A stretch of 64,000 nt of DNA from Myxococcota bacterium (lineage in GTDB: Bacteria; Myxococcota_A; UBA9160; SMWR01). Below, piece after piece: positions 1-64,000 of the stretch. The DNA lies in contig JBCCEW010000008.1 of assembly GCA_039030075.1 (NCBI GenBank), positions 124,001 through 188,000 of the forward strand. The letters are read 5' to 3'. Each line of letters begins with the position of its first letter. Position 1 is the stretch's first letter. A model generated the notes under the pieces. The model saw nothing but the letters and a program-made list of their open reading frames with translations, searched no databases and was not told the DNA's origin. The position numbers and the translations under genes were made by a program.

Positions 1-447
1 GCGCTTCGCGAGCGCGCGAAGTCGCTGGGACACGTCCAGTTGCTCGGTCGGCGCTCGCGCGACGAGGTGAAGGAGCTGCTGCGTCGGGTGGCCTTCGTCG
101 TCGTGCCCTCGCGCTGGTACGAGATCTCGCCCTTCGCGGCGGTCGAGGCGCTGGCGGCGGGACGGCCCGTCGTCGCCTGGGACGGCGGGGCGATGCGTGA
201 ACTCATCGGCGACGGCGGCGTGCTCTATTCCGCGTGTGCGCCCGACGCGGTCGCGGGCGCGTGTCGCCGACTCCTGGAGTCGAGAGAAACCCTGCTCGCA
301 TGCGGAACGGCCGCACGAAAACGCTACCTCGAGCGTCACGCTCCGGCCCGCGGACGGGAGCGTCTCGAGGGCCTGTATCGCGCCGCGATGCAGCAGCGCC
401 GCGCGGCGGCGAGACCGTCAGAAGATCGCGCCGAAGCAGCGACCTAG
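1..447 (+). CDS. Glycosyltransferase family 4, C-terminal fragment
   Basis: This is the 3' end of a gene that begins before the window; the frame is open from base 1. The visible 148 residues are the C-terminal nucleotide-sugar-binding half of a GT-B glycosyltransferase. The run EISPFAAVEALAAGRPVV matches the family's E-x7-E region that binds the donor nucleotide-sugar, followed by the usual G-G-A-x-x-E-L-I loop. It probably adds a sugar to a surface or lipid-linked glycan in the cytoplasm, which fits the facing operon of glycan genes. Its last 30 bases overlap the end of the convergent GT2 gene. Donor and acceptor cannot be told from the fragment. Confidence 0.85.
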   Translation, partial: ALRERAKSLGHVQLLGRRSRDEVKELLRRVAFVVVPSRWYEISPFAAVEALAAGRPVVAWDGGAMRELIGDGGVLYSACAPDAVAGACRRLLESRETLLACGTAARKRYLERHAPARGRERLEGLYRAAMQQRRAAARPSEDRAEAAT

Positions 448-1317
448 GCCCGTGCTCACCCTGCGCAGGGCGCGCGCGCGTTCTCCCAGGGGCGCGGGGT
501 AGGGTGCGATCGCCCGCGCCGCGTTCCAGCCCGCGCGCAGCAATCCTCCGTAGAACGCCTCGAGGCGGGACGCTCCCTCGTACCAGCGCGCGACGCGCGC
601 CAGGGCGACCCCCTCACGCCAACCGCGTCGCAACATGCCGCGCCACGAAACCCGGTTCGGCGTCACGGACTCCTGCACGAAGGCCTCGCGCGACCAGACG
701 ATCGTTGCGCCGCCCTTCACCAGCGAGCGAAACAGGGCGACGTCTTCTCCGCTGGGGAGTCGCTCGTCGAACCAGGGTCCGATCGGTCCGAGCCGTGCGG
801 CGCGGACGAGGGTGTTGTGGGTATACGCGACGCTGCGGACGCTTCCTTCGGGATGCTCCGGTGTGTCGTGGAAACCGGCATCGCTCCACCATCGCGGCGG
901 AGGATGGGCGTAGACCGCGCGCACCGGACCGGTCACGACGTCGGCCTGGGTCGACGTCTGGGTCGCGCACAGGGCGGCGATCCAGTGGCCGGGCACGATC
1001 TCGTCGTCGTCGACGAAGACGATCCAGTCGACCTTCCCCGCCACCGGAGACAAGGACGCGTTGCGCGCCATCGGGATTCCCGGGCGCGGCTCGTGCACGT
1101 AGCGAAGCGGGTATCCGAGCCAGCGCGTCGCGTCGTCGCAGACGTCTCGGGCGGAGCCCCTCTCGTCGTTGTCTGCGACCACGACGAGAAGTTCCGTCGT
1201 CGCGTCGTCGATCTCGAGGGCGGCGATCGAGGTCAGCAGGGTCTGCAGCGACTCGGGTCGTTCACGGGTGGCGATGCAGATCGCCACCGACTGGCGCTCG
1301 GGCTTCGCGGCGTTCAT
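418..1317 (-). CDS. Glycosyltransferase family 2
   Basis: A 299-residue GT-A-type glycosyltransferase. The N-terminal strand VAICIATRERPESL (about 11-24) is the classic GT2 opening, VVADND (47-51) is the uridine-contacting segment, and FVDDDE (101-106) holds the metal-binding DxD. The C-terminus lacks clear membrane spans, so it probably acts at the cytoplasmic face on a lipid- or protein-linked acceptor. I chose the ATG at 1317 because it overlaps the upstream methyltransferase stop as ATGA and the alignable sequence begins just after it; a longer open frame upstream is only a shadow of the methyltransferase. It is the last gene of a leftward operon running from 5912. Confidence 0.88.
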   Translation of the reverse strand: MNAAKPERQSVAICIATRERPESLQTLLTSIAALEIDDATTELLVVVADNDERGSARDVCDDATRWLGYPLRYVHEPRPGIPMARNASLSPVAGKVDWIVFVDDDEIVPGHWIAALCATQTSTQADVVTGPVRAVYAHPPPRWWSDAGFHDTPEHPEGSVRSVAYTHNTLVRAARLGPIGPWFDERLPSGEDVALFRSLVKGGATIVWSREAFVQESVTPNRVSWRGMLRRGWREGVALARVARWYEGASRLEAFYGGLLRAGWNAARAIAPYPAPLGERARALRRVSTGLGRCFGAIF

Positions 1318-2129
1318 GCGCTGGGGCCCGCGGCGCGACGCGCAGTCATGATGAGGTCTCCGTCGAGCCCGGCGAAGCGCAAGAGCCGCTGCACCACGCG
1401 TCGCGCTGGTCCGTGGTGGGGATAGTCGACGGGAAGGGAGACCCGGCGGATCTGGTCGAGGCCTGCGGACAGCAGCAGCGCCCTCAGGGAGGTCGCGTCG
1501 AGATAGTAGAGGTGGGTCGGGTTCGTCCGATTCTCCCAGCGCTCTTTCAGCAGGCGCGCCTTGAGTCCGCGCGCGTTCGGCGTCCCGATCAGCAGCTCGC
1601 CGCCTTCGGTCAGAAGGTCGCTCAGGGAGGCGAGGGTCTTCCAGGGCATGCGCAGGTGCTCGATGACCTGCCACAGGACGATGACATCGAAGCGCGCGGA
1701 GCCCTCTGTGGCGCGCAGTGCGTCCAGCGTCTCATGGACGACGGCCTCCGCAGCGTGCTCCGCGAACTCGCGGGCCACACCATCGGCCTCGACGCCCAGC
1801 ACCTCGTACCCGGCTTCGCGCGCGGCGCGCAGCAGCCGCCCCGTGCCGCAACCGAAGTCGAGGAGCGTTCGGCCAGCGCGCTGGGGTCGTCGTCCCAGGT
1901 GTCGTGAGAGACTGCGGACCACGGCGTCGGGGCTGTCTTCGATGAGCCCGGTGCCGCTCTCGGGGTAGTAGAGGGTTCGGTAGTGCGCGTCGAGCGCCGC
2001 GTCATCCGGCTGCGGGGCGCAGAACTCGAGACCGCAGCTGGCGCGGCGGCAGCGGAGGGTGTCTCCGTGTGCGAGGCGAAACGCGGGCGGTGCGGGGGCT
2101 CCGCAGAGCGGACACGGCGAGGCGCCCAT
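1314..2129 (-). CDS. SAM-dependent methyltransferase with N-terminal zinc ribbon
   Basis: A 271-residue class I methyltransferase. Residues 6-37 carry CxxC plus further cysteines (C6, C9, C27, C32), a zinc-ribbon-like head common in methyltransferases of polysaccharide clusters. The SAM site LLDFGCGTG lies at 89-97, and WQVIEHL follows as the motif after the fourth strand. These features place it in the Methyltransf_23 group; it probably methylates a sugar or lipid head group made by the neighbouring transferases. The ATG at 2129 shares one base with the upstream TGA (TGATG); a GTG at 2132 is an alternative one codon earlier. The 3' end overlaps the GT2 start by 4 nt. Confidence 0.85.
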   Translation of the reverse strand: MGASPCPLCGAPAPPAFRLAHGDTLRCRRASCGLEFCAPQPDDAALDAHYRTLYYPESGTGLIEDSPDAVVRSLSRHLGRRPQRAGRTLLDFGCGTGRLLRAAREAGYEVLGVEADGVAREFAEHAAEAVVHETLDALRATEGSARFDVIVLWQVIEHLRMPWKTLASLSDLLTEGGELLIGTPNARGLKARLLKERWENRTNPTHLYYLDATSLRALLLSAGLDQIRRVSLPVDYPHHGPARRVVQRLLRFAGLDGDLIMTARRAAGPSA

Positions 2130-4213
2130 CACCGGTCTCCGGTCGGCGCACGGGCTTCGTTCGGAGTGCCTGTGATCGCGTCGAGCAGGGACCGGGCGAC
2201 GATCTCCGGGTCGAAGCGCGTGGCCTGGGCGAGGCAGCCCTGGCGCATTCGGCTGCGCTCCTCCGGCGAGGCGTTCAATGCACGATCGATCGCGGCGTCG
2301 ACTTCGGGTGTCACGTCAGGGCGAAACGTCCACCCGTGGACGCCTTCCTCGATGAGGTCCTCCACGGCCTGGGCGTTTCGGCTCCCCAGGACGGGCACGC
2401 CATGTAGCAACGCCTCGTTGACCACGACGCCCCATTCGTCGGCGAGGGTGGGAAAGACGAGTGCATCGGCCCGATCGTAGTGGCGGCCGAGGTCCGCGTA
2501 CTCGGTGTTGCCGACGAACGCGACCTCGAGGGAGTCCGGTGTCGGCAGGGCGGCGAGGCGGTCCCGCTCGGGTCCGTCCCCGACGACCGTGAATCGGACG
2601 CGGCGCTCCGGGTGCGTGCGACACCAGCGCGCGAGCGCTTCGATCCACGGGCCGAGGCCTTTGCGTTCGACCAGCTGACCCACGTACAAGAGCTTCAGCG
2701 TGGCACTCGGCATCGCGCGTCGGCGCGCGCGCGGCGGGCGCACTGCGGCGAATGGCGGCATCTGCCAGATGCGTTCCGCGGGATAGCCGAGGCTCTCGAT
2801 GTAGCGTGCGCCGCTCGATCCGCTCACGACCACGGCATCGGCGCAGCGCAGCATCGCGCGGCGGATCCAGGTCCGGAAGGGGCTGCGTCCGGCCTCCGTG
2901 ATCTCCGTGACGAGGGCCCAGATGATCAGCCGCGATTCGCGTCGGAGCAGACGGTACACGACGGCCTGGAGCGTGCGGGCTCCGAACTCGGTCGAGACGA
3001 CGCTCGTGGGTCGGCGCGAGAAGAGCAGCGGCAGCGTGTCGACCGGAAGGTGGAAGTAGGTGCCTTCTTCGAAGCCTTGGGGATGCCGCCAGCGCCGTTC
3101 GAGGGTCCAGGTGCGCTGGACGTGCACCGTTAGGTCGCCGGTCTCGAACCGCCAAGGCCGGTTCGCCTCCATCGGGGTCGAGAGCAGCAGCTCGAAACCC
3201 GGAAGACGCTCCGCAAGCGACCGGTAGAGCGACATCAGGTAGGGCGGGACGAAGTTGGTGAGCAGCAGGGTGCTCGGCTCGGCGGGCCGGTGCTTCCAGC
3301 GCCGGAGCGCCCGTCGCAGCGGTCGCACGGGCTCGACGACGCGGTATCCCGCGTCCAGCAGACGGTTCCAGGCGCGCTGCCCGAAGACTTCGGGAACGCC
3401 CACGGGCAGGTAGTCGAAGTCGCGGAGCGCGCCGCGTGCGAGCCAGTTGAAGCGACGGTGCTGGCCTGGCGTCCAGTGCTGGAAGCGTTCGAGCGGGTCG
3501 AAGTTCTCGGGTGTGGCGACCCCCTGCCAGTGCACGCGATCCTCGCGGCGCCGCCGCAGGTCCGAAGAGCCGACGACGTCGAGGGTCTCGGCCTTCTCGA
3601 AGTCGAACACGTCGGGATCGAGGTCCAGGAAGTCGAGCAGGGAGCGGAGCGTTCGCTCCCGGTCCTCCACGAGCGACTCGTAGCGCACCAGCTGGAAGCG
3701 TCCCTGTGCCGATCCCGGCGCCTCGAGGAACCGGCGGATCTCGCGGGCTCCATCTCGCCAACCGCGCGTGGCGGTCTCGCGAAACCAGTCGAAGGAGCGC
3801 GAACCCGACTCCACGACCGCTCTTCCGTCGCGCACCACGATCAGCAGACGTGCGTCGGCAAACAGCTCCGCGAAGCGTGCGAGTTCGAGGACGCGCGGGG
3901 TCTTCGTCACGACGCGGGGGCTTTCGGCGCGTTCGGCCAGGAAACGCGCGATCCCCCCGCCCAGGCCCCGAAGGAGGTCGGCGCGGATCTCGCGAAGATC
4001 GCCCCAGGCCGGGTTCCAATCCTGGCTGACCGCACGCGCATAGCGATCCAGGTGAGCGGAATGCGAGAGGAGATGATCTTCCCAGACCGGGCGTGGCGCC
4101 GAGCAGTCGGGGTGGAGACGGAGCAGCCGAGACAGCAGATTCGTGCCGCACCGCGGGTAGATCCCATGAATGAAGATCAGGGGCGCGTCGGGTTTCGCCG
4201 GCGTTTGGGCCAT
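2129..4213 (-). CDS. Sulfotransferase / GT4 glycosyltransferase fusion protein
   Basis: One uninterrupted 694-residue frame holds two enzymes. Residues about 10-290 are a PAPS-dependent sulfotransferase: a 5'-phosphosulfate loop in GIYPRCGTNLL (17-27) and a 3'-phosphate loop in VVRDGRAVVESGS (126-138). Residues about 315-690 are a GT-B glycosyltransferase of family 4, with LLYVGQLVERKG at the start of its second half and DEWGVVVNEALLHGVPV near residue 600. The product could add a sugar and sulfate to the same surface glycan. It sits between a membrane GT-C protein (1 nt gap) and the methyltransferase (overlapping stop and start). I see no frameshift at the domain junction, so the fusion looks real; the substrates are unknown. 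Confidence 0.85.
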   Translation of the reverse strand: MAQTPAKPDAPLIFIHGIYPRCGTNLLSRLLRLHPDCSAPRPVWEDHLLSHSAHLDRYARAVSQDWNPAWGDLREIRADLLRGLGGGIARFLAERAESPRVVTKTPRVLELARFAELFADARLLIVVRDGRAVVESGSRSFDWFRETATRGWRDGAREIRRFLEAPGSAQGRFQLVRYESLVEDRERTLRSLLDFLDLDPDVFDFEKAETLDVVGSSDLRRRREDRVHWQGVATPENFDPLERFQHWTPGQHRRFNWLARGALRDFDYLPVGVPEVFGQRAWNRLLDAGYRVVEPVRPLRRALRRWKHRPAEPSTLLLTNFVPPYLMSLYRSLAERLPGFELLLSTPMEANRPWRFETGDLTVHVQRTWTLERRWRHPQGFEEGTYFHLPVDTLPLLFSRRPTSVVSTEFGARTLQAVVYRLLRRESRLIIWALVTEITEAGRSPFRTWIRRAMLRCADAVVVSGSSGARYIESLGYPAERIWQMPPFAAVRPPRARRRAMPSATLKLLYVGQLVERKGLGPWIEALARWCRTHPERRVRFTVVGDGPERDRLAALPTPDSLEVAFVGNTEYADLGRHYDRADALVFPTLADEWGVVVNEALLHGVPVLGSRNAQAVEDLIEEGVHGWTFRPDVTPEVDAAIDRALNASPEERSRMRQGCLAQATRFDPEIVARSLLDAITGTPNEARAPTGDR

Positions 4214-4214
4214 C

Positions 4215-5912
4215 TCAGTACGACTTGTAGAACGCCAGCGGTGCGGGCCCGGGCGGATCGTCGACGGCGAGCATCAGGGCACCCCGCGTGCCGTCGGTTT
4301 CGAAGCGAACCGGGTGATCGCCCGCAGCGAGAGAGACGATCTCGCCCGCTCCGACGCGGGTCTCCCCGACCCACACCGGGGCGGCGCTGCCAGCGGGCAG
4401 CCAGCGGTAGAGCCCGGGCACGATCAGCCCGATCGAAGTCGTCTCGTCGCGTTCGCCGCGGAGCTGGCGTCCGGCGACGAACACGGCGTTTCGGTAGGGC
4501 TGGTAGTGGTCGGCCCAGAACTGGCGGATCTCGAGGGGGAACTGGTTCAGGCGGAAGGACTGGACCAGATAGTGGATCGGTTCGGTGCGGAAGCTCTCGA
4601 GCAGGCGCGCGGTCTTTCCGACCTTGTCGGGTCCCTCGAAGGCGCGGTAGATGCGCTGGGAGAACCACAGGCCCAAGGGTTGATCGACGCCGCAGAAGAG
4701 CGCCTTCTCCGGATGGAAGCCGGCGCGTTCCGGCGCGAAGTTGCGATGCACGAAGCGCAGGCTCTCGGCCTGTACCAACTGGGTGTCGCGCAGGGCACCG
4801 GCCGTGTGTAGCCCGGCAGCCAGGGCCAGGGCGCCCCAGGCGACGGCCGGCGCGACGTGTCCGAGCTCGGGCCACGTCTCTGCCGCGCGGCGCAGGCTCG
4901 GGATCGCGAGGGTGAGCGCGACCGCGAAGAAGACGCCGAGGGTCATCAGGAAGTAGGCGAAGGCGGCGGCATGGAAGCTCGCCACCGCGAGACCCAACGC
5001 CAGGACGACCCACGCGAGCGCCAGCCGACGGGAACGCGCTCGCGGGACTGCCAGGCTCACGCCGAGCATCGCGGCCAGCCCGACGAAGTGGGGCAGGAAG
5101 CTGCCGGCGGCCGTGCGGTACTGGGAGTAGCCGATCGTCGCACGGTAGAAGTCGAAGGCGTTCAGATAGCCCGCGGTCGTGCTCGGAGCGATCGCCGCGC
5201 GCGCCGAGTGGTGTGCGGGGACCTCGAAGGCCGCGAGCACGAAGAGCCGCCAGCCGACCACGATGGCTGCGGCTGCGGCGCCCGCGATCGCCAGACGCAG
5301 GGCCTCGCGTTTCGGCCGGAGATCGGCGTGGACGAGCAGGTCTCCGGCGGCGAGCACGAGCCCGAGCGCGGCGAGGTAGCCGAGCTTCTGGCTGCCGATG
5401 AAGCCCATGCCGAAAGCGATCCCGGCGAGCACGGCAAAGACCGGACGGCGGCGGGAGAGCAGCAGTCCCGCGATCCCCCAGGTCCCACCGCAGAGTGCGA
5501 TCTGGTCGGTTCGAATTTGAAGCGACCATTCCAGGAACACGGGAATCGCGCCCAGCAGCGCCGTCCCGAGCGCGGCGTCGACCGTGCGCGTCGGCCCTTC
5601 GGGCAAGAGCTCCCGCAGCGCGACGAAGAGCCCGGCCAGGGCGGTCCAGGTGAGGACGAGCCAGGCCAGGCGGGCGCCACGGGCGGTGTGGATCTCGTCG
5701 AGACACGCCGATACCCAGGGCATCAGCAGGGTCTCGGGGAGCCCGGCGTGGCCGCCGCTGTGGAGGGCGCCGCCGAAGGCACTGCGCGCGGCTCCATCGA
5801 GCAGCGCGAACTCGTCCCAGTTGAAGGCCGTGGTGTAGACGGCCGCCACCCGCAGAGCGAAGCACCCGAGGAGCAACACCCCGGCCGCGAGCCAGCGCCA
5901 GCGAGCGTCCAT
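4215..5912 (-). CDS. Polytopic membrane protein, GT-C glycosyltransferase-like
   Basis: A 565-residue integral membrane protein with about ten hydrophobic segments in the first 370 residues and a soluble C-terminal domain of about 190 residues. The first loop after TM1 contains FNWDEFALL with the acidic pair D33-E34, the position where GT-C (ArnT/PMT-like) transferases hold a catalytic acidic residue. It would transfer a sugar from a polyprenyl-phosphate donor on the periplasmic side. It is the first gene of the leftward glycan operon and is followed after 1 nt by the sulfotransferase/GT4 gene. Family assignment rests on architecture and one motif, so the enzymatic role is inference. Confidence 0.65.
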   Translation of the reverse strand: MDARWRWLAAGVLLLGCFALRVAAVYTTAFNWDEFALLDGAARSAFGGALHSGGHAGLPETLLMPWVSACLDEIHTARGARLAWLVLTWTALAGLFVALRELLPEGPTRTVDAALGTALLGAIPVFLEWSLQIRTDQIALCGGTWGIAGLLLSRRRPVFAVLAGIAFGMGFIGSQKLGYLAALGLVLAAGDLLVHADLRPKREALRLAIAGAAAAAIVVGWRLFVLAAFEVPAHHSARAAIAPSTTAGYLNAFDFYRATIGYSQYRTAAGSFLPHFVGLAAMLGVSLAVPRARSRRLALAWVVLALGLAVASFHAAAFAYFLMTLGVFFAVALTLAIPSLRRAAETWPELGHVAPAVAWGALALAAGLHTAGALRDTQLVQAESLRFVHRNFAPERAGFHPEKALFCGVDQPLGLWFSQRIYRAFEGPDKVGKTARLLESFRTEPIHYLVQSFRLNQFPLEIRQFWADHYQPYRNAVFVAGRQLRGERDETTSIGLIVPGLYRWLPAGSAAPVWVGETRVGAGEIVSLAAGDHPVRFETDGTRGALMLAVDDPPGPAPLAFYKSY

Positions 5913-6103
5913 GAGTTCCAGATCGGTCCCGCCGACGCCCCGATTGAGGGGAAGTTGCGTCTTCGTGGGGGCGCAGGCGCCTTTGCTGTGGCCGGAGACG
6001 TCTGTCGGCGACGGCGGAATCGGGTGGGGAGCGCGGCACGAAGGCTACACCCGCAGGCCGGGAGCGCCGATACAAGGACACCCACTGTGGAGGAAGGGTC
6101 CGC

Positions 6104-6436
6104 ATGCGCCTTGCCACCTGTCTCGCGGCCTTGACGGCCATCTTGATGCTCGCGGGAGCGTCTCACGCGCAGCAGGCGCGGCAGCGCAACCCGGCCGTCT
6201 GCATCAGCATCGCGCAACAGCTCGTGCACTACGACTCGATGATGCATCGCGCTGCCGAGCTCGGGAACGAGATGTGGGTCGAGCGCTTCGAGGCGCAGAT
6301 CGACGCGGTCGAAGACCGACACGCGCGTCTCTGTCCGGACCAGGCCGCGGCCCAGAAGAGTGCCCAGGAGATGGCAGAGCTGTTGCGTCTCGCCATGCAG
6401 GGCGCGCTGACCTTCTTCACGATGGGTGCCTACTAG
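6104..6436 (+). CDS. Small secreted hypothetical protein
   Basis: A 110-residue protein that I do not recognise. Residues 1-22 form a Sec signal peptide (charged start, LAALTAILMLAG core, AxA-type cleavage near SHA-Q). The mature part of about 88 residues is helical and charged, with two cysteines (in AVCIS and RLCPD) that could form a disulfide in the periplasm. A good ribosome binding site (GGAGGAAG) lies 7 nt before the ATG. It is divergent from the glycan operon and precedes the aldo/keto reductase with no overlap. Confidence 0.7.
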   Translation: MRLATCLAALTAILMLAGASHAQQARQRNPAVCISIAQQLVHYDSMMHRAAELGNEMWVERFEAQIDAVEDRHARLCPDQAAAQKSAQEMAELLRLAMQGALTFFTMGAY

Positions 6437-6480
6437 CACCCAGCCGCCCCGCGCCCGTCGGGCGACGCCCCCAGCCCGCC

Positions 6481-6489
6481 TGATACACT
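6481..6489 (+). promoter_or_regulatory. Possible extended -10 promoter of the aldo/keto reductase gene
   Basis: TGATACACT fits an extended -10 element (TG-n-TAnAnT, four of six core bases) 27 nt before the ATG at 6516. No convincing -35 element precedes it. Confidence 0.25.
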
Positions 6490-6515
6490 CCGACGCCAAC
6501 CGCGGAGGAGTGTGC

Positions 6516-7535
6516 ATGATCGGTCGGCGTCCGCTGGGAAAGTCCGGGTTGGTCGTTTCCGAGATCGGCCTCGGAACGATGACCTTCGGCAGCATGGCCG
6601 ACGAGGCCGCATCGCTGCGCTGCCTCGACCAGGCGTTCGACGCGGGTGTCGACTTCGTCGACGTCGCCGAGATCTACCCGGTCCCGCCCGACGCCAGCTA
6701 CGTCGGCGAGTCCGAACGCATCTGTGGCAAGTGGCTGGCCGACCGCCCCCGCGATGCGGTGATCCTCGCGACGAAGGTGGCGGGCCCGGGCGGCGGCTGG
6801 TTTCGCGGCCCGGTGCGCTCGGGCACCACGGCCCACGATCGCCACCACATCGAGCGCGCGGTCGAAGGCAGCCTGCGGCGGTTGGGAACCGACTACATCG
6901 ATCTCTACCAGACCCACTGGCCCGACGGGAACGTGCCCGTCGAAGAGACCCTCGAGGCCCTCGATCGCCTGGTCGACGAAGGCAAGATCCGCGCGATCGG
7001 GTGCAGCAACGAAACGGCCTACGGGCTCACCAAGAGCCTGTGGATGGCGGACCGCCACGGCACCGTCCGTTATCACACCATCCAGAACAACTTCAGCCTG
7101 ATCAACCGCCGCTTCGAGGACGAGCTGGCGCGGGTGTGTCGCGACGAGTCGGTCCGGTTGTTGGCCTACAGCCCGCTCGCAGCCGGCGTGCTGTCGGGGA
7201 AGTACGACGGGGAGGCGTGGCCCGAGGGGGCGCGCTTCACCCGCTACAAGGACCACAGCCCGCGCACCCAGGCGATGGTCAAGCGCTTCCTGGGCGATCG
7301 TGCGCGAGCGGCGACGCTTCGGGTGGGTGAGATCGCGAAGGAAGCCGGTCTCGACCCGGTGACCCTCGCAATCGCCTGGACCCTGACGCGCGACTTCCTC
7401 GGCTCGACCCTGATCGGCGTCACCGACGCTTCCCAGTTGGACGCGCATCTCGCTGCCGCCGAGGTGACGCTTCCCGACGACGTCCTCGCGGCGTGTGATG
7501 CTCTGGCCCATGAGATTCCGTATCCGCTCGGCTAG
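6516..7535 (+). CDS. Aldo/keto reductase, Tas-like
   Basis: A 339-residue NADPH-dependent oxidoreductase of the AKR superfamily. The catalytic tetrad can be followed: D and Y in FVDVAEIYPVPP (about 45-56), K in LATKVAGPG, and H in LYQTHWPDG. The IYPVPP sequence and the long insert after the Lys resemble the E. coli Tas group. It reduces aldehydes or ketones in the cytoplasm; the natural substrate is not evident. The ATG at 6516 follows GGAGGAG closely, and homology starts at MIGRRPLGKSG, so the longer open frame upstream is not used. Its end overlaps the start of the next gene. Confidence 0.9.
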   Translation: MIGRRPLGKSGLVVSEIGLGTMTFGSMADEAASLRCLDQAFDAGVDFVDVAEIYPVPPDASYVGESERICGKWLADRPRDAVILATKVAGPGGGWFRGPVRSGTTAHDRHHIERAVEGSLRRLGTDYIDLYQTHWPDGNVPVEETLEALDRLVDEGKIRAIGCSNETAYGLTKSLWMADRHGTVRYHTIQNNFSLINRRFEDELARVCRDESVRLLAYSPLAAGVLSGKYDGEAWPEGARFTRYKDHSPRTQAMVKRFLGDRARAATLRVGEIAKEAGLDPVTLAIAWTLTRDFLGSTLIGVTDASQLDAHLAAAEVTLPDDVLAACDALAHEIPYPLG

Positions 7536-8331
7536 TCGGGTTGCGGCCGCGATCGCGGTGGCGCTGCTGCTGCCGGCGTTTTCGGCCCAGGGCCGGGGGG
7601 CCGACGGCGACTTCGATGAACGTCGTTCCGCGCACTTCGTCCTCTATCAGGACGTGGACATCGATCAGGCCGGGGGCTTCCACGGCTCGCGGCGCTTCGA
7701 ACAGCAGGTGCTCGCGGATCTCGAACGCGCCTACGAATCGGTCGATCGCTGGCTCGGGCTGCGCCCGAACCGTCTGATCGAGGTGGTCGTCTACGACCCC
7801 GGCGCCTTCGATCACACCTACCGCGGTCTGTTTCGTTTTCCGGCAGCGGGTTTCTATCACGGCGTGATCCGCATTCGCGGCGCCACGCGCATGACCGACG
7901 ACCTCTCGCGGGTGCTGCACCACGAACTGGTTCACGCGGCGCTGGACGCGGCGGCGCCGAGCCTGCTGCTCCCGGGCTGGGTGAACGAGGGAACCGCCGA
8001 GTGGTTCGAGGCGCGCGTGACCGGCAAGCGCGGGCTGAGTTCGCGCGAGCGCGACGTGCTCGCGGCGTTGGCGCGCTCGGGCGAGCTGCCGCCGCTCGCG
8101 ACGTTGAACACTCCCGCGTTCGGAGGGTTCGCTCCGCGCGCCGCTCAGATCGCCTACCTCCAGTCGTACGGCCTCATCGACTACCTGAACCGCCATCACG
8201 GCGAGCGCAAACTCTCGCAGTTCCTCGCCGAGCTGATTCGCAAGCGCAATCTCGACCGCGCGCTGAAACGCGTCTACCGCATGGACGCGGAGAAGCTCGA
8301 AGAGCGCTTCTTCCGGGAGCTCGGAGTTTGA
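7510..8331 (+). CDS. Secreted gluzincin-like metallopeptidase (peptidase MA family)
   Basis: A 273-residue protein with an N-terminal signal peptide (IAVALLLPAFSAQG). The zinc motif HELVH occupies 138-142, and WVNEGTAEWFE begins at 157, with E160 as the likely third zinc ligand, the arrangement of the peptidase_MA_2 group. It should act in the periplasm or outside the cell. The ATG at 7510 lies inside the end of the aldo/keto reductase gene (26 nt overlap); an ATG at 7498 is possible. It is translationally linked at its 3' end (TTGA overlap) to the SCO1 lipoprotein gene, although a shared function is not obvious. Confidence 0.82.
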   Translation: MRFRIRSASRVAAAIAVALLLPAFSAQGRGADGDFDERRSAHFVLYQDVDIDQAGGFHGSRRFEQQVLADLERAYESVDRWLGLRPNRLIEVVVYDPGAFDHTYRGLFRFPAAGFYHGVIRIRGATRMTDDLSRVLHHELVHAALDAAAPSLLLPGWVNEGTAEWFEARVTGKRGLSSRERDVLAALARSGELPPLATLNTPAFGGFAPRAAQIAYLQSYGLIDYLNRHHGERKLSQFLAELIRKRNLDRALKRVYRMDAEKLEERFFRELGV

Positions 8332-9158
8332 AGCATCGACGCTGGGTGGGAGTGGTCGCGATCGCGATGGCGTGGGCGTGCGGGGCCGGCGACGAGTGGT
8401 CGGCTTCCGGCGTCGTGCGCGAGGTCTTCGCCGACGAGGGACAGGTCAAGATCGAACACGGCGACATCGAGGGGCTGATGCCCGCCATGACGATGAGCTT
8501 CGATGTCGCCCCGGCGGTGTCGCTCGAGGACCTCGAGCCAGGCCAGTTCGTCGAGTTCCGCCTGCGCAAAGACGGCACTCGCTACGAGATCGTGGCTCTC
8601 GACGCCCCGGAGACGACCTCGTCGGGTGAGATCCCGGACCGTCCTCCGCTGGCGGCCGCCTCCGAACCCGCTCCTGCGTTTGCGCTCGCCGCGTCGCGGG
8701 GCGGCACGCTGACCCTCGACGCGTTGGCGGGGCAGCCGGTGCTCCTCGACTTCATCTTCACGCGCTGCCCGGGACCCTGTCCCATTCTGACCGGAATCCA
8801 CGCCGATACCCGCGAGGGGCTCCGCGCCGACGAACGCAGCCGCGTGCGTTCGGTCTCGATCAGTCTCGATCCGGCCTTCGACACGCCCGAGGTGTTGCAG
8901 GCGTACCAGGCGTCGCGTCGCATCGACGATCCGGGTTGGTGGTTCTTGACGGGTCCGGAGTCCGAGGTCGCGCGCGTGGTCCGCGCCTACGGAGTCGGGT
9001 CGACGCGCTCGGCCGACGGCGACATCGACCACACCGTCGCGACCTTCCTGATCGACGGCCAGGGACGGATCGCGCGGCGCTACCTCGGCACCCGGCACAC
9101 GCCCGAAGAGCTGCAGCGCGACGTCCGCGAGCTCTTGCGCGCGACGCCCGCCTCTTGA
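8328..9158 (+). CDS. SCO1/SenC lipoprotein with N-terminal CusF-like copper domain
   Basis: A 276-residue predicted lipoprotein. The start is probably a TTG at 8328 overlapping the previous stop (TTGA), which gives a signal sequence ending in a lipobox with C18. Residues about 24-90 are CusF-like: EGLMPAMTMSFDV is the family's copper-binding Met/His strand. Residues about 105-275 are a SCO1/SenC thioredoxin fold with the copper motif C147-P-G-P-C151 and the later His in DHTVATFLID. SCO proteins deliver copper to cytochrome oxidase or maintain cysteine redox state in the periplasm; the extra domain may supply or buffer the metal. No oxidase gene is in the window. Confidence 0.85.
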   Translation: MKHRRWVGVVAIAMAWACGAGDEWSASGVVREVFADEGQVKIEHGDIEGLMPAMTMSFDVAPAVSLEDLEPGQFVEFRLRKDGTRYEIVALDAPETTSSGEIPDRPPLAAASEPAPAFALAASRGGTLTLDALAGQPVLLDFIFTRCPGPCPILTGIHADTREGLRADERSRVRSVSISLDPAFDTPEVLQAYQASRRIDDPGWWFLTGPESEVARVVRAYGVGSTRSADGDIDHTVATFLIDGQGRIARRYLGTRHTPEELQRDVRELLRATPAS

Positions 9159-9162
9159 GCAG

Positions 9163-10116
9163 CTAGCCCTCTCGCCTCCCGGCTTCGCCGGGGAGTCGTC
9201 CGTCGAGCCACTCCCAGCCCGCTCCTTCGTGCCGGGCCGGAAACCGCTCGGGCTGCAGGATCTCGCACAGGATTTCGAGGGACTCGACGAGGCGTGGTCC
9301 CGGCCGGTTGAAGTACTGGTGTCCGTCGGTGAGGGCGACGCGTCCCTCACGCACGGCGCGAAGCGATGCGAGGGCGCCGGCCGCCGGCGCGAACTCGCTG
9401 CGGGTGCGCTCGAGTCCGAAGCCACACGGCATGACGACCAGCGTGTCCGGGTCGGCGCCGCGGAGGGCGTCGAGTTCGAGCCAGGGCGAGTGGCTCCCGG
9501 CCGACCCGAAGAGCTCTTCGCCGCCGGCGATCGAGACGAGCTCGGGAACCCAGTTGCCCGCCGCCATCCAGGGATCGATCCACTCGATCGTCGCGACCCG
9601 CGGGCGCGACGCGCCACCGGCGGCTCGCTCGCCCAGTTCGGTCACGCGGTCGGTCAGGCGAGCCCTCAATGCATCGCCCGCGCTGGCGGCGCCGAGTGCC
9701 GCCGCGGCCCGGCCGACGTCGTCCCACACGTCGGCCAGGGTGTTCGGCTGGAGCGCGACGATCTCCGGACGTCCTCCGACCCAGTCCTGCAGCGCAGCTT
9801 CGACGTCGCCCACGCTGGCCGCGCACACTTCGCAGTGGGTCTGGGTGAGGATGACGTCCGGGGCGAGCTCCCGCAGGCGATCCGCATCGACGCGGTACAC
9901 GGAAAGCCCTTCGCCCACGAGCTCACGGACGCGATCGTCGATCACGCGACTCGGAGCGTCGGCATCGAGCTTCGGCTCGGTGAGCGGCGGGAGCGCCTCG
10001 ACGCCCTTCGGGAAGTCGCACTCGTGACTGCGGCCGACCAGGGTGTCGCGGAGCCCGAGGGCGCACACGATCTCGGTCGTACTGGGCAGCAGCGAGACGA
10101 CGCGCGGGGAGGCCAT
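9163..10116 (-). CDS. BtuF-like cobalamin-binding protein, no signal peptide
   Basis: A 317-residue protein of the helical-backbone periplasmic-binding fold (COG0614). It opens with RVVSLLPSTTEIVCALGL, typical of BtuF-like B12-binding proteins, and has ELAPDVILTQTHCEVCA, another hallmark. There is no signal peptide and no lipobox: the homologous sequence starts three residues after the ATG. It is therefore predicted to be cytoplasmic, like other stand-alone cobalamin-binding proteins of this type, and could bind cobalamin inside the cell. It lies 27 nt downstream of a B12-binding radical SAM gene on the same strand, which supports a cofactor role. No BtuC or BtuD is present. Confidence 0.82.
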   Translation of the reverse strand: MASPRVVSLLPSTTEIVCALGLRDTLVGRSHECDFPKGVEALPPLTEPKLDADAPSRVIDDRVRELVGEGLSVYRVDADRLRELAPDVILTQTHCEVCAASVGDVEAALQDWVGGRPEIVALQPNTLADVWDDVGRAAAALGAASAGDALRARLTDRVTELGERAAGGASRPRVATIEWIDPWMAAGNWVPELVSIAGGEELFGSAGSHSPWLELDALRGADPDTLVVMPCGFGLERTRSEFAPAAGALASLRAVREGRVALTDGHQYFNRPGPRLVESLEILCEILQPERFPARHEGAGWEWLDGRLPGEAGRREG

Positions 10117-10143
10117 CGGCTCGGGGGAGGCGACCGCGGGAGC

Positions 10144-11790
10144 CTAGCCGCTGTTGTAGGTGCGCAGCCGGCCGGCCACGGCTTCACGCGTGAACGTGTA
10201 GAAGTGCCAGTGGGTCACGCAGCGGTTCATGAACTGGGCGAAGCCAATGATGCTCGGCCGGTGTTTCATGTTGTCGCGCCAGAAATAGCGCCAGTAGGTC
10301 TTCCCCACCGAGCCCAGCGAGCCGTCCTGGATCAGCGTTTTCGTCAGGTTGTAGAGCAGGATCAGCCCGTAGCCGAGCGTGGGAATGGTCTTCCCCTCGC
10401 CGGCGCGCTCGCAGATTTCTTCGCGCTTGCGCTCGAACTCGGGGTGGTTCTTGTAGACCGAGAAGTACCGGTCGAAGAAGGCCTCGGGCGTGTAGAGACG
10501 CGTCACGAGGTCCCAGTAGTTCTCCTTCAACTCCTCCCGGGTCATCTGCTTCGGGTGGAAGTTGCAGTTGGGATCCTCTTCGACGAGGCGCCCATCCTTC
10601 TCCAGGCGCTCGTAGAGGGGCGTCTTCGGGATCGCGCCGAGCATCCCGACCATCGCCAGCTGGATGCCGTTGTCCTGGATGAAGGCGTACTGGTCGTCGA
10701 AGATGCCGAGGTCGTCGCTGTCGAAGCCGACGATGAAGCCGGCGGCGATGTCGAGGCCGGCGCGCTGAATGCGCGCGAGCTTGTCTTCGAGCGAATCGCC
10801 GCGCGTGTTCTGGAACTTCTTCGTCTCTTCGAGGGATTCCTTGCGCGGCGTCTCGATGCCGATGAAGACCTGGCGGAAGTTCGCCTCGTACATCAGCTCG
10901 AGCAGCTCGGGATCGTCGGCGAGGTTGATGCTGGCCTCGGTCGAGATGCGCAGCGGGTAGTTGTGCTTCTTCTGCCAGGGGATGATCTGGCGCAGGACTT
11001 CCTTCGCTTCCTTCTTGTTCCCGATGAAGTTGTCGTCGACGACCATCGCGGAGAAGAAGCCCGCCTGCCGCATCTCGTCGAGCTCGGCGATCACCTGCTC
11101 GGGTCGCTTCGTGCGCGGGCGGCGGCCGAAGATGACGATGATGTCGCAGAACTCGCACTGGAAGGGGCAGCCGCGCGAAAACTGGAGCGCACCCGACGCG
11201 TAGCGATCGACCTGGAGCAGGTCGTAGCGCGGGCTCGGCATCCGCGTCATGTCGGTCTTCTCGGGCTGCTCGTACCGGAGCTGGGTATCGCCGCCGGTGG
11301 CGAGGGCATCGAGGAACGCCGGCCAGGTCTCGTCCGACTCGCCCACGAAGATCGTGTCGTAGAGTCCGGTGAAGGCCTCTTCCTTCACCGACGCGTAGGG
11401 GCCGCCCACGATGACGTGGGTATCGACGTCCTTCTTCAGGCGCTCGAGGATCTCGCGCTGCCGCTCGCGCTGGACGTTCATGCCCGTCACGCCGACGACG
11501 TCGTACTCGTCCAGACTCTTCCAGTCGATCGCCTCGACGTTCTCGTCGAGCAGCGTCACATCATGGTGTCCCGCGAGTCCGGCGAGGGTGGGGAGCGCGC
11601 CATTGATCATGGTCGACCGGCGGTCACCCGGGTACAGCGGGAGCGCGTACTCGAAGCCCCAGTAGGAGGGCTCGAAGCGCGGGTTGATCAGGCAGACCTT
11701 GAGGGTCTTCGTGCCAGGCTGGGCGCGGAGGGTGCCGCTCGCAAGCGACGGTGCGTCCAGCTCGGCCCCGAGAGGCGTGGTGCTGGCCAA
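10144..11790 (-). CDS. B12-binding domain radical SAM protein (DUF4070/HpnP-like)
   Basis: A 548-residue enzyme. Residues about 30-170 form a cobalamin-binding Rossmann domain (CLINPRF, DEYDVVGVTGM, VIVGGPYAS); there is no DxHxxG. The radical SAM core follows with the [4Fe-4S] motif in SRGCPFQCEFCDI (CxxxCxxC) and FIGIETP later. The C-terminal third resembles the DUF4070 region found in hopanoid C-2 methylase HpnP and many uncharacterised relatives. It probably performs radical methylation or rearrangement of a lipid or other small molecule. The only usable start is a TTG at 11790 with AAGGA before it. It is transcribed divergently from lhr. No hopanoid genes are nearby, so I do not name it hpnP. 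Confidence 0.85.
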   Translation of the reverse strand: MASTTPLGAELDAPSLASGTLRAQPGTKTLKVCLINPRFEPSYWGFEYALPLYPGDRRSTMINGALPTLAGLAGHHDVTLLDENVEAIDWKSLDEYDVVGVTGMNVQRERQREILERLKKDVDTHVIVGGPYASVKEEAFTGLYDTIFVGESDETWPAFLDALATGGDTQLRYEQPEKTDMTRMPSPRYDLLQVDRYASGALQFSRGCPFQCEFCDIIVIFGRRPRTKRPEQVIAELDEMRQAGFFSAMVVDDNFIGNKKEAKEVLRQIIPWQKKHNYPLRISTEASINLADDPELLELMYEANFRQVFIGIETPRKESLEETKKFQNTRGDSLEDKLARIQRAGLDIAAGFIVGFDSDDLGIFDDQYAFIQDNGIQLAMVGMLGAIPKTPLYERLEKDGRLVEEDPNCNFHPKQMTREELKENYWDLVTRLYTPEAFFDRYFSVYKNHPEFERKREEICERAGEGKTIPTLGYGLILLYNLTKTLIQDGSLGSVGKTYWRYFWRDNMKHRPSIIGFAQFMNRCVTHWHFYTFTREAVAGRLRTYNSG

Positions 11791-11947
11791 GAAGAGGTCC
11801 TTTGCGCGGGAGGAATCCGGCGGCGGAGGGAAGCTCCGAGACGACGCTAGGCGATATGGGCCCCCGCGCCAAATCCGCGAAATACCGGCGTTTGGTGACT
11901 TCGAGTCGGGTCCGGCGGGGGCCGCGGCGGGCTATCTTCGGGCACGG

Positions 11948-14900
11948 ATGGACGCGCTCGCCCCCTTTCATCCGCTCTTGCGCGCGTGGTTCGAGAGGCG
12001 CTTTCCGGAAGGGCCCACCGAGCCGCAGTGCTTGGGCTGGCCTTCGATCGCCGCCGGCCGGGACACCCTGATCGCCGCGCCGACCGGCTCGGGGAAGACC
12101 CTCGCCGCCTTCCTGGTGTGCATCGATCGGCTACTTCGAGAAGCGCCCGCGTCAGGGGAAACGAGCGGTGTGCAGGTCCTGTACGTCTCGCCCCTGAAGG
12201 CCCTCGCCACCGACATCCGCGAGAACCTGCTCGGACCCCTCGCCGAGTTGCGGAAGCTGGGCCTCGAGCGCGGGGAAACGCTCCCGGAGATCCGGGTCGA
12301 GACCCGCTCGGGGGATACCTCGGCCTCTCAGCGCGCGAAGCTCCTGCGGCGCCCGCCCCACATCCTGGTGACGACGCCCGAGTCGCTCTACCTGATGCTC
12401 ACGGCCGAGCGCAGTCGGGCCGCACTCCAGAGCGTGCGTACGGTGATCGTCGACGAGATCCACGCGACGGCCCGCGACAAACGCGGCGCGCATCTGGCCC
12501 TCAGCCTCGAGCGCCTCCAGGCGCTCTGCACGTCGCGTCCCACCCGCGTCGGGCTCTCGGCGACCCAGCGGCCCGTCGAGCGGGTCGCGCGCTTGCTGGT
12601 CGGCAACTCCGCGGACGCGACCACCGCCGACGGCCGCCCGCGCTGCGCGATCATCGACGTCGGGCACCGCCGTACCCTCGATCTCGGCCTCTGGGTGCCG
12701 GGCAGCGAACTCGGTGCGGTCGCGTCGATGGAGCAATGGGGCGAGGTGCTCGACGAGATCGCGCGCCTCGTGGACGAACACAAGACCACCCTCGTCTTCT
12801 CGAACACGCGCCGTCTCGCCGAGCGGGTGGCCCACGCCCTCGCCGAGCGGGTGGGAGAGGAGCGGGTCGCTGCGCACCACGGCAGCCTGTCCAAGGAGCG
12901 CCGCGCGAAGGTCGAGGGCCGGCTGCGCGCCGGCGATCTCTCGGTCCTGGTCGCGACCGCCTCCCTCGAGCTCGGCATCGACATCGGGCCCGTCGAACTC
13001 GTCTGCCAGCTGGGTTCTCCGCGCAGCATGGCCACCTTCCTGCAGCGGGTCGGACGTTCGGGCCACCGCCGCAGCGCGGTGCCGAAGGGTCGTCTGTTTC
13101 CGACGTCCCGCGACGAACTCGTCGAATGCGCGGCGCTCTTGCGCGGCGTGCGCGCGGGACGCCTCGATGAAGTGCGTCCCCCGAAGGCACCTCTGGACAT
13201 CCTGGCGCAACAGATCATCGCGGCCTGCGCCGCCGAGGCCTGGAAGGAGACCGAGCTCTTCGACCTGGTGCGATGCGCCGCCCCCTACGTGGACCTCTCG
13301 CGCGAGGACTTCGACTCGGTGGTGGAGCTGGTGTCCGAGGGGATCGAGACGGGCCGCGGTCGGCGCGCGGCCTATGTCCATCGCGACCGCGTGGGCGGGA
13401 TGCTGCGGGGTCGGCGCGGCGCGCGCCTCGCCGCGCTGACGTCGGGCGGCGCCATCCCCGAGACCGGCGACTACCGCGTCGTCGCGGATCCGGACGACAC
13501 CTTCGTCGGGACGGTGAACGAGGACTGGGCCATCGAGAGCATGGCCGGCGACATCTTCCTGCTCGGCAGCACTTCCTGGCAGATCCGCCGTGTCGAGGCC
13601 GGTGTGGTCCGCGTGCGCGACGCGCGCGGCGCGCCGCCGACGATTCCCTTCTGGCTAGGGGAGGCGCCGGCTCGTACTCCGGAACTCTCGGACGAGGTGG
13701 CGGATCTGCGCGAAGCGCTCGAGGCGCGCTTCGACGATCCCCGCGGCGAATCGGCCCCGGCGTTCCTCGAGCGCGAAGCGGGTCTCGATCTGGCGAGTGC
13801 AGCCCAGGTGGTCGACTACCTGGCCGCGGCGCGCCAGGCCCTCGGCGGGCTCCCCACGCGACGCCGCATCGTGTTGGAGCGTTTCTTCGACGACAGCGGC
13901 GGCATGCAGCTGGTGGTACACGCGCCCTTCGGCGGACGCACGAATCGGGCGCTCGGGCTCGTGGCCCGGAAACGGATCTGCCGCAGCTTCGACTTCGAAC
14001 TGCAAGCCGCGGCGAACGACGATGCCTTCGTGCTCTCACTAGGGCCGCAGCACAGTTTCCCGCTGGACACCTTCCGCGGCATGCTGCGCTCGAACGGCCT
14101 CGACGATTCGCTGCGTCAGGCCGTGCTCGACTCGCCGATGTTCACCGCGCGCTGGCGCTGGAACCTGGGGCGCGCTCTCGCCGTGCTGCGCTTCCGGGGG
14201 GGGCGTCGGAATCCGCCGCCGATCCAGCGGATGGAAGCCGATGATGTGATGGCGGCCGTGTTCCCCGGTCTGGCCCAGTGTCAGGAGAACCAGGCCGGCC
14301 CGATCGAGCTGCCGGACCATCCGCTCGTGAATCAGACGCTCTACGACTGTCTGCACGAGGCGATGGACGTAGAAGAAGCCCGGACCCTGGCCGAGGGGAT
14401 CGAGGCCGGCACCCTCGAGCTGCTCTGCTGCGACACGAGCGAGCCGTCTCCGCTCTCCCACGAGATCCTGAACGGCAAGCCGTACACCTTTCTCGACGAC
14501 GCGCCCCTCGAAGAGCGACGCACCCGGGCCGTCGCGCTGCGCCGCGGGTTGCCCGAGACGGCGCGCGACCTCGGGCTCCTGGACACGGCCGCGATCGAGC
14601 GGGTGCGCGACGAGGCGGCCCCGACTCCCCGCGACCTCGAGGAGCTGCACGACCTGTTGCTCTCGCTGGTCGCGGTGCCGGCCCGGGATGTGTGGCAGGA
14701 GTGGTTCGCGGCGCTCGAGCGCGCGGGGCGGGCGACCGCCTTCGAACGCGATGGGGTAGTGCGCTGGGTGGCGACCGAGAAGCGAGCCGCGGCGTCCCGA
14801 CTCTATTCCGAGGTCGACGGTCCGTCCGGAGAGACGCCGCCCTCGGAAGACGACGCGCTGGCGGAGCTCGTGCGCGGGCACCTCGCCATCACCGGTCCCG

Positions 14901-16165
14901 CCACCGTAGAGGACCTGGCGCTCCAGACGGCGCTCGGTGCGTCCCGCGTCGAGCGGGCCATCGCGACGCTCGAGGCGAGCGGGTTCCTGTTGCGGGGCCG
15001 CTTCCATCCGGCGGCCGACCGCGAGGAGGTGTGCGCGCGCCATCTGCTCGCGCGGATCCACGCCTACACCCAGCAGCGCCTGCGCCGGGAGATCGAGCCC
15101 GTCACGGCCCAGGACTTCCTCCGCTTCCTCTTCGAATGGCAGGGCGTCGCGCCGCGGGCGCAGCGCCAGGGCGTCTCGGGGGTCGCCACGACCGTCGAGC
15201 AGCTGCAGGGGCTGGAGCTCGGGGCGGGAGCCTGGGAGCGCGACGTGCTTCCCGCGCGCGTGGCGCACTATCGGGCCCGCTGGTTGGACGACCTGTGTCT
15301 GTCGGGAGAGGTGTGTTGGGGGCGCTTCGCCGCCTCGGCGTCGAAAGGCGCGCAAGCCGACGCGCGGTCTTCGCGGTCGCCTTCACGCGCCACGCCGATC
15401 ACGCTGGTGTGTCGCGAAGAGCTTCCCCTGTGGATGTCCGCGCTACGGAGCGACGCCGATACCGCGCCCGTGTCCGAGGCCGGCCGACGTGTCGAGGCGG
15501 CGCTTGTCGCCGGCGGCGCCCTGTTTCGGAGCGAGTTGGTCGCGCGCACGGGCCTGGACGAGCAGGCGCTCTCGGTGGCGCTCTGGGATCTCGTGGCCCG
15601 GGGACGCATCAGCTCGGACGGCTTCCACGCGCTGCGCCGACTGCTGGGCCGCAGCCCGCGCCGGGCGCGCGCGCCTCAGGGGCGCTCGTCGCGGGGATTG
15701 CGGGGCGCCGACGGTCGCTGGTCTCGCCTCGTGGCCGCGTCCGACGAGATCGACGCGGACACCCGGGCCGACCGCGTGGCCCTGCAGCTGCTCGCGCGTT
15801 GGGGCGTCGTGTTCTTCGACCTGCTGGCGCGGGAGAATCTCGCGCTGCCCTGGCGCACCCTCTTGCTGGCCCTGCGTCGGCTCGAGGCCCGCGGCCAGGC
15901 GCGCGGGGGCCGTTTCGTGACGGGCTTCTCCGGCGAGCAGTTCGCGCTTCCCGACGCGCTCACGAAGCTGCGCCAGGTGCGGAAGCGCCCCAGGGGTGGA
16001 GAAGAGGTCTCGGTCGCAGCGGCGGATCCGCTGAATCTCGTCGGGATCCTGACTCCTGGACCGCGCGTGCCCACGACGGCGAACCGCCGCGTGCACTACC
16101 GCGACGGATTGCCCATCGAAGCCGAGGAAGCGGCGCTTCCCGCGCAATCCCTGGGCGCGCCTTGA
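11948..16165 (+). CDS. lhr: Lhr-type large ATP-dependent helicase
   Basis: A 1,405-residue superfamily 2 helicase; bacterial long Lhr proteins are usually 1,400-1,550. Helicase motifs in order: Q-like EPQCLGWPSI, Walker A APTGSGKT (44-51), DEIH box (169-172), motif III SAT, then HHGSLSKERR, ATASLELGID and the motif VI region LQRVGRSGH. After the Lhr core winged-helix region, the long C-terminal domain typical of Lhr-L continues to the end. Lhr is a 3'-5' DNA/RNA-unwinding enzyme linked to DNA repair. The ATG at 11948 is where homology begins; the open frame upstream covers the divergent radical SAM start. The end (TGA) abuts the methyltransferase gene. Confidence 0.93.
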   Translation: MDALAPFHPLLRAWFERRFPEGPTEPQCLGWPSIAAGRDTLIAAPTGSGKTLAAFLVCIDRLLREAPASGETSGVQVLYVSPLKALATDIRENLLGPLAELRKLGLERGETLPEIRVETRSGDTSASQRAKLLRRPPHILVTTPESLYLMLTAERSRAALQSVRTVIVDEIHATARDKRGAHLALSLERLQALCTSRPTRVGLSATQRPVERVARLLVGNSADATTADGRPRCAIIDVGHRRTLDLGLWVPGSELGAVASMEQWGEVLDEIARLVDEHKTTLVFSNTRRLAERVAHALAERVGEERVAAHHGSLSKERRAKVEGRLRAGDLSVLVATASLELGIDIGPVELVCQLGSPRSMATFLQRVGRSGHRRSAVPKGRLFPTSRDELVECAALLRGVRAGRLDEVRPPKAPLDILAQQIIAACAAEAWKETELFDLVRCAAPYVDLSREDFDSVVELVSEGIETGRGRRAAYVHRDRVGGMLRGRRGARLAALTSGGAIPETGDYRVVADPDDTFVGTVNEDWAIESMAGDIFLLGSTSWQIRRVEAGVVRVRDARGAPPTIPFWLGEAPARTPELSDEVADLREALEARFDDPRGESAPAFLEREAGLDLASAAQVVDYLAAARQALGGLPTRRRIVLERFFDDSGGMQLVVHAPFGGRTNRALGLVARKRICRSFDFELQAAANDDAFVLSLGPQHSFPLDTFRGMLRSNGLDDSLRQAVLDSPMFTARWRWNLGRALAVLRFRGGRRNPPPIQRMEADDVMAAVFPGLAQCQENQAGPIELPDHPLVNQTLYDCLHEAMDVEEARTLAEGIEAGTLELLCCDTSEPSPLSHEILNGKPYTFLDDAPLEERRTRAVALRRGLPETARDLGLLDTAAIERVRDEAAPTPRDLEELHDLLLSLVAVPARDVWQEWFAALERAGRATAFERDGVVRWVATEKRAAASRLYSEVDGPSGETPPSEDDALAELVRGHLAITGPATVEDLALQTALGASRVERAIATLEASGFLLRGRFHPAADREEVCARHLLARIHAYTQQRLRREIEPVTAQDFLRFLFEWQGVAPRAQRQGVSGVATTVEQLQGLELGAGAWERDVLPARVAHYRARWLDDLCLSGEVCWGRFAASASKGAQADARSSRSPSRATPITLVCREELPLWMSALRSDADTAPVSEAGRRVEAALVAGGALFRSELVARTGLDEQALSVALWDLVARGRISSDGFHALRRLLGRSPRRARAPQGRSSRGLRGADGRWSRLVAASDEIDADTRADRVALQLLARWGVVFFDLLARENLALPWRTLLLALRRLEARGQARGGRFVTGFSGEQFALPDALTKLRQVRKRPRGGEEVSVAAADPLNLVGILTPGPRVPTTANRRVHYRDGLPIEAEEAALPAQSLGAP

Positions 16166-16221
16166 GCCATACGTCCGATCGCCCGCTTACGTCGGATCCC
16201 CGGAGTGCCGATGCGCCTTCC

Positions 16222-17016
16222 ATGGCTTCCGACGCACGGCCGCTCGCAGGCGGCGGATCCACGGCGCGCCTGCTGCGTCACTACGACGCCAAGTACGGAG
16301 CGGGCACCGCTGGCCCGCCGGCGGTGGCTACGGCGCCCGCCGGCGCTCCGCAGAACCGACACGAGGCGTGCCTGCACTACCTGCCGCAGCACTTTCACGG
16401 TGGAGCGATCCTCGAGGTGGGGGCCGGCGACGGACGCCTGGCGCGCGGTCTGGCGGCGCAGGGCATCGGATTCGAGCGCTATGTCGCCACCGAGGCCTCG
16501 CGTGCACGCCTCGCGGGGCTGGAGCGCAGCCTGGAGGATCCGCGTTTCGAAGCGGCCCATCTCGATCTCGAACAGGCGTCTCCCGAACACGATGCGCGCT
16601 ACGACGCGGTTATCTTGCTCGCGTTGGTCGAACACCTGGTCGATCCGATCGAGGCGCTCCAGCGCGTGCGCGGCTTCTTGAAGCCTGGCGGCATTGCGTT
16701 CATCGACACACCCAACGTTGCCAAGTACACGCGACGCTTGAAGCTTCTGTTCGGGAGGTTCCCAGCGACTGCGTCTCGAGACGAGGGTCTCGCGACGTTC
16801 GACGGCGCCCCCGTCGATCTCCACGACGAGGGGCACCTCCACTACTTCACCTATCGCTCGCTCTCGCGCTTGCTGTTCGAGCGCTGCGGATTCCGCGAGG
16901 TCACGCCCGCACCCTACGCGAGCGGACCGCATTGGCTCGGTCGCGGCGTCGGTGGCTGGCTCGCCCGCCTGCGCCCCCAGCTGTTCAGCGAGCTCTGCGT
17001 GGTCGCGCGGGCCTAG
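16222..17016 (+). CDS. SAM-dependent methyltransferase
   Basis: A 264-residue class I methyltransferase. After a variable N-terminus of about 50 residues, AILEVGAGDGRLARGL is the SAM-binding motif, YDAVILLALVEHLVDP the post-strand-4 region, and FLKPGGIAFIDTPN the strand-5 region. This matches Methyltransf_23-type enzymes that act on sugars, quinones or lipids. The ATG at 16222 lies 57 nt after lhr; a TTG at 16162 overlapping the lhr stop would add 20 residues without homology value. It ends 11 nt from the convergent TPR gene. The substrate is unknown. Confidence 0.83.
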   Translation: MASDARPLAGGGSTARLLRHYDAKYGAGTAGPPAVATAPAGAPQNRHEACLHYLPQHFHGGAILEVGAGDGRLARGLAAQGIGFERYVATEASRARLAGLERSLEDPRFEAAHLDLEQASPEHDARYDAVILLALVEHLVDPIEALQRVRGFLKPGGIAFIDTPNVAKYTRRLKLLFGRFPATASRDEGLATFDGAPVDLHDEGHLHYFTYRSLSRLLFERCGFREVTPAPYASGPHWLGRGVGGWLARLRPQLFSELCVVARA

Positions 17017-17018
17017 AA

Positions 17019-17036
17019 CCGGCGCGTCTAGGCCGG
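17019..17036. terminator. Small inverted repeat between convergent genes
   Basis: CCGGC (17019-17023) and GCCGG (17032-17036) can pair around an 8-nt loop in the 11-nt gap between a methyltransferase and a TPR gene. There is no T tract, so a terminator role is only suggested by position. Confidence 0.2.
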
Positions 17037-19307
17037 CGAGGCGTCGCCCAGGCGGGCCAATGCCACCGGCTGGTCGGGATCGAGCGCGAGCGCGGCACGC
17101 CAGCTCTGGGTCGCTTCCTTCTTCCAGTCGAGGGAATCGCAGAGCAGGTTGCCGCGACGCGCGAGCAGCGCGGCGCGCGCCTGATCGCCTCCGGCCTTCT
17201 CGGTGATGTGCTCGATCAGGTCGAGCTGTGCCTGGGCCCCACCGCGCGCGCTCGACGCCGCGAGTGCCCATTCGAGCAGATCCTCCCGGCTCGGATCGAT
17301 CTCGAGGCAACGACGCAGGTGAATCACGGAACCCTGGACGTCGGCGAGCGACTCGACCATCAACGACGCGAGCTCGAGGTGCAGCTCGAACTCGTGGGCT
17401 TCGTCGGCGTGGGGGAGGGCGCCGCGCAGCAGATCGGCGAGCGGTTCGGCGTCGCCCCGGCTGCGGTAGAGCTCGCAGAGGGCGAAGCGCGCACCGCGGT
17501 CGCTGGGGCACTCGCGCAGCAGCTGGCGGAAGCACTCGATCGCGCGGTTCGCTTCTCCGAGCGCGCGCGCGGCTTCGGCGGCGCGCCGGAACCAGAAGAC
17601 CCGCTGCTCGACGGGCTCGGCGAGACGTCCGGCCTCCTCCGAGAGATCCATCAGCGGCTCGAGACGGCCGAGCTGCTCGTAGAGTCCAGCCAACGCGGGT
17701 GCGGCTTCGAGGATCGCTTCGGGATGCGCGCGCAGGGGTTCGAGGATCTCGATGGCGCCGCCAGGGTTGCCCAGCGAGTTCGCGCGCAGGTCGGCGATCC
17801 GCATGCGCAGGTGCACCGCGTCCGGGGTGTGGCCTTCACCGGCGGCCTCGCGGGCCTCGAGCTTGCGCTCGAGCACCGAGACGATGCGCGCGCCGCGCTC
17901 GTCTGCGCGCGGGGCCACCTCTTCGATCGGCTCGTCGTCGAGCTCGGGCATCGTGAGGGGCGCCGCTTCCTCTTCGGGTGCCGCCGGGGGCGCGAGCCTC
18001 GCCAACCCTTGTGTGGCGCGCGGGTCGTCCGCGTCGCTGCGCAGGGCCGCTTCGTAGTGCTCGATCGCGAGCTCGGTCTGGTCGAGCTTCTGTTCGTAGA
18101 GCGCCGCGAGTTCGCAGCGGAGATCGACTGCCTGGGTGTCGACGGCCCCTTCCAGGGTGGCTTCGAGCATGGTGGCCAGCGGCTGCCAGTCTTCGCCGGC
18201 GCGGTAGATCCGGCGCAGGCCCGCGACTCCACCCGGGAAGCCCGGGCGGCAGGCCAGGCCCTTCTCATAGGCCTCGCGCGCGGCCTGGGAACGCTCGCGT
18301 CGTTCTTCGATCTCGCCGAGTCGAACCCACATGGCGCCCTGGCTCTCAGCGGTGTCGGCGAGTTCGGCACGCTGGGCCAGGAGGGCGGCCTGTCGTTCGA
18401 GCTGATCCGACCCCTCGAGCAGGGTGAGCCACATGTCGAGAGCGTCGATGTCGGACGGGTTCTCGGCGAGGGCCTGTTCGAGGGCGCGCTCGGCCGTGAT
18501 GCTGTCGCCGCGCGCAGCGGCGTTCCAGGCGCGCTGGAGCAGCGGCTCGGCTTCTTCTTCGGGCTCCGGCTCGGCGCGGACCGCGGCGGGCTGCACCGGC
18601 GGCGGCGACGCTTCGGCAGCAGGCTCGGGTTCCAGTACGGGAGCGGGCTCGGGGTCCAGTAGCGGAGCAGGCTCGGGTTCCAGTACGGCCACGGGCGGGG
18701 CGCTGGGCTCCGGCTCCGCGGTCACTTCCGGCTCTGCCGTCACGACGGGTTCGTCCTGGACGGTCGGCGTTTCGAACGCCACCTCGACGGCGTCCTGCAG
18801 CGGGGGCTCGCCGGCCGGGTCGGCTTCGCGCTCGGCGCGTGCGTACCACTCCTCGGCCTGTTCCGCGTCCTGCAGCCCGTCGCGCCAGACGTCGCCCATC
18901 TCCCGGAGCATCGCGGCGCGCTCGGGACCGGGCGGGGTGAGCGAGAGTTCTTGCTCGCCGATCTGGAGCACGGCTTCCCAGCTCTGGCGCTCGGCGTAGA
19001 GCCGACGCAACGACTGGAGTGCACGCCGCAACGACGGGTCGAGTCGCGCGGCCTCCGTGTAGGCGGCGATGGCGGCATCCGTGTCGCTGAGTCGCTCCTC
19101 GAAGAGCTGTCCCAACCGCAGCGCCAGCTGGGCGCGGGCCTGCGGGCGGTTGGAGAGAGACGGCGCCTCCTGACGGTGCTGGTACAGCTCCGCCAGGCCC
19201 CGCCAGTCCGACTCCATGAAGAGGTGTTCTTCGAGGAAGTCGAAGGCCCCGAGATCGTCCGGGTCTTCGGAGAATCGTTTTCGCAGCGGCTCGAGCGTCG
19301 CGTTCAA
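17028..19307 (-). CDS. Large TPR-repeat protein
   Basis: A 759-residue protein built mostly of tetratricopeptide repeats, for example AAIAAYTEAARLDPSLRRAL near 65-85 and repeats such as LAIEHYEAALRSDADDPRAT and AIECFRQLLRECPSDRGARF later. An N-terminal TPR block (about 1-185) is separated from the main block (about 270-755) by a Pro/Glu/Val-rich linker coded by a 24-bp tandem repeat. No signal peptide or membrane span is visible, so it is probably a cytoplasmic scaffold. The start is a TTG at 19307 with GGAG 5 nt upstream; no ATG fits. Partner proteins are unknown. Confidence 0.8.
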   Translation of the reverse strand: MNATLEPLRKRFSEDPDDLGAFDFLEEHLFMESDWRGLAELYQHRQEAPSLSNRPQARAQLALRLGQLFEERLSDTDAAIAAYTEAARLDPSLRRALQSLRRLYAERQSWEAVLQIGEQELSLTPPGPERAAMLREMGDVWRDGLQDAEQAEEWYARAEREADPAGEPPLQDAVEVAFETPTVQDEPVVTAEPEVTAEPEPSAPPVAVLEPEPAPLLDPEPAPVLEPEPAAEASPPPVQPAAVRAEPEPEEEAEPLLQRAWNAAARGDSITAERALEQALAENPSDIDALDMWLTLLEGSDQLERQAALLAQRAELADTAESQGAMWVRLGEIEERRERSQAAREAYEKGLACRPGFPGGVAGLRRIYRAGEDWQPLATMLEATLEGAVDTQAVDLRCELAALYEQKLDQTELAIEHYEAALRSDADDPRATQGLARLAPPAAPEEEAAPLTMPELDDEPIEEVAPRADERGARIVSVLERKLEAREAAGEGHTPDAVHLRMRIADLRANSLGNPGGAIEILEPLRAHPEAILEAAPALAGLYEQLGRLEPLMDLSEEAGRLAEPVEQRVFWFRRAAEAARALGEANRAIECFRQLLRECPSDRGARFALCELYRSRGDAEPLADLLRGALPHADEAHEFELHLELASLMVESLADVQGSVIHLRRCLEIDPSREDLLEWALAASSARGGAQAQLDLIEHITEKAGGDQARAALLARRGNLLCDSLDWKKEATQSWRAALALDPDQPVALARLGDASPA
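18622..18688 (-). repeat. 24-bp tandem repeat coding a Pro/Glu-rich linker
   Basis: About 2.8 copies of a 24-bp unit that begins GGCTCGGG on the plus strand. On the minus strand they encode repeated L-x-P-E-P-A-P units in the linker between the two TPR blocks. Copies differ at a few bases, consistent with slippage followed by drift. Confidence 0.75.
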
Positions 19308-19438
19308 GGCAGCTCCACCCCGAAGTACGGGGATCCTGGGGGCCGGGTCCTAGGGGCGCATCGGAGCGTCGGCGCCCGGACTTGACCGTTCCGAGGGCGT
19401 TGGAAAGCCCCGGTCGGGGGTGGAAAACCTGATTGGGT

Positions 19439-21058
19439 TCAGGGCCTTGGCGGCTCTCCTCCGCGCGCGCGGAAGCGGCTGTCGCCGGTTCCGGGCCCCG
19501 GCGGGAGGAACAGGTCGAGGAGCAGGGTGTCGAGGTCGCCCGTATCCACCCGGCCGTTTCCATCGAGGTCGAAACGGGCCTCGACCCGGCCGGTCCGCAG
19601 GGCCCGCTGGAGCCGTGCCGCGTCGCTCAGGCCGGTCACGCCGTCGCCGTCGAAATCACCGTCACAGCGGTTTCCCCAGCCATCGCCGTCGCTGTCGCGC
19701 TGCCTCGGGTTCGGGCGCTCACGACAGTTGTCGGTCCGATCGGCGACCCCATCGCCGTCGCCGTCGGCCGCGGGCGGTCTGGGATCGGCGACGGTCATCA
19801 ACGGATCCCCGATGTAGGCGTTGGTCCAGGACAAGAATGGAACGCTGCGGAAGAACGCCTCGCCCGCCGGGACGCCGCGCGCGTAGTCGACCAGCAGGCG
19901 GGGGCGGGCGACGCCGTTGAGCGTCGGCTCGGCCACGTGCGAAGCCACGCCGGCGGCGCCGAGGCGGATCAGGTCTGCGGCGAGCGATTGCCCGTAGGGC
20001 GTCCCTGCGGTGAAGCTGCGGCCGTTGGTGCTGACGAGGTTCACCGCGATCGCACCCGGCGCGAACGCTCCGGGATACCGCGTACCGTCGATGTCTCCGA
20101 AGAACGGGGGGCCGGGGTGGCGAGACGCGTTGCTGCCCCACGAGACGAGCCCGATGAGCCGCTCGAGTCCGCCGCGGAACGCGACGCCCGAGTCGTAGAT
20201 CACGTCGAGGTCGAGCGCGCGCAGCCGCGCCATCGTGGCGGCGAACATCGCGGCGTTGGCGGCGCCGCGACCGCCTCGCTGGCCGAGATCGGCATCGATC
20301 AACCAGCGGGCGTCCGTGCGTCCGCCGCGCGCCCGCTGGAGCAGGGCGAGCACGTCCGCGGGGACGCCGGTCTTGGCATCGGTGGGTGTCGCGTAGCCCG
20401 TGAGGCGCGCGACGAGGAACCGCGGCGGAGCCTCGGGAAAGCGCTCGCGCCAGGCCGCGAAGGGCAGCGACGCGCGAAAATAGGGGTTGGGGGAGCTGGC
20501 GCGACCGGCGCTGCCTTCGTAGCGGGTTCCCAGCACGGCGAGCTCGGCGTCGAGGGCGGCCCCGCGCTGCTCGTCGTAGGACACCGGCCCGTCGTCGCGG
20601 ATGTAGAGCGGAACGCCCTTGGTGGTCACCAGGATCTGGATGCGTCTCGCGCGATCGTCTTGCGAGAGGAAGCGCATCACCGGGTCGCGCACCCGCCGGA
20701 GGTAGTCCTGCCGGGAGACGGTCTCGTGGGCCGCCGTCCCCAGCCCGGGATCTTCGAGCGGGATCCGCAGGGGCAGGACCTGGCTGGCGGGAACGCCGCG
20801 TGCCCGCCGGTAGGCATCGCCGATCGCGACCGAGACCGGGCTGGCCTCGTTCACCAGAATCAGCACCTCGGGGTGCTGCTCTGCGTCGCCGCGTGCGCTT
20901 CCCGCGAGGACCGCGATGCCGAGCGCCCAGGCGACCGCGAGGGCGCGGTGGCGAGCCTCGCGCCGCGCGCCTCGTCGCGCGTCCCTCTGGCCGGAAACGG
21001 ACCGCCGGATAGAATGTGCGCCCGTTGCGGGGCGCGTGTCCGAGCGCAGCGCCTTCAT
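19439..21058 (-). CDS. TIGR03790 family secreted protein with calcium-binding C-terminus
   Basis: A 539-residue exported protein. A basic region of about 37 residues precedes the hydrophobic signal core ALAVAWALGIAVLAGSARG. The following domain (about 60-440) matches the TIGR03790 family: LILVNEASPVSVAIGDAYRRARG near the start and WTNAYIGDPLMT at its end. The last 95 residues hold DxDxDG-type calcium loops: a thrombospondin type 3-like stretch (DGDGDGVADRTDNC, DSDGDGWGNRCDGD) and a dockerin-like EF-hand pair (DFDGDGVTGLSDA and DLDGNGRVDTGDL). It probably acts at the cell surface; the activity of the family is unknown. ATG 21058 is the only reasonable start. Confidence 0.8.
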   Translation of the reverse strand: MKALRSDTRPATGAHSIRRSVSGQRDARRGARREARHRALAVAWALGIAVLAGSARGDAEQHPEVLILVNEASPVSVAIGDAYRRARGVPASQVLPLRIPLEDPGLGTAAHETVSRQDYLRRVRDPVMRFLSQDDRARRIQILVTTKGVPLYIRDDGPVSYDEQRGAALDAELAVLGTRYEGSAGRASSPNPYFRASLPFAAWRERFPEAPPRFLVARLTGYATPTDAKTGVPADVLALLQRARGGRTDARWLIDADLGQRGGRGAANAAMFAATMARLRALDLDVIYDSGVAFRGGLERLIGLVSWGSNASRHPGPPFFGDIDGTRYPGAFAPGAIAVNLVSTNGRSFTAGTPYGQSLAADLIRLGAAGVASHVAEPTLNGVARPRLLVDYARGVPAGEAFFRSVPFLSWTNAYIGDPLMTVADPRPPAADGDGDGVADRTDNCRERPNPRQRDSDGDGWGNRCDGDFDGDGVTGLSDAARLQRALRTGRVEARFDLDGNGRVDTGDLDTLLLDLFLPPGPGTGDSRFRARGGEPPRP

Positions 21059-21151
21059 CCCCCTCGAATCGACGCTACCCCGATCTCGAAGGGCAGCCAA
21101 ACCTCGGAAGGCTGCTGAGCGCACCGCGCTCTCGTACCGCTGGGAGACCCG

Positions 21152-22834
21152 ATGGGCCAAGAGTTCGTCTACACCATGCAAGACGTGGGGAAGGTGGTCG
21201 GGAACGACCGCATCATCCTCGACGACATCACACTGGCGTTCCTGCCCGGCGCCAAGATCGGCGTCCTGGGCTCGAACGGCGCGGGCAAGAGCAGCCTGCT
21301 GCGCATCATGGCCGGCGTCGACGACGACCACCTCGGCGAAGCGCGACCGATGCCGGGGGTCCGCGTCGGCTACCTGCCCCAGGAGCCGGTGCTCGACGAG
21401 ACCAAGAGCGTGCGCGAGATCGTCGAAGAGGGCGTCGGGGACACCCGCGCTCTGCTCCAGCGCTTCGAGGACATCTCCGCGAAGTTCGCCGAGCCGATGG
21501 ACGACGACGAGATGAACAAGCTGCTCGAGGAGCAGGCGAAGCTGCAGGACCAGATCGACGCGCTCGGCGCCTGGGAGCTCGATCGCACCCTCGACATGGC
21601 GATGGAAGCGCTGCGCGTTCCTGAGGGCGAGGCGTCGGTGTCGGTGCTGTCGGGCGGCGAGCGTCGTCGCGTCGCTCTCTGCCGGCTCCTGCTGACCAAG
21701 CCCGACCTGCTGCTCCTCGACGAGCCCACGAACCACCTGGACGCCGAGTCGGTGGCGTGGCTCGAGCGCTACCTGTTGAACTACCCGGGCACCGTCGTCG
21801 GGATCACCCACGATCGCTACTTCCTCGACAACGCCGCCGAGTGGATCCTCGAGCTCGATCGCGGCCGCGGGATTCCGTGGAAGGGCAACTACTCCTCCTG
21901 GCTCGAGCAGAAGGAGCAGCGACTCGCGCTCGAGGAGAAGCAGGCCGGTGCCCGCCGCCGCACCCTGGAGCGTGAGCTCGAGTGGATCCGGATGTCGCCG
22001 CGCGCGCGTCAGGCGAAGGGCAAGGCGCGCATCAACGCCTTCGAGAAGCTCCGCAGCGAAGAGGAGTCGCGGGCGCCCGAGACCGTCGAGATCCTGATTC
22101 CGCCCGGACCGCGCCTGGGTGACGTGGTGGTCGAGGCAGAGAACCTCCAGAAGGGGTTCGACGGCAAGCTCCTGATCGACGACCTCAGCTTCCAGCTGCC
22201 GCCGGGCGGGATCGTCGGCGTGATCGGCGGAAACGGCGCCGGCAAGTCGACGCTCTTCCGGATGATCGTCGGGGACGAGAAGCCCGACGCCGGCTCGCTG
22301 CGGTTGGGAGAGACGGTCCAGCTGGCCTACGTCGACCAGTCACGCGACGTCCTCGACGCGGAGAAGACGATCTGGGAGGAGATCAGCGGCGGTGAAGAGC
22401 GCCTCAAGTTGGGCGGTCGCGAGATCAACTCGCGCGCCTATGTGGGGTCCTTCAACTTCAAGGGCTCCGATCAGCAGAAGCGCGTCGGCATGCTGTCGGG
22501 TGGTGAGCGCAACCGCGTGCACCTGGCGAAGGTGCTGCAGGCGGGCGGCAATCTGCTCCTGCTCGACGAGCCGACCAACGACCTCGACGTCGACACCCTG
22601 CGGGCCCTCGAAGAGGCGCTGCTGAACTTCGCGGGCTGTGCGGTCGTGATCTCCCACGACCGCTGGTTCCTCGATCGGATCGCCACCCACATCCTGGCCT
22701 TCGAAGGCGATAGCCACGTCGAGTGGTTCGCAGGCAACTACCAGGACTACGAGGCCGACCGGCGCCGTCGGCTGGGCGACGCGGCCGATCGGCCTTCGCG
22801 GCTGCAGTACCGAAAGTTCGAGAGCGGAGCCTAG
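21152..22834 (+). CDS. ettA: Energy-dependent translational throttle protein EttA (ABC-F)
   Basis: A 560-residue ABC-F ATPase; E. coli EttA is 555. Two ATPase cassettes are complete: Walker [10 protein letters not shown] and GGNGAGKST, signature [11 protein letters not shown] and [11 protein letters not shown], Walker [13 protein letters not shown] and [12 protein letters not shown]. The arm after the first Walker A and the linker between cassettes ([18 protein letters not shown]) are typical of EttA, as is the start [15 protein letters not shown]. EttA binds the ribosomal E site and couples elongation to ATP/ADP. It is a single gene, convergent with the next TPR gene 3 nt away. Confidence 0.95.
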
Positions 22835-22837
22835 AGG

Positions 22838-25426
22838 CTAGGGGCGCGTCTCCAACCCATCCGGGGCGGGCAGGGCGTCGGGCATGTTCGCCGGCCCCGC
22901 TTCGGAGAACGCGAGCTTCTCGATCGACGCGCGGGTCGCCAGGGTGAGCGGGTCCACCTTTCCGAGCGCGGGTTCGACGATCTCGAGCGCGCGCCCGAGC
23001 GTACGGCGGGCCATGTCCTTGCGGTTCTGGGCCGCGTAGACGCGTCCCAGGTACGAGAGGCTGACGCCGAGCTCGATCGGCTGGGTCTCGCCGCGTTCGT
23101 GGATCGCGACCGCCCGCTGGAGCAGCGGGCGCGCCTGATCGTATTGGGCGCGCTCAACCAACGTGGCGCCCAGGGCGTCGAGGCTGCGGGCGAGGTCTGG
23201 GTGATTCGGATCGAGCACCGACTCCCGAATCGAGAGCGCTTGCTCGTAGCGACGGACCGCCTCGTCGCGGCGCCCGAGGGCGGCGTAACTCCCCGCTGCT
23301 TCGAAGAAGACGCGGGCGACGGTCTCGTGCTCGCGACCGTGGGCGTTCGAGAGCTGCTCGATCGCCTTCGTGAACTGCACCAGCGCTGCAGCATGGCGCT
23401 CGCTGCGTCCGAGGAAGGAGCCGAGGTTGGCGAGGGTCGCCCCGAGCTGTTCGGCGTCGGGAGGCGTTTCCCGAGCGAGCAGGGCGATCGCGCGCTGGTA
23501 GTGACCTTCGGTCTCGCCCGTCTTCCCGTCGCGCTGTGAGGTGTCGGCGAGTCCGCTCAGGGCGAAGGCGAGCGCTCGGAGCTCGAGGGGTCTCGTCGTC
23601 TCGAGCAGGGCGATCGCGCGTTCGAAGTGCGACCGCGCTCCGGCGAAGTCGTCGAGTTCGAGCTGCACGTAGGCGAGACCGACGAGGGGGCGCGCCAGCG
23701 CCGGAGAACCCACGCCGCGGTTCGCCTCCTCGGCGGCGATGGTCTTCTCGAACAGACGGATCGCGGCGGCGTACTGACGCCGCGCGGTCAAGCTCGCGGC
23801 CTGGTGGTAGCGCGCGCGGGCGACGATCGGGCTGCCCGGTCCGAGGTCGCGCTCGAACATCGGGATCGAGCGCTCGAAGAGGTCGTAGGCCTTTGCGTAC
23901 TCGCCTCGCGACTGGTGGACCAGCGCGAGGTTGCCGAGCACCTCCGCCACCGCGCGCTCGTCGCGCGGCGGGTGCTTCTTCCAGACGTCGAGCGCCTGGC
24001 GGAAGCGCCGCTCGGCCAGGTCCGAGTCGTCCCGACCGGACGCGATCTGACCCAGCAGCGCGAGGGTGTCGCCCACGCGACGATGCTCGGGACCGAAGGA
24101 GCGCTGCTTGCTGCGCAGCGCCCGCGTGGCGAACGACTCGGCCTCGGCGCTGCGACCGACCGCGTGGAGCAGGTCCGCCAGGTTGTGGAAGGCCATCGCG
24201 GTTTCCGGATGGTTCGGTCCCACCAGCTGGTCGAACCGATCCGAGGCCGCGCGCAGCGCCGTGATCGCGCGCTCGTGGTCGCCGCGCTCGCGAAGCAGGA
24301 GGCCCAGGTTGTTCTGCATGGCCGCGACTTCGCGGTGCGCATCGCCGACCTGCTGCTGGCGCATGCGCAGGGCGCGCAGGAGCAGGGTCTCGGCCTGATC
24401 GAGGCGCCCACGCGCCTGCTGCACCAGCGCCAGGTTGTTGAAGCTCATCGCGACTTCGCCGCTGTCTGCGCCGAACACCTGGCGTCGGATCGCCAGCACG
24501 TCGCGATGGGTCTTCTCCGCTTCTTCGAGGCGTCCCGCCGCATGGTGGATCGAGGCGATCTCGTTCAGGATCGAGGCGAGCGGTCCGCTCGGTTCGGCGT
24601 CCGGGCCGCCGCGCAGGGCGAGCGCCTGTTTCGCGAACCCGAGCGCATCGCCGTGCCGGCCCTGGATGCGCAGCGTCGCCGCGAGATTCGTGTGCGTGCG
24701 CGCGCGCAGCTCGGGGATGTCGCCGTGTTCGTCGAGGGCCGCGAGCGTGCGCTGGTAGAAGTGCTCGGCTTCGCGGTAGTGGCCGCGCGCCTGGTGGACG
24801 ACGGCGAGAGCGTGCAGCGATTCGGGCAGGTCGCGTTCGTCGTCGTCGAGTTCCTGGGTTCGGATCGAGATGGACCGCTCGTAGAGCGCGGCGGCACGCT
24901 CGCCTCGACCGAGTGCGTCGTAGGCGCTCGCGAGCTGCTCGAGCAGGGAGGCGAGCTCTTTCGGCGGTGTGTCCGGTAGCTTGTCGCGCACCGCCAGGGC
25001 TTCTTCGTAGTGACGGGCGGCCACGGGCAGGTTGCCCTCGACCAGGTGGAGCGCGGCCAGGGTCTCGACGCCGGTGGCGAGGCTCTCGTCTTCGGGGTCG
25101 CCGCGCCGGGCTCGGGTGTCCCGCCAGCGTGCAAAGACTTCGCGCGCTTCGTCCAGTCGTCCGGTGTGGGCGTAGAGCTCGCCGAGCGCGCGCAGGCTCT
25201 GGACCAGGCGCGGATCGTCCTCGCCCAGTGACTCGGCCTCGGCGCGGGCGCGTTCCCAGTGCGCCTCGGCGGCTTCGACCTCACCCTTGTCGAAGGCCTC
25301 GAGGCCTGCGCGCCAGGGGTCCGAGGTGGCGCAGCCAGTGGCCGCGAGGGCGCACCCGAGCGAGAGGATCCAAGCGCCGAAGACCGAGGACCTGGGTCCG
25401 CAGCCACGCGTCGACGTCTCCACCAT
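22838..25426 (-). CDS. TPR-repeat lipoprotein, kinesin light chain type
   Basis: An 862-residue predicted lipoprotein: from the ATG at 25426 a signal peptide runs to the lipobox LAATGC. The rest is about 18 tetratricopeptide repeats of the 42-residue kinesin-light-chain type, with units such as AETLLLRALRMRQQQVGDAHREVA and EAVRRYEQALSIRESVLDPNHPDLA in near-perfect register. It is likely anchored to a membrane on the periplasmic side as a protein-binding scaffold. A TTG at 25465 could extend it by 13 residues, but the ATG gives the better signal sequence. It lies 117 nt downstream of egtB on the same strand. Confidence 0.85.
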   Translation of the reverse strand: MVETSTRGCGPRSSVFGAWILSLGCALAATGCATSDPWRAGLEAFDKGEVEAAEAHWERARAEAESLGEDDPRLVQSLRALGELYAHTGRLDEAREVFARWRDTRARRGDPEDESLATGVETLAALHLVEGNLPVAARHYEEALAVRDKLPDTPPKELASLLEQLASAYDALGRGERAAALYERSISIRTQELDDDERDLPESLHALAVVHQARGHYREAEHFYQRTLAALDEHGDIPELRARTHTNLAATLRIQGRHGDALGFAKQALALRGGPDAEPSGPLASILNEIASIHHAAGRLEEAEKTHRDVLAIRRQVFGADSGEVAMSFNNLALVQQARGRLDQAETLLLRALRMRQQQVGDAHREVAAMQNNLGLLLRERGDHERAITALRAASDRFDQLVGPNHPETAMAFHNLADLLHAVGRSAEAESFATRALRSKQRSFGPEHRRVGDTLALLGQIASGRDDSDLAERRFRQALDVWKKHPPRDERAVAEVLGNLALVHQSRGEYAKAYDLFERSIPMFERDLGPGSPIVARARYHQAASLTARRQYAAAIRLFEKTIAAEEANRGVGSPALARPLVGLAYVQLELDDFAGARSHFERAIALLETTRPLELRALAFALSGLADTSQRDGKTGETEGHYQRAIALLARETPPDAEQLGATLANLGSFLGRSERHAAALVQFTKAIEQLSNAHGREHETVARVFFEAAGSYAALGRRDEAVRRYEQALSIRESVLDPNHPDLARSLDALGATLVERAQYDQARPLLQRAVAIHERGETQPIELGVSLSYLGRVYAAQNRKDMARRTLGRALEIVEPALGKVDPLTLATRASIEKLAFSEAGPANMPDALPAPDGLETRP

Positions 25427-25543
25427 CGATTCCACCTCTGCCGGAAGTTTTCCGGGTCGGCGCAATCGCGATTGGGCAGCCGACCCCGCAGAACTCTTCG
25501 GCTGAGCGGGGCTGGACGTTGACTCTTCTTCGGACGCGGGGAA

Positions 25544-26845
25544 TCAGGGAGAAATCGGGTCTCTCGCGAGCCGAATTCCGCTGAATTGCCAGCGGGCGTC
25601 TGGGTAGAAGAAGTTGCGGTAGCTGGCGCGGATGTGATCGGCGGGCGTTGCGCAGGAGCCGCCGCGCAGCACCATCTGGCTGCTCATGAACTTGCCGTTG
25701 TACTCGCCGAGCGCCCCTTCGATCGGGCGGTAGCCCGGGTAGGGGCCGTAGGCGCTCTGGGTCCACTCCCAGACGTCGCCGAAGAGCTGGACGAGATCGC
25801 CGGTGGCGTCGACCGGAGCGCGCCGGGGATGCAGCGCTCCCGACTCCACGAAGTTCCCTTCGATCAAGCGCTCCGAAGCTTCGACGCTTCGCAGGGCTGC
25901 GGTCTCCCACTCGGCTTCGCTCGGGAGCCGCGAGCCCTGCGCGCGCGCGTAGGCGTCGGCCTCGTAGAAGCTCAGGTGGCAGACGGGAGCGTCCAGGTCG
26001 AGGGTGCGGCGACCGCCCAGGGTGAAGGTCGTCCACCCCGTGTCTTCGCGCCGCCAGTAGAGCGGCGCCTGCCAACCTCGTTCGGTGACGGCTGCCCAGC
26101 CGTCGGAGAGCCAGTGCGTCGGGTCCTCGTATCCGCCGGCTTCGACGAAGGCGAGGTACTCGCGGTTGGTGACGGGCCGACGGGCGAGTTCGAAGGGCTG
26201 GAGGTAGACCCGATGGCGCGGTCCCTCGTTGTCGAAGCCGAACCCGGAGCCCGGGTGACCGATCTCGACCAGCCCTCCCTCGAAGCGATGGAAGCGGTGT
26301 GCTTCCTCCGTCGCGCTGCCCTTCTCGCTCGCCGCCGACGCGCGGTACGCCGGATCGAGCGGGTTGCGTGCGAGCAGATGCTTCAGGTCGGTGAGGATGA
26401 GCTCCTGGTGCTGCTGTTCGTGGTGGTTGCCCAGGTCGACCACCGCGCGGCCCGCGGGCGAGACCCGGTCGGCTTCGAGCAGCGCGAGCACCTGCGTGTC
26501 CACGTGCTCGCGATAGGCGAGGATTTCGTCGAGGCCCGGTCGCGACAGCAGGCCCCGGTGAGGGCGCGAGTACTGCTCGCCGACGCTGTTGTAGTACGAG
26601 TTGAACAGGAAGCGGAACTCGGGCCGGAAGGGCGCGTAGTCGGGGATCGCCGCCTCGAGCACGAAGGTCTCGAAGTACCAGGTGGTGTGCGCGAGATGCC
26701 ATTTCGTGGGGCTGGCATCGGGCATCGACTGCAGCGCGCAGTCTTCCGGCGAAAGCGGATCGGCGAGGGCGATCGACGCCGAGCGGATCGAGCGGAAGCG
26801 CTTGGCCAGGGCCTCGGCGCTGGGAGCATCGCTGGAGATCGTCAT
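25544..26845 (-). CDS. egtB: Ergothioneine biosynthesis protein EgtB
   Basis: A 433-residue non-heme iron sulfoxide synthase, close to the family length. The N-terminal DinB-like domain (about 10-170) carries the iron ligands: a His of WHLAH (49-53) and the HEQQH motif (142-146). The C-terminal formylglycine-generating-enzyme-like domain (about 185-430) holds RPVTNREYLAF, LPSEAEWE, DVWEWT and VLRGGS. EgtB joins hercynine to cysteine or gamma-glutamylcysteine with O2. The usual partner egtD (histidine methyltransferase) is absent from both sides; instead a DUF427 gene lies 50 nt upstream and a TPR gene downstream. Confidence 0.92.
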   Translation of the reverse strand: MTISSDAPSAEALAKRFRSIRSASIALADPLSPEDCALQSMPDASPTKWHLAHTTWYFETFVLEAAIPDYAPFRPEFRFLFNSYYNSVGEQYSRPHRGLLSRPGLDEILAYREHVDTQVLALLEADRVSPAGRAVVDLGNHHEQQHQELILTDLKHLLARNPLDPAYRASAASEKGSATEEAHRFHRFEGGLVEIGHPGSGFGFDNEGPRHRVYLQPFELARRPVTNREYLAFVEAGGYEDPTHWLSDGWAAVTERGWQAPLYWRREDTGWTTFTLGGRRTLDLDAPVCHLSFYEADAYARAQGSRLPSEAEWETAALRSVEASERLIEGNFVESGALHPRRAPVDATGDLVQLFGDVWEWTQSAYGPYPGYRPIEGALGEYNGKFMSSQMVLRGGSCATPADHIRASYRNFFYPDARWQFSGIRLARDPISP

Positions 26846-26895
26846 GACGCGACGGACCAGAACCTACGAACCTGCCCCGCCGGATGCAAACCGGG

Positions 26896-27453
26896 CTACC
26901 AGTGCTCGGTGCCCGGCTCGCCCTTCCAGGGGCCGACGAGGTCGGGCGTGATCCAGCCGCCGTAGAAGGGGCCGGGCTGGGGAATCACCCGCGCATCGCC
27001 CACGAAGCACGCGTCGACGCGCCCCGCGAAGATCGCGACGTGGCCCGCGAGGGCCTCGAAGGGCGCGAGCGGCTCGTCGTAGCCCCAGGCGGCGCGTTCG
27101 GCGCGGGCGTTCCCGGCGTCGATGTGGAAGTAGCGCGCGGCCCCCTTCCATTCGCAGAGGGAGCTTCCGCCGGCGGGCACCAGGCAGTCCTTCTGGACGT
27201 CGCGCACGGGGAGGTAATAGGTGGCAGGACTCGCGGTCTCACAGATGCGCAGCGCGTCGTGCGTTTCGGCCACGATCTGCCCGGCGAACTCGACGCGCAC
27301 GGACTTCCCCACGCGCTCGAGGCGCGGAGGTCGCGGGTAGTCCCAGACCGACTCCTGGCCCGGACCCGGGACCTCGGCATGTTCCGGGCGACCGCGCGGG
27401 ACGCTGCGCCAGTAGGCGACCTGACGTCGCTGTTCGTCGTCGAGCGCGCTCAT
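26896..27453 (-). CDS. DUF427 domain protein
   Basis: A 185-residue protein with the DUF427 fold: VRVEFAGQIVAET, PATYYLPVRDVQ (about 95-106), SSLCEWKGAARYFHI and the tail RVDACFVGD are the family landmarks. No signal peptide is seen. DUF427 proteins are small cytoplasmic beta-rich proteins of unknown activity. Its ATG overlaps the stop of the upstream HAD phosphatase by 4 nt (ATGA), and egtB follows after 50 nt, so the three are probably cotranscribed. Confidence 0.85.
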   Translation of the reverse strand: MSALDDEQRRQVAYWRSVPRGRPEHAEVPGPGQESVWDYPRPPRLERVGKSVRVEFAGQIVAETHDALRICETASPATYYLPVRDVQKDCLVPAGGSSLCEWKGAARYFHIDAGNARAERAAWGYDEPLAPFEALAGHVAIFAGRVDACFVGDARVIPQPGPFYGGWITPDLVGPWKGEPGTEHW

Positions 27454-28121
27454 GACCCGACCCTAGGTCCGGACACGAGCGCGGCCAGTTCGTCGACCCG
27501 CGGGCAAAGCTCGTCGGCGCCGGCGTCCTCCAACTCGTCGCGGCTGCCGTAGCCCCAGAGGACGCCGACCATGCGCGCACCGACGGCATGCGCGCCCCGG
27601 ACGTCGTGGTGGCGGTCGCCGACCATCACGCAGTGCCGGGCACCCTGGCCCTGCTCGGCCAGGATGTGCGCGAGCAGCTCGGCCTTGTCGGCGAGGCGTC
27701 CGTCCAGTGTGCTGCCGTAGACGCGATCGAAATGCGGGTCCAGATCGAAGTGGGCGACGATGCGTTCGGCGAAGGTCGCGGGCTTCGAGGTCGCCACGAC
27801 GGTGCGCACGCCCTGGGCGCGCAGCTGGGCGAGCTGGGCCGGGATTCCGTCATAGACCCGGTTCTCTTGCCAGCCGACGCGATCGAAGCGTTCGCGGTAG
27901 GCGTCGATCGCGCGTGCGATCCGGGGCTCGGACGGCTCGGCGAGGTGTCGCGCAAAGACATCCGGGAGCGTCGTTCCGATCTCCCCGCGCAGGATGGACT
28001 CGGCCGGCGCCGGGTCGCCGAGCGCGCGGAAGGCGTGGGTCAGGCTCTTGACGATCCCCTCGGCCGAATCGGTGAGGGTGCCGTCGAGATCGAAGAGGAC
28101 GAGTGCCGGGGGAGCGGGCAA
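27450..28121 (-). CDS. HAD-superfamily phosphatase, phosphoglycolate phosphatase-like
   Basis: A 223-residue HAD hydrolase. Motif I is FDLDGTLTDS with the nucleophile at D11; motif II is VVATSK, motif III the Lys in LADKAEL, and motif IV the VMVGDRHHD pair. The alpha-helical cap between motifs I and II puts it with Gph/PGP-like phosphatases, which remove phosphate from 2-phosphoglycolate or similar small molecules. The only suitable start is a TTG at 28121, ten residues before motif I; the frame upstream belongs to nothing recognisable. It overlaps DUF427 by 4 nt. Confidence 0.85.
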   Translation of the reverse strand: MPAPPALVLFDLDGTLTDSAEGIVKSLTHAFRALGDPAPAESILRGEIGTTLPDVFARHLAEPSEPRIARAIDAYRERFDRVGWQENRVYDGIPAQLAQLRAQGVRTVVATSKPATFAERIVAHFDLDPHFDRVYGSTLDGRLADKAELLAHILAEQGQGARHCVMVGDRHHDVRGAHAVGARMVGVLWGYGSRDELEDAGADELCPRVDELAALVSGPRVGS

Positions 28122-28289
28122 GCGCGACTCCGGGTGGGCGCGGTAGAGTAGGGCCCGCTCTGGCTGCCGGCATACGCCGGTCCCGCTCCGGAGTCCTTTC
28201 CCTCCTCCCGAGTTCCCTGTCCCGAGCCTGGCGGCCCTGCCGCCCAGCAGTCGTCCGCGTCCGCGGCGATCCCGCGAACGGAGATTCCC

Positions 28290-29075
28290 GTGTCCCAAAC
28301 CTACGTCGACCTCGCGACGGCGCGAGACCAGTCCGGCCTGCGCGTGGTCCTGACCCAGGGCGTGCCCGGGCCGTGGGGCGAGGCCGCGAAGGGCGTACTC
28401 CACGCGAAGGGCCTCGCCTTCACGCGGGTGGCCCAACAGGGCGGTGCCGACAACGACGCGCTCTTCGCGTGGACGGGGCACCGCAACGCCCCCGTCGTCG
28501 TCTTCGACGAGCAGCCGCCGCGGACCGGGTGGTCCGAGATCCTGTGGCTCGCGGAGCACCTGGCCCCCGAACCCTCGCTGCTCCCGGACGCCTCCGAAGA
28601 CCGCGTCGCCTGCTACGGACTCTCCCATCTCTTGATGGGGGAGGGCGGCTTCGGCTGGTGCCGTCGCCTCATGATGTTCCACGGCCTGATGGACGCCGAG
28701 GGGAAGCTGCCCGAGGCCCTGCAGCCGACGCTCGGGCGGATGGTCGTCCAGTACGGCTACAGTCGCGCCGCTGCTGAGGTCGCCGAGCGACGGGTGGTCG
28801 AGATCCTCGGTCTGCTCTCGGACCGACTGGCCGCCCAGCGGGCCGCCGGCCGCGACTTCCTGGTGGGCGACCGACTCTCGGCTCTCGACATCTATTGGGC
28901 GGCGATGGCAGCGCTGGTCGCGCCGCTGCCGCCCGACGTGTGCGCCATGCCCGACATGCTGCGCGCCAGCTACCAGAACACGGGTGACCGGATCGCCAAG
29001 GCCGTCGATCCGGAGCTGCTCGCCCACCGCGATCGCATCTACCGGGATCACCTCGAGTTCCCGCTCTCCCTCTAG
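28290..29075 (+). CDS. Glutathione S-transferase-like protein
   Basis: A 261-residue protein with a thioredoxin-like N-terminal domain (about 15-95, including NAPVVVFDEQPPRTGWSEILWLAEHL, where the segment after VV corresponds to the glutathione-binding cis-Pro and the Ser/Glu region) and an all-helical C-terminal domain ending in FLVGDRLSALDIYWAAM, the N-capping motif of GSTs. A specific substrate cannot be assigned. The start is a GTG at 28290 behind CGGAG. It ends 13 nt before typA on the same strand and is probably cotranscribed with it. Confidence 0.78.
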   Translation: MSQTYVDLATARDQSGLRVVLTQGVPGPWGEAAKGVLHAKGLAFTRVAQQGGADNDALFAWTGHRNAPVVVFDEQPPRTGWSEILWLAEHLAPEPSLLPDASEDRVACYGLSHLLMGEGGFGWCRRLMMFHGLMDAEGKLPEALQPTLGRMVVQYGYSRAAAEVAERRVVEILGLLSDRLAAQRAAGRDFLVGDRLSALDIYWAAMAALVAPLPPDVCAMPDMLRASYQNTGDRIAKAVDPELLAHRDRIYRDHLEFPLSL

Positions 29076-29088
29076 CCCGAGCGCACGC

Positions 29089-30891
29089 ATGGAAGAACCC
29101 AGAAAAGATCTCCGCAACGTCGCGATCATCGCCCACGTCGATCACGGCAAGACCACGCTCGTCGACGGGCTGCTGCGCGCCACGGGCGCGTTTCGCGAGA
29201 ACCAGGAAGTCGCCGAGCGGGTCATGGACTCGGAAGACCTGGAGCGCGAGCGCGGCATCACGATTCACGCGAAGGACACCTGCGTCGAGTTCGAAGGCGT
29301 CCAGATCCACCTCGTCGACACGCCGGGCCACGCCGACTTCGGGGGCGAGGTCGAGCGCGTCCTGTCGATGGTCGACGCGGTGCTCCTGGTGGTCGACTCG
29401 GTCGAAGGCGTCATGCCCCAGACCCGCTTCGTCGTCGGTAAGGCCCTCGCTCATGGGCTGCGCCCGGTGCTGGTGGTCAACAAGATCGACCGCCCCGAAG
29501 AGCGCGCTCAGGCGGTGGTGGACGAGGTCTTCGATCTGCTGGTCGACCTCGGGGCCAGCGACGAACAGCTCGACTTCCCGGTGGTCTACGCCTCGGCGAA
29601 GCAGGGTACGGCGACCCTCGATGTCGACAACCCCGGAACGGATCTGCGGCCGCTGCTCGATACGCTGATCGCCCAGGTGCCCGCGCCGGTGGTCGATACC
29701 GAGGCGCCGCTCCAGTTCCAGGCCGTCACCCTCGGCTACGACAGCTACCTGGGCCGGCTGGTCATCGGGCGCGTGTCCCGCGGACGCCTCGTGCGCGGCG
29801 AGAGCGTCGCCCGCGTCGCGGAGGACGGCAGCTCGGAGCGCTTCCGCGTGACGAAGCTGCTGGGCGCGCGCGGCCTGGAGCGCGTGGAGCTCGAGGAGGC
29901 GGGGGCCGGCGAGCTCGCGGTCCTCGCGGGTGTCGACTCGATCGAGATCGGCGACACGGTCTGCGCCCCGGATGCGCTCGAGCCGCTTCCGCGCATCTCG
30001 GTGGACCCGCCCACCGTGCGCGTACACTTCTCCGCGAACACCTCGCCCCTGGCCGGACGCGAAGGACGCTTCCTCACCAGCCGTCAGATCGACGAGCGCC
30101 TGCAGCGCGAAGCGCTCGGCAACGTCTCGATCTCGGTGGAGGAGTCGGACACGCCCGAGACCTTCCTCGTGGCCGGACGCGGAGAACTTCAGCTCGCCGT
30201 GCTGATCGAGACGATGCGGCGCGAGGGCTACGAGTTCAACGTGTCGCGTCCCGAGATCATCGCCCGCGAGATCGACGGCCAGCGCAGCGAGCCCGTCGAG
30301 GACGTGGTGATCGAGACGCCCGAAACCGCGGCCGGCTCGGTGATGGAGAAGCTCGCCCAGCGCCGCGGTCGTATGGAGAGCATGGAGCAGCGCGGCGACC
30401 GCGTGCGTCTCCAGTTCGTGGTGCCGAGTCGCGGGCTCTTCGGCTACCGGAACGAGTTCCTCTCGGACACGCGGGGCGAGGGCGTCCTGCACCGCACCGT
30501 GCGCGGCTATGAACCGTGGGCCGGGGATCTCTCGAGCCGCGGGGTCGGCGCGATCGTCGCCACCGACGCGGGAAAGACGACGGCCTACAGCCTGTTCAGC
30601 ATCCAGGAGCGGGCCACGCTGTTCGTGACCTCGGGCGAGCCCGTCTACGAGGGACAGGTGGTCGGTGAGAATCGCCGCCGCGGCGACATGAACGTGAACG
30701 TCGTGCGCGCGAAGAAGCTCACCAACATCCGCGCCGCGGGGAAGGACGACGCCACGATCCTGACGCCGCCGCGGAAGGTCGAGATCGAGTGGGCCCTCGA
30801 GTGGATGGAAGACGACGAGCTCCTCGAGGTGACGCCCAGCACGCTGCGCCTGCGCAAGCGGATCCTGTCTCGGAGTCACCGCAAGCGCTGA
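29089..30891 (+). CDS. typA: Ribosome-binding GTPase TypA/BipA
   Basis: A 600-residue translational GTPase, the standard family length. G1 is AHVDHGKTT (15-23), G2 includes ERGITI, G3 is DTPGHADF and G4 NKID. The EF-G-like domains II, III and V follow, and the C-terminal TypA-specific domain includes [14 protein letters not shown] and the [15 protein letters not shown] segment. It assists 50S assembly and stress adaptation. Its last 16 bases overlap the end of the convergent phosphodiesterase gene. Confidence 0.96.
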
Positions 30892-32156
30892 GCCGCGCCC
30901 GTCTCGCTTCCCGGGTCCGGAGTGCTCGTCTGCGCCAGCGGTGGACCGATCCCGGGGATCGGCGCGCCTTCCGACTGGGCCGGTGGATCGATCCCGAGCA
31001 GCGCGCTCACGGTGGCGGCGACATCGATCATCGCAGCCGGGCCGAGCGTCTCGCCGGGTGCGACGCCCCGTCCCAGCGCGAGCAGGATGCCCTGCATGTC
31101 GGGCTCGCTGGCGCGGTAGCCGTGGAGTCCGCGGCGGCGACCGAGCAGGTCGCCCACGGTTGCGAGTAGCCCTCCGCGGCGGAAGGTATACGGCGGCGTC
31201 GCCTGCACGATCAGATCCCCACTGCGACGCGGGTGGGTCAGCCGCAGGGCGCGGGGAAACGCGGCGCGTCGATGGACGGTCGCACCGGCGAGGCCTTCGA
31301 GTGCGGCCTCGGCGCGCGCGACCGCATCGGTCTCCTCGAAGAACAGGTGGGCGACCGCGGCACCCGTTTCGATGCGCGCTTCCACGCCGGCGGACGACAG
31401 CGTCTCGCCCAGGGGAATCGTGTGCTCGGCGGTCGTCATGCCGTGATCGCTCACCACCAACAGCGTGGTGTGGGGCCAGGCGTTCCGCGCATCCAGCGCT
31501 GCCAGCAGGCGCGCGAGGTGGGCGTCCTGCTCCGACAAGCTCTCGACCACCGCGGGGTGGTCGGGGCCGTGGCTGTGCCCCACGCGGTCGGCGCCATGCC
31601 ACCAGGAGAGGATCAGGCGGGGGCGTTCGGCCGCCGGAAGCGCCAGCCAGGCGAGGATCTGGCGGACCTTCTCGGCTTCGCCGATTCCGCTGTCGAAGGG
31701 CGCGCGCCGGTGGCGGGCGCCGACGCCGCGCCAGTCGGTTTCCGAACCGACCCAGAAAAAGGTGGCGGCCGGCACCCCTTGCCGTTCCGCGGCGGCCCAG
31801 AGCGGCTCGGCCTCGATCCAGCTCGCATCGTTCGCGTAGTCGAAACGGCCCCGCGCCGGGTCCCAGAACACGTTGTCGACGATCCCGTGGACGTCGGGAT
31901 AGGTGCCCGTCGCGAGCGACACGTGTCCCGGAAACGTGCTCGACGGATAGACGGGCACCAGCGCTTCGGCCCGGGCGCCCTGCCGCGCCATGCGACCCAG
32001 CGCCGGGAAGGACGCCCGCTCGAGGTAGTCGTGACGCACGCCGTCGAGGGAGATCACGATCACCGTGGGCTCGAGCGGCGCCTCGGAGTCGGCGGCCCAG
32101 GCGCCCGCACTCGTCCACCACAGGAGGGCTGCCAGGAGCGCAGCGCGGCTGCTCAT
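30876..32156 (-). CDS. Exported type I phosphodiesterase / nucleotide pyrophosphatase
   Basis: A 426-residue alkaline-phosphatase-superfamily enzyme with a signal peptide (LLAALLWWTSAGAWA). Metal and catalytic residues are visible: ISLDGVRHDY, the nucleophile Thr in YPSSTFPGH, WHGADRVGHSHG and VVSDHGM. This is the ENPP/autotaxin-like pattern; such enzymes hydrolyse nucleotide or phospholipid diesters outside the cytoplasm. It overlaps the upstream NUDIX gene by 4 nt (ATGA), which suggests coupled translation; the two would act in different compartments. The last 25 residues are Pro-rich and not conserved. Confidence 0.88.
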   Translation of the reverse strand: MSSRAALLAALLWWTSAGAWAADSEAPLEPTVIVISLDGVRHDYLERASFPALGRMARQGARAEALVPVYPSSTFPGHVSLATGTYPDVHGIVDNVFWDPARGRFDYANDASWIEAEPLWAAAERQGVPAATFFWVGSETDWRGVGARHRRAPFDSGIGEAEKVRQILAWLALPAAERPRLILSWWHGADRVGHSHGPDHPAVVESLSEQDAHLARLLAALDARNAWPHTTLLVVSDHGMTTAEHTIPLGETLSSAGVEARIETGAAVAHLFFEETDAVARAEAALEGLAGATVHRRAAFPRALRLTHPRRSGDLIVQATPPYTFRRGGLLATVGDLLGRRRGLHGYRASEPDMQGILLALGRGVAPGETLGPAAMIDVAATVSALLGIDPPAQSEGAPIPGIGPPLAQTSTPDPGSETGAAQRLR

Positions 32157-32698
32157 GCACGCAACGCGGGCGCGGCGACGAGCAAGGCCAGGGCCGAGGG
32201 CCCGTCATCGATCTCACCGGAGAGGGCCATGCGGTGGAGCTCGTCGAAGGACCAGAGCTCGATCTCCATCTGCTCCGTGTTCTCGCGGCGCAGCGTGCCG
32301 TCGTCGCTCAGGTCGCGCGCCAGCAACACATGGAACTGCTCGTTGCTGATGCCGGGGCTCCCGGAGAAGGTTGCGAGCTCCTGCCACTGCTGGGCGCGGT
32401 AGCCGGTTTCCTCTTCGAGTTCGCGCGCGCCCGCCGTCAGCGGCGCGTCTCCATCGAGGCTGCCTGCCGGGCACTCGAGCAGGGTGCGACCGAGCGTGTG
32501 CCGGTAGACGCGCTCCATCACGACTCGTCCATCGGCGAGCACCGGGACGACGACGACGTAGCCCCCGTGGTCGACCCAGGTGTAGGTGATGTCGTCCCCG
32601 TTCGGGAGGGTGATGTCGTCCTGCTGCAAGCGGAACCACGCGCTCTCGAAGAGCGTGCGTGAGTGCCGTATGCGCCAACCGGCGTCGTCCCCCGACAT
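32153..32698 (-). CDS. NUDIX hydrolase, ADP-ribose pyrophosphatase-like
   Basis: A 181-residue NUDIX enzyme. The Nudix box is AGSLDGDAPLTAGARELEEE plus TGY: the REL-EE-TG core is intact, while the spacing before the Arg is one residue short and the first box Glu is Asp, as seen in some ADP-ribose or nucleotide-sugar pyrophosphatases. The preceding strand VVVVPVLADGRVVMERVYRH fits the same subfamily. It should cleave nucleoside diphosphate-X compounds in the cytoplasm. It overlaps the exported phosphodiesterase gene by 4 nt. Confidence 0.88.
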   Translation of the reverse strand: MSGDDAGWRIRHSRTLFESAWFRLQQDDITLPNGDDITYTWVDHGGYVVVVPVLADGRVVMERVYRHTLGRTLLECPAGSLDGDAPLTAGARELEEETGYRAQQWQELATFSGSPGISNEQFHVLLARDLSDDGTLRRENTEQMEIELWSFDELHRMALSGEIDDGPSALALLVAAPALRA

Positions 32699-32737
32699 CG
32701 CGCGCAGTGTAGCGGGCGGCGGCGGTGGACTTCGCGC

Positions 32738-33103
32738 TCAGGGCGAGGGCGGGCGCTCGAGTTCCCAGCCGAGGAAGGTGCGCAGATCGTCCGCCGCGTC
32801 CGCGGCCTGGCGTCGAACGAGTTCGCTCGGGTCGAAGAGCGCGATCTGGACCTGACGCCGGACGCGTCCCGGGTCGAGGCGGCCGAAGCGGCGTGCCAGG
32901 TGGGCGAAACCGACGATGGCCCCGGCCCGCACGCCCGCGCTGCGATGGCGCGCCAGCTCGATGCAGCAGCTCTGCGCCCACTCCCAGGGCTCGGCCTGGG
33001 CTCCGATCTCGCTCGCCAGGTCGGCCAATTCGCGAGGATCGTCGCGCTCGATGGCGTCCTCGATGCGTGCGCGGAAAGCGGCAGCGGTGGCGTCGGGCGG
33101 CAC
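32738..33103 (-). CDS. Small HEAT-repeat-like protein
   Basis: A 121-residue helical protein starting at a GTG (33103). Segments such as RSAGVRAGAIVGFAHLARRFG and SELVRRQAADAADDL have the Arg/Asp pattern of HEAT-like repeats, so it may be a small adaptor made of about three helical hairpins. Family and function are not recognised. It lies 39 nt upstream of the NUDIX gene on the same strand and divergent from the PilZ-like gene. Confidence 0.65.
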   Translation of the reverse strand: MPPDATAAAFRARIEDAIERDDPRELADLASEIGAQAEPWEWAQSCCIELARHRSAGVRAGAIVGFAHLARRFGRLDPGRVRRQVQIALFDPSELVRRQAADAADDLRTFLGWELERPPSP

Positions 33104-33223
33104 GCGCGAACCCTAGCGCGTCGGCCCGCTCCGTCGGGCCGACGGCGCCCCGCCGCTCGCGAGAATGGGGGACGCGTGACGGCGGTCACGCGCCGGGGAT
33201 CGGGCCGGTTCGATGCAGGGTGC

Positions 33224-33523
33224 ATGGGGACACGCATTCGTACGGTAATCGACACGGAATTCGAGGCGGGATCGGTGCACGGGAAGGGCAAGATCCGAAA
33301 CGTCGCAGAGGGGGGCGCGTTCGTGGGCACTTCCCAGGTACCCGACCAAGGGGATCTGGTGGTGCTCTCGTTTCGCGACGGTCGCGGGGGGCGACTCGAC
33401 GTCTCCGGGCTCGTCTGGTGGACGACGTCCGAAGCACCCGGCGCGCACACGCGCCCGGGCTTCGGCGTCCGTCTGCTCGACGACGACCCGGACTACGAGC
33501 GCTTCGTCGAGAGTCTTCGCTAA
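33224..33523 (+). CDS. PilZ-like domain protein
   Basis: A 99-residue single-domain protein resembling PilZ. KIRNVAEGGAFVGT is in the place of the D/NxSxxG motif, and the strands VVLSFRDG and GLVWW...PGFGVRLL match the PilZ barrel. The Ser of the motif is Ala and the RxxxR motif is not clear near the N-terminus, so c-di-GMP binding is doubtful. I chose the ATG at 33224; a GTG at 33176 would add 16 residues. Confidence 0.65.
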   Translation: MGTRIRTVIDTEFEAGSVHGKGKIRNVAEGGAFVGTSQVPDQGDLVVLSFRDGRGGRLDVSGLVWWTTSEAPGAHTRPGFGVRLLDDDPDYERFVESLR

Positions 33524-33550
33524 CCGCCGGGCGCCCGGTCGGGCGTTCGC

Positions 33551-34108
33551 TCACGCGCCGCGGTAGTCGCGGATGCGCCTGCGGCGCCACGCCAGCCGGA
33601 AGCGGGCGAGCTGTCGCTCGAGCCAGGGCGCGCGGCGACGTTCGTCCGGCTTCCCGGGTCGGCGCACGGTGGTCCACTCGCCTTCGACGATGCGCTCTTC
33701 GCCGTCGGGCAGGAGCACGCGGAAGCGACGCGTCGGATCCAGGACTGCCGCGACGTCGCTGATGCGCACCGGCATGCTGCGTCGAACCTCGTCGGCGATC
33801 GTCTGGAGGCGGGGGGAGCGATCGAAGCGGCCCGGCTCGGCCTCGCGGATCTCGAGCCACAGGCCGCCGCCTTCGGCGACCACGTCGAGCACCGCGCCCA
33901 GCCGGTCCGGGCGATCGTCGTCGCCCAGCCCGCCGCCCAGCCAGAGGCAGCGGTAGTCGCGACAGATCGATGGACGCGTCGCATAGATGCCGCAGCCGCC
34001 CTCGGGCCGCTGGTGGAGGCAGCGCACGCCGCCGAGCTTCTCGAGCGCGTCGACGCGCAGGACTTCGCAGCAGAGCGAACAGGAGCCGCAGGAGCGGTCG
34101 GTGCTCAA
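33551..34108 (-). CDS. YkgJ-family cysteine cluster protein
   Basis: A 185-residue protein with the YkgJ/CxxCxxCC signature at its start: CGSCSLCCEVL (7-17), then C-x10-C (RCLHQRPEGGCGIY) and RPSICRDYRCLW. The eight cysteines are expected to bind zinc or an iron-sulfur cluster; the true role of the family is unsettled. It starts at a TTG (34108) that overlaps the stop of the GspG-like gene as TTGA. The C-terminal 60 residues are Arg-rich. Confidence 0.82.
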   Translation of the reverse strand: MSTDRSCGSCSLCCEVLRVDALEKLGGVRCLHQRPEGGCGIYATRPSICRDYRCLWLGGGLGDDDRPDRLGAVLDVVAEGGGLWLEIREAEPGRFDRSPRLQTIADEVRRSMPVRISDVAAVLDPTRRFRVLLPDGEERIVEGEWTTVRRPGKPDERRRAPWLERQLARFRLAWRRRRIRDYRGA

Positions 34109-34587
34109 CGCCGCGACCAGCGGATCGCGGCCCAGGCGATCGGCGCCAGAGCGAAGAGCAGGAGCAGGGGGAAGAGCTGCAGGGCGCGGCGCTGGGCCAC
34201 CAGCAGCTCGGGGTAGTGCTCGCGGCTGGCGCTCGTGGCGTCGACCAGGTCGTCGCCCGTCCCGCCATCGTCGCTGCGGTTCGCGCCGTGGGAGTAGATG
34301 TGCGCGGCGTCGGCCGTCGCGTTGGGTTCGTAGTGGTAGGGCGTTCCCCAGGCGTCGACGGGCACGCCGCCGGACTGGGCCACCCCAGGCGCGTAGAGGC
34401 GCGCGGCGACGCCGAGGGTGTTGCGGTCCCGCGGGCGCTCACCGGTCGTGGCCTGGTGCCGTTCGACGGCGACTTGCAGGCGCTCGAGATCGCGCAGTAC
34501 GAGGCGCGCGTTGCCTTCGGCGCGCGCACTCCCCGCGCTGAACACGAACACGCAGGCGAGAGCGCACGCGCCGGTGAAGCGGCTCAC
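34105..34587 (-). CDS. GspG-like periplasmic domain with C-terminal membrane anchor
   Basis: A 160-residue protein starting at GTG. Residues 1-23 look like a cleavable Sec signal (ALACVFVFSAGSARA). The middle (about 30-118) resembles the globular part of the type II secretion major pseudopilin GspG: LERLQVAVERHQATTGERP, DAWGTPYHYEPN and IYSHGANRSDDGGTGDD, the last being the calcium-site loop of GspG. A single hydrophobic span (FPLLLLFALAPIAWAAI) closes the protein. True GspG has an N-terminal prepilin helix, which is absent here. It would be a membrane-anchored periplasmic protein; its job is unknown. It overlaps the YkgJ-type gene. Confidence 0.72.
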   Translation of the reverse strand: MSRFTGACALACVFVFSAGSARAEGNARLVLRDLERLQVAVERHQATTGERPRDRNTLGVAARLYAPGVAQSGGVPVDAWGTPYHYEPNATADAAHIYSHGANRSDDGGTGDDLVDATSASREHYPELLVAQRRALQLFPLLLLFALAPIAWAAIRWSRR

Positions 34588-34593
34588 GCGGCG

Positions 34594-34926
34594 TCAGTCT
34601 CCGGCTTCGACCACGATCGTGCCGCGGTGCACCGGGTCCTTTCCGTAGGCGTAGGGGAACTCGCCGGGGAAGGGGAAGCGCAGGTGCCAGCCCTTCCCGG
34701 GGGCGAGGCTCGGGCTCTGGAAAGCGTTCTCGTCGCCGACGACCTGGTGGGTCTCGGTGTCCTGATTGTCGAAGTGGACGGTCTGGCCCTTCTCGAGGGT
34801 CAGGCGCGACGGCGAGGGGCCGGCCGGTCCGAGCCGGACCGTCGGACCGTGGGCCTCGGCGGTCGAGGCGGCGAGCAGGGTGAGCGCGAACAACACACTG
34901 GGGAACGCACGGCGAAGAGAAGACAT
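34594..34926 (-). CDS. Cupredoxin-like protein lacking most copper ligands
   Basis: A 110-residue exported protein with a signal peptide ending in AEA-H. The mature part follows the plastocyanin pattern: LTLEKGQTVHFDNQDTETHQV with the first His, SLAPGKGWHLRFPFPGEFPYAY and the closing strand RGTIVV. Where the family has C-x-x-H-P-x-M-x-G this protein has Y-G-K-D-P-V-H-R-G, so the copper Cys, the second His and the Met are all replaced. A normal type 1 copper site is therefore unlikely. It is 6 nt upstream of the GspG-like gene and 13 nt downstream of DUF456. Confidence 0.78.
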   Translation of the reverse strand: MSSLRRAFPSVLFALTLLAASTAEAHGPTVRLGPAGPSPSRLTLEKGQTVHFDNQDTETHQVVGDENAFQSPSLAPGKGWHLRFPFPGEFPYAYGKDPVHRGTIVVEAGD

Positions 34927-34939
34927 CAGAGGCTCCGGT

Positions 34940-35425
34940 TCAGGCGAAACGTTGGAAGAGGAAGAGCGCGACCATCGACAGGGTGAGGGCGAGCTTGGCG
35001 GCGCTGCCGACCGCCATGCCGAGCCAGGTGGCGAAACCGACCTTGCCAGCGCGCTCGAGGTCACCGCGCGCGGTGTACTCCCCGATCACGGCACCGATGA
35101 AGGGGCCGAGCAGGATCCCGGGCAGGCCGAAGAAGAGCCCGACGAGGGCGCCCACGGCCGCGCCGATGAGTGCGTTGCGATGCGCCCCCGCGCGCTGGGC
35201 GCCGAGGGCGCTCGCCGCGAAGTCGACCGAGTAGGTGAGCACGGCCAGGACCGCGAGGACCGCCAGCGTGCCCTGGCCCACGTAGGCGAAGCCGTCGATC
35301 CAGGCGCCCAGAGCGAGGCCGCCGAACACCAGCACCGCGCCGGGCAGGCCGGGGAGCACGGCGCCGGCGATCCCGACGGCCACCAGCAGCACGACGACGA
35401 TCCAGAGCAGGAGAATCGGCTCCAC
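34940..35425 (-). CDS. DUF456 membrane protein
   Basis: A 161-residue integral membrane protein of the DUF456 family, rich in Gly and Ala with about five hydrophobic spans. The motif region AGAVLPGLPGAVLVFGG and the Gly-rich stretch FFGLPGILLGPFIGAVIGEY are the conserved repeats of the family. No biochemical role is established. The start is a GTG at 35425. It heads the leftward string DUF456, cupredoxin-like, GspG-like, YkgJ-like. Confidence 0.82.
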   Translation of the reverse strand: MEPILLLWIVVVLLVAVGIAGAVLPGLPGAVLVFGGLALGAWIDGFAYVGQGTLAVLAVLAVLTYSVDFAASALGAQRAGAHRNALIGAAVGALVGLFFGLPGILLGPFIGAVIGEYTARGDLERAGKVGFATWLGMAVGSAAKLALTLSMVALFLFQRFA

Positions 35426-35489
35426 GTCGCGGAACCTAGCGCGGCGTCCGAAGCGGCGGCATGCGGGCAGGACCCGTACTCTGCGGTCG

Positions 35490-35930
35490 ATGACCCCGAC
35501 CGCACCCCCGCCGGGCTGGAGTGCCGAGAAGATGGCGGCCCTCGGCGCGCTCCACGCCGAGTCCGAAGGCCGCGGCGAACTCGAGCCGCTCCTCGCGACG
35601 CTGGTCGCGGAACCCGAGTACGAGTTCTATCCCGCCCGGCTGCGGATGCGCGGCGGGGACACGGTGCGGCGCTTCTACACCCAGTTCTGCGAGCGGTTCC
35701 TGCCGATGCGCGAGGACGTTCGATTGGTCGCCGAGTGGGTGAGCGAGCAGTCGGTGGCGCAGGAGTACGAGATCTCCTTGCGCACCGAGGCAGGGGTCGA
35801 GCACTTCCACGTGGTCGGCATCCTGTGGGCCGATGGCGACAAGCTGGGCGGCGAGCGCGTCTACGCGAGCGAGCGTTTCGTCGAGCTGATGACGGGCCCG
35901 CTGTTCCAGGAACTCGAGCCGATCCCGTAG
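35490..35930 (+). CDS. NTF2/SnoaL-like protein
   Basis: A 146-residue protein with the general pattern of the NTF2-like cone fold: a helical start, YEFYPARLRMRGGDTVRRFYTQF in the middle, then strands SVAQEYEISLRTEAG and HFHVVGILWADGDKLGGERVY. Members of this fold serve as polyketide cyclases, isomerases or binding proteins, and no specific activity can be read here. It is a single gene, divergent from DUF456 and convergent with the selenoprotein gene. Confidence 0.65.
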   Translation: MTPTAPPPGWSAEKMAALGALHAESEGRGELEPLLATLVAEPEYEFYPARLRMRGGDTVRRFYTQFCERFLPMREDVRLVAEWVSEQSVAQEYEISLRTEAGVEHFHVVGILWADGDKLGGERVYASERFVELMTGPLFQELEPIP

Positions 35931-35973
35931 GCCGATCCAAGCGCGTTTCGGGATCCGGGCCCGCAGCGGGGCC

Positions 35974-36198
35974 CTACGATTCGAGCAGGCGCAGGATCTC
36001 GTCGGTCTCGGGGAAGCGTCCCTCGGCCTGCTTCGAGAACACGAGTCGCTCGCCGTCGCGCACCTCGAAGTCTCCGACCTTGCCGGGAATCAGGGTCGTC
36101 TCGACGTCCAGGGACTCCTGCAGCGCGGCCGCCAAACTGGTGGCCTGGGGCAGGTAGTTTCAACGCGCGCAGTAGGTGATCGAGAGGGGTCGGCCCAT
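35974..36198 (-). CDS. SelW/Rdx-type selenoprotein with in-frame TGA as Sec
   Basis: A 74-residue protein when the TGA at 36160-36162 is read as selenocysteine. The N-terminus ends in ITYCAR then Sec13 and NYLPQATSLAAALQ, giving the C-x-x-U redox motif (C10-A-R-U13) and the helix that follows it in the SelT/SelW/SelH (Rdx, TIGR02174) family. Downstream come LIPGKVGDFEV, RLVFSKQAEGRFPE and EILRLL, the normal family core, then TAG. Codon use stays coding-like to the TAG. A GGAG lies 7 nt before the ATG. A candidate SECIS hairpin follows the TGA. It starts 19 nt after a thioredoxin-fold isomerase gene on the same strand. Predicted role: small cytoplasmic thiol/selenol oxidoreductase. Read as a stop, the TGA would leave 12 residues. 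Confidence 0.85.
36127..36145 (-). promoter_or_regulatory. Candidate bacterial SECIS hairpin
   Basis: In the mRNA, GGCC-A-CCA pairs with UGG-C-GGCC around a GUU loop: seven base pairs with one A-C mismatch. The stem begins 14 nt after the UGA and the loop G is nucleotide 23 after it, close to the placement in E. coli fdhF. A G at the start of a small apical loop is what SelB recognises in known bacterial SECIS elements. The hairpin also has to code for protein, so some pairing could be chance. Confidence 0.55.
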
Positions 36199-36217
36199 GA
36201 CGGTCTCCGCTTGGGGT

Positions 36218-36817
36218 TCAGAGCTTTTCGAGAGCTTCGCGCACGTGGGGAATGCGTTCCATCCCGTAGAAGAGCTCGTTGCCGACCAGGAAACTCGGCA
36301 CGCCGAACACGCCCGCCTCGTGCGCCCATTCTTCCAGCCGTGCGTACTCGGCCCGTCCGGCGCCCTCGAGGAACGACGGAAAGCCCGCCGCGTCCAGACC
36401 GACCGAAGACAGCAGCTGGCACAGGACGTCGAGATCGCCGAGATCGAGGCTCCGCCGCCAGAACCGATCGAAGAGCGCGTCATGGAAGGCGCGCGGATCG
36501 CCCTGACGGCGGGCGTAGAGGAACGCGACGTGGGCGTCCGCGCTGTCGACCGGCGCAGGCGGCGGCACGAGCGGGAGTCCGCGACGCGTCGCTTCGCGTT
36601 TGCAGTCCCGCAGGACGTAGCGGGCGCGTCGACGCCGGGCGGGCGCATCGCGGTCGGTGGCCATCGCGTCCGGAGACGGGCTCGCGAACTCGGCGTCGGA
36701 CAGCGTGTAGGGGAGCAGCACCAGTTCGGCGCCGCATTCCGTCTCGAGCGCACGGGCGTCCGCCTGGACCAGATACGCGTAGGGGCTCTTGTAGTCGAAG
36801 AAATGGATGACGCGCAT
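36218..36817 (-). CDS. DsbA-fold 2-hydroxychromene-2-carboxylate isomerase-like protein
   Basis: A 199-residue thioredoxin-superfamily protein. VIHFFDYKSPYAYL (3-16) is the N-terminal strand and active loop of the HCCA isomerase/kappa-GST group, where a Ser replaces the CxxC of DsbA; GVFGVPSFLVGNELFYGMER near the C-terminus holds the cis-Pro and the closing strands. Members use glutathione to isomerise aromatic breakdown products, but many are uncharacterised. I chose the ATG at 36817; a TTG at 36826 is possible. It is followed by the selenoprotein gene after 19 nt, so a joint thiol-redox role is plausible. Confidence 0.83.
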   Translation of the reverse strand: MRVIHFFDYKSPYAYLVQADARALETECGAELVLLPYTLSDAEFASPSPDAMATDRDAPARRRRARYVLRDCKREATRRGLPLVPPPAPVDSADAHVAFLYARRQGDPRAFHDALFDRFWRRSLDLGDLDVLCQLLSSVGLDAAGFPSFLEGAGRAEYARLEEWAHEAGVFGVPSFLVGNELFYGMERIPHVREALEKL

Positions 36818-36875
36818 CGGTGTCAACCAGGCTAGCAGGCAGCGTTCCTTCCGGGCGCGCGCCGCTGCCGAGGGT

Positions 36876-38705
36876 TCAAGTCCACGAGAACCAGAGCGCC
36901 AGCGCTCCCAGCCCGCCCACGAGCTGGAGGGCGATGCCCGGACCGATGCTGAGCGAGCGTTCGCGGATCACGCCGAGGGCGAGCCCGCCCAGGAGCGCCG
37001 AGCTCGCGACGAACGCGAGCATCTCCCGGGAGCTCAGGCCGAGTTGCTCGAGACCCGTCCCGAAGAAGGTCGGGATCGAGAACGCCGAGGTCACCGCCGC
37101 GTAGGCGAGGGCGGACACCCAGGTCGCCCGCGACAACCACCAGGGACCGCCCGGATGCTGGACGGGCTCGTCGACCGAGAGCATCCCGTGCACCAGTCCG
37201 CGGAACCAGACTTCCGCCGCGGTCAGGGTCAGCGCCCCTGCGACCAGGGCAGCGAGGATCTCCAGGGGCGTGTCGCCGATCGTGAGCGGCGTCCAGCCGC
37301 GGACCGGCAGCGCACAGAGGAAGACGGCGGGCGCGAGCCAGGCCCAGCGTCCGGGCGCCGGTGCGCGCCAGCCGAACACCCAGGGCCGCCAGCGGGCGGC
37401 GGCGCGCGTGGCGACCGTGCCGATCGCGAGGGCGAGGAGTCCGATCTTCCCCAGCTCGAAGGCCGGGCTGTAGGCCGGGTCGGCGGCGCCGATGCCTTCG
37501 AGGGAAGGCAACGCCGCGGCGAGGGGCCAGAAGCCGAGGAACATGATGCCGACCGCGAAGGCCGTGATCATGCGGCCCAGCCGCGACCACCGACTCGGCC
37601 GCTCGTAGGCCCGGGAGAGGATCTCGAGCACCTCCGCCGACGCGAGCTGGGTGCCGCGGGGGCGCGGCGAACCGCCGATGTCCTGGGAGCCGCCCCAGCG
37701 CTTGCCGACCGGGCGTCCGTCGACGGCCGGGTCGATGCGGTTCAGCAGCGCGTAGGCCGGCTCGAGGTCCGGGCCGGCCAGCGAGTTCACGCGCCGCAGG
37801 GTGTAGACCCCGGGCTGGTTCTCGAGGGCGATCACGCTGAGCTGGTCGCCCCAGCGCGTCTTCAGCAGCTGCTCGACGGTGTAGATTCCCGAGCGATCCC
37901 GGCACACCACGGCCACGCTGCCCGGGGCGATCTCGACGTGACCATAGATCTCCTCGACGCGCGTGTAGTCGCCGAAGTCTTCGCCCTGATAGACCATCGC
38001 GTCGACGGCGCGCAGCATCTCGAGCGTGTAGCTGGTGGGATCCTTGCGGTTCCAGGCGCCGGCCTGCCGGAGCGCTTTCTCGCGGGCCACGAGGGCGTCG
38101 ACGTTGCGCTGGGCCGCCGCCAGGGAGTGGCTCGGCAGGCCGCACCACTGGGCCAGGCTGAGACCGTTGGCGTCGATCGCACCCTCGAAGCGCAGCAGCG
38201 GGAGCAGGACGTCGCGGGCTTCGGGCCGCAGCTCGCGCACCCGACGGTGGTTCAGCAGACACCACAGCGCGAGGATCGTGTCGAGATCCGGGTCGTTGGC
38301 GTAGAGGGTCCAATCGCCCGAGCCGAGATCGAGCCCGCTCGCCACGAGCAGCAGCGCCTGTTCGCAGGTCGCCAGGGTGAAGAGGCGCTCGCAGCCGGCG
38401 TGGTGGTCGAGGTTGTAGAGCTGGCGATCGGTGTCGAGCAGCGGTCCGAAGCTGCCCGCGCCGTCCAGCAGGATCACCCGCTCGCCGAGGGCGCCCGCGT
38501 CCGAGCGCGAAGCCGCCATTTCCGGGTCGAGGATCACCCGTAGCCGCGGCGCCTCGTCACAGACCAGCGCGCGGTCGCCTTCCTTCTCCCGGATCGCATA
38601 GCGCTCAGGGATCTCGGAAGCGGGCTGCGGCGCCTTTGCCAGCGGGGCCGGAGCACCGGTGGCGCGGGCGGGCCGAAGCACCGGTTGGAGCGGGGGATCC
38701 GCCAT
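36876..38705 (-). CDS. DHH-like domain fused to CPBP-like membrane domain
   Basis: A 609-residue protein from the ATG at 38705. Residues about 45-300 are soluble and contain LYNLDHHAGCERLF and YANDPDLDTILALWCLLNH, reminiscent of the metal-binding motifs of DHH phosphoesterases. Residues about 375-605 have six to eight membrane spans and resemble the CPBP (Rce1-like) protease family at AAEVWFRGLVHGML. In active CPBP proteins this motif is EExxxR and a later helix has FxxxH; here the first Glu is Ala and the His is not found (ALAYAAVTSAF), so protease activity is doubtful. Function unknown; membrane-tethered nucleotide or phosphoester sensing is one possibility. Confidence 0.6.
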   Translation of the reverse strand: MADPPLQPVLRPARATGAPAPLAKAPQPASEIPERYAIREKEGDRALVCDEAPRLRVILDPEMAASRSDAGALGERVILLDGAGSFGPLLDTDRQLYNLDHHAGCERLFTLATCEQALLLVASGLDLGSGDWTLYANDPDLDTILALWCLLNHRRVRELRPEARDVLLPLLRFEGAIDANGLSLAQWCGLPSHSLAAAQRNVDALVAREKALRQAGAWNRKDPTSYTLEMLRAVDAMVYQGEDFGDYTRVEEIYGHVEIAPGSVAVVCRDRSGIYTVEQLLKTRWGDQLSVIALENQPGVYTLRRVNSLAGPDLEPAYALLNRIDPAVDGRPVGKRWGGSQDIGGSPRPRGTQLASAEVLEILSRAYERPSRWSRLGRMITAFAVGIMFLGFWPLAAALPSLEGIGAADPAYSPAFELGKIGLLALAIGTVATRAAARWRPWVFGWRAPAPGRWAWLAPAVFLCALPVRGWTPLTIGDTPLEILAALVAGALTLTAAEVWFRGLVHGMLSVDEPVQHPGGPWWLSRATWVSALAYAAVTSAFSIPTFFGTGLEQLGLSSREMLAFVASSALLGGLALGVIRERSLSIGPGIALQLVGGLGALALWFSWT

Positions 38706-38839
38706 GCCGAAGTCGACTCCTGCTCGAACCCGAATCCCGGAAAGCGTGCGCCCCGGCCGTCCCTGCGGCAAGGGGGGCGTGGGAGGATCCGGGCGCCTGG
38801 AAACCGAACTGGGGCGAAAATGACGCGATTCCGGCACGT

Positions 38840-39253
38840 TCAGCCCTCCCCGCTGCGCTCCTTTCGGTGCTCGGGGAGGCCTCCGCCGAGCGGCAGGCTC
38901 CCGAGCGCCTGGGACGCCCAGGTGTGGTCCTCGGGGAGGACCCCGCCCGGCTCGTCGAGGGAGCTCGTCGTGACGTCGATCTCATCGGGCCGTCGCGCAT
39001 CGCGAAACGTGAGCTGGGTCCCGCAATTCGCGCAGAAATCCCGCACCGCGTGAGACGAAGAGGCGTAGCCCCGGGGCTCCCCGGCGGTCCAGCTGAAGGC
39101 GGTGCCGGCGGCCGTGAACCACGCGACACAGGCCGACCCGGTGGTCCCGCGGCAGCTGCGGCAGTGGCAGTAGGTGCGGGAGCGGAAGGGCGGGCGGACG
39201 GCGTAGCGCACTGCGCCGCAGAAACAGCCGCCCGTGCGTCCGGCGTCGCTCAG
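38840..39253 (-). CDS. GFA / CENP-V family zinc protein
   Basis: A 137-residue protein with the GFA domain zinc ligands: GCFCGAVRY near the start, YCHCRSCRG, and FCANCGTQL later. The family includes glutathione-dependent formaldehyde-activating enzyme, but most members are uncharacterised. No ATG, GTG or TTG lies upstream in frame close to the domain; the best start is a CTG at 39253 overlapping the dapL stop (CTGA), 12 residues before the first Cys. Translation would then depend on coupling to dapL. Confidence 0.8.
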
Positions 39254-40485
39254 GACGCGAAGGTCCCGCGGATCCGCTCGATCGCGGTTTCGACGTTCTC
39301 GCGCGAGTTGAACGCCGAGATCCGGATGTAGCCCTCGCCGGCCGCGCCGAAGCCGCTGCCCGGGGTGCACACCACGTGGGCGCGCTCGAGCAAACGGTCG
39401 AAGGCGCCCCAGCTCGAAAGGCCTTCCGGGGTCTCGACCCAGACGTAGGGCGCGTGCTCGCCGCCGAAGCACGTGAAGCCCGCGGCACCGAGGCCGCTGC
39501 GCAGGGCCTCGGCGTTCGCCATGTAGTAAGCGACCTGTTCGCCGGTCTGTTTCGCGCCTTCCGGCGTGAAGACGGCGGCAGCCGCCCGCTGGATCACGTA
39601 GGGCACGCTGTTGAACTTCGTGGCGTGCCGACGCGACCACAGCCCGTGGAGAGACACGCGTTCGCCGCCCGCGGTGCTGCCGCTGAGGGCCTTCGGCACG
39701 ACCGTGTACGCACAGCGCACGCCGGTGAAGCCCGCGCGCTTCGAGAAGCTGCGCATCTCGATCGCGCACTCGCGCGCTCCCTCGATCTCATAGATCGAGC
39801 GCGGCAGGGACGGATCCTGGATGAACGCGTCGTAGGCCGCGTCGAAGATCAGCACGGCGTCGTGCTCGCGCGCCCAGGCCACCCAGGCTTCGAGGTTCGC
39901 ACGGCTCGCGACGGCGCCGGTCGGGTTGTTCGGCGAGCAGAGGTAGGCGAGGTCGACGCGCTCGGCCGGCGGGCCCGGCATGAAGCCGTTCTCTGCCGTG
40001 GCGGGCAGGTAGTGGATGCCCGCGTAGCGCCCGTCGGCGTCGGCCTCGCCGGTGCGGCCGGCCATGACGTTGGTGTCGACGTAGACCGGATACACCGGGT
40101 CGGTGACGGCGAAGGAGCAGTCGCCCGCGAAGATCTCCTGGATGTTCCCGCTGTCCTGCTTGCTGCCGTCGGAGACGAAGATCTCGTCGGCGTCGATCGC
40201 CACGCCGCGCGCGGCGAAGTCGTGCTCGCGGATGGCCTCGACCAGGAAGTCGTAGCCGTTCTCCGGGCCGTAGCCGCGGAACCCGTCGGCCGTCCCGAAC
40301 TCGCGGCTCGCCTCGCGGAGGGCTTCGACGATCGCCGGCGCGAGGGGCAAGGTGACGTCGCCGATCCCCAGCCGAATCACCGCCGCATCCGGGTTGGCGT
40401 CGCCGAAGGCCTTCACCCGTCGCCCGATCTCGGGGAAGAGGTAACCGGCCTGCAGTTTCTGGTAGTGCTCGTTGATGCGTGCCAT
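39250..40485 (-). CDS. dapL: LL-diaminopimelate aminotransferase DapL
   Basis: A 411-residue class I/II PLP aminotransferase, exactly the DapL length. The start [23 protein letters not shown] and [11 protein letters not shown] are diagnostic. [30 protein letters not shown] and the PLP-lysine region [15 protein letters not shown] follow in order. DapL converts tetrahydrodipicolinate directly to LL-diaminopimelate, shortening lysine and peptidoglycan precursor synthesis. The open frame 13 codons upstream is not needed. It is followed by the GFA gene with a stop/start overlap. Confidence 0.93.
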
Positions 40486-40572
40486 GAGGATTCCGAAGCT
40501 AGGAGAAGCAGGGATCGACCGCATCCGTCTTCGACGGTGCGGGGAGCTGAGGAAGCCGACCTTCGTACCGCG

Positions 40573-41451
40573 CTACTGCCGCGCCGGCGCGAACACCTCG
40601 AGCAGGTTCTCGTCGAAGCCGGGCTGCCCGTCGGGGCGGAACGGCTGGATGCAGACGTGGTCGGCGCCCGCGTCGTGGTGTTCCTGGATCCGGTTCGCAA
40701 TCGCCTTCTCGTCGCCCCAGGCGACGATCGCGTCGACGAGGCGGTCGCTGCCCCCGTTCTCGAAGTCGGCGTCTTAGAAGCCGAGCCCCTTCAAGTTGTT
40801 GTGATAGTTGGGGAGAACCGTGTAGGTCTGCATCTGGGCCCGGGCCAGGGCGCGCGCCTTGGTGGCGTCGGTCTCGAGCAGCACCATCTGCTCGGGGCAC
40901 AGCAGCGGCTTCGTGCCGAGGATCTCTCGGGCGCGGGCGGTGTGCTCGGGTGTGGTGAAGTAGGGGTGGGCGCCCGCGGCGGCATCGCGCGCCAGGCCGA
41001 GCATGTTCTTGCGGAGCGCCGCGAGGACCACAGGAGCCGGTTCCTTCGGCTCGGGTCCGCGGTAGAGCGCGCTGTCCATGCCTTCGAGGTAGTTCCGCAT
41101 GGTCGTGACCGGCTTGCCGTACTCGTGCTTGCGCAGCCCCGCGACCATGGGCGCATGGGAAACGCCGAGTCCCATCAGGAACCGGCCGCCGGTGGCTTCG
41201 CCCAGCGTTTCGCGGATCGAGCGCATCAGCATGGGGTCGCGCGCGTAGATGTTGGCGATCCCCGTCGCGAACTTGAGCGTTTCGGTCTGGCCGGCGAGGT
41301 AGCCGATCAAGGCGAAGGGGTCGCGTCCGACGGCCTCGGGCAGCCACAGCGCGCCGTAGCCCCATTCTTCGAGTCGCCCCGCGAACTCGATGGCCTGGGG
41401 GGCCGGAAGGTGGTCGAGCCAGGTCCAAACGCCGAGTTTGCCGAGGTCCAT
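40573..41451 (-). pseudogene. Luciferase-like (F420-type) oxidoreductase interrupted by TAA
   Basis: Starting at the ATG 41451, 225 codons match the LLM-class F420-dependent oxidoreductase family (LGVWTWLDHLPAPQAIEFA, GYGALWLPEA, FATGIANIYARDPMLM, GGRFLMGLGVSH). TAA at 40774-40776 then stops the frame. Directly after it the same frame continues for 66 codons with the expected C-terminal sequence (FENGGSDRLVDAIVAWGD, HHDAGADHVCIQPF) to a TAG at 40573-40575. Only one codon is wrong: no frameshift and no decay. It may be a recent nonsense mutation, a sequencing or assembly error, or a truncated but working protein. Read through, the length would be normal (about 292). Confidence 0.8.
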
Positions 41452-41611
41452 CGGGGGTTCTCCTTTGCGGGATGGATCGCGCAAGGTAGCCCTTCACGTC
41501 GGCCGGGCCCGTCGGTTCCTCTAGACTGGCGGCGACGCGAGGGCGAGGGTCCACGGCGCGCCGCCTCGCGGCTCCTGTCGGTCGTCTCGACCGGTAGGAG
41601 CGGGAGGAGGG

Positions 41612-42229
41612 ATGGAGCCGCGCACGAAGACGGTGCTGGGGATCGCCGCCGCGGCGGCCCTGCTGTCGGCGCCGCTCGGCTGGGTGGTCACCGACCATCT
41701 CGAGCAGGACAACGACTTCTGCAACGCCTGTCACGTCGATGCGACGACTCCCCTTCACATCGACGTCCGAGCGCGCTTCGATGGACGCCCGGCCGCCGAC
41801 CTCGCGTCCGTGCACGCCGCGACCGAGGTCGAGGGGCGGGACGACCCTGCCTTTCGCTGCATCGACTGCCATGGCGGCGTCAGCTTCGTGGGTCGTGCCC
41901 GCGTGAAAGCGTTGGCGGCGAAGGACACCTTCTGGTACGTCGTCGGTCACTTCGAGGAGCCGAAGGGCATGCGCTGGCCGCTCTGGGACGAAGACTGTCG
42001 CCAATGCCACGCTCGTTTCGACGAGTCGCCGGGCGCTGCCTGGGAATCCACCCGATTCCACCAGGTGCCGCTCCACAACGTCGACCTCGGGGTCGACTGC
42101 GTCGAGTGTCACCTGGTTCACGAGCCCGGCGGCAACGCCGACGCCCACTTCCTTCACGCCGAACCCGTGCGCGCGCAGTGTGCGCGTTGCCACGAGGAAT
42201 TCGCCGGCACGGTTCCGCCCGGAGCCTGA
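41612..42229 (+). CDS. NapC/NirT-like membrane-anchored cytochrome c with five heme motifs
   Basis: A 205-residue protein with one N-terminal membrane span (about 8-27) and five CxxCH heme-binding motifs: C37-NACH, C83-IDCH, C129-RQCH, C163-VECH and C190-ARCH. Size, anchor and motif spacing resemble NapC/NirT/NrfH quinol dehydrogenases, which normally have four hemes. It would pass electrons from the quinone pool to a periplasmic acceptor. A strong GGAGGAGG precedes the ATG. The next gene, another c-type cytochrome, begins 22 nt downstream and may be its electron partner. Confidence 0.85.
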   Translation: MEPRTKTVLGIAAAAALLSAPLGWVVTDHLEQDNDFCNACHVDATTPLHIDVRARFDGRPAADLASVHAATEVEGRDDPAFRCIDCHGGVSFVGRARVKALAAKDTFWYVVGHFEEPKGMRWPLWDEDCRQCHARFDESPGAAWESTRFHQVPLHNVDLGVDCVECHLVHEPGGNADAHFLHAEPVRAQCARCHEEFAGTVPPGA

Positions 42230-42251
42230 GCCGACACATCGGAGGGTCCCC

Positions 42252-43046
42252 ATGTCACTGCTTCGGATCGCTGCCTTCGCCGTTGCGTTTTGCTGGCCCC
42301 TGGTCGGGGCCGCGTACCCGGGTGGCACTCCCACGTCCCAGACCGATGCGGCGCCCTACTGCGCCGGCTGTCACGCCTCGCGCAGCGCCGATGCGCTCGG
42401 CGGTGGCGAACGTGCCGAGAAGGAAGTCGCCGAGCGGAAGCACGTGTCGGTGATCTTGTCGGGGCAGGGCGGCTACGAGCAGCTCACAGAGCAGGACCGT
42501 CAGACGCTCGCCGATCAGATCCGAGCCCTCGATGCGGCTTCCACGGTCTCTCTGAAGGCGCCGAAGACGGTGAAGCCCGGTCAGACCTTCCAGGTGCAGG
42601 TGATGGTCACGGGGGGCGCGGGCCCGGTGGTCGGAGTTGCGCTCGTCGATCGCGCCCACCGCTGGTATGCGCGGCCGGCACCCTCGGCGGGGTGGGTGGT
42701 CGTGGCGCCGCCCGAGATCACCGGTGCCGACGGCCAGCCCCGCAGCGGTTGGCTCGAGAAGCGCCCGGCCGACGCCGGTCGGAATCTCTCCTACGTGAAC
42801 ATTCCCGACGTCGCCTCCGACGCCGCCGCAGGGACCTGGGGTTCGGCCCAGGTGGTGTTCACCCTGCGCGCGCCGGATCGTGCGGGCAGCTACCCGCTGT
42901 CGGCGGCCTACTTCTACGGCACCGAGAAGTCGACGCTGCTCGGCTATACGACCAACGCCCTCGGCTACAAGGTCGTCCGCGGCGGACTCGCCGGTGGGTC
43001 GGGTCGCGTGATGTTCGCGCCCGTCGAAGCAATCGAAGTGAAGTAG
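42252..43046 (+). CDS. Secreted single-heme protein with C-terminal beta domain
   Basis: A 264-residue exported protein (signal peptide ends near GAA-Y22) with one heme motif, YCAGCHASR (C37, C40, H41). A helical stretch of about 60 residues follows (ERKHVSVIL, LADQIRALDAAS), then an Ig-like beta domain from about 100 on (VKPGQTFQVQVMVTGGAG; GTWGSAQVVFTLRAPDRAGSYPL). I do not know the family. It is probably cotranscribed with the five-heme cytochrome upstream and could be its periplasmic redox partner. Confidence 0.75.
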   Translation: MSLLRIAAFAVAFCWPLVGAAYPGGTPTSQTDAAPYCAGCHASRSADALGGGERAEKEVAERKHVSVILSGQGGYEQLTEQDRQTLADQIRALDAASTVSLKAPKTVKPGQTFQVQVMVTGGAGPVVGVALVDRAHRWYARPAPSAGWVVVAPPEITGADGQPRSGWLEKRPADAGRNLSYVNIPDVASDAAAGTWGSAQVVFTLRAPDRAGSYPLSAAYFYGTEKSTLLGYTTNALGYKVVRGGLAGGSGRVMFAPVEAIEVK

Positions 43047-43057
43047 CCGGAGGCTTC

Positions 43058-43073
43058 GCCGGCGCGCGCCGGC
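43058..43073. terminator. 16-bp perfect palindrome between convergent genes
   Basis: GCCGGCGCGCGCCGGC is its own reverse complement and fills the 30-nt gap between the cytochrome gene (+) and the symporter gene (-). It could fold in either transcript; GCCGG upstream at 43046-43050 offers a second pairing. No T tract follows, so a bidirectional terminator is a guess from position. Confidence 0.35.
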
Positions 43074-43076
43074 AGG

Positions 43077-44522
43077 TCAGTCGTGGGTCGGGAACTCGCC
43101 GGCACGCAACCGCGTGAGGTAGGAGTCGAGTTCTCGCTTGACCACGCCCGAGAGCATCACGGCGCCGAAGAGGTTCGGAAAGGCCATCCCGAGGATCATC
43201 ATGTCGCCGAAGTCGACGACCGCTTTGGCTTCGAAGATCGCTCCGAACACGGCAAACAAGAGAAACACGAGCTTGAAGACGCCGATCGAGCCCACCCCGA
43301 ACAGGTGCGCCCAGCACTGCTCGCCGTAGTAGCTCCACGAGATCATGGTGCTGAACGCGAAGAGCACTGCGGTGAACGAGAGCAGCACCGGGAACCAGGG
43401 GAAGACCGTGGCGAACGCCCAGGACGTCATCTGGATCCCCTCGCCCGCGTCGGGCGCGGCGTAGGCGCCGGTCACGACGATCACGAGGCCGGTCATCGTG
43501 CAGACGATGATCGTGTCCACGAAGGGTTCGAGCAGCGCGACGATGCCCTCGCGCACGGGCTCTTCGGTGCGCGCGGCCGAATGGACGATCGCCGCCGAGC
43601 CGGTCCCGGCTTCGTTGCTGAAGGCCGCGCGGCGAAAGCCCTGGATGAGTACGCCGACGAGGCCACCGAAGCCCGCTTCGAGGGAGAAGGCTTCGCCCAC
43701 GATCGTGCCGAGGCCGCTGGCCAGCGAACCCGCGTGGATCAAGAGGATCGAGAGGCCGCAGATCACGTACACGATGCACATCAGCGGCACGAGCGTCGCA
43801 GCGACCTCGCCGATCCGCTTGATGCCACCCACGATCACGAGGCCGACCAGGGCGGCGAGCGCGATGGCGAAGATCCAGTTGCCGGCAGTGCCCGCAAAGA
43901 TCGGGAACACGCTCGCTACCTGCGCGTAGGCCTGGTTGCTCTGGTACATGTTGCCGCCGCCGAAGCTGCCGCCGATGCACATGATCGCGAAGATCACGCC
44001 GAGCCATTGGCCCAGTCGAACCCAGCCGAGTTCGGCGAGGCCGTCGCGCAGGTAGTGCATCGGGCCGCCCGACACGTGTCCGTCTTCGCGGGTGATCCGG
44101 TACTTCTGGCCCAGCGTGCACTCGGCGAACTTCGAACTCATGCCGAGGAAGCCGGCGAGCACCATCCAGAACACGGCGCCCGGACCGCCCACCGCGATCG
44201 CGAAGGCGACGCCGGCGATGTTGCCGAGGCCCACCGTTGCCGAGAGCGCCGCGGAGAGCGCCTGGAAGTGGGAGATCTCTCCGGTTTCGTCCGGGCCCGT
44301 GTAGCGACCGCGCACGCAGTCGAGGGCGTGACGGAATGCGCGGAAGTTCACGAACTGGAAGCGCAGAGTGAAGAACCCGGCGCCCAGGATCAGCCAGAGG
44401 ACCACCAGCGGAACCGACGTCGAATCGGTCCAGAAGGCGACGTCGAAGAAGATCACCGCGTCGAGCGTTGTCACCACGACGTTGGTGAACAGGGCTTCGA
44501 GCCAGCCGACGATGGAGCCCAT
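43077..44522 (-). CDS. Sodium:alanine symporter (AGCS family)
   Basis: A 481-residue membrane transporter with about eleven spans. Family landmarks are ALSATVGLGNIAGVAFAIAVGGPGAVFWM, GGPMHYLRDGL, FRRAAFSNEAGTGSAAIVHSAA and FSTMISWSYYGEQ, all typical of AGCS (AlsT/DagA-like) Na+/amino-acid symporters. It would import alanine or glycine with sodium. It stands alone: the cytochrome gene converges on it and the acyl-CoA synthetase gene is divergent. Confidence 0.93.
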   Translation of the reverse strand: MGSIVGWLEALFTNVVVTTLDAVIFFDVAFWTDSTSVPLVVLWLILGAGFFTLRFQFVNFRAFRHALDCVRGRYTGPDETGEISHFQALSAALSATVGLGNIAGVAFAIAVGGPGAVFWMVLAGFLGMSSKFAECTLGQKYRITREDGHVSGGPMHYLRDGLAELGWVRLGQWLGVIFAIMCIGGSFGGGNMYQSNQAYAQVASVFPIFAGTAGNWIFAIALAALVGLVIVGGIKRIGEVAATLVPLMCIVYVICGLSILLIHAGSLASGLGTIVGEAFSLEAGFGGLVGVLIQGFRRAAFSNEAGTGSAAIVHSAARTEEPVREGIVALLEPFVDTIIVCTMTGLVIVVTGAYAAPDAGEGIQMTSWAFATVFPWFPVLLSFTAVLFAFSTMISWSYYGEQCWAHLFGVGSIGVFKLVFLLFAVFGAIFEAKAVVDFGDMMILGMAFPNLFGAVMLSGVVKRELDSYLTRLRAGEFPTHD

Positions 44523-44647
44523 GGTCCCCCCTTTCTGGGATGGTGGGGGGTGGGGCGAAGCGCGGAAGGTACCTCAGGGGTCCATCGGCCGGCCCGTCGG
44601 TTGCGTTGAGCGCGGGCGTCGAGGGTCGCGTACCTTGCGCCCCCGCC

Positions 44648-46825
44648 ATGAGCCAACCCACCGAAGCGTCCTCCCAAACCCTCTCGGAACACGATTCGAA
44701 GCAGCTACTCGCGGATTACGGGGTGCCGTTGGCTGCCGAACGCCTGGTCTCCGACGCGGACGCGGCGGCCGAAGCCGCCGAAGCCCTCGGCTACCCGGTC
44801 GTGCTCAAGCTCTGCGGCGCGGCTTTCGCCCACAAGACGGAGCGCGACGCCGTGCGGCTCGGGCTGAGCCATCGGGATGCCGTGCTGGAAGCGGCCCAGG
44901 AACTCCTGGCGTCGGTGCGGCCCGAGGACGGCGACGTCAGCCTGCTCGTTGCCGAGCAGGTGCGCGGCAGCCGCGAGCTGATCGCCGGCCTCGTGCGCGA
45001 TCCCCAATTCGGTCCGTGCGTGATGCTCGGGGTGGGCGGCGTGCTGGCCGAGGTGCTCTCGGACGTGGTGTTCGCCGCGGCGCCGCTCGACGCCGCGACC
45101 GCCGACGCGCTTCCCGACGCCCTCGACTCGGCGGCGCTCTTCGCTCCGTTTCGCGGCGAGCCCGCGATCGATCGCAAGGCCCTGTCGGGTCTGCTGCTCG
45201 GGCTCTCGCGCCTCGCCGCCGAGCGCCCGGACGTGGTGTCGGTCGACCTCAACCCGCTGATCGTGCGCGACGGCGTGCCGCTGGCCGTCGACGCCCTCGT
45301 CGAGTTGGCACCGGGGGCGTCGGCACCCCCGTCTCGACCGCCGCGACCGAGCGACGCCGACGTCCTCGAGCGCTTCCGCCCGCTCTTCCACCCGAAGGGC
45401 ATCGCCGTCGCCGGCGCTTCGACCCACCCGGGGAAGTTCGGCTTCGTCTCGCTGCACAACATTCGCCGCTTCGGCTACGAGGGCGCGCTGTTCCCGGTCA
45501 ACCGCGACGGTGCCGAGGTGCTGGGCCAGCCGAGTGTGCGCGACATCTCGGAGATCCCCGACGGCGCCGCCGACCTGGTCTTCGTCTGTACCCCCTACCA
45601 GGCGAACATCGATCTCCTGAAGGCGTGTGCCGCGAAGGGCATCCGCGCGGCGTTCATCGCGAGCGGCGGCTACGGCGAAGCGGGAGAGGAGGGACGCGCG
45701 CGGCAGGAAGAGCTGGTGGCTCTCGCCGACGAGCTCGGTGTGCTGGTCGCCGGACCGAACGGGCAGGGCGTGATCTCGACGCCGGTCAAGATGTGCGCCC
45801 AGATCGTCGCGCCCTACCCGCCGCCGGGTCGGATCTCGGTCGCGAGCCAGAGCGGCAATCTCGTGTCCTCGTTCCTGAACTACGCGGTCGAGTCGGGCAT
45901 CGGCATCAGCAAGGCGATCTCCTGTGGCAATTCAGCGCAGACGACCCTCGCCGACTATCTCGATTACTTTGCGGCCGATCCCGAGACCGACGTGGCGCTC
46001 ACCTACCTGGAGGGTGTGCGTGACGGCGCGGGCTTCATCGAGTCGGCACGGGCCTTCACCGCGCGCAAGCCGCTGGTGATGGTGAAGGGGGGTGTCGCGA
46101 GCGAGGGCGCGCGTGCGGCGGCGAGCCACACCGGTTCCCTCGCGAGTGACGACCGCGTCTTCGACGGCGTCTGCCGTCAGCACGGCATCTGCCGCGCACC
46201 CACCGTCGAAGAGGCCTACGAGTGGGCGGCCACCTTCGCGACCCAGCCGCTGCCGACGGGACGTCGGGTGGTCGTGTTCACGACTGCCGGCGGTTGGGGC
46301 GTACTCGCCGCCGACGCCTGCGCCGAGGCGGGCCTCGAGCTGATCAAGTTGCCCGACGCGGTGCGCGAGAAGATCGACACGCTCGTCCCACCGCGCTGGA
46401 GCCGCAACAACCCGATCGATCTCGCGGGCGGCGAGACCCGCGACACGATTCCGGAAGTGCTCGACATCCTGTGCGCACACCCGGAGGTCGACGCCGTCAT
46501 TCAGCTCGGGATCGGCATCCAGGCGGCTTCGGCCCACGTGCTGCGCAGCGGCGAGTTCTACCCGGAGCACGGACTCGAGCGGATCGTGGCCTTCCACGAA
46601 CGTCAGGACCGGCGCTACGCGCAGGCGGCCCGCGAAGCGTCCGAGCGCCACGGGAAGCCGGTGCTCACCGCCACCGAGCTGGTCCACACCGATCGGCACT
46701 ACGGAAACCCGGGTCCGCGCGGCGTCCTCGAAGAGGGACGCTTCTGCTACGCGAGCGCGCACCGCGCCATCCGCGCCCTGCGCGCGATGGTCGACTACGC
46801 CGAGTTCCGCCAGTCGCGCGGATAG
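44648..46825 (+). CDS. ADP-forming acetate/acyl-CoA ligase, single chain, ATP-grasp first
   Basis: A 725-residue fusion of the two ACD subunits. Residues about 10-225 are the ATP-grasp (beta) domain (LLADYGVPLAAERLV, GYPVVLKLCGAAFAHKTE, VDLNPLIV). Residues about 240-375 are the CoA-binding domain (FHPKGIAVAGASTHPGKFG), followed by succinyl-CoA-ligase-like domains with VASQSGNLVSSFL and the phosphorylatable His in AASHTGSLASDD. The enzyme would interconvert acyl-CoA + ADP + Pi and acid + CoA + ATP. The beta-alpha order is the reverse of the common bacterial alpha-beta arrangement. It starts at ATG 44648 and is monocistronic. Confidence 0.87.
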   Translation: MSQPTEASSQTLSEHDSKQLLADYGVPLAAERLVSDADAAAEAAEALGYPVVLKLCGAAFAHKTERDAVRLGLSHRDAVLEAAQELLASVRPEDGDVSLLVAEQVRGSRELIAGLVRDPQFGPCVMLGVGGVLAEVLSDVVFAAAPLDAATADALPDALDSAALFAPFRGEPAIDRKALSGLLLGLSRLAAERPDVVSVDLNPLIVRDGVPLAVDALVELAPGASAPPSRPPRPSDADVLERFRPLFHPKGIAVAGASTHPGKFGFVSLHNIRRFGYEGALFPVNRDGAEVLGQPSVRDISEIPDGAADLVFVCTPYQANIDLLKACAAKGIRAAFIASGGYGEAGEEGRARQEELVALADELGVLVAGPNGQGVISTPVKMCAQIVAPYPPPGRISVASQSGNLVSSFLNYAVESGIGISKAISCGNSAQTTLADYLDYFAADPETDVALTYLEGVRDGAGFIESARAFTARKPLVMVKGGVASEGARAAASHTGSLASDDRVFDGVCRQHGICRAPTVEEAYEWAATFATQPLPTGRRVVVFTTAGGWGVLAADACAEAGLELIKLPDAVREKIDTLVPPRWSRNNPIDLAGGETRDTIPEVLDILCAHPEVDAVIQLGIGIQAASAHVLRSGEFYPEHGLERIVAFHERQDRRYAQAAREASERHGKPVLTATELVHTDRHYGNPGPRGVLEEGRFCYASAHRAIRALRAMVDYAEFRQSRG

Positions 46826-46851
46826 GGACGCGCCCGGGCGGCGACGACAGG

Positions 46852-46860
46852 TGGTATGGT
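46852..46860 (+). promoter_or_regulatory. Possible extended -10 promoter of the SBP56/mto gene
   Basis: TGGTATGGT has the TG of an extended -10 and four of six core bases, 26 nt before the GTG at 46887. No -35 element is evident. Confidence 0.25.
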
Positions 46861-46886
46861 GCTCTCATCCAAGGGGAGGGAATGCC

Positions 46887-48236
46887 GTGCCGATGCTCTC
46901 GCACTTCGGAACGACGGGATTCGGTTCGCTGGGGCGGACGCTGGCGCACCTGGGGCTGCTGTTCGCCGGGGTGGTCCTCGCAGCGGGAAGCGCGCTCGCC
47001 GACGAGACCTGTCAGTCGCCCTACATGCCCAAGCTCTCGGGGCAGGAAGACTACGTCTACGTCTGGACCCTCGGCATCGAGGGGATGGGTGACGGCTCGG
47101 ACAAGCTCGTCACGGTCGGCGCCAACCCGGCCCGACCCGACTACGGGAAGGTCGTGGCCTCGGCTTCGGTCGGCGGACGCCACGAGGCCCACCACGGCGG
47201 CTTCACCGACGACCGCCGGCACCTCTGGGTGGGCGGTCTGGACACGAGCCACATCTTCGTGTTCGACGTGGCGACGGATCCCGCGAAACCGCGGCTGGTG
47301 AAGACGATCGACGACTTCCCCGAAGCGACGGGCGGGGTCGTCGGACCGCACGGCTACTACGCGCTGCCCGGGCGCATGCTGATTCCGGCCCTGTCCAACG
47401 CCAAGGACCTCGGCGGCAAGACGGCCCTGGTCGAGTACTCGAACGAAGGGGAGTACATCCGCACGATCTGGATGCCCGAGGAAGCGCCCTACGGCTACGA
47501 CGCCCGCGTGAACGCGACGCTCAACCGCCTGCTGACGTCGTCCTTCACCGGCCACGCGAACTACATGCGCAAGCTTCCCGAGCTGATGGGAGACGCAGAG
47601 GCGATGAAGCGCTTCGGCAACGAGGTGGTGGTCTGGGACTTCCACGCGCGCAAGCCGCTCCAGGTGCTGGAGATCCCGGGGGCGCCGCTCGAGATTCGCT
47701 GGGCGTTGGATCCGCGTCACGAGTACGCGTTCATCGAGGCCGCGCTGACGGGGAAGCTCTGGGGTGTGTTCCGCAAGCCCGACGGCAGCTTCGAGGCGGT
47801 CGAGGTCGCGGACATCGGTCCGCCCGAAGCGCAGCCGCTGCTGGCCGTCGACATCAGCATCTCGTCGGATGACAAGTTCCTCTTCGTCGACACCTTCATG
47901 GACGGCAAGGTTCGCGTCTTCGACATCGAGAACCCGCGCGCCCCGAAGCTGATCTACGAGCGCAAGATCGGCGCCCAGGTGAACATGGTGAGCCAGTCCT
48001 GGGACGGCAAGCGGATCTACTTCACGTCGTCACTGCTCGCGAACTGGGATGGTGTGGGTGGGAACGACGAGCAGTTCCTGCGCGCGTTCACCTGGGACGG
48101 GAAGGCGTTGTCGCCGACCTTCGACATCGACTTCCGCGCCGAGAAGCTGGGACGACCGCATCTGATGCGGTTCGGGCAGCTCGGTTTCTGGGCCGGCCGC
48201 GACGCGGCCGGGGCTTCCGTCGCCGCGCTGCCGTGA
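46887..48236 (+). CDS. SBP56 / methanethiol oxidase family protein, exported
   Basis: A 449-residue protein of the selenium-binding protein 56 family, whose bacterial member MtoX oxidises methanethiol to formaldehyde, H2S and H2O2. A signal peptide ends near ALADE; the mature protein begins with CQSPYMPKLSGQEDYVYVWT, the family's N-terminal signature. GGRHEAHHGGFTDD supplies His residues likely to bind copper, and SSFTGHANYM and EIRWALDP are conserved. I chose the GTG at 46887, 6 nt after GGGAGGG; the ATG at 46893 is close. It overlaps a SCO1/SenC gene by 4 nt, matching the mtoX-senC arrangement in methanethiol-oxidising bacteria. MauG, the third gene there, is missing here. Confidence 0.88.
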   Translation: MPMLSHFGTTGFGSLGRTLAHLGLLFAGVVLAAGSALADETCQSPYMPKLSGQEDYVYVWTLGIEGMGDGSDKLVTVGANPARPDYGKVVASASVGGRHEAHHGGFTDDRRHLWVGGLDTSHIFVFDVATDPAKPRLVKTIDDFPEATGGVVGPHGYYALPGRMLIPALSNAKDLGGKTALVEYSNEGEYIRTIWMPEEAPYGYDARVNATLNRLLTSSFTGHANYMRKLPELMGDAEAMKRFGNEVVVWDFHARKPLQVLEIPGAPLEIRWALDPRHEYAFIEAALTGKLWGVFRKPDGSFEAVEVADIGPPEAQPLLAVDISISSDDKFLFVDTFMDGKVRVFDIENPRAPKLIYERKIGAQVNMVSQSWDGKRIYFTSSLLANWDGVGGNDEQFLRAFTWDGKALSPTFDIDFRAEKLGRPHLMRFGQLGFWAGRDAAGASVAALP

Positions 48237-48880
48237 CGCGCGCGGGGGTCGCCGCGGCGCTCTGCGTGGGGCTCCTGCCGTTCGGCGGGTTCGGGCACGC
48301 GGCGGATCCTCCGGGAGTCGCGCGTTTCGAGGCGCCGGCAGCCGGGACCTACGAGCTCCCCCCGATCGACCGCGTGTCCGAGCACGGGCTGCTGGACTCG
48401 TCGGGCGGGACGGCGCCGCTCCTCGGCCTGGCGGCGGGAGAGGTGGCGCTGGTGTCCTTCGTCTACCTCTCGTGCGGCGAAGCCTGCCCGCTGGCCACGG
48501 CGACACTGCACCGGCTGGACCGGTTGCTCGCCTCGGATGCGGCGCTGGCTTCACGCGTGCAGCTCGTGACCGTGAGCTTCGACCCCGCGCGCGACACGCC
48601 CGAGCGCATGGCGGAGCTCGCCCAGGGGCTGGCACCGAAGGGGCGCTGGCGTTTTCTCACCGCCGAAGACACCGAGTCCCTGGCTCCCGTGCTCGCCGAC
48701 TTCGGCCAGGACGCCGTGTGGCTGCCGCCCGGGGGCGTCGCGCCCGAGCGTCTCCGCCACGTGTTGAAGGTATTCCTCGTCGATGCGGATCGCCGGGTGC
48801 GGAACATCTACAGCACCGGCTTCCTCGATGTGCGTCTCGTGATCAACGATGTCCGTACCGTACTCGGCGCGGTGCCCTGA
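48233..48880 (+). CDS. SCO1/SenC copper-delivery protein
   Basis: A 215-residue exported thioredoxin-fold protein. A signal peptide (VAAALCVGLLPFGGFGHA) precedes the SCO domain: VSFVYLSCGEACPLA carries the copper motif C-G-E-A-C, VTVSFDPARDTPERM is a family hallmark, and the His in RLRHVLKVFLVD is the third ligand. It begins with a GTG overlapping the stop of the SBP56 gene (GTGA). The tight linkage suggests it loads copper into that enzyme. It converges with the DUF3604 gene 9 nt away. Confidence 0.88.
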   Translation: MTRAGVAAALCVGLLPFGGFGHAADPPGVARFEAPAAGTYELPPIDRVSEHGLLDSSGGTAPLLGLAAGEVALVSFVYLSCGEACPLATATLHRLDRLLASDAALASRVQLVTVSFDPARDTPERMAELAQGLAPKGRWRFLTAEDTESLAPVLADFGQDAVWLPPGGVAPERLRHVLKVFLVDADRRVRNIYSTGFLDVRLVINDVRTVLGAVP

Positions 48881-48889
48881 TGAAGTCGC

Positions 48890-51145
48890 TCAGCGCTGGG
48901 CGACCTCGGCGGGCTTCGCTGCGGGAGCGTGGCCGATGAAGATCGGCGACGACCAGGCGCGCTCTTCGGTCTCGGCGAGGCAGTCCTCGCTGTCGTCCAG
49001 GTCGCGGCAGGGCGAGACGGCGATGCAGCGCCCGTCGTCGTCGCGTTCGCAGCCGAGGGGGTCGGCCCCGACGGCGGGGCTCGGCGCCTCGATAGCGCGC
49101 ACGTAGTAGAGCGCGTCGCGACCCGATCCCGCGAACTCCGGGTCCGCGAAAGTGACGGTGCAGCCGGCCGGGTCGCCGTCGCACGCGAAGACCCGCCAGG
49201 GATCTTCGACGAGCTTTTCGATCGGTTCGCCCGGGCGCTCCTGCGGCCGGATCCGAACGACCTCGATGCGCGTGATCGGCCGCCGTCGATCGCTCGGGTG
49301 GTAGCACTCGCCGCCACACATCGCGGCGATCGTGTCCTCGCCGAGGGCCTCGACGCTGTCAGCGGGGCAGCCCGGCTTCTGTTCGAAGGATCCCACCGCG
49401 CGCGCCTGGAAGATCGGTGCCACCGGGAGCTTCGCTTCGCCGCCCATCGCGAGGGTCTGGCCGCGCGAACCCGGCGGGTTCAAGAGGTCGAACCACAGGA
49501 GGATCCGCGGACCGCTCGTGCCGTACACCTCCTTGCGCTGCATCGCGTCCCACACGGCGGCGCGGCCACGCCCCTCGCTGTGCACGGCGATCAGGCCTCC
49601 GGTCAGGAAGAAGGAGCTGCCGCGCTCCTGTTCGCGCTGGGCGAAGATCGGGAACTCGCTGGTGGCGGCGTCGAAGGCGCGCGACTCGGGCGTGGCGGGC
49701 TCGTCGATCTCGGCGGCGAAGCCGATGTTGTGGAACGCGCGATCGATCCGGGCCTCGGTCATCTCGACGCGGTCGTACTCCTTGTAGCCCGTGCCGGGAC
49801 GACCGGTGTGGTTGTCGCTCGAGGCCATGAACCCGAACTCGAAGCGGCGCGGGTTCGCCGGGTCGTCGAAGTTGCGGAGCGCCATGATGTACTGAGCCGA
49901 GCCCTTCGGGCGGTAGTTGAACGAGGGCTGGAAGCAGTCCGTGCACTGGCTCGAGTCGAGCCAGTCGTTCGGCAGGGATCCCGGCACGGTGAGGTGTCCG
50001 GCGAGGTCGGCCTCGGCGTAGTTTTGTCGCGCGACGGCGGCGCGTTCGGCGCAGGTGGCCTCGCTTTCCCCGGCGTCGCTGCAGCGCTCGGCGATGATCT
50101 CGCCCGCGCGCCAACAGCTCGGCACGAAGTCCTTCGTGGGGTCGGGACAGCGGGGCTCGCCGTCTGGCCCGAACGCCACTTCCTGCCACGACCGGTACTC
50201 CTCCGAGTTTCCGTGGCCCGAGAACACCTCGATCAGGGTCTGTCGTTTCGGGTCGTGCATGGCGCCGACCAGCTGCTTGTCCCAGGCCGAGCCCTGTGGC
50301 GTGTACGCGCCCCAGGTCGTGCCGTGAGGAATCACGATCGAGGTGAAGCCCCAGTCGTCGAGGCGGCTGTAGAGCTCTGCCGGCGTCTTCACCGAGTCGC
50401 GGCAGCCTGCTTCCTGCTCGCGCACCGGGTTGCCGAGCGGGCAGTCGGGATACTCGAGCATGTCCCGCATGAACTTGACCGTGTCGAAGGTCGGCTGTCC
50501 CGGCCGCAGCAACCCGGCAAGCCCCATCAGGATGGCGGGAGGTGCTTCGGTGAGATCGGGCGCGACGATGTTCGCGGCGGCGATCGGTCGATCGGGAACC
50601 TCGCCGAGGTCGCGCAGGACGACGTTCTTGTGGCCGTAGTGGTTGTCCGGGTTCGAACCCATCTGGGTCCACTCCCAGCCGAGGAAGGGCACCATGTCGG
50701 CGTCGTCTCCACCGCCGGACACGTCCTCGCACTGTCGGATCGCTTCGACCGTTTGTTCCCACTTCCAGGGCGTGAGGCCGACGGCGTGATCGTTGATGCT
50801 CCAGAAGTCGAGGGCCGAACAGAAGCGTGCGTAGTCGCAGGCGTGGCTGATCGGCTTCGCGCCCGATCCCGCGGATGCGGGCAGCGCCATCCCGAAAGCG
50901 TCGGGCGAGAAGGTCGAGTGGACGTGGAGGTCCCCGAACAGGATCTGCTTCGGGCGTGCCACGCCGATCTCGCGGGCGGCCTGGGTCTGGCGCCCGTCTC
51001 CGGCCGAGACGAGGTCGGCGTCTCGGGTCTGCTCGGTCGCGACGCCTTCCTCCCAGAAGTCTCCCGCGGCCCCGGACCCGACCCAGACCAGCCAGCCGAT
51101 GAAAACGGCGAGAACGACGACGGCGATCAGAGCGAAGCGAGCCAT
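48890..51145 (-). CDS. DUF3604 family exported protein
   Basis: A 751-residue protein anchored or exported by an N-terminal hydrophobic segment (about 4-22). The PHP-like metal motifs are clear: LFGDLHVHSTFSPDAFG, WSINDHAVGLTPW, IEVFSGHGNSEEYRSW and MASSDNHTGRPGTGY. The DUF3604 family is related to PHP phosphoesterases and has no settled function. Several Cys pairs (CPDPTKDFVPSC, CTDC, CGGEC) fit an oxidising periplasmic location. It is monocistronic, with 71 nt to the upstream xthA gene. Confidence 0.87.
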   Translation of the reverse strand: MARFALIAVVVLAVFIGWLVWVGSGAAGDFWEEGVATEQTRDADLVSAGDGRQTQAAREIGVARPKQILFGDLHVHSTFSPDAFGMALPASAGSGAKPISHACDYARFCSALDFWSINDHAVGLTPWKWEQTVEAIRQCEDVSGGGDDADMVPFLGWEWTQMGSNPDNHYGHKNVVLRDLGEVPDRPIAAANIVAPDLTEAPPAILMGLAGLLRPGQPTFDTVKFMRDMLEYPDCPLGNPVREQEAGCRDSVKTPAELYSRLDDWGFTSIVIPHGTTWGAYTPQGSAWDKQLVGAMHDPKRQTLIEVFSGHGNSEEYRSWQEVAFGPDGEPRCPDPTKDFVPSCWRAGEIIAERCSDAGESEATCAERAAVARQNYAEADLAGHLTVPGSLPNDWLDSSQCTDCFQPSFNYRPKGSAQYIMALRNFDDPANPRRFEFGFMASSDNHTGRPGTGYKEYDRVEMTEARIDRAFHNIGFAAEIDEPATPESRAFDAATSEFPIFAQREQERGSSFFLTGGLIAVHSEGRGRAAVWDAMQRKEVYGTSGPRILLWFDLLNPPGSRGQTLAMGGEAKLPVAPIFQARAVGSFEQKPGCPADSVEALGEDTIAAMCGGECYHPSDRRRPITRIEVVRIRPQERPGEPIEKLVEDPWRVFACDGDPAGCTVTFADPEFAGSGRDALYYVRAIEAPSPAVGADPLGCERDDDGRCIAVSPCRDLDDSEDCLAETEERAWSSPIFIGHAPAAKPAEVAQR

Positions 51146-51216
51146 GGGACCTCCGGGCGGGTGAGGCCCCGAAGGCTACGGCAGCTGCCGGGCTCGCGCC
51201 GGGTGGAACGGCGGGG

Positions 51217-52017
51217 TCAGTCGAGGATCGCGGGGTCGAGATCGACGCCCACCGGGACGTGGTCCGAACCGGTGACGTCTTTCTGGATGAACGCGCCGCG
51301 CAGGAAGGGCATCGCGTTCGGCGAAGCGAGGACGTAGTCGATGCGCCAGCCGACGTTCTTCGCGCGCATGCCGAAGCGCTGGCTCCACCAGCTGTAGTGG
51401 CCTTCCCCCGGTTCGAAGTGCCGGAAGGTGTCGACCCAGCCAGCGTCCATCCAGCGGTCGAGTTCGGCGCGCTCCTCGGGGAGGAAGCCGCTGTTCTTCA
51501 CGTTCCCCTTCGGGCGCGCCAGGTCGATCTCGCGGTGGGCGGTGTTGAGGTCGCCCATCACCAGCACGCGCTTTCCGCCGCGGCGTAGGCGCTGCACGCG
51601 ATCGAAGACCGCGCGGTAGAAGTCGAGCTTGTAGGGGACACGGCTGTTGTCGCGCTCGTTGCCGCTGCCCTTCGGAAAGTAGCCGTTCACTACCACGAGC
51701 TTGCCGAAGCGCGCGAACTGCACCCGCCCCTCGGCGTCGAAACGTGCCTCGTCGAGCGATGTGTCGACGCGGTCGGCGGCACTCTTGCTGTAGATGCCGA
51801 CGCCGCTGTAGCCGAGGCGCTCGCCGGGAAAGAAGTGGGTGTGCCAGCGCTTCGGCGCGCGGACGTCGTCGGGCAGCTGGTCTTCGAGGGCGCGCACTTC
51901 CTGGAGGCCCACGATGTCGGCGCGCGAGGCCCGGAGCCAGTCGGCGAAGCCCTTCTTCGCGCAGGCGCGGAGCCCGTTCACGTTCCAGGACACGACGCGG
52001 AGGTTCTTCTTGGGCAT
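51217..52017 (-). CDS. xthA: Exodeoxyribonuclease III
   Basis: A 266-residue AP endonuclease/exonuclease of the EEP family. Motifs run in order: VVSWNVNGLRA, IVGLQEVRA (metal Glu), VNGYFPKG, MGDLNTAHREIDLARPK (catalytic Asp and Asn), and GSDHVPVGVDL (catalytic His). It cleaves DNA at abasic sites and removes 3' blocks in base excision repair. The ATG at 52017 is 20 nt after the speA stop on the same strand, so the two may be cotranscribed. Confidence 0.95.
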   Translation of the reverse strand: MPKKNLRVVSWNVNGLRACAKKGFADWLRASRADIVGLQEVRALEDQLPDDVRAPKRWHTHFFPGERLGYSGVGIYSKSAADRVDTSLDEARFDAEGRVQFARFGKLVVVNGYFPKGSGNERDNSRVPYKLDFYRAVFDRVQRLRRGGKRVLVMGDLNTAHREIDLARPKGNVKNSGFLPEERAELDRWMDAGWVDTFRHFEPGEGHYSWWSQRFGMRAKNVGWRIDYVLASPNAMPFLRGAFIQKDVTGSDHVPVGVDLDPAILD

Positions 52018-52037
52018 GGGCTCAGGCGTCGCCGCGC

Positions 52038-53936
<1,899 letters not shown>

Positions 53937-54030
53937 GGGCTTCACACTCCGCGCGGAGGCGCGCAAAGTGTAGATGGGACCCTGTTTGGACGCCCGCGGA
54001 AGCCGCAGTCGGGAGGGTCGTCTGCGCGGC

Positions 54031-55335
54031 TCAGGCGGGGTCGAGGGGCTCGCGTCGCTGCTCGCCGCTGGCGAGGTCCCGGACGCCGACTTCCCCCGCC
54101 GCGACCTCGTCCGGACCGAGCAGGTAGATCCGCGCCGCCCCGGCGCGATCGGCGTCGGCCATGGCGCGCTTCAGCTTCACGCTGCCGAGCACGAGCTCGA
54201 CCGACTCGCCCCGACTCCGCAGCCGCTGGGCCAGGCGGATGGCCGCCGGCCGCTCGGCCTCGGTGAACGGGAACACGACGGCGTCGAGCGCGCGCGGACA
54301 TTCCGGCCGGATGCCCTCGTCCTCGAGCAGCGCCTCGATCACGGCGTCGCCGAAGCCGAAGCCCGCGGCCGGGATGGCCTGGCCCCCGAGGCTCTCGAGG
54401 AGTCGGTCGTAGCGACCGCCCCCGCAGATCGCGCGCAGCTTCCGGTCGGCGTCGAAGCCTTCGAAGACGATGCCCGTGTAATAGGCGAGCCCGCGGACCA
54501 GGCTGGCGTCGAAGCCGACCCGATCGCCGAGGCCGTAGGCGTCGAGGAGTTCGAAGAGTCGCTGCAGCTCGCCGCGGGCCGGCGAGTCGGCGGAGAGCCC
54601 GGCGGTCGCGGTCTCGATGTCCTGGACGCCGAGCCAGTCGACCACGTCCTGGGCCTCTGCCCGCGCCAGCCCGATCAGCCCCTGTGGGTCGCAAAGCTGC
54701 TCGATCACCGCGTCGGCGCCGATCTTGTCGAGCTTGTCGATCACCACGCAGAGCGGCGCGAAGGCGTCGGGCTTGTCCCGCAGCACGCCGGCCCGCAGGG
54801 ACTCCTCGAGCAGGGCGCGGCTGTTGATGCCGATCCGCACGCGACCCGGGGCGACGCCCAGCCGATCGACGAGGGTGAAGATCGCCGAGATCAGCTCTGC
54901 CTCGGCGGTGACGCTGGGCTCTCCCCAGATGTCCATGTTCCACTGGTAGTGCTCGCGGCGTCGGCCGCGCGTCATCCGCTCGTAGCGCCAGCACTGGGGG
55001 ATCGCGGTCCAACGCAGGGGCAGGCGCAGGGCGCCGGCCCGCGCCATCACCATCCGGGCCAGCGAGGGGGTGAACTCACCGCGCAGGGCGTAGTGACGGT
55101 CGTGCAGCTCGAAGTGGTAGAGCTGGTCGACGATCTCCTCGCCGGCCTTCCGCTGGAAGAGCGCCGCGTGCTCGAGCACCGGAGCGTCGACGCCCTCGAA
55201 CCCGTATTCCTGGGCGACGGCGCGAAAATGGTCGAAGAGCCACTCCCGGAAGCGGAAGTCTTCGGGGTAGAAGTCGCGGGTCCCCCGCGGAGGCTGGAGG
55301 CTCGAGCGGTCCTTGGCTGCCACCCGGCGTTCCAT
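54031..55335 (-). CDS. hisS: Histidyl-tRNA synthetase
   Basis: A 434-residue class II aminoacyl-tRNA synthetase. PPRGTRDFYPEDF opens the catalytic core, RYERMTRGRRREHYQWNMDIWG contains motif 2, and GLAYYTGIVFEGF with AICGGGRYDRLL are the His-specific motifs; the anticodon-binding domain follows from about 335. The ATG at 55335 is 14 residues before the first conserved motif; the very long open frame upstream is antisense to the FG-GAP lipoprotein gene. HisS charges tRNA-His in the cytoplasm. Confidence 0.95.
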   Translation of the reverse strand: MERRVAAKDRSSLQPPRGTRDFYPEDFRFREWLFDHFRAVAQEYGFEGVDAPVLEHAALFQRKAGEEIVDQLYHFELHDRHYALRGEFTPSLARMVMARAGALRLPLRWTAIPQCWRYERMTRGRRREHYQWNMDIWGEPSVTAEAELISAIFTLVDRLGVAPGRVRIGINSRALLEESLRAGVLRDKPDAFAPLCVVIDKLDKIGADAVIEQLCDPQGLIGLARAEAQDVVDWLGVQDIETATAGLSADSPARGELQRLFELLDAYGLGDRVGFDASLVRGLAYYTGIVFEGFDADRKLRAICGGGRYDRLLESLGGQAIPAAGFGFGDAVIEALLEDEGIRPECPRALDAVVFPFTEAERPAAIRLAQRLRSRGESVELVLGSVKLKRAMADADRAGAARIYLLGPDEVAAGEVGVRDLASGEQRREPLDPA

Positions 55336-55437
55336 ACCACACGGCTCTGGGGCCCGCGAAACGCCCGGGGCCCCGCGTCGGACGGCGTCCGGTTTGCTAG
55401 ACAACAGCCGCCCATCGGATCGGGCGGGGAGGCGAGC

Positions 55438-56742
55438 ATGGCGAAGCGACGGACGATGGTGGGACTCGTTGGAGCCCTGCTCCTGGTTTGGACGGCGTGC
55501 GGCTCCGAGGAGCCCGCGCAGGCGCCGGCGCCCGCCGCGCCGGAATCCGCGGCCGAGGCGCCCGCCCCCGAGCCGGCAGAACCCGACGAGCTGCCCCGCG
55601 GACTGGTGCTCTCGCTCGCCCAGTTCGTGACCGTGGCCGGCAAGCCGGAGCCCGGCCCGGGCCGCCTCGAGTTCCTCTACCGCCACAAGGGCGCCTGGCG
55701 CACCTCGGCGATCGAGGACACCGACAGCAACGTCTTCCACAAGGCGATGGCCTACGGCGAAGGCGACGACGCGGTGCTCCTCACCCTGGGCGGCACGAAG
55801 GCCCTGGTGAAGACCTGGGAGAAGGAAGGCAGCGCCCTCGAGCCCACCGTCCACTGGGAGAAGGATTTCGGCGGCAAATTCAGCCGCATGCGCGACGCCG
55901 AGGTCGCGGACCTCTACGGGGATGGCGACCAGGCGATCGCCGTGGCCACCCATGACCAGGGCGTCGTGGCGGTGATGCGTCCCTCGCCGGACGGCTTCTC
56001 GGTGGTCGAGCTCGACACCGAGCCCGACACCTTCGTCCACGAGATCGAGGTGGGTGACGTCAACGGCGACGGCCAGCTCGAGGTCTACGCCACCCCGAGC
56101 GAGCCGAATCGGCTCGAAGGCGGCGAGTCCCAGAAGGGCGCCGTGGTGCGCTACGTCCCGGTGGCTGGCGAGAAGCGCGTGGTGGTGGCCGACCTCGGAG
56201 ATCGTCACGCGAAGGAGATCCTGGTCGAGGACGTCGATGGCGACGGCACCGACGAGCTCTACGTCTCGGTCGAGGGCCACGTCGGAGAGCTGAAGGAACT
56301 CGTCCACCCGGTCGAGATCCGCCGCTACGACGCGGACACGCCGGCCGACGGCGGGGCGGTGATCGCCACCCTGAAGGACCGGCTGACCCGGTTCCTGACC
56401 GCCGGCGACATCGATGGCGACGGCAAGAAGGAGATGGTGGCGGCCACCTTCAGTGCCGGGTTGTGGCTGCTGCGCCCGGGCGTCGACCCGCGCGGTGAGT
56501 GGAGCGCGACGCTGATCGACAAGAACTCGGCCGGCTTCGAGCACGCCTCGATCCTGGCCGACCTGGACGAGGACGGTCGGGACGAGCTCTACGTCGCCAG
56601 CGACAAGCACAAGGAAGTGCGTCGCTACGTCTGGAAGGATGGGAAGTTCGAGCGCGAGGTCATCTACAAGCGCCCCGACAACCGCCCCATCTTCACCTGG
56701 AACCTGATGCCGGTTCCGACCTCGCTGATCCCGGGCGCCTGA
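55438..56742 (+). CDS. FG-GAP/VCBS-repeat lipoprotein
   Basis: A 434-residue predicted lipoprotein: signal peptide with lipobox VWTAC, then an Ala/Pro/Glu-rich linker of about 35 residues. The rest is a beta-propeller-like array with at least four calcium-binding repeats of the type D-x-D-x-DG followed by E-L/V-Y: IEVGDVNGDGQLEVYA, VEDVDGDGTDELYV, AGDIDGDGKKEMVA and LADLDEDGRDELYV. It should sit in the outer membrane or periplasm as a binding or structural protein. It is divergent from hisS. Confidence 0.8.
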   Translation: MAKRRTMVGLVGALLLVWTACGSEEPAQAPAPAAPESAAEAPAPEPAEPDELPRGLVLSLAQFVTVAGKPEPGPGRLEFLYRHKGAWRTSAIEDTDSNVFHKAMAYGEGDDAVLLTLGGTKALVKTWEKEGSALEPTVHWEKDFGGKFSRMRDAEVADLYGDGDQAIAVATHDQGVVAVMRPSPDGFSVVELDTEPDTFVHEIEVGDVNGDGQLEVYATPSEPNRLEGGESQKGAVVRYVPVAGEKRVVVADLGDRHAKEILVEDVDGDGTDELYVSVEGHVGELKELVHPVEIRRYDADTPADGGAVIATLKDRLTRFLTAGDIDGDGKKEMVAATFSAGLWLLRPGVDPRGEWSATLIDKNSAGFEHASILADLDEDGRDELYVASDKHKEVRRYVWKDGKFEREVIYKRPDNRPIFTWNLMPVPTSLIPGA

Positions 56743-56906
56743 GCGGCGGGGGCGGACGACGGGCCCGCCAGGGCGGGGCGCCAACCTCTTGAAACCGCAG
56801 GAAACCGGCAACTGCCCCCGGGGATTCCCGATTCGACTCAAGTCTTTGGCCGATCGCCCCGAGTGGAGGCTTGCCGAGGGCGCGGAAGGCCGTTCCCGGG
56901 GGGTGC

Positions 56907-56934
56907 TTGTCAGGCCCCCAGACCTTGGGCTAAT
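56907..56934 (+). promoter_or_regulatory. Possible sigma70-type promoter of the topoisomerase gene
   Basis: TTGTCA (56907-56912, five of six -35 bases), a 16-nt spacer and GCTAAT (56929-56934, four of six -10 bases), 46 nt before the ATG at 56981. The rest of the 238-nt gap 56743-56980 shows no gene. Confidence 0.35.
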
Positions 56935-56980
56935 GGAGGGCTCGGTGGGGAAACGCTGAGCCCCGGGGGGAGCGAGGTCC

Positions 56981-59743
56981 ATGGCGAAGGCCCTGGTCAT
57001 CACCGAGAAGCCGAGTGTCGCGCGCGACATCACGGCGGCTCTCGGTGGTTTCGAAGAGGAAGACGGCTACTTCGAAGGCGACGACTACCTCGTCACCTTC
57101 GCGGTGGGGCACCTCTACGAGCTGCTTCCGCCCGAAGAAGTCGACGAGAAGTTCAAGCGCTGGACCCTCGACGTCCTGCCCATGATCCCGGAAGAGTTCG
57201 GTTACAAGGTCAAGAAGGGCCAGACCGACCGGGTGCGCACCATCAAGCGGTTGCTCGCGCGCGACGACGTCGACCGCGTGGTCAACGCTTGCGACGCGGG
57301 GCGCGAAGGCGAGTTGATCTTCCGCGAGATCGTCGACAACCTCGACGCGGACAAGCCGGTCGAGCGGCTCTGGCTCCAGTCGATGACCGACGACGCGATC
57401 CGCGGTGGCTTCGCGAGCCTGCGCCCGGGCGAAGAGCTCCAGGGCCTCGCGGACGCAGCGGCCTGTCGCGCCCAGAGTGACTGGCTGATCGGCATGAACG
57501 CGACCCGCGCGCTCACGAAGCGCCTGAAGAGTCGCAAGGAGAAGACCTCATGGTCGGCGGGGCGCGTCCAGACGCCGACCCTGACCATGCTGGTCGACAA
57601 GGAATTCGAAGTCCTCGCCCACGTGCCCAAACCCTATTGGCGGGTGACGGCGACCTTCGAACACGAGGGGAACGCCTACGAGGGCAGCTGGTTCGATCCG
57701 AGCTTCGTTGCCGACGACGACCCCGATCGCAAGGACGACCGCATCTTCGCGGAGGAGCGCGCCGCGAACATCGTCGCGGCCGTGACCGGCCAGGCCGCCC
57801 TCGCCAACGAGACGCGCAAGCCTTCGCGCGAGTCGGCACCGCCGCTCTTCGATCTGACGGCGCTCCAGCGCGAAGCGAACCGGCGCTTCTCGTGGTCGGC
57901 GCGCCGTACGCTCTCGGCTGCCCAGCGCTGCTACGAGCGCCACAAGATCCTGACCTACCCGCGGACCAGCTCGCGCTGTCTGCCCGAGGACTACCGCGCC
58001 ACGGTCGACCAGACCCTCACGTCCTTCGCGACGAACAAGCGCGACGACGAGGGCTTCGCCGACTACGCCGCGGCCGCCGCCCGGCTGCGCGAGAACGGTC
58101 TCGAGAACGAAAAGCGCACCTTCGACAACAAGGGCGTGTCGGATCACTTCGCGATCGTCCCGACCGGCGCGATGCCGCGCGACCCGCTCACCGGCGACGA
58201 CAAGCGCCTCTTCGATCTCGTGGCGCGTCGCTTCTTCGGCGCATTCCATCCGCCGGCCCAGTGGGAGCGCGTCGAGCGGATCACCGTTTCCGAGGGCGAG
58301 AACTTCCGCACGCGCGCACGCTTCCTGAAGGTGCCGGGGTGGCGCTCGGTGCTCCCCGAGAGCACCGAAGAGGACCAGGCCGCCCCGCTGCCGCCGCTCG
58401 TGGCCGACGCCACGGAAGCGAACGACGTCGCGGTACGGTCCATCGAGCCCGAGACCCACGAAGAAGAGACGAAGCCGCCCCCGCGCATCACCGAAGCGCG
58501 GCTGCTGTCGCTGATGGAGAACGCCGGGAAGCAGATCGACGACGAAGACTTCGCAGCGGCGCTCTCGGACAAGGGCATCGGAACTCCGGCCACTCGCGCC
58601 GACATCATCGAGAACCTGATCGCGAAGGGCTACGTGGTGCGCGTCGGAAAGGCGCTGCGCCCGACGGTCAAGGGCATCCGGATGATCGATACGCTGCGGC
58701 GCATCGACATCGACCGCCTGACTTCACCGGAGTTCACCGGCGAGCTCGAGTCGCACCTGCTCGAGGTCGAGCGCGGCGACCGCAGCAAGGAAGACTTCAT
58801 GACCGAGATCACCGATTACACCGTGTCGGTGGTCGATCGCGCGAAGACCTTCGGCTACGACGAGCTCTACGACGAGAACGAGACCTTCGGCGCATGCCCG
58901 TCGTGCGAGCGACCGGTGATCGAGATGGCCTGGTTCTACCGCTGTCGCGAGGAGCCCGAGCGGGAAGAAGACTGCCCGATGCGCTTCTGGAAGGACACCT
59001 CCGGGCGCTACCTCGACAAGCGCACTTTGCGCTCGCTGCTCGCCGACGGCACCAGCGGTGAGATCGACGGCTTCACCGCGCGCAACGGCCGGACCTATCG
59101 GGGTGTGATCAACGTCGACACCGAGGAATGGAAGCTCGGCGTCAAATCGGCCGGCTGGAACGAAGAATCGGCCAGCGACCAGGTCGAGTACGACGTGAAC
59201 CCGGACCCGCTCGGGAAGTGCCCGCTCAACGAGGAGCACGACGTCATCGAGACGCCGACCCTCTTCGCCTGCACGGACAAGCTCACGGACGACGCACGCA
59301 CGAAGGAAGAGCGCAAGCAGCGCAAGGCCGACGGCGAGGCGCCGGCCTGCGGCTACGTGCTGCCGCGCACGGTCTGCAAGCGCGAGATCACACGGGACGA
59401 GGCCCTGCACTACCTGCGTGAGGGGAAGACCGAACTCCTCGAGGACTTCACCTCGCGCTTCGGACGTCCTTTCTCGGCCACGCTCTTTTTGAAGGAAACC
59501 GGTCGCCACGGCTTCGAGTTCCCGCCGCGGAAGCGGGCCGGGGGCGACGATGACGGCGCCGCGTCGAAGAAGAAGACGACGAAGAAGAAGGCCACGAAGA
59601 AGAAGACGACGCGGAAGAAGAAGACCACCAAGAAGAAGGCCACGAAGAAGAAGGCGACCCGCAAGAAGGCCGCCACGAAGAAGAAGACGACGCGGAAGAA
59701 GGCGGCCGCGAAGAAGACGGCGGCTCCCGCCGGCGACGCCTGA
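56981..59743 (+). CDS. topB: DNA topoisomerase III with lysine-rich C-terminal tail
   Basis: A 920-residue type IA topoisomerase. The TOPRIM domain opens with LVITEKPSVARDI and has NACDAGREGELIFR (DxD-like metal site); the active-site Tyr326 is in KILTYPRTSSR. SAGRVQTPTL and TRADIIENLI (GTPATRADII) are conserved. After the core come Cys-containing zinc-ribbon-like segments (ACPSCERPVIEM, GKCPLNEEHDV). The last 58 residues are a repetitive Lys/Thr/Ala tail like histone H1. It relaxes or decatenates DNA. E. coli TopB has 653 residues, so the C-terminal part is long; it resembles the larger TopB versions. Confidence 0.88.
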   Translation: MAKALVITEKPSVARDITAALGGFEEEDGYFEGDDYLVTFAVGHLYELLPPEEVDEKFKRWTLDVLPMIPEEFGYKVKKGQTDRVRTIKRLLARDDVDRVVNACDAGREGELIFREIVDNLDADKPVERLWLQSMTDDAIRGGFASLRPGEELQGLADAAACRAQSDWLIGMNATRALTKRLKSRKEKTSWSAGRVQTPTLTMLVDKEFEVLAHVPKPYWRVTATFEHEGNAYEGSWFDPSFVADDDPDRKDDRIFAEERAANIVAAVTGQAALANETRKPSRESAPPLFDLTALQREANRRFSWSARRTLSAAQRCYERHKILTYPRTSSRCLPEDYRATVDQTLTSFATNKRDDEGFADYAAAAARLRENGLENEKRTFDNKGVSDHFAIVPTGAMPRDPLTGDDKRLFDLVARRFFGAFHPPAQWERVERITVSEGENFRTRARFLKVPGWRSVLPESTEEDQAAPLPPLVADATEANDVAVRSIEPETHEEETKPPPRITEARLLSLMENAGKQIDDEDFAAALSDKGIGTPATRADIIENLIAKGYVVRVGKALRPTVKGIRMIDTLRRIDIDRLTSPEFTGELESHLLEVERGDRSKEDFMTEITDYTVSVVDRAKTFGYDELYDENETFGACPSCERPVIEMAWFYRCREEPEREEDCPMRFWKDTSGRYLDKRTLRSLLADGTSGEIDGFTARNGRTYRGVINVDTEEWKLGVKSAGWNEESASDQVEYDVNPDPLGKCPLNEEHDVIETPTLFACTDKLTDDARTKEERKQRKADGEAPACGYVLPRTVCKREITRDEALHYLREGKTELLEDFTSRFGRPFSATLFLKETGRHGFEFPPRKRAGGDDDGAASKKKTTKKKATKKKTTRKKKTTKKKATKKKATRKKAATKKKTTRKKAAAKKTAAPAGDA
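59567..59719 (+). repeat. Lys-rich short repeats coding the topoisomerase tail
   Basis: A run of AAG, ACG and GCC codons arranged in imperfect units of 12-15 bases encodes KKKTT/KKKAT/RKK blocks, residues 863-913 of the topoisomerase. It is the most biased stretch in the window. It looks like histone H1/H5 tails and like the (K)AAK tails of some bacterial DNA-binding proteins. Confidence 0.85.
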
Positions 59744-59820
59744 GCTTCCGGGGCGCGGCGAGGGCCCGCCCCACGAACCACTACCATCCCCCAAGGACGA
59801 GCCCACGGAGGTCGGGGGAG

Positions 59821-62800
59821 GGTGCGGATCCGCGCCATCGCGAGCGTCGCGCTCCTGTGCGCGTGCGCGTTGCCGGCGACAGCCGTCGAGTTCTACGACG
59901 GTCGCGTCCAGGTCCACGGCTACGCCGAGACCCAGCTCCGCGCCCTGAACGAGAAGTTCGAGCAGGAGCTCGATCTCGCGCAGTGGTACAACGTCCTGAA
60001 CGTCGAGGTCGAGGTCGACGTCCTCCCGGAAGGGTTGGGGCCGATCGACCTGATGAGCGTCTATGTGCGGGCCGAGGGCCGCTACGACGCGCTCTACTCC
60101 GAGGGTTTTCGGATCTTCCACAGCGTCGACACGTACGGGAACGGGGCGCGCCGACTGCCCGAGCGGCTTCGCGATGCCCGCGATCCCGACTTCGGCGGGG
60201 TGGTACCGGGCCCGGAGGGTCCCGTCGACCGCCACCTCAGTCGGCGTCCGACGCCCTTCGCTCCCGAGGGCGAGCGCCGCGGGATTCCCGAGTTCGATTC
60301 CTTCTTTCGCCAGGCCGGCGGAGACAACCGTCTGGGGACCGCCGACGACCCCGGGCGCTACGCGAGCGCCGCGCTCCTCGACTACCAGTTCGCGCTGCGG
60401 GAGTTCCGCGGCCCCGACAGCCAGGGAACCCAGGTTCTCGGACCCTGGTTGCCCCGCAACCTCGTGCGCAGCGTCGCGTTGAACGCCGACCGCGCGAACC
60501 CCTTCCGCGGGCGGATTCCGCCGACGGCGCTCGCGACGGGGACCGACGGGGTGACAGGGGGCGCCTTCGAGGACGCCAGCTCGGTGCGCTTCTACGACGG
60601 CGATCCCCAGCTCACGGCGCTGACGCCCGCGCAGATCGGGGCGGGCATCCAGATCGATCCCCTCGACCCGGCGAGCCGCGCGACGCTCGCGCTGGTCGCT
60701 CCCGATACCACGATCACCGCGGCGTCCCGGGGCAAGTGCGAACGCGCGGGCGTCGCGGCGTGCGTCGCCGGCGCCACTTTCCCGGATCCGGACGGGCCGG
60801 GGACGTTCACGGTGCAGCCACTCAACGCGCTGCCCCCGGTGCCAGTGGCCGGGACCGACTTCTCGTCCGCCGGGCTCGACGCTGGCGGCAACGTCATCGC
60901 CGCGTTCGGCGGGGACTTCAGCGGCGTCGTGCCCTGTCTCGACCCGACCGAACCCGTGCTCGCCCCGCGTCAACGCGGTGAACTCGGTCCCCTCGCCCTC
61001 GACGAGAACGCCGGCTGCATTCCCGGCTCGTTCGAGACCGTGACCATCGGTGGCGTCACTCAGTTCGGCAACGCGGTCACGGGGCCCGAGAATGTCCGCT
61101 ACACGGGCGGCCTCGGCGAGAATCCGTTCCGACCGGCGCCCGACCTCTCGAACGCGTCGAATCGCAACGCATCGCTCTTACAGGCGCAGGGCCTCTACTA
61201 CCCGAGCGCGGGATTGCGCAACGTCCTGCGCTCGGGCGATCTCGATTCGCCGCGCCTGAACTTCGACGAGATCGACCGGGCCTTCAACCGTGGCGCGAGC
61301 CAGCAGCGGACGAAGGAACTGAAGGAAGCCTACGTCGACCTCGAGTTCCTCGAGTCGCGGCTCTGGGCGCGCCTTGGCCTGCAGAACATCGTGTGGGGGA
61401 AGACGGAGGTCTTCCGCACCAACGACCAGTTCAATCCGCAAGACCTCGCCCTGTCCTCGCTCCCGAGCCTCGAGGAGTCGCGCATCGCGCTGTGGTCGGG
61501 GCGCTTCGTGTATTCGCTCTACGACGTCGGAGCGCTCGAGGACGTGCGTCTCGAGTTCGCCTTCAACTTCGATCGTTTCGAACCCGCCGACATCGGTGCC
61601 TGCGGTGAGCCCTACGCCCCGGACCTCACCTGCAACCTGACCTATGGGTTGCTCTCCCATTCCTTTACGGGGGCGGGCATCGCGGGCATCGACCGACCCG
61701 AGAGCCCCTGGAAGGAGATCGGCGATCTCGAGTTCGGGGGGCGCATCGAGTGGCGCTGGGATCGCTTCAGCTTCTCGATCATCGACTTCTACGGCTTCGA
61801 CGACGTGCCCTACACCGAAGCCATCTTCTTCTACGAGCGCGCCGTCGATCCCCAGTCCGGCCGTCCGGTCGCCGCGCGTCTGCCCGGCCAGGCGCTGGGC
61901 ACCTGCCAGCGGGCGGGCGAGGTCGCGGTCGATACGCTGAACGCCGGTGGTGGGGGCGGCGTCGCGTACAACACCTCCTTTGCGTCCCATCCCTATTCGG
62001 TGACGCCCGGCCAGACACCCCTGGGCGGCGGCGCGGTGCGCGGCGGCGTGGGGACCGACCCCGGTTGTCTGCGTCCGGGCGGAGCGCCCGGTTACGCGAA
62101 CACCTTCGCCTTCGACGCGGCCGCCCTGGCTTTGACCAATGCCCTCGAGTTCCAGTCCGCGAACCAGCAGCTCTTCGCCTGGACCTGTCTCTCGACGGTG
62201 GGCGTCGCCTCGGCCCTCGACCCGGGCGCCTGCGCCTGGACCGTGTTCGCGAGTCCGTCGAACCTGCGCGGCGTGAACGTGCCGATCACCGAGGCGTTCG
62301 TGCCGGTCTTCGCGGGCGACCCGGACGGGCCGTCGACCGTGCGCACCATGGCGATCGTCAACAACTTCCAGCGCAGCGTCGCGGTGTCGGGTCCTTTGAT
62401 CGCGTTCCCGCTGGCTTCGGTCAATCGCCTCTACAACGATCCCCAGGCCCCCTTCGACACGAACAACAACGGGATGGTCGACAACGGGGTGGGGTGCGCC
62501 GACGACGATCCCGCGACGCCCTGCGACCTGGGCGGCTACGACGGGTTCGACACGCGCACCCAGCGCGCGCGTTTCCCGGGCCAGCCCACCCTCGACAACT
62601 CGCTGACCAACGAACAGCGGGCGCTGCTCGGCTGCGGCCCCTTCTACGGTACGCGCTGCGACAGCACCAGCCGCGAGACCACGACCGCGGACTTTCCCCA
62701 GTCGGGCAACTTCGGCGGCATCGACCTGCTCAACGCCGAGGCGAGTGCCATCGTGCAGTCGTGGCTCGGTGTCGAGGGCACGCTGCCCGGCCAGATCACC

Positions 62801-64000
62801 ACCGACAACCTGCCCCAGCCGGGCACGATCGGGCCGCTCGGACCCGCGCGCGGGGTGGGAGCAGGCAGCAGCCAGCGGACGAACGTGCCCTTCGTCGGCG
62901 GGCCGACCTGCACCCGGTTCATCGAGACCCAGGGGCTGGTGAAGCTGCCGGGGTGTCGGGGGATCGCGTCGCTCAGCGTTCGTTACAACGATCCCAACGG
63001 CATCCCGGGCGATGCCGACGACGTCCCGATGCGCGTCGAGGTGGCCTTCGAGGCGGGGTATCTGCCGTCGATCGACGGCTGCATCCTGGGCGACGTGATC
63101 AACCGGCGCGGGGCGGCGGCCAGCGTGCCCGTGACCGCGGTCGGGGCCTCTCCCGAACTCGCGCGTCAGCTCGCGCGCTGCAGCGGGGCCACCGTCCGCC
63201 GCGCCGTTCCCGAACAGTTCATCACGGGCTTCGACGCCTCGGGGAACCCGACGACGGTGCCGAACACGGGACAGAACCCGGACGTTGCCGCCTGCGCGCC
63301 GCGCGGCTTCGGCGGCACGATCACCGTCAACGGTGCACCGCGCCGGGTGTTCGTGTGCGCCTCCCAGGAGGTGACCCTCGCCGACCTGCCCCTCATCCAT
63401 CCCACGGCGGGCTGCATCGCCTCCGACACGAATCCGACCGCGTCCGCCGCCTGCTACGAGTGGTTCAACCGCGATCTGGTCGAGGAGTTCTTCGAGGGCA
63501 CGGGGCAGCTCTTCCAGAACGAGCTCGCGGCGGTCTCGTACAACTTCTTGATGTTCCTGACCCTCACCTCGTGCGATCTGCGGACCGCGGATCTGGACGG
63601 CCGCGCGAACGGAGATGCGGCGGGGCTGGCCGCGAACCCCGAGTGCTTCCTGCCGTCGGCGCCCTACGAGCCGGGGCGCTGCAGCCTGGCGACGCCGAAC
63701 CTGTGCGCGAACGTGAAGAACTTCCTGGCTGCGGTCGGTGTGCGCCGGAACACGGTGCGCGCGGCGGGCAACGAGCGCTTCGGGCGACGCACCTTCATCT
63801 GGCACAGCGGGGGGGAAGCGGTGCTGCGCTACGACCGGCGCAACGTCCTGGGCTTCTCGACCGACTTCGCCGAGGACTGGTCGAAGACGAGCTGGGGGGT
63901 CGAGTTCACCTGGATCGAGGGGGTGCCCTACGCGAACAACGACGATCCCGAGGGCATCACCGAGAGCGACTCGTTCAACGTCACGGTGTCCGTCGATCGC
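59821..64000 (+). CDS. DUF1302 family outer-membrane-type protein, 5' part, very long
   Basis: The frame is open from a GTG at 59821 (GGGGGAGGG just before) to the window end, 1,393 residues so far. A signal peptide (IASVALLCACALPATA) leads into VEFYDGRVQVHGYAETQLRALNEKF and LAQWYNVLNVEVEVDVLPE, the DUF1302 N-terminus. LGLQNIVWGKTEVFRTNDQFNPQDL (about 515-540) is the family's central motif, and the last residues seen (WGVEFTWIEGVPYANNDDPEGI) are its C-terminal region. Typical DUF1302 proteins have 550-700 residues; here Cys-rich and Asp/Asn-rich insertions (for example TNNNGMVDNGVGCADDD) fill the middle. It is probably a beta-barrel outer membrane protein, often linked to lipid or steroid transport. 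Confidence 0.8.

Follow-up and report, generated by a model that had tools for sequence, protein, structure and literature searches.

A SelW-like (Rdx) gene with an in-frame TGA at codon 13 in a Myxococcota bacterium, predicted to encode a selenoprotein

Can a short frame that is broken by a TGA after only 12 codons encode a complete protein? The question is raised by one locus of the window (the whole stretch of 64,000 nucleotides analysed here, from a contig of a Myxococcota bacterium), for which a preliminary description had proposed a SelW/Rdx-type selenoprotein with a C-x-x-U motif. Family membership, a conserved TGA, a conserved hairpin and a complete decoding machinery are established by computation, and the gene almost certainly encodes a 74-residue SelW-like selenoprotein in which the UGA of codon 13 is read as selenocysteine (Sec) by way of SelB and the hairpin. 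The features of the locus are:

35974..36198, minus strand (36198→35974): putative SelW-like (Rdx) selenoprotein gene, 74 codons plus TAG, with C10-x-x-U13
36160..36162, minus strand: in-frame TGA, codon 13, predicted to be read as selenocysteine
36205..36208, minus strand: GGAG, a ribosome-binding-like site 6 nt before the ATG
36218..36826, minus strand (36826 to 36218): upstream DSBA-like thioredoxin-fold gene, 94 bits to the DSBA family

The coordinates 35974-36198 were given exactly in the preliminary description, which left the strand unstated; it is the minus strand that carries the gene, and translation of the plus strand of the same interval yields no SelW-like protein. Read from ATG to TAG, the minus-strand frame has 74 codons, with 12 before a single in-frame TGA and 61 after it, just as had been described, and with TGA as U its product is MGRPLSITYCARUNYLPQATSLAAALQESLDVETTLIPGKVGDFEVRDGERLVFSKQAEGRFPETDEILRLLES. 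The GGAG attributed to the gene is found at 36208-36205, and the thiol-fold gene said to lie 19 nt ahead of it is the DSBA-like gene, located on the same strand. This neighbour was considered as a second selenoprotein gene and ruled out: it has no in-frame TGA, and none was found in the DSBA and thioredoxin families of the genome. The order of the two genes is kept in a same-genus genome only, most other loci having been examined with short flanks, and it is a weak indication of a functional link.

The read-through product matches a single Pfam family, Rdx (PF10262), with 62 bits against a curated cut-off of 22.6 (6.3e-17), and the SelT/SelW/SelH model TIGR02174 with 49.1 bits against 34.2. 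It also spans nearly the whole of the narrower NF041051 model (SelTWH_Campy) with 85.6 bits, 2.4 bits short of the cut-off of 88, and by this score would not count as a member. Sequence searches reach solved Rdx proteins such as 3dex, 2fa8 and 2ljk. The AlphaFold2 model, built from a 30-sequence alignment with Sec modelled as Cys, has a pLDDT of 92.5 and places C10-A-R-U13 in a loop after strand 5-10 and before helix 16-30. Bacterial SelW-family structures take the first 21 places among its Foldseek matches, ahead of MIEN1 and mouse SelW; E-values for the SelW-family structures range from 4e-7 to 6e-6, the best including 3dex, 2fa8 and 2p0g. Model confidence and structural matches together identify a thioredoxin-like Rdx fold, in agreement with the proposed assignment. 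The solved bacterial SelW-family proteins 3dex, 2fa8, 2p0g and 2obk share its fold, with TM-scores of about 0.85-0.93 when scaled to the query length, at 22-34% identity. Mouse SelW (2npb) and human MIEN1/C17orf37 (2ljk) share family and fold with a weaker match.

Translation might nevertheless end at the UGA, in which case a 12-residue leader or regulatory peptide would be the functional output. UGA may indeed terminate in selenium-poor cells, yet the 61 downstream codons are conserved, with G42, F44, V46, S55, K56 and P63 invariant among the aligned SelW-like sequences (29 relatives), and the downstream part folds with the N-terminal strand into a complete Rdx domain in the AlphaFold model. 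A functional 12-residue product is vanishingly unlikely, and the preferred reading remains that of the full 74 residues.

How widely the TGA is shared was followed through 98 genomes, ranging from genus to phylum and including the organism's own. TIGR02174 matches occur in 80 of these and carry an in-frame TGA in 71. Sixty TGA-bearing sequences were compared, comprising that of the window, 54 from relatives and 5 from named contigs in public data, with the labels Planctomycetota, Krumholzibacteriota, delta proteobacterium, Gemmatimonadetes and Thermomicrobiaceae. The codon following C-x-x is TGA in all 60, and the corresponding codon is TGC or TGT in all 17 Cys paralogues, which is the signature of a bacterial selenoprotein gene, a UGA at the position of a cysteine. 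Given this conservation and the strength of the Rdx match, the frame is not a product of chance. Cys or Sec had been expected at position 13, and relatives have either TGA or, in a second Rdx subfamily, Cys; a frameshift or other stop codon at this place was looked for among the relatives read and none was found. A Cys-type SelW broken by a nonsense mutation would leave a pseudogene of similar appearance, as a Cys codon is one base from TGA (TGC/TGT to TGA) and Cys-type Rdx paralogues exist. Decay of this kind is contradicted, however, by conservation of both frame and TGA across families: the TGA is common to 60 sequences, distant phyla included, and the protein downstream of it is intact. 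The Sec machinery is moreover complete and the genome holds 16 more active-site TGAs, making a pseudogene extremely unlikely.

The organism's own genome contains a second Rdx gene (L029, G000:C2:216287-216505), which is of the Cys type (CxxC) and belongs to a distinct subfamily also found in other relatives. One Cys-type Rdx gene of a relative (L048, G077:C28:23207-23425) has an in-frame TAG at the Gln of the AQELL motif of its relatives, which may reflect an error in sequencing, decay of the gene or some rare event.

A selenoprotein gene should travel with the means to decode it. TGA-bearing SelW genes co-occur with selB or tRNA-Sec (67 of 71 genomes with the gene against 16 of 27 others, Fisher p = 7.5e-5) and, less sharply, with selB alone (57/71 against 15/27, p = 0.02), p-values that are only indicative, since the genomes share ancestry and not all of them are complete. 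In four relatives with a TGA-bearing SelW (G016, G067, G086 and G097), no match to selB or to tRNA-Sec passes the thresholds applied; the first three are less than 85% complete, and G097, at 94%, is an unexplained exception. The G097 gene (L074, G097:C94:7602-7799) does have the hairpin described below, selB and a strong tRNA-Sec match being absent from its genome at these thresholds. Elsewhere, in G083, selB is followed on its own strand, after about 120 nt, by the TGA-bearing SelW gene (L067 region, G083:C87:26743-28935), an arrangement that ties a selenoprotein to its decoding factor through gene order.

The organism's own assembly (5.76 Mb in 55 contigs, 95% complete, 3.3% contamination) may be a metagenome bin. 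It contains a tRNA-Sec with anticodon tca (UCA; 69.7 bits), selB (322.6 bits), selA (517 bits) and selD (271 bits). The preliminary description had predicted a Sec decoding system and named the absence of selB and tRNA-Sec as what would speak against the gene; both are present. A second Rfam match to tRNA-Sec (C3, 51 bits) was dropped, being called tRNA-Ser(tga) by ARAGORN. SelD (L018/L118, G000:C6:73595-74503) has a C-G-G-C motif within a long open frame of 863 codons. Ndh-SelD fusions with CxxC have been described (PMC2398784); motif and frame length are compatible with these, and the protein is possibly such a fusion.

Bacterial SECIS elements are described as having a guanosine in a small apical loop (PMC1088965). 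The sequence behind the UGA of the window offers a candidate, identified by single-sequence folding and conservation:

36127..36145, minus strand (36145 to 36127): bacterial SECIS-type hairpin GGCC-A-CC-[AGUUU]-GG-C-GGCC

Its stem begins 14 nt behind the UGA, and the AGUUU loop (36138..36134) has G at its second position. The single-sequence fold is modestly better than that of shuffled sequences (z = -1.94). Across the alignment, 89% of hairpin pair cells are standard and at least 6 of the 7 pairs are kept in 56 of 59 distinct sequences. A synonymous-codon null gives 65% pairs (maximum of 1000: 71%) and 10.9 sequences with at least 6 pairs (maximum 22). The corresponding values are 85% (maximum 86%) and 43.5 sequences (maximum 49) under a column-permutation null, where synonymous codons are permuted within columns so that column make-up and each protein are preserved. 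None of the Cys paralogues keeps 6 or more of the 7 pairs. With numbering that starts at the U of UGA, three pairs take more than one standard form: 21-33 (C-G, G-C and U-A), 23-31 (C-G and A-U) and 24-30 (C-G and G-C). Pair 22-32 is mismatched in most sequences, that of the window included. The second loop position is G in 59 of 59 sequences, and loop serines are encoded by AGU (AGT) in 48 of 48 cases; further downstream, the same genes choose this codon for 3% of their serines. Folding energy just behind the UGA is below the synonymous expectation (mean z about -0.9), the effect being clearly weaker further downstream, and the shift in Cys paralogues is weaker and non-significant. These patterns indicate that the hairpin is kept by compensatory changes and synonymous codon choice, and its conservation and G-bearing loop fit the published description of the bacterial SECIS.

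Protein-level homology alone cannot distinguish which residue is inserted, and the UGA could be read through as another amino acid, by near-cognate misreading as Trp or Cys or by a change of the code. Such decoding would account neither for the presence of tRNA-Sec, SelA, SelB and SelD nor for a conserved SECIS-like hairpin behind the UGA, and UGA is an ordinary stop elsewhere, as in the upstream DSBA-like gene. Insertion of another residue is very unlikely, and incorporation of Sec at U13 is deduced with high confidence from evidence at the sequence level. The hairpin would recruit SelB with Sec-tRNA(Sec), and the ribosome would insert selenocysteine at codon 13. The protein would then work as a small oxidoreductase of the thiol/selenol type, with U13 attacking the substrate and C10 resolving the selenenyl-sulfide. 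Glutathione or the upstream DsbA-like protein as its partner is only a guess from family and gene order.

The sequence is new, and the family to which it belongs is an already established and common one. SelW-like proteins are long-known and abundant bacterial selenoproteins (PMC1088965, PMC2398784, PMC13188914), and the most abundant selenoprotein family in ocean metagenomes (PMC1088965, PMC2398784). Bacterial members from the Sargasso Sea and GOS data share the Rdx fold, C-x-x-U and a single UGA (PMC1088965, PMC2398784), and their SECIS lies in the coding region directly downstream, as the candidate hairpin does here, unlike the SECIS of eukaryotes, which is placed in the 3′ UTR (PMC1088965). 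There is no essential difference from these proteins; identity to the 29 aligned relatives is 39-58%.

The SelW-like gene is probably one of many selenoprotein genes in this organism, as the following were found in its genome:

L099, L100 and L104-L117, several contigs: 16 TGA-bearing peroxiredoxin-, GPx- and AhpD-like genes

The AhpC-TSA search supplied 12 of them, including one of GPx-like appearance (L113), and the CMD/AhpD search the other 4. By motif, the TGA stands at the place of the active cysteine in all 16 (for example FTFVU, FTPGU, WUPPC, WUPYC, NVASQUGLT and CFYUTSAH), which argues that the organism decodes many selenoproteins; with SelW, three family searches give at least 17 probable genes. 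A GC3-based scan of the window for TGA-interrupted genes returned 4 candidates, none convincing, and was insensitive enough to miss the SelW-like gene as well.

Two matches to heme-copper oxidase subunit I (G000:C7:28194-29555 and C1:267931-269244, 431 and 141 bits) suggest oxygen use, such oxidases being no proof of aerobic life. The window also encodes EgtB of ergothioneine biosynthesis, an O2-dependent enzyme (25544-26845, minus strand, 587 bits; 373 bits to the selenoneine synthase SenA, below the cut-off of 420). According to a 2026 review, aerobic bacteria rarely retain selenoproteins, and the largest bacterial sets comprise 57 and 63 genes (PMC13188914). Contrary to that generalization, the lineage may respire O2 and yet keep a large selenoprotein set devoted mostly to peroxide and thiol handling, a reading that is possible and held tentatively. 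It stays a lead, since the presence of oxidases does not establish that the organism lives aerobically, and its 55-contig assembly may be a metagenome bin. In the literature library searched, no paper combined selenoprotein, selenocysteine and Myxococcota. If the lead is true, a selenium-based peroxide defence would be made up of the Sec enzymes of the SelW-like, Prx-like and AhpD-like kinds.

Reading of the raw sequence can thus recover selenoprotein genes that annotation with standard stops loses or truncates. A single SelW-like gene adds little to biology. More is to be gained from the genome around it, in which at least 17 redox genes with a TGA occur together with genes for heme-copper oxidases, a combination that bears on the question why selenocysteine is kept by some bacteria that use oxygen.
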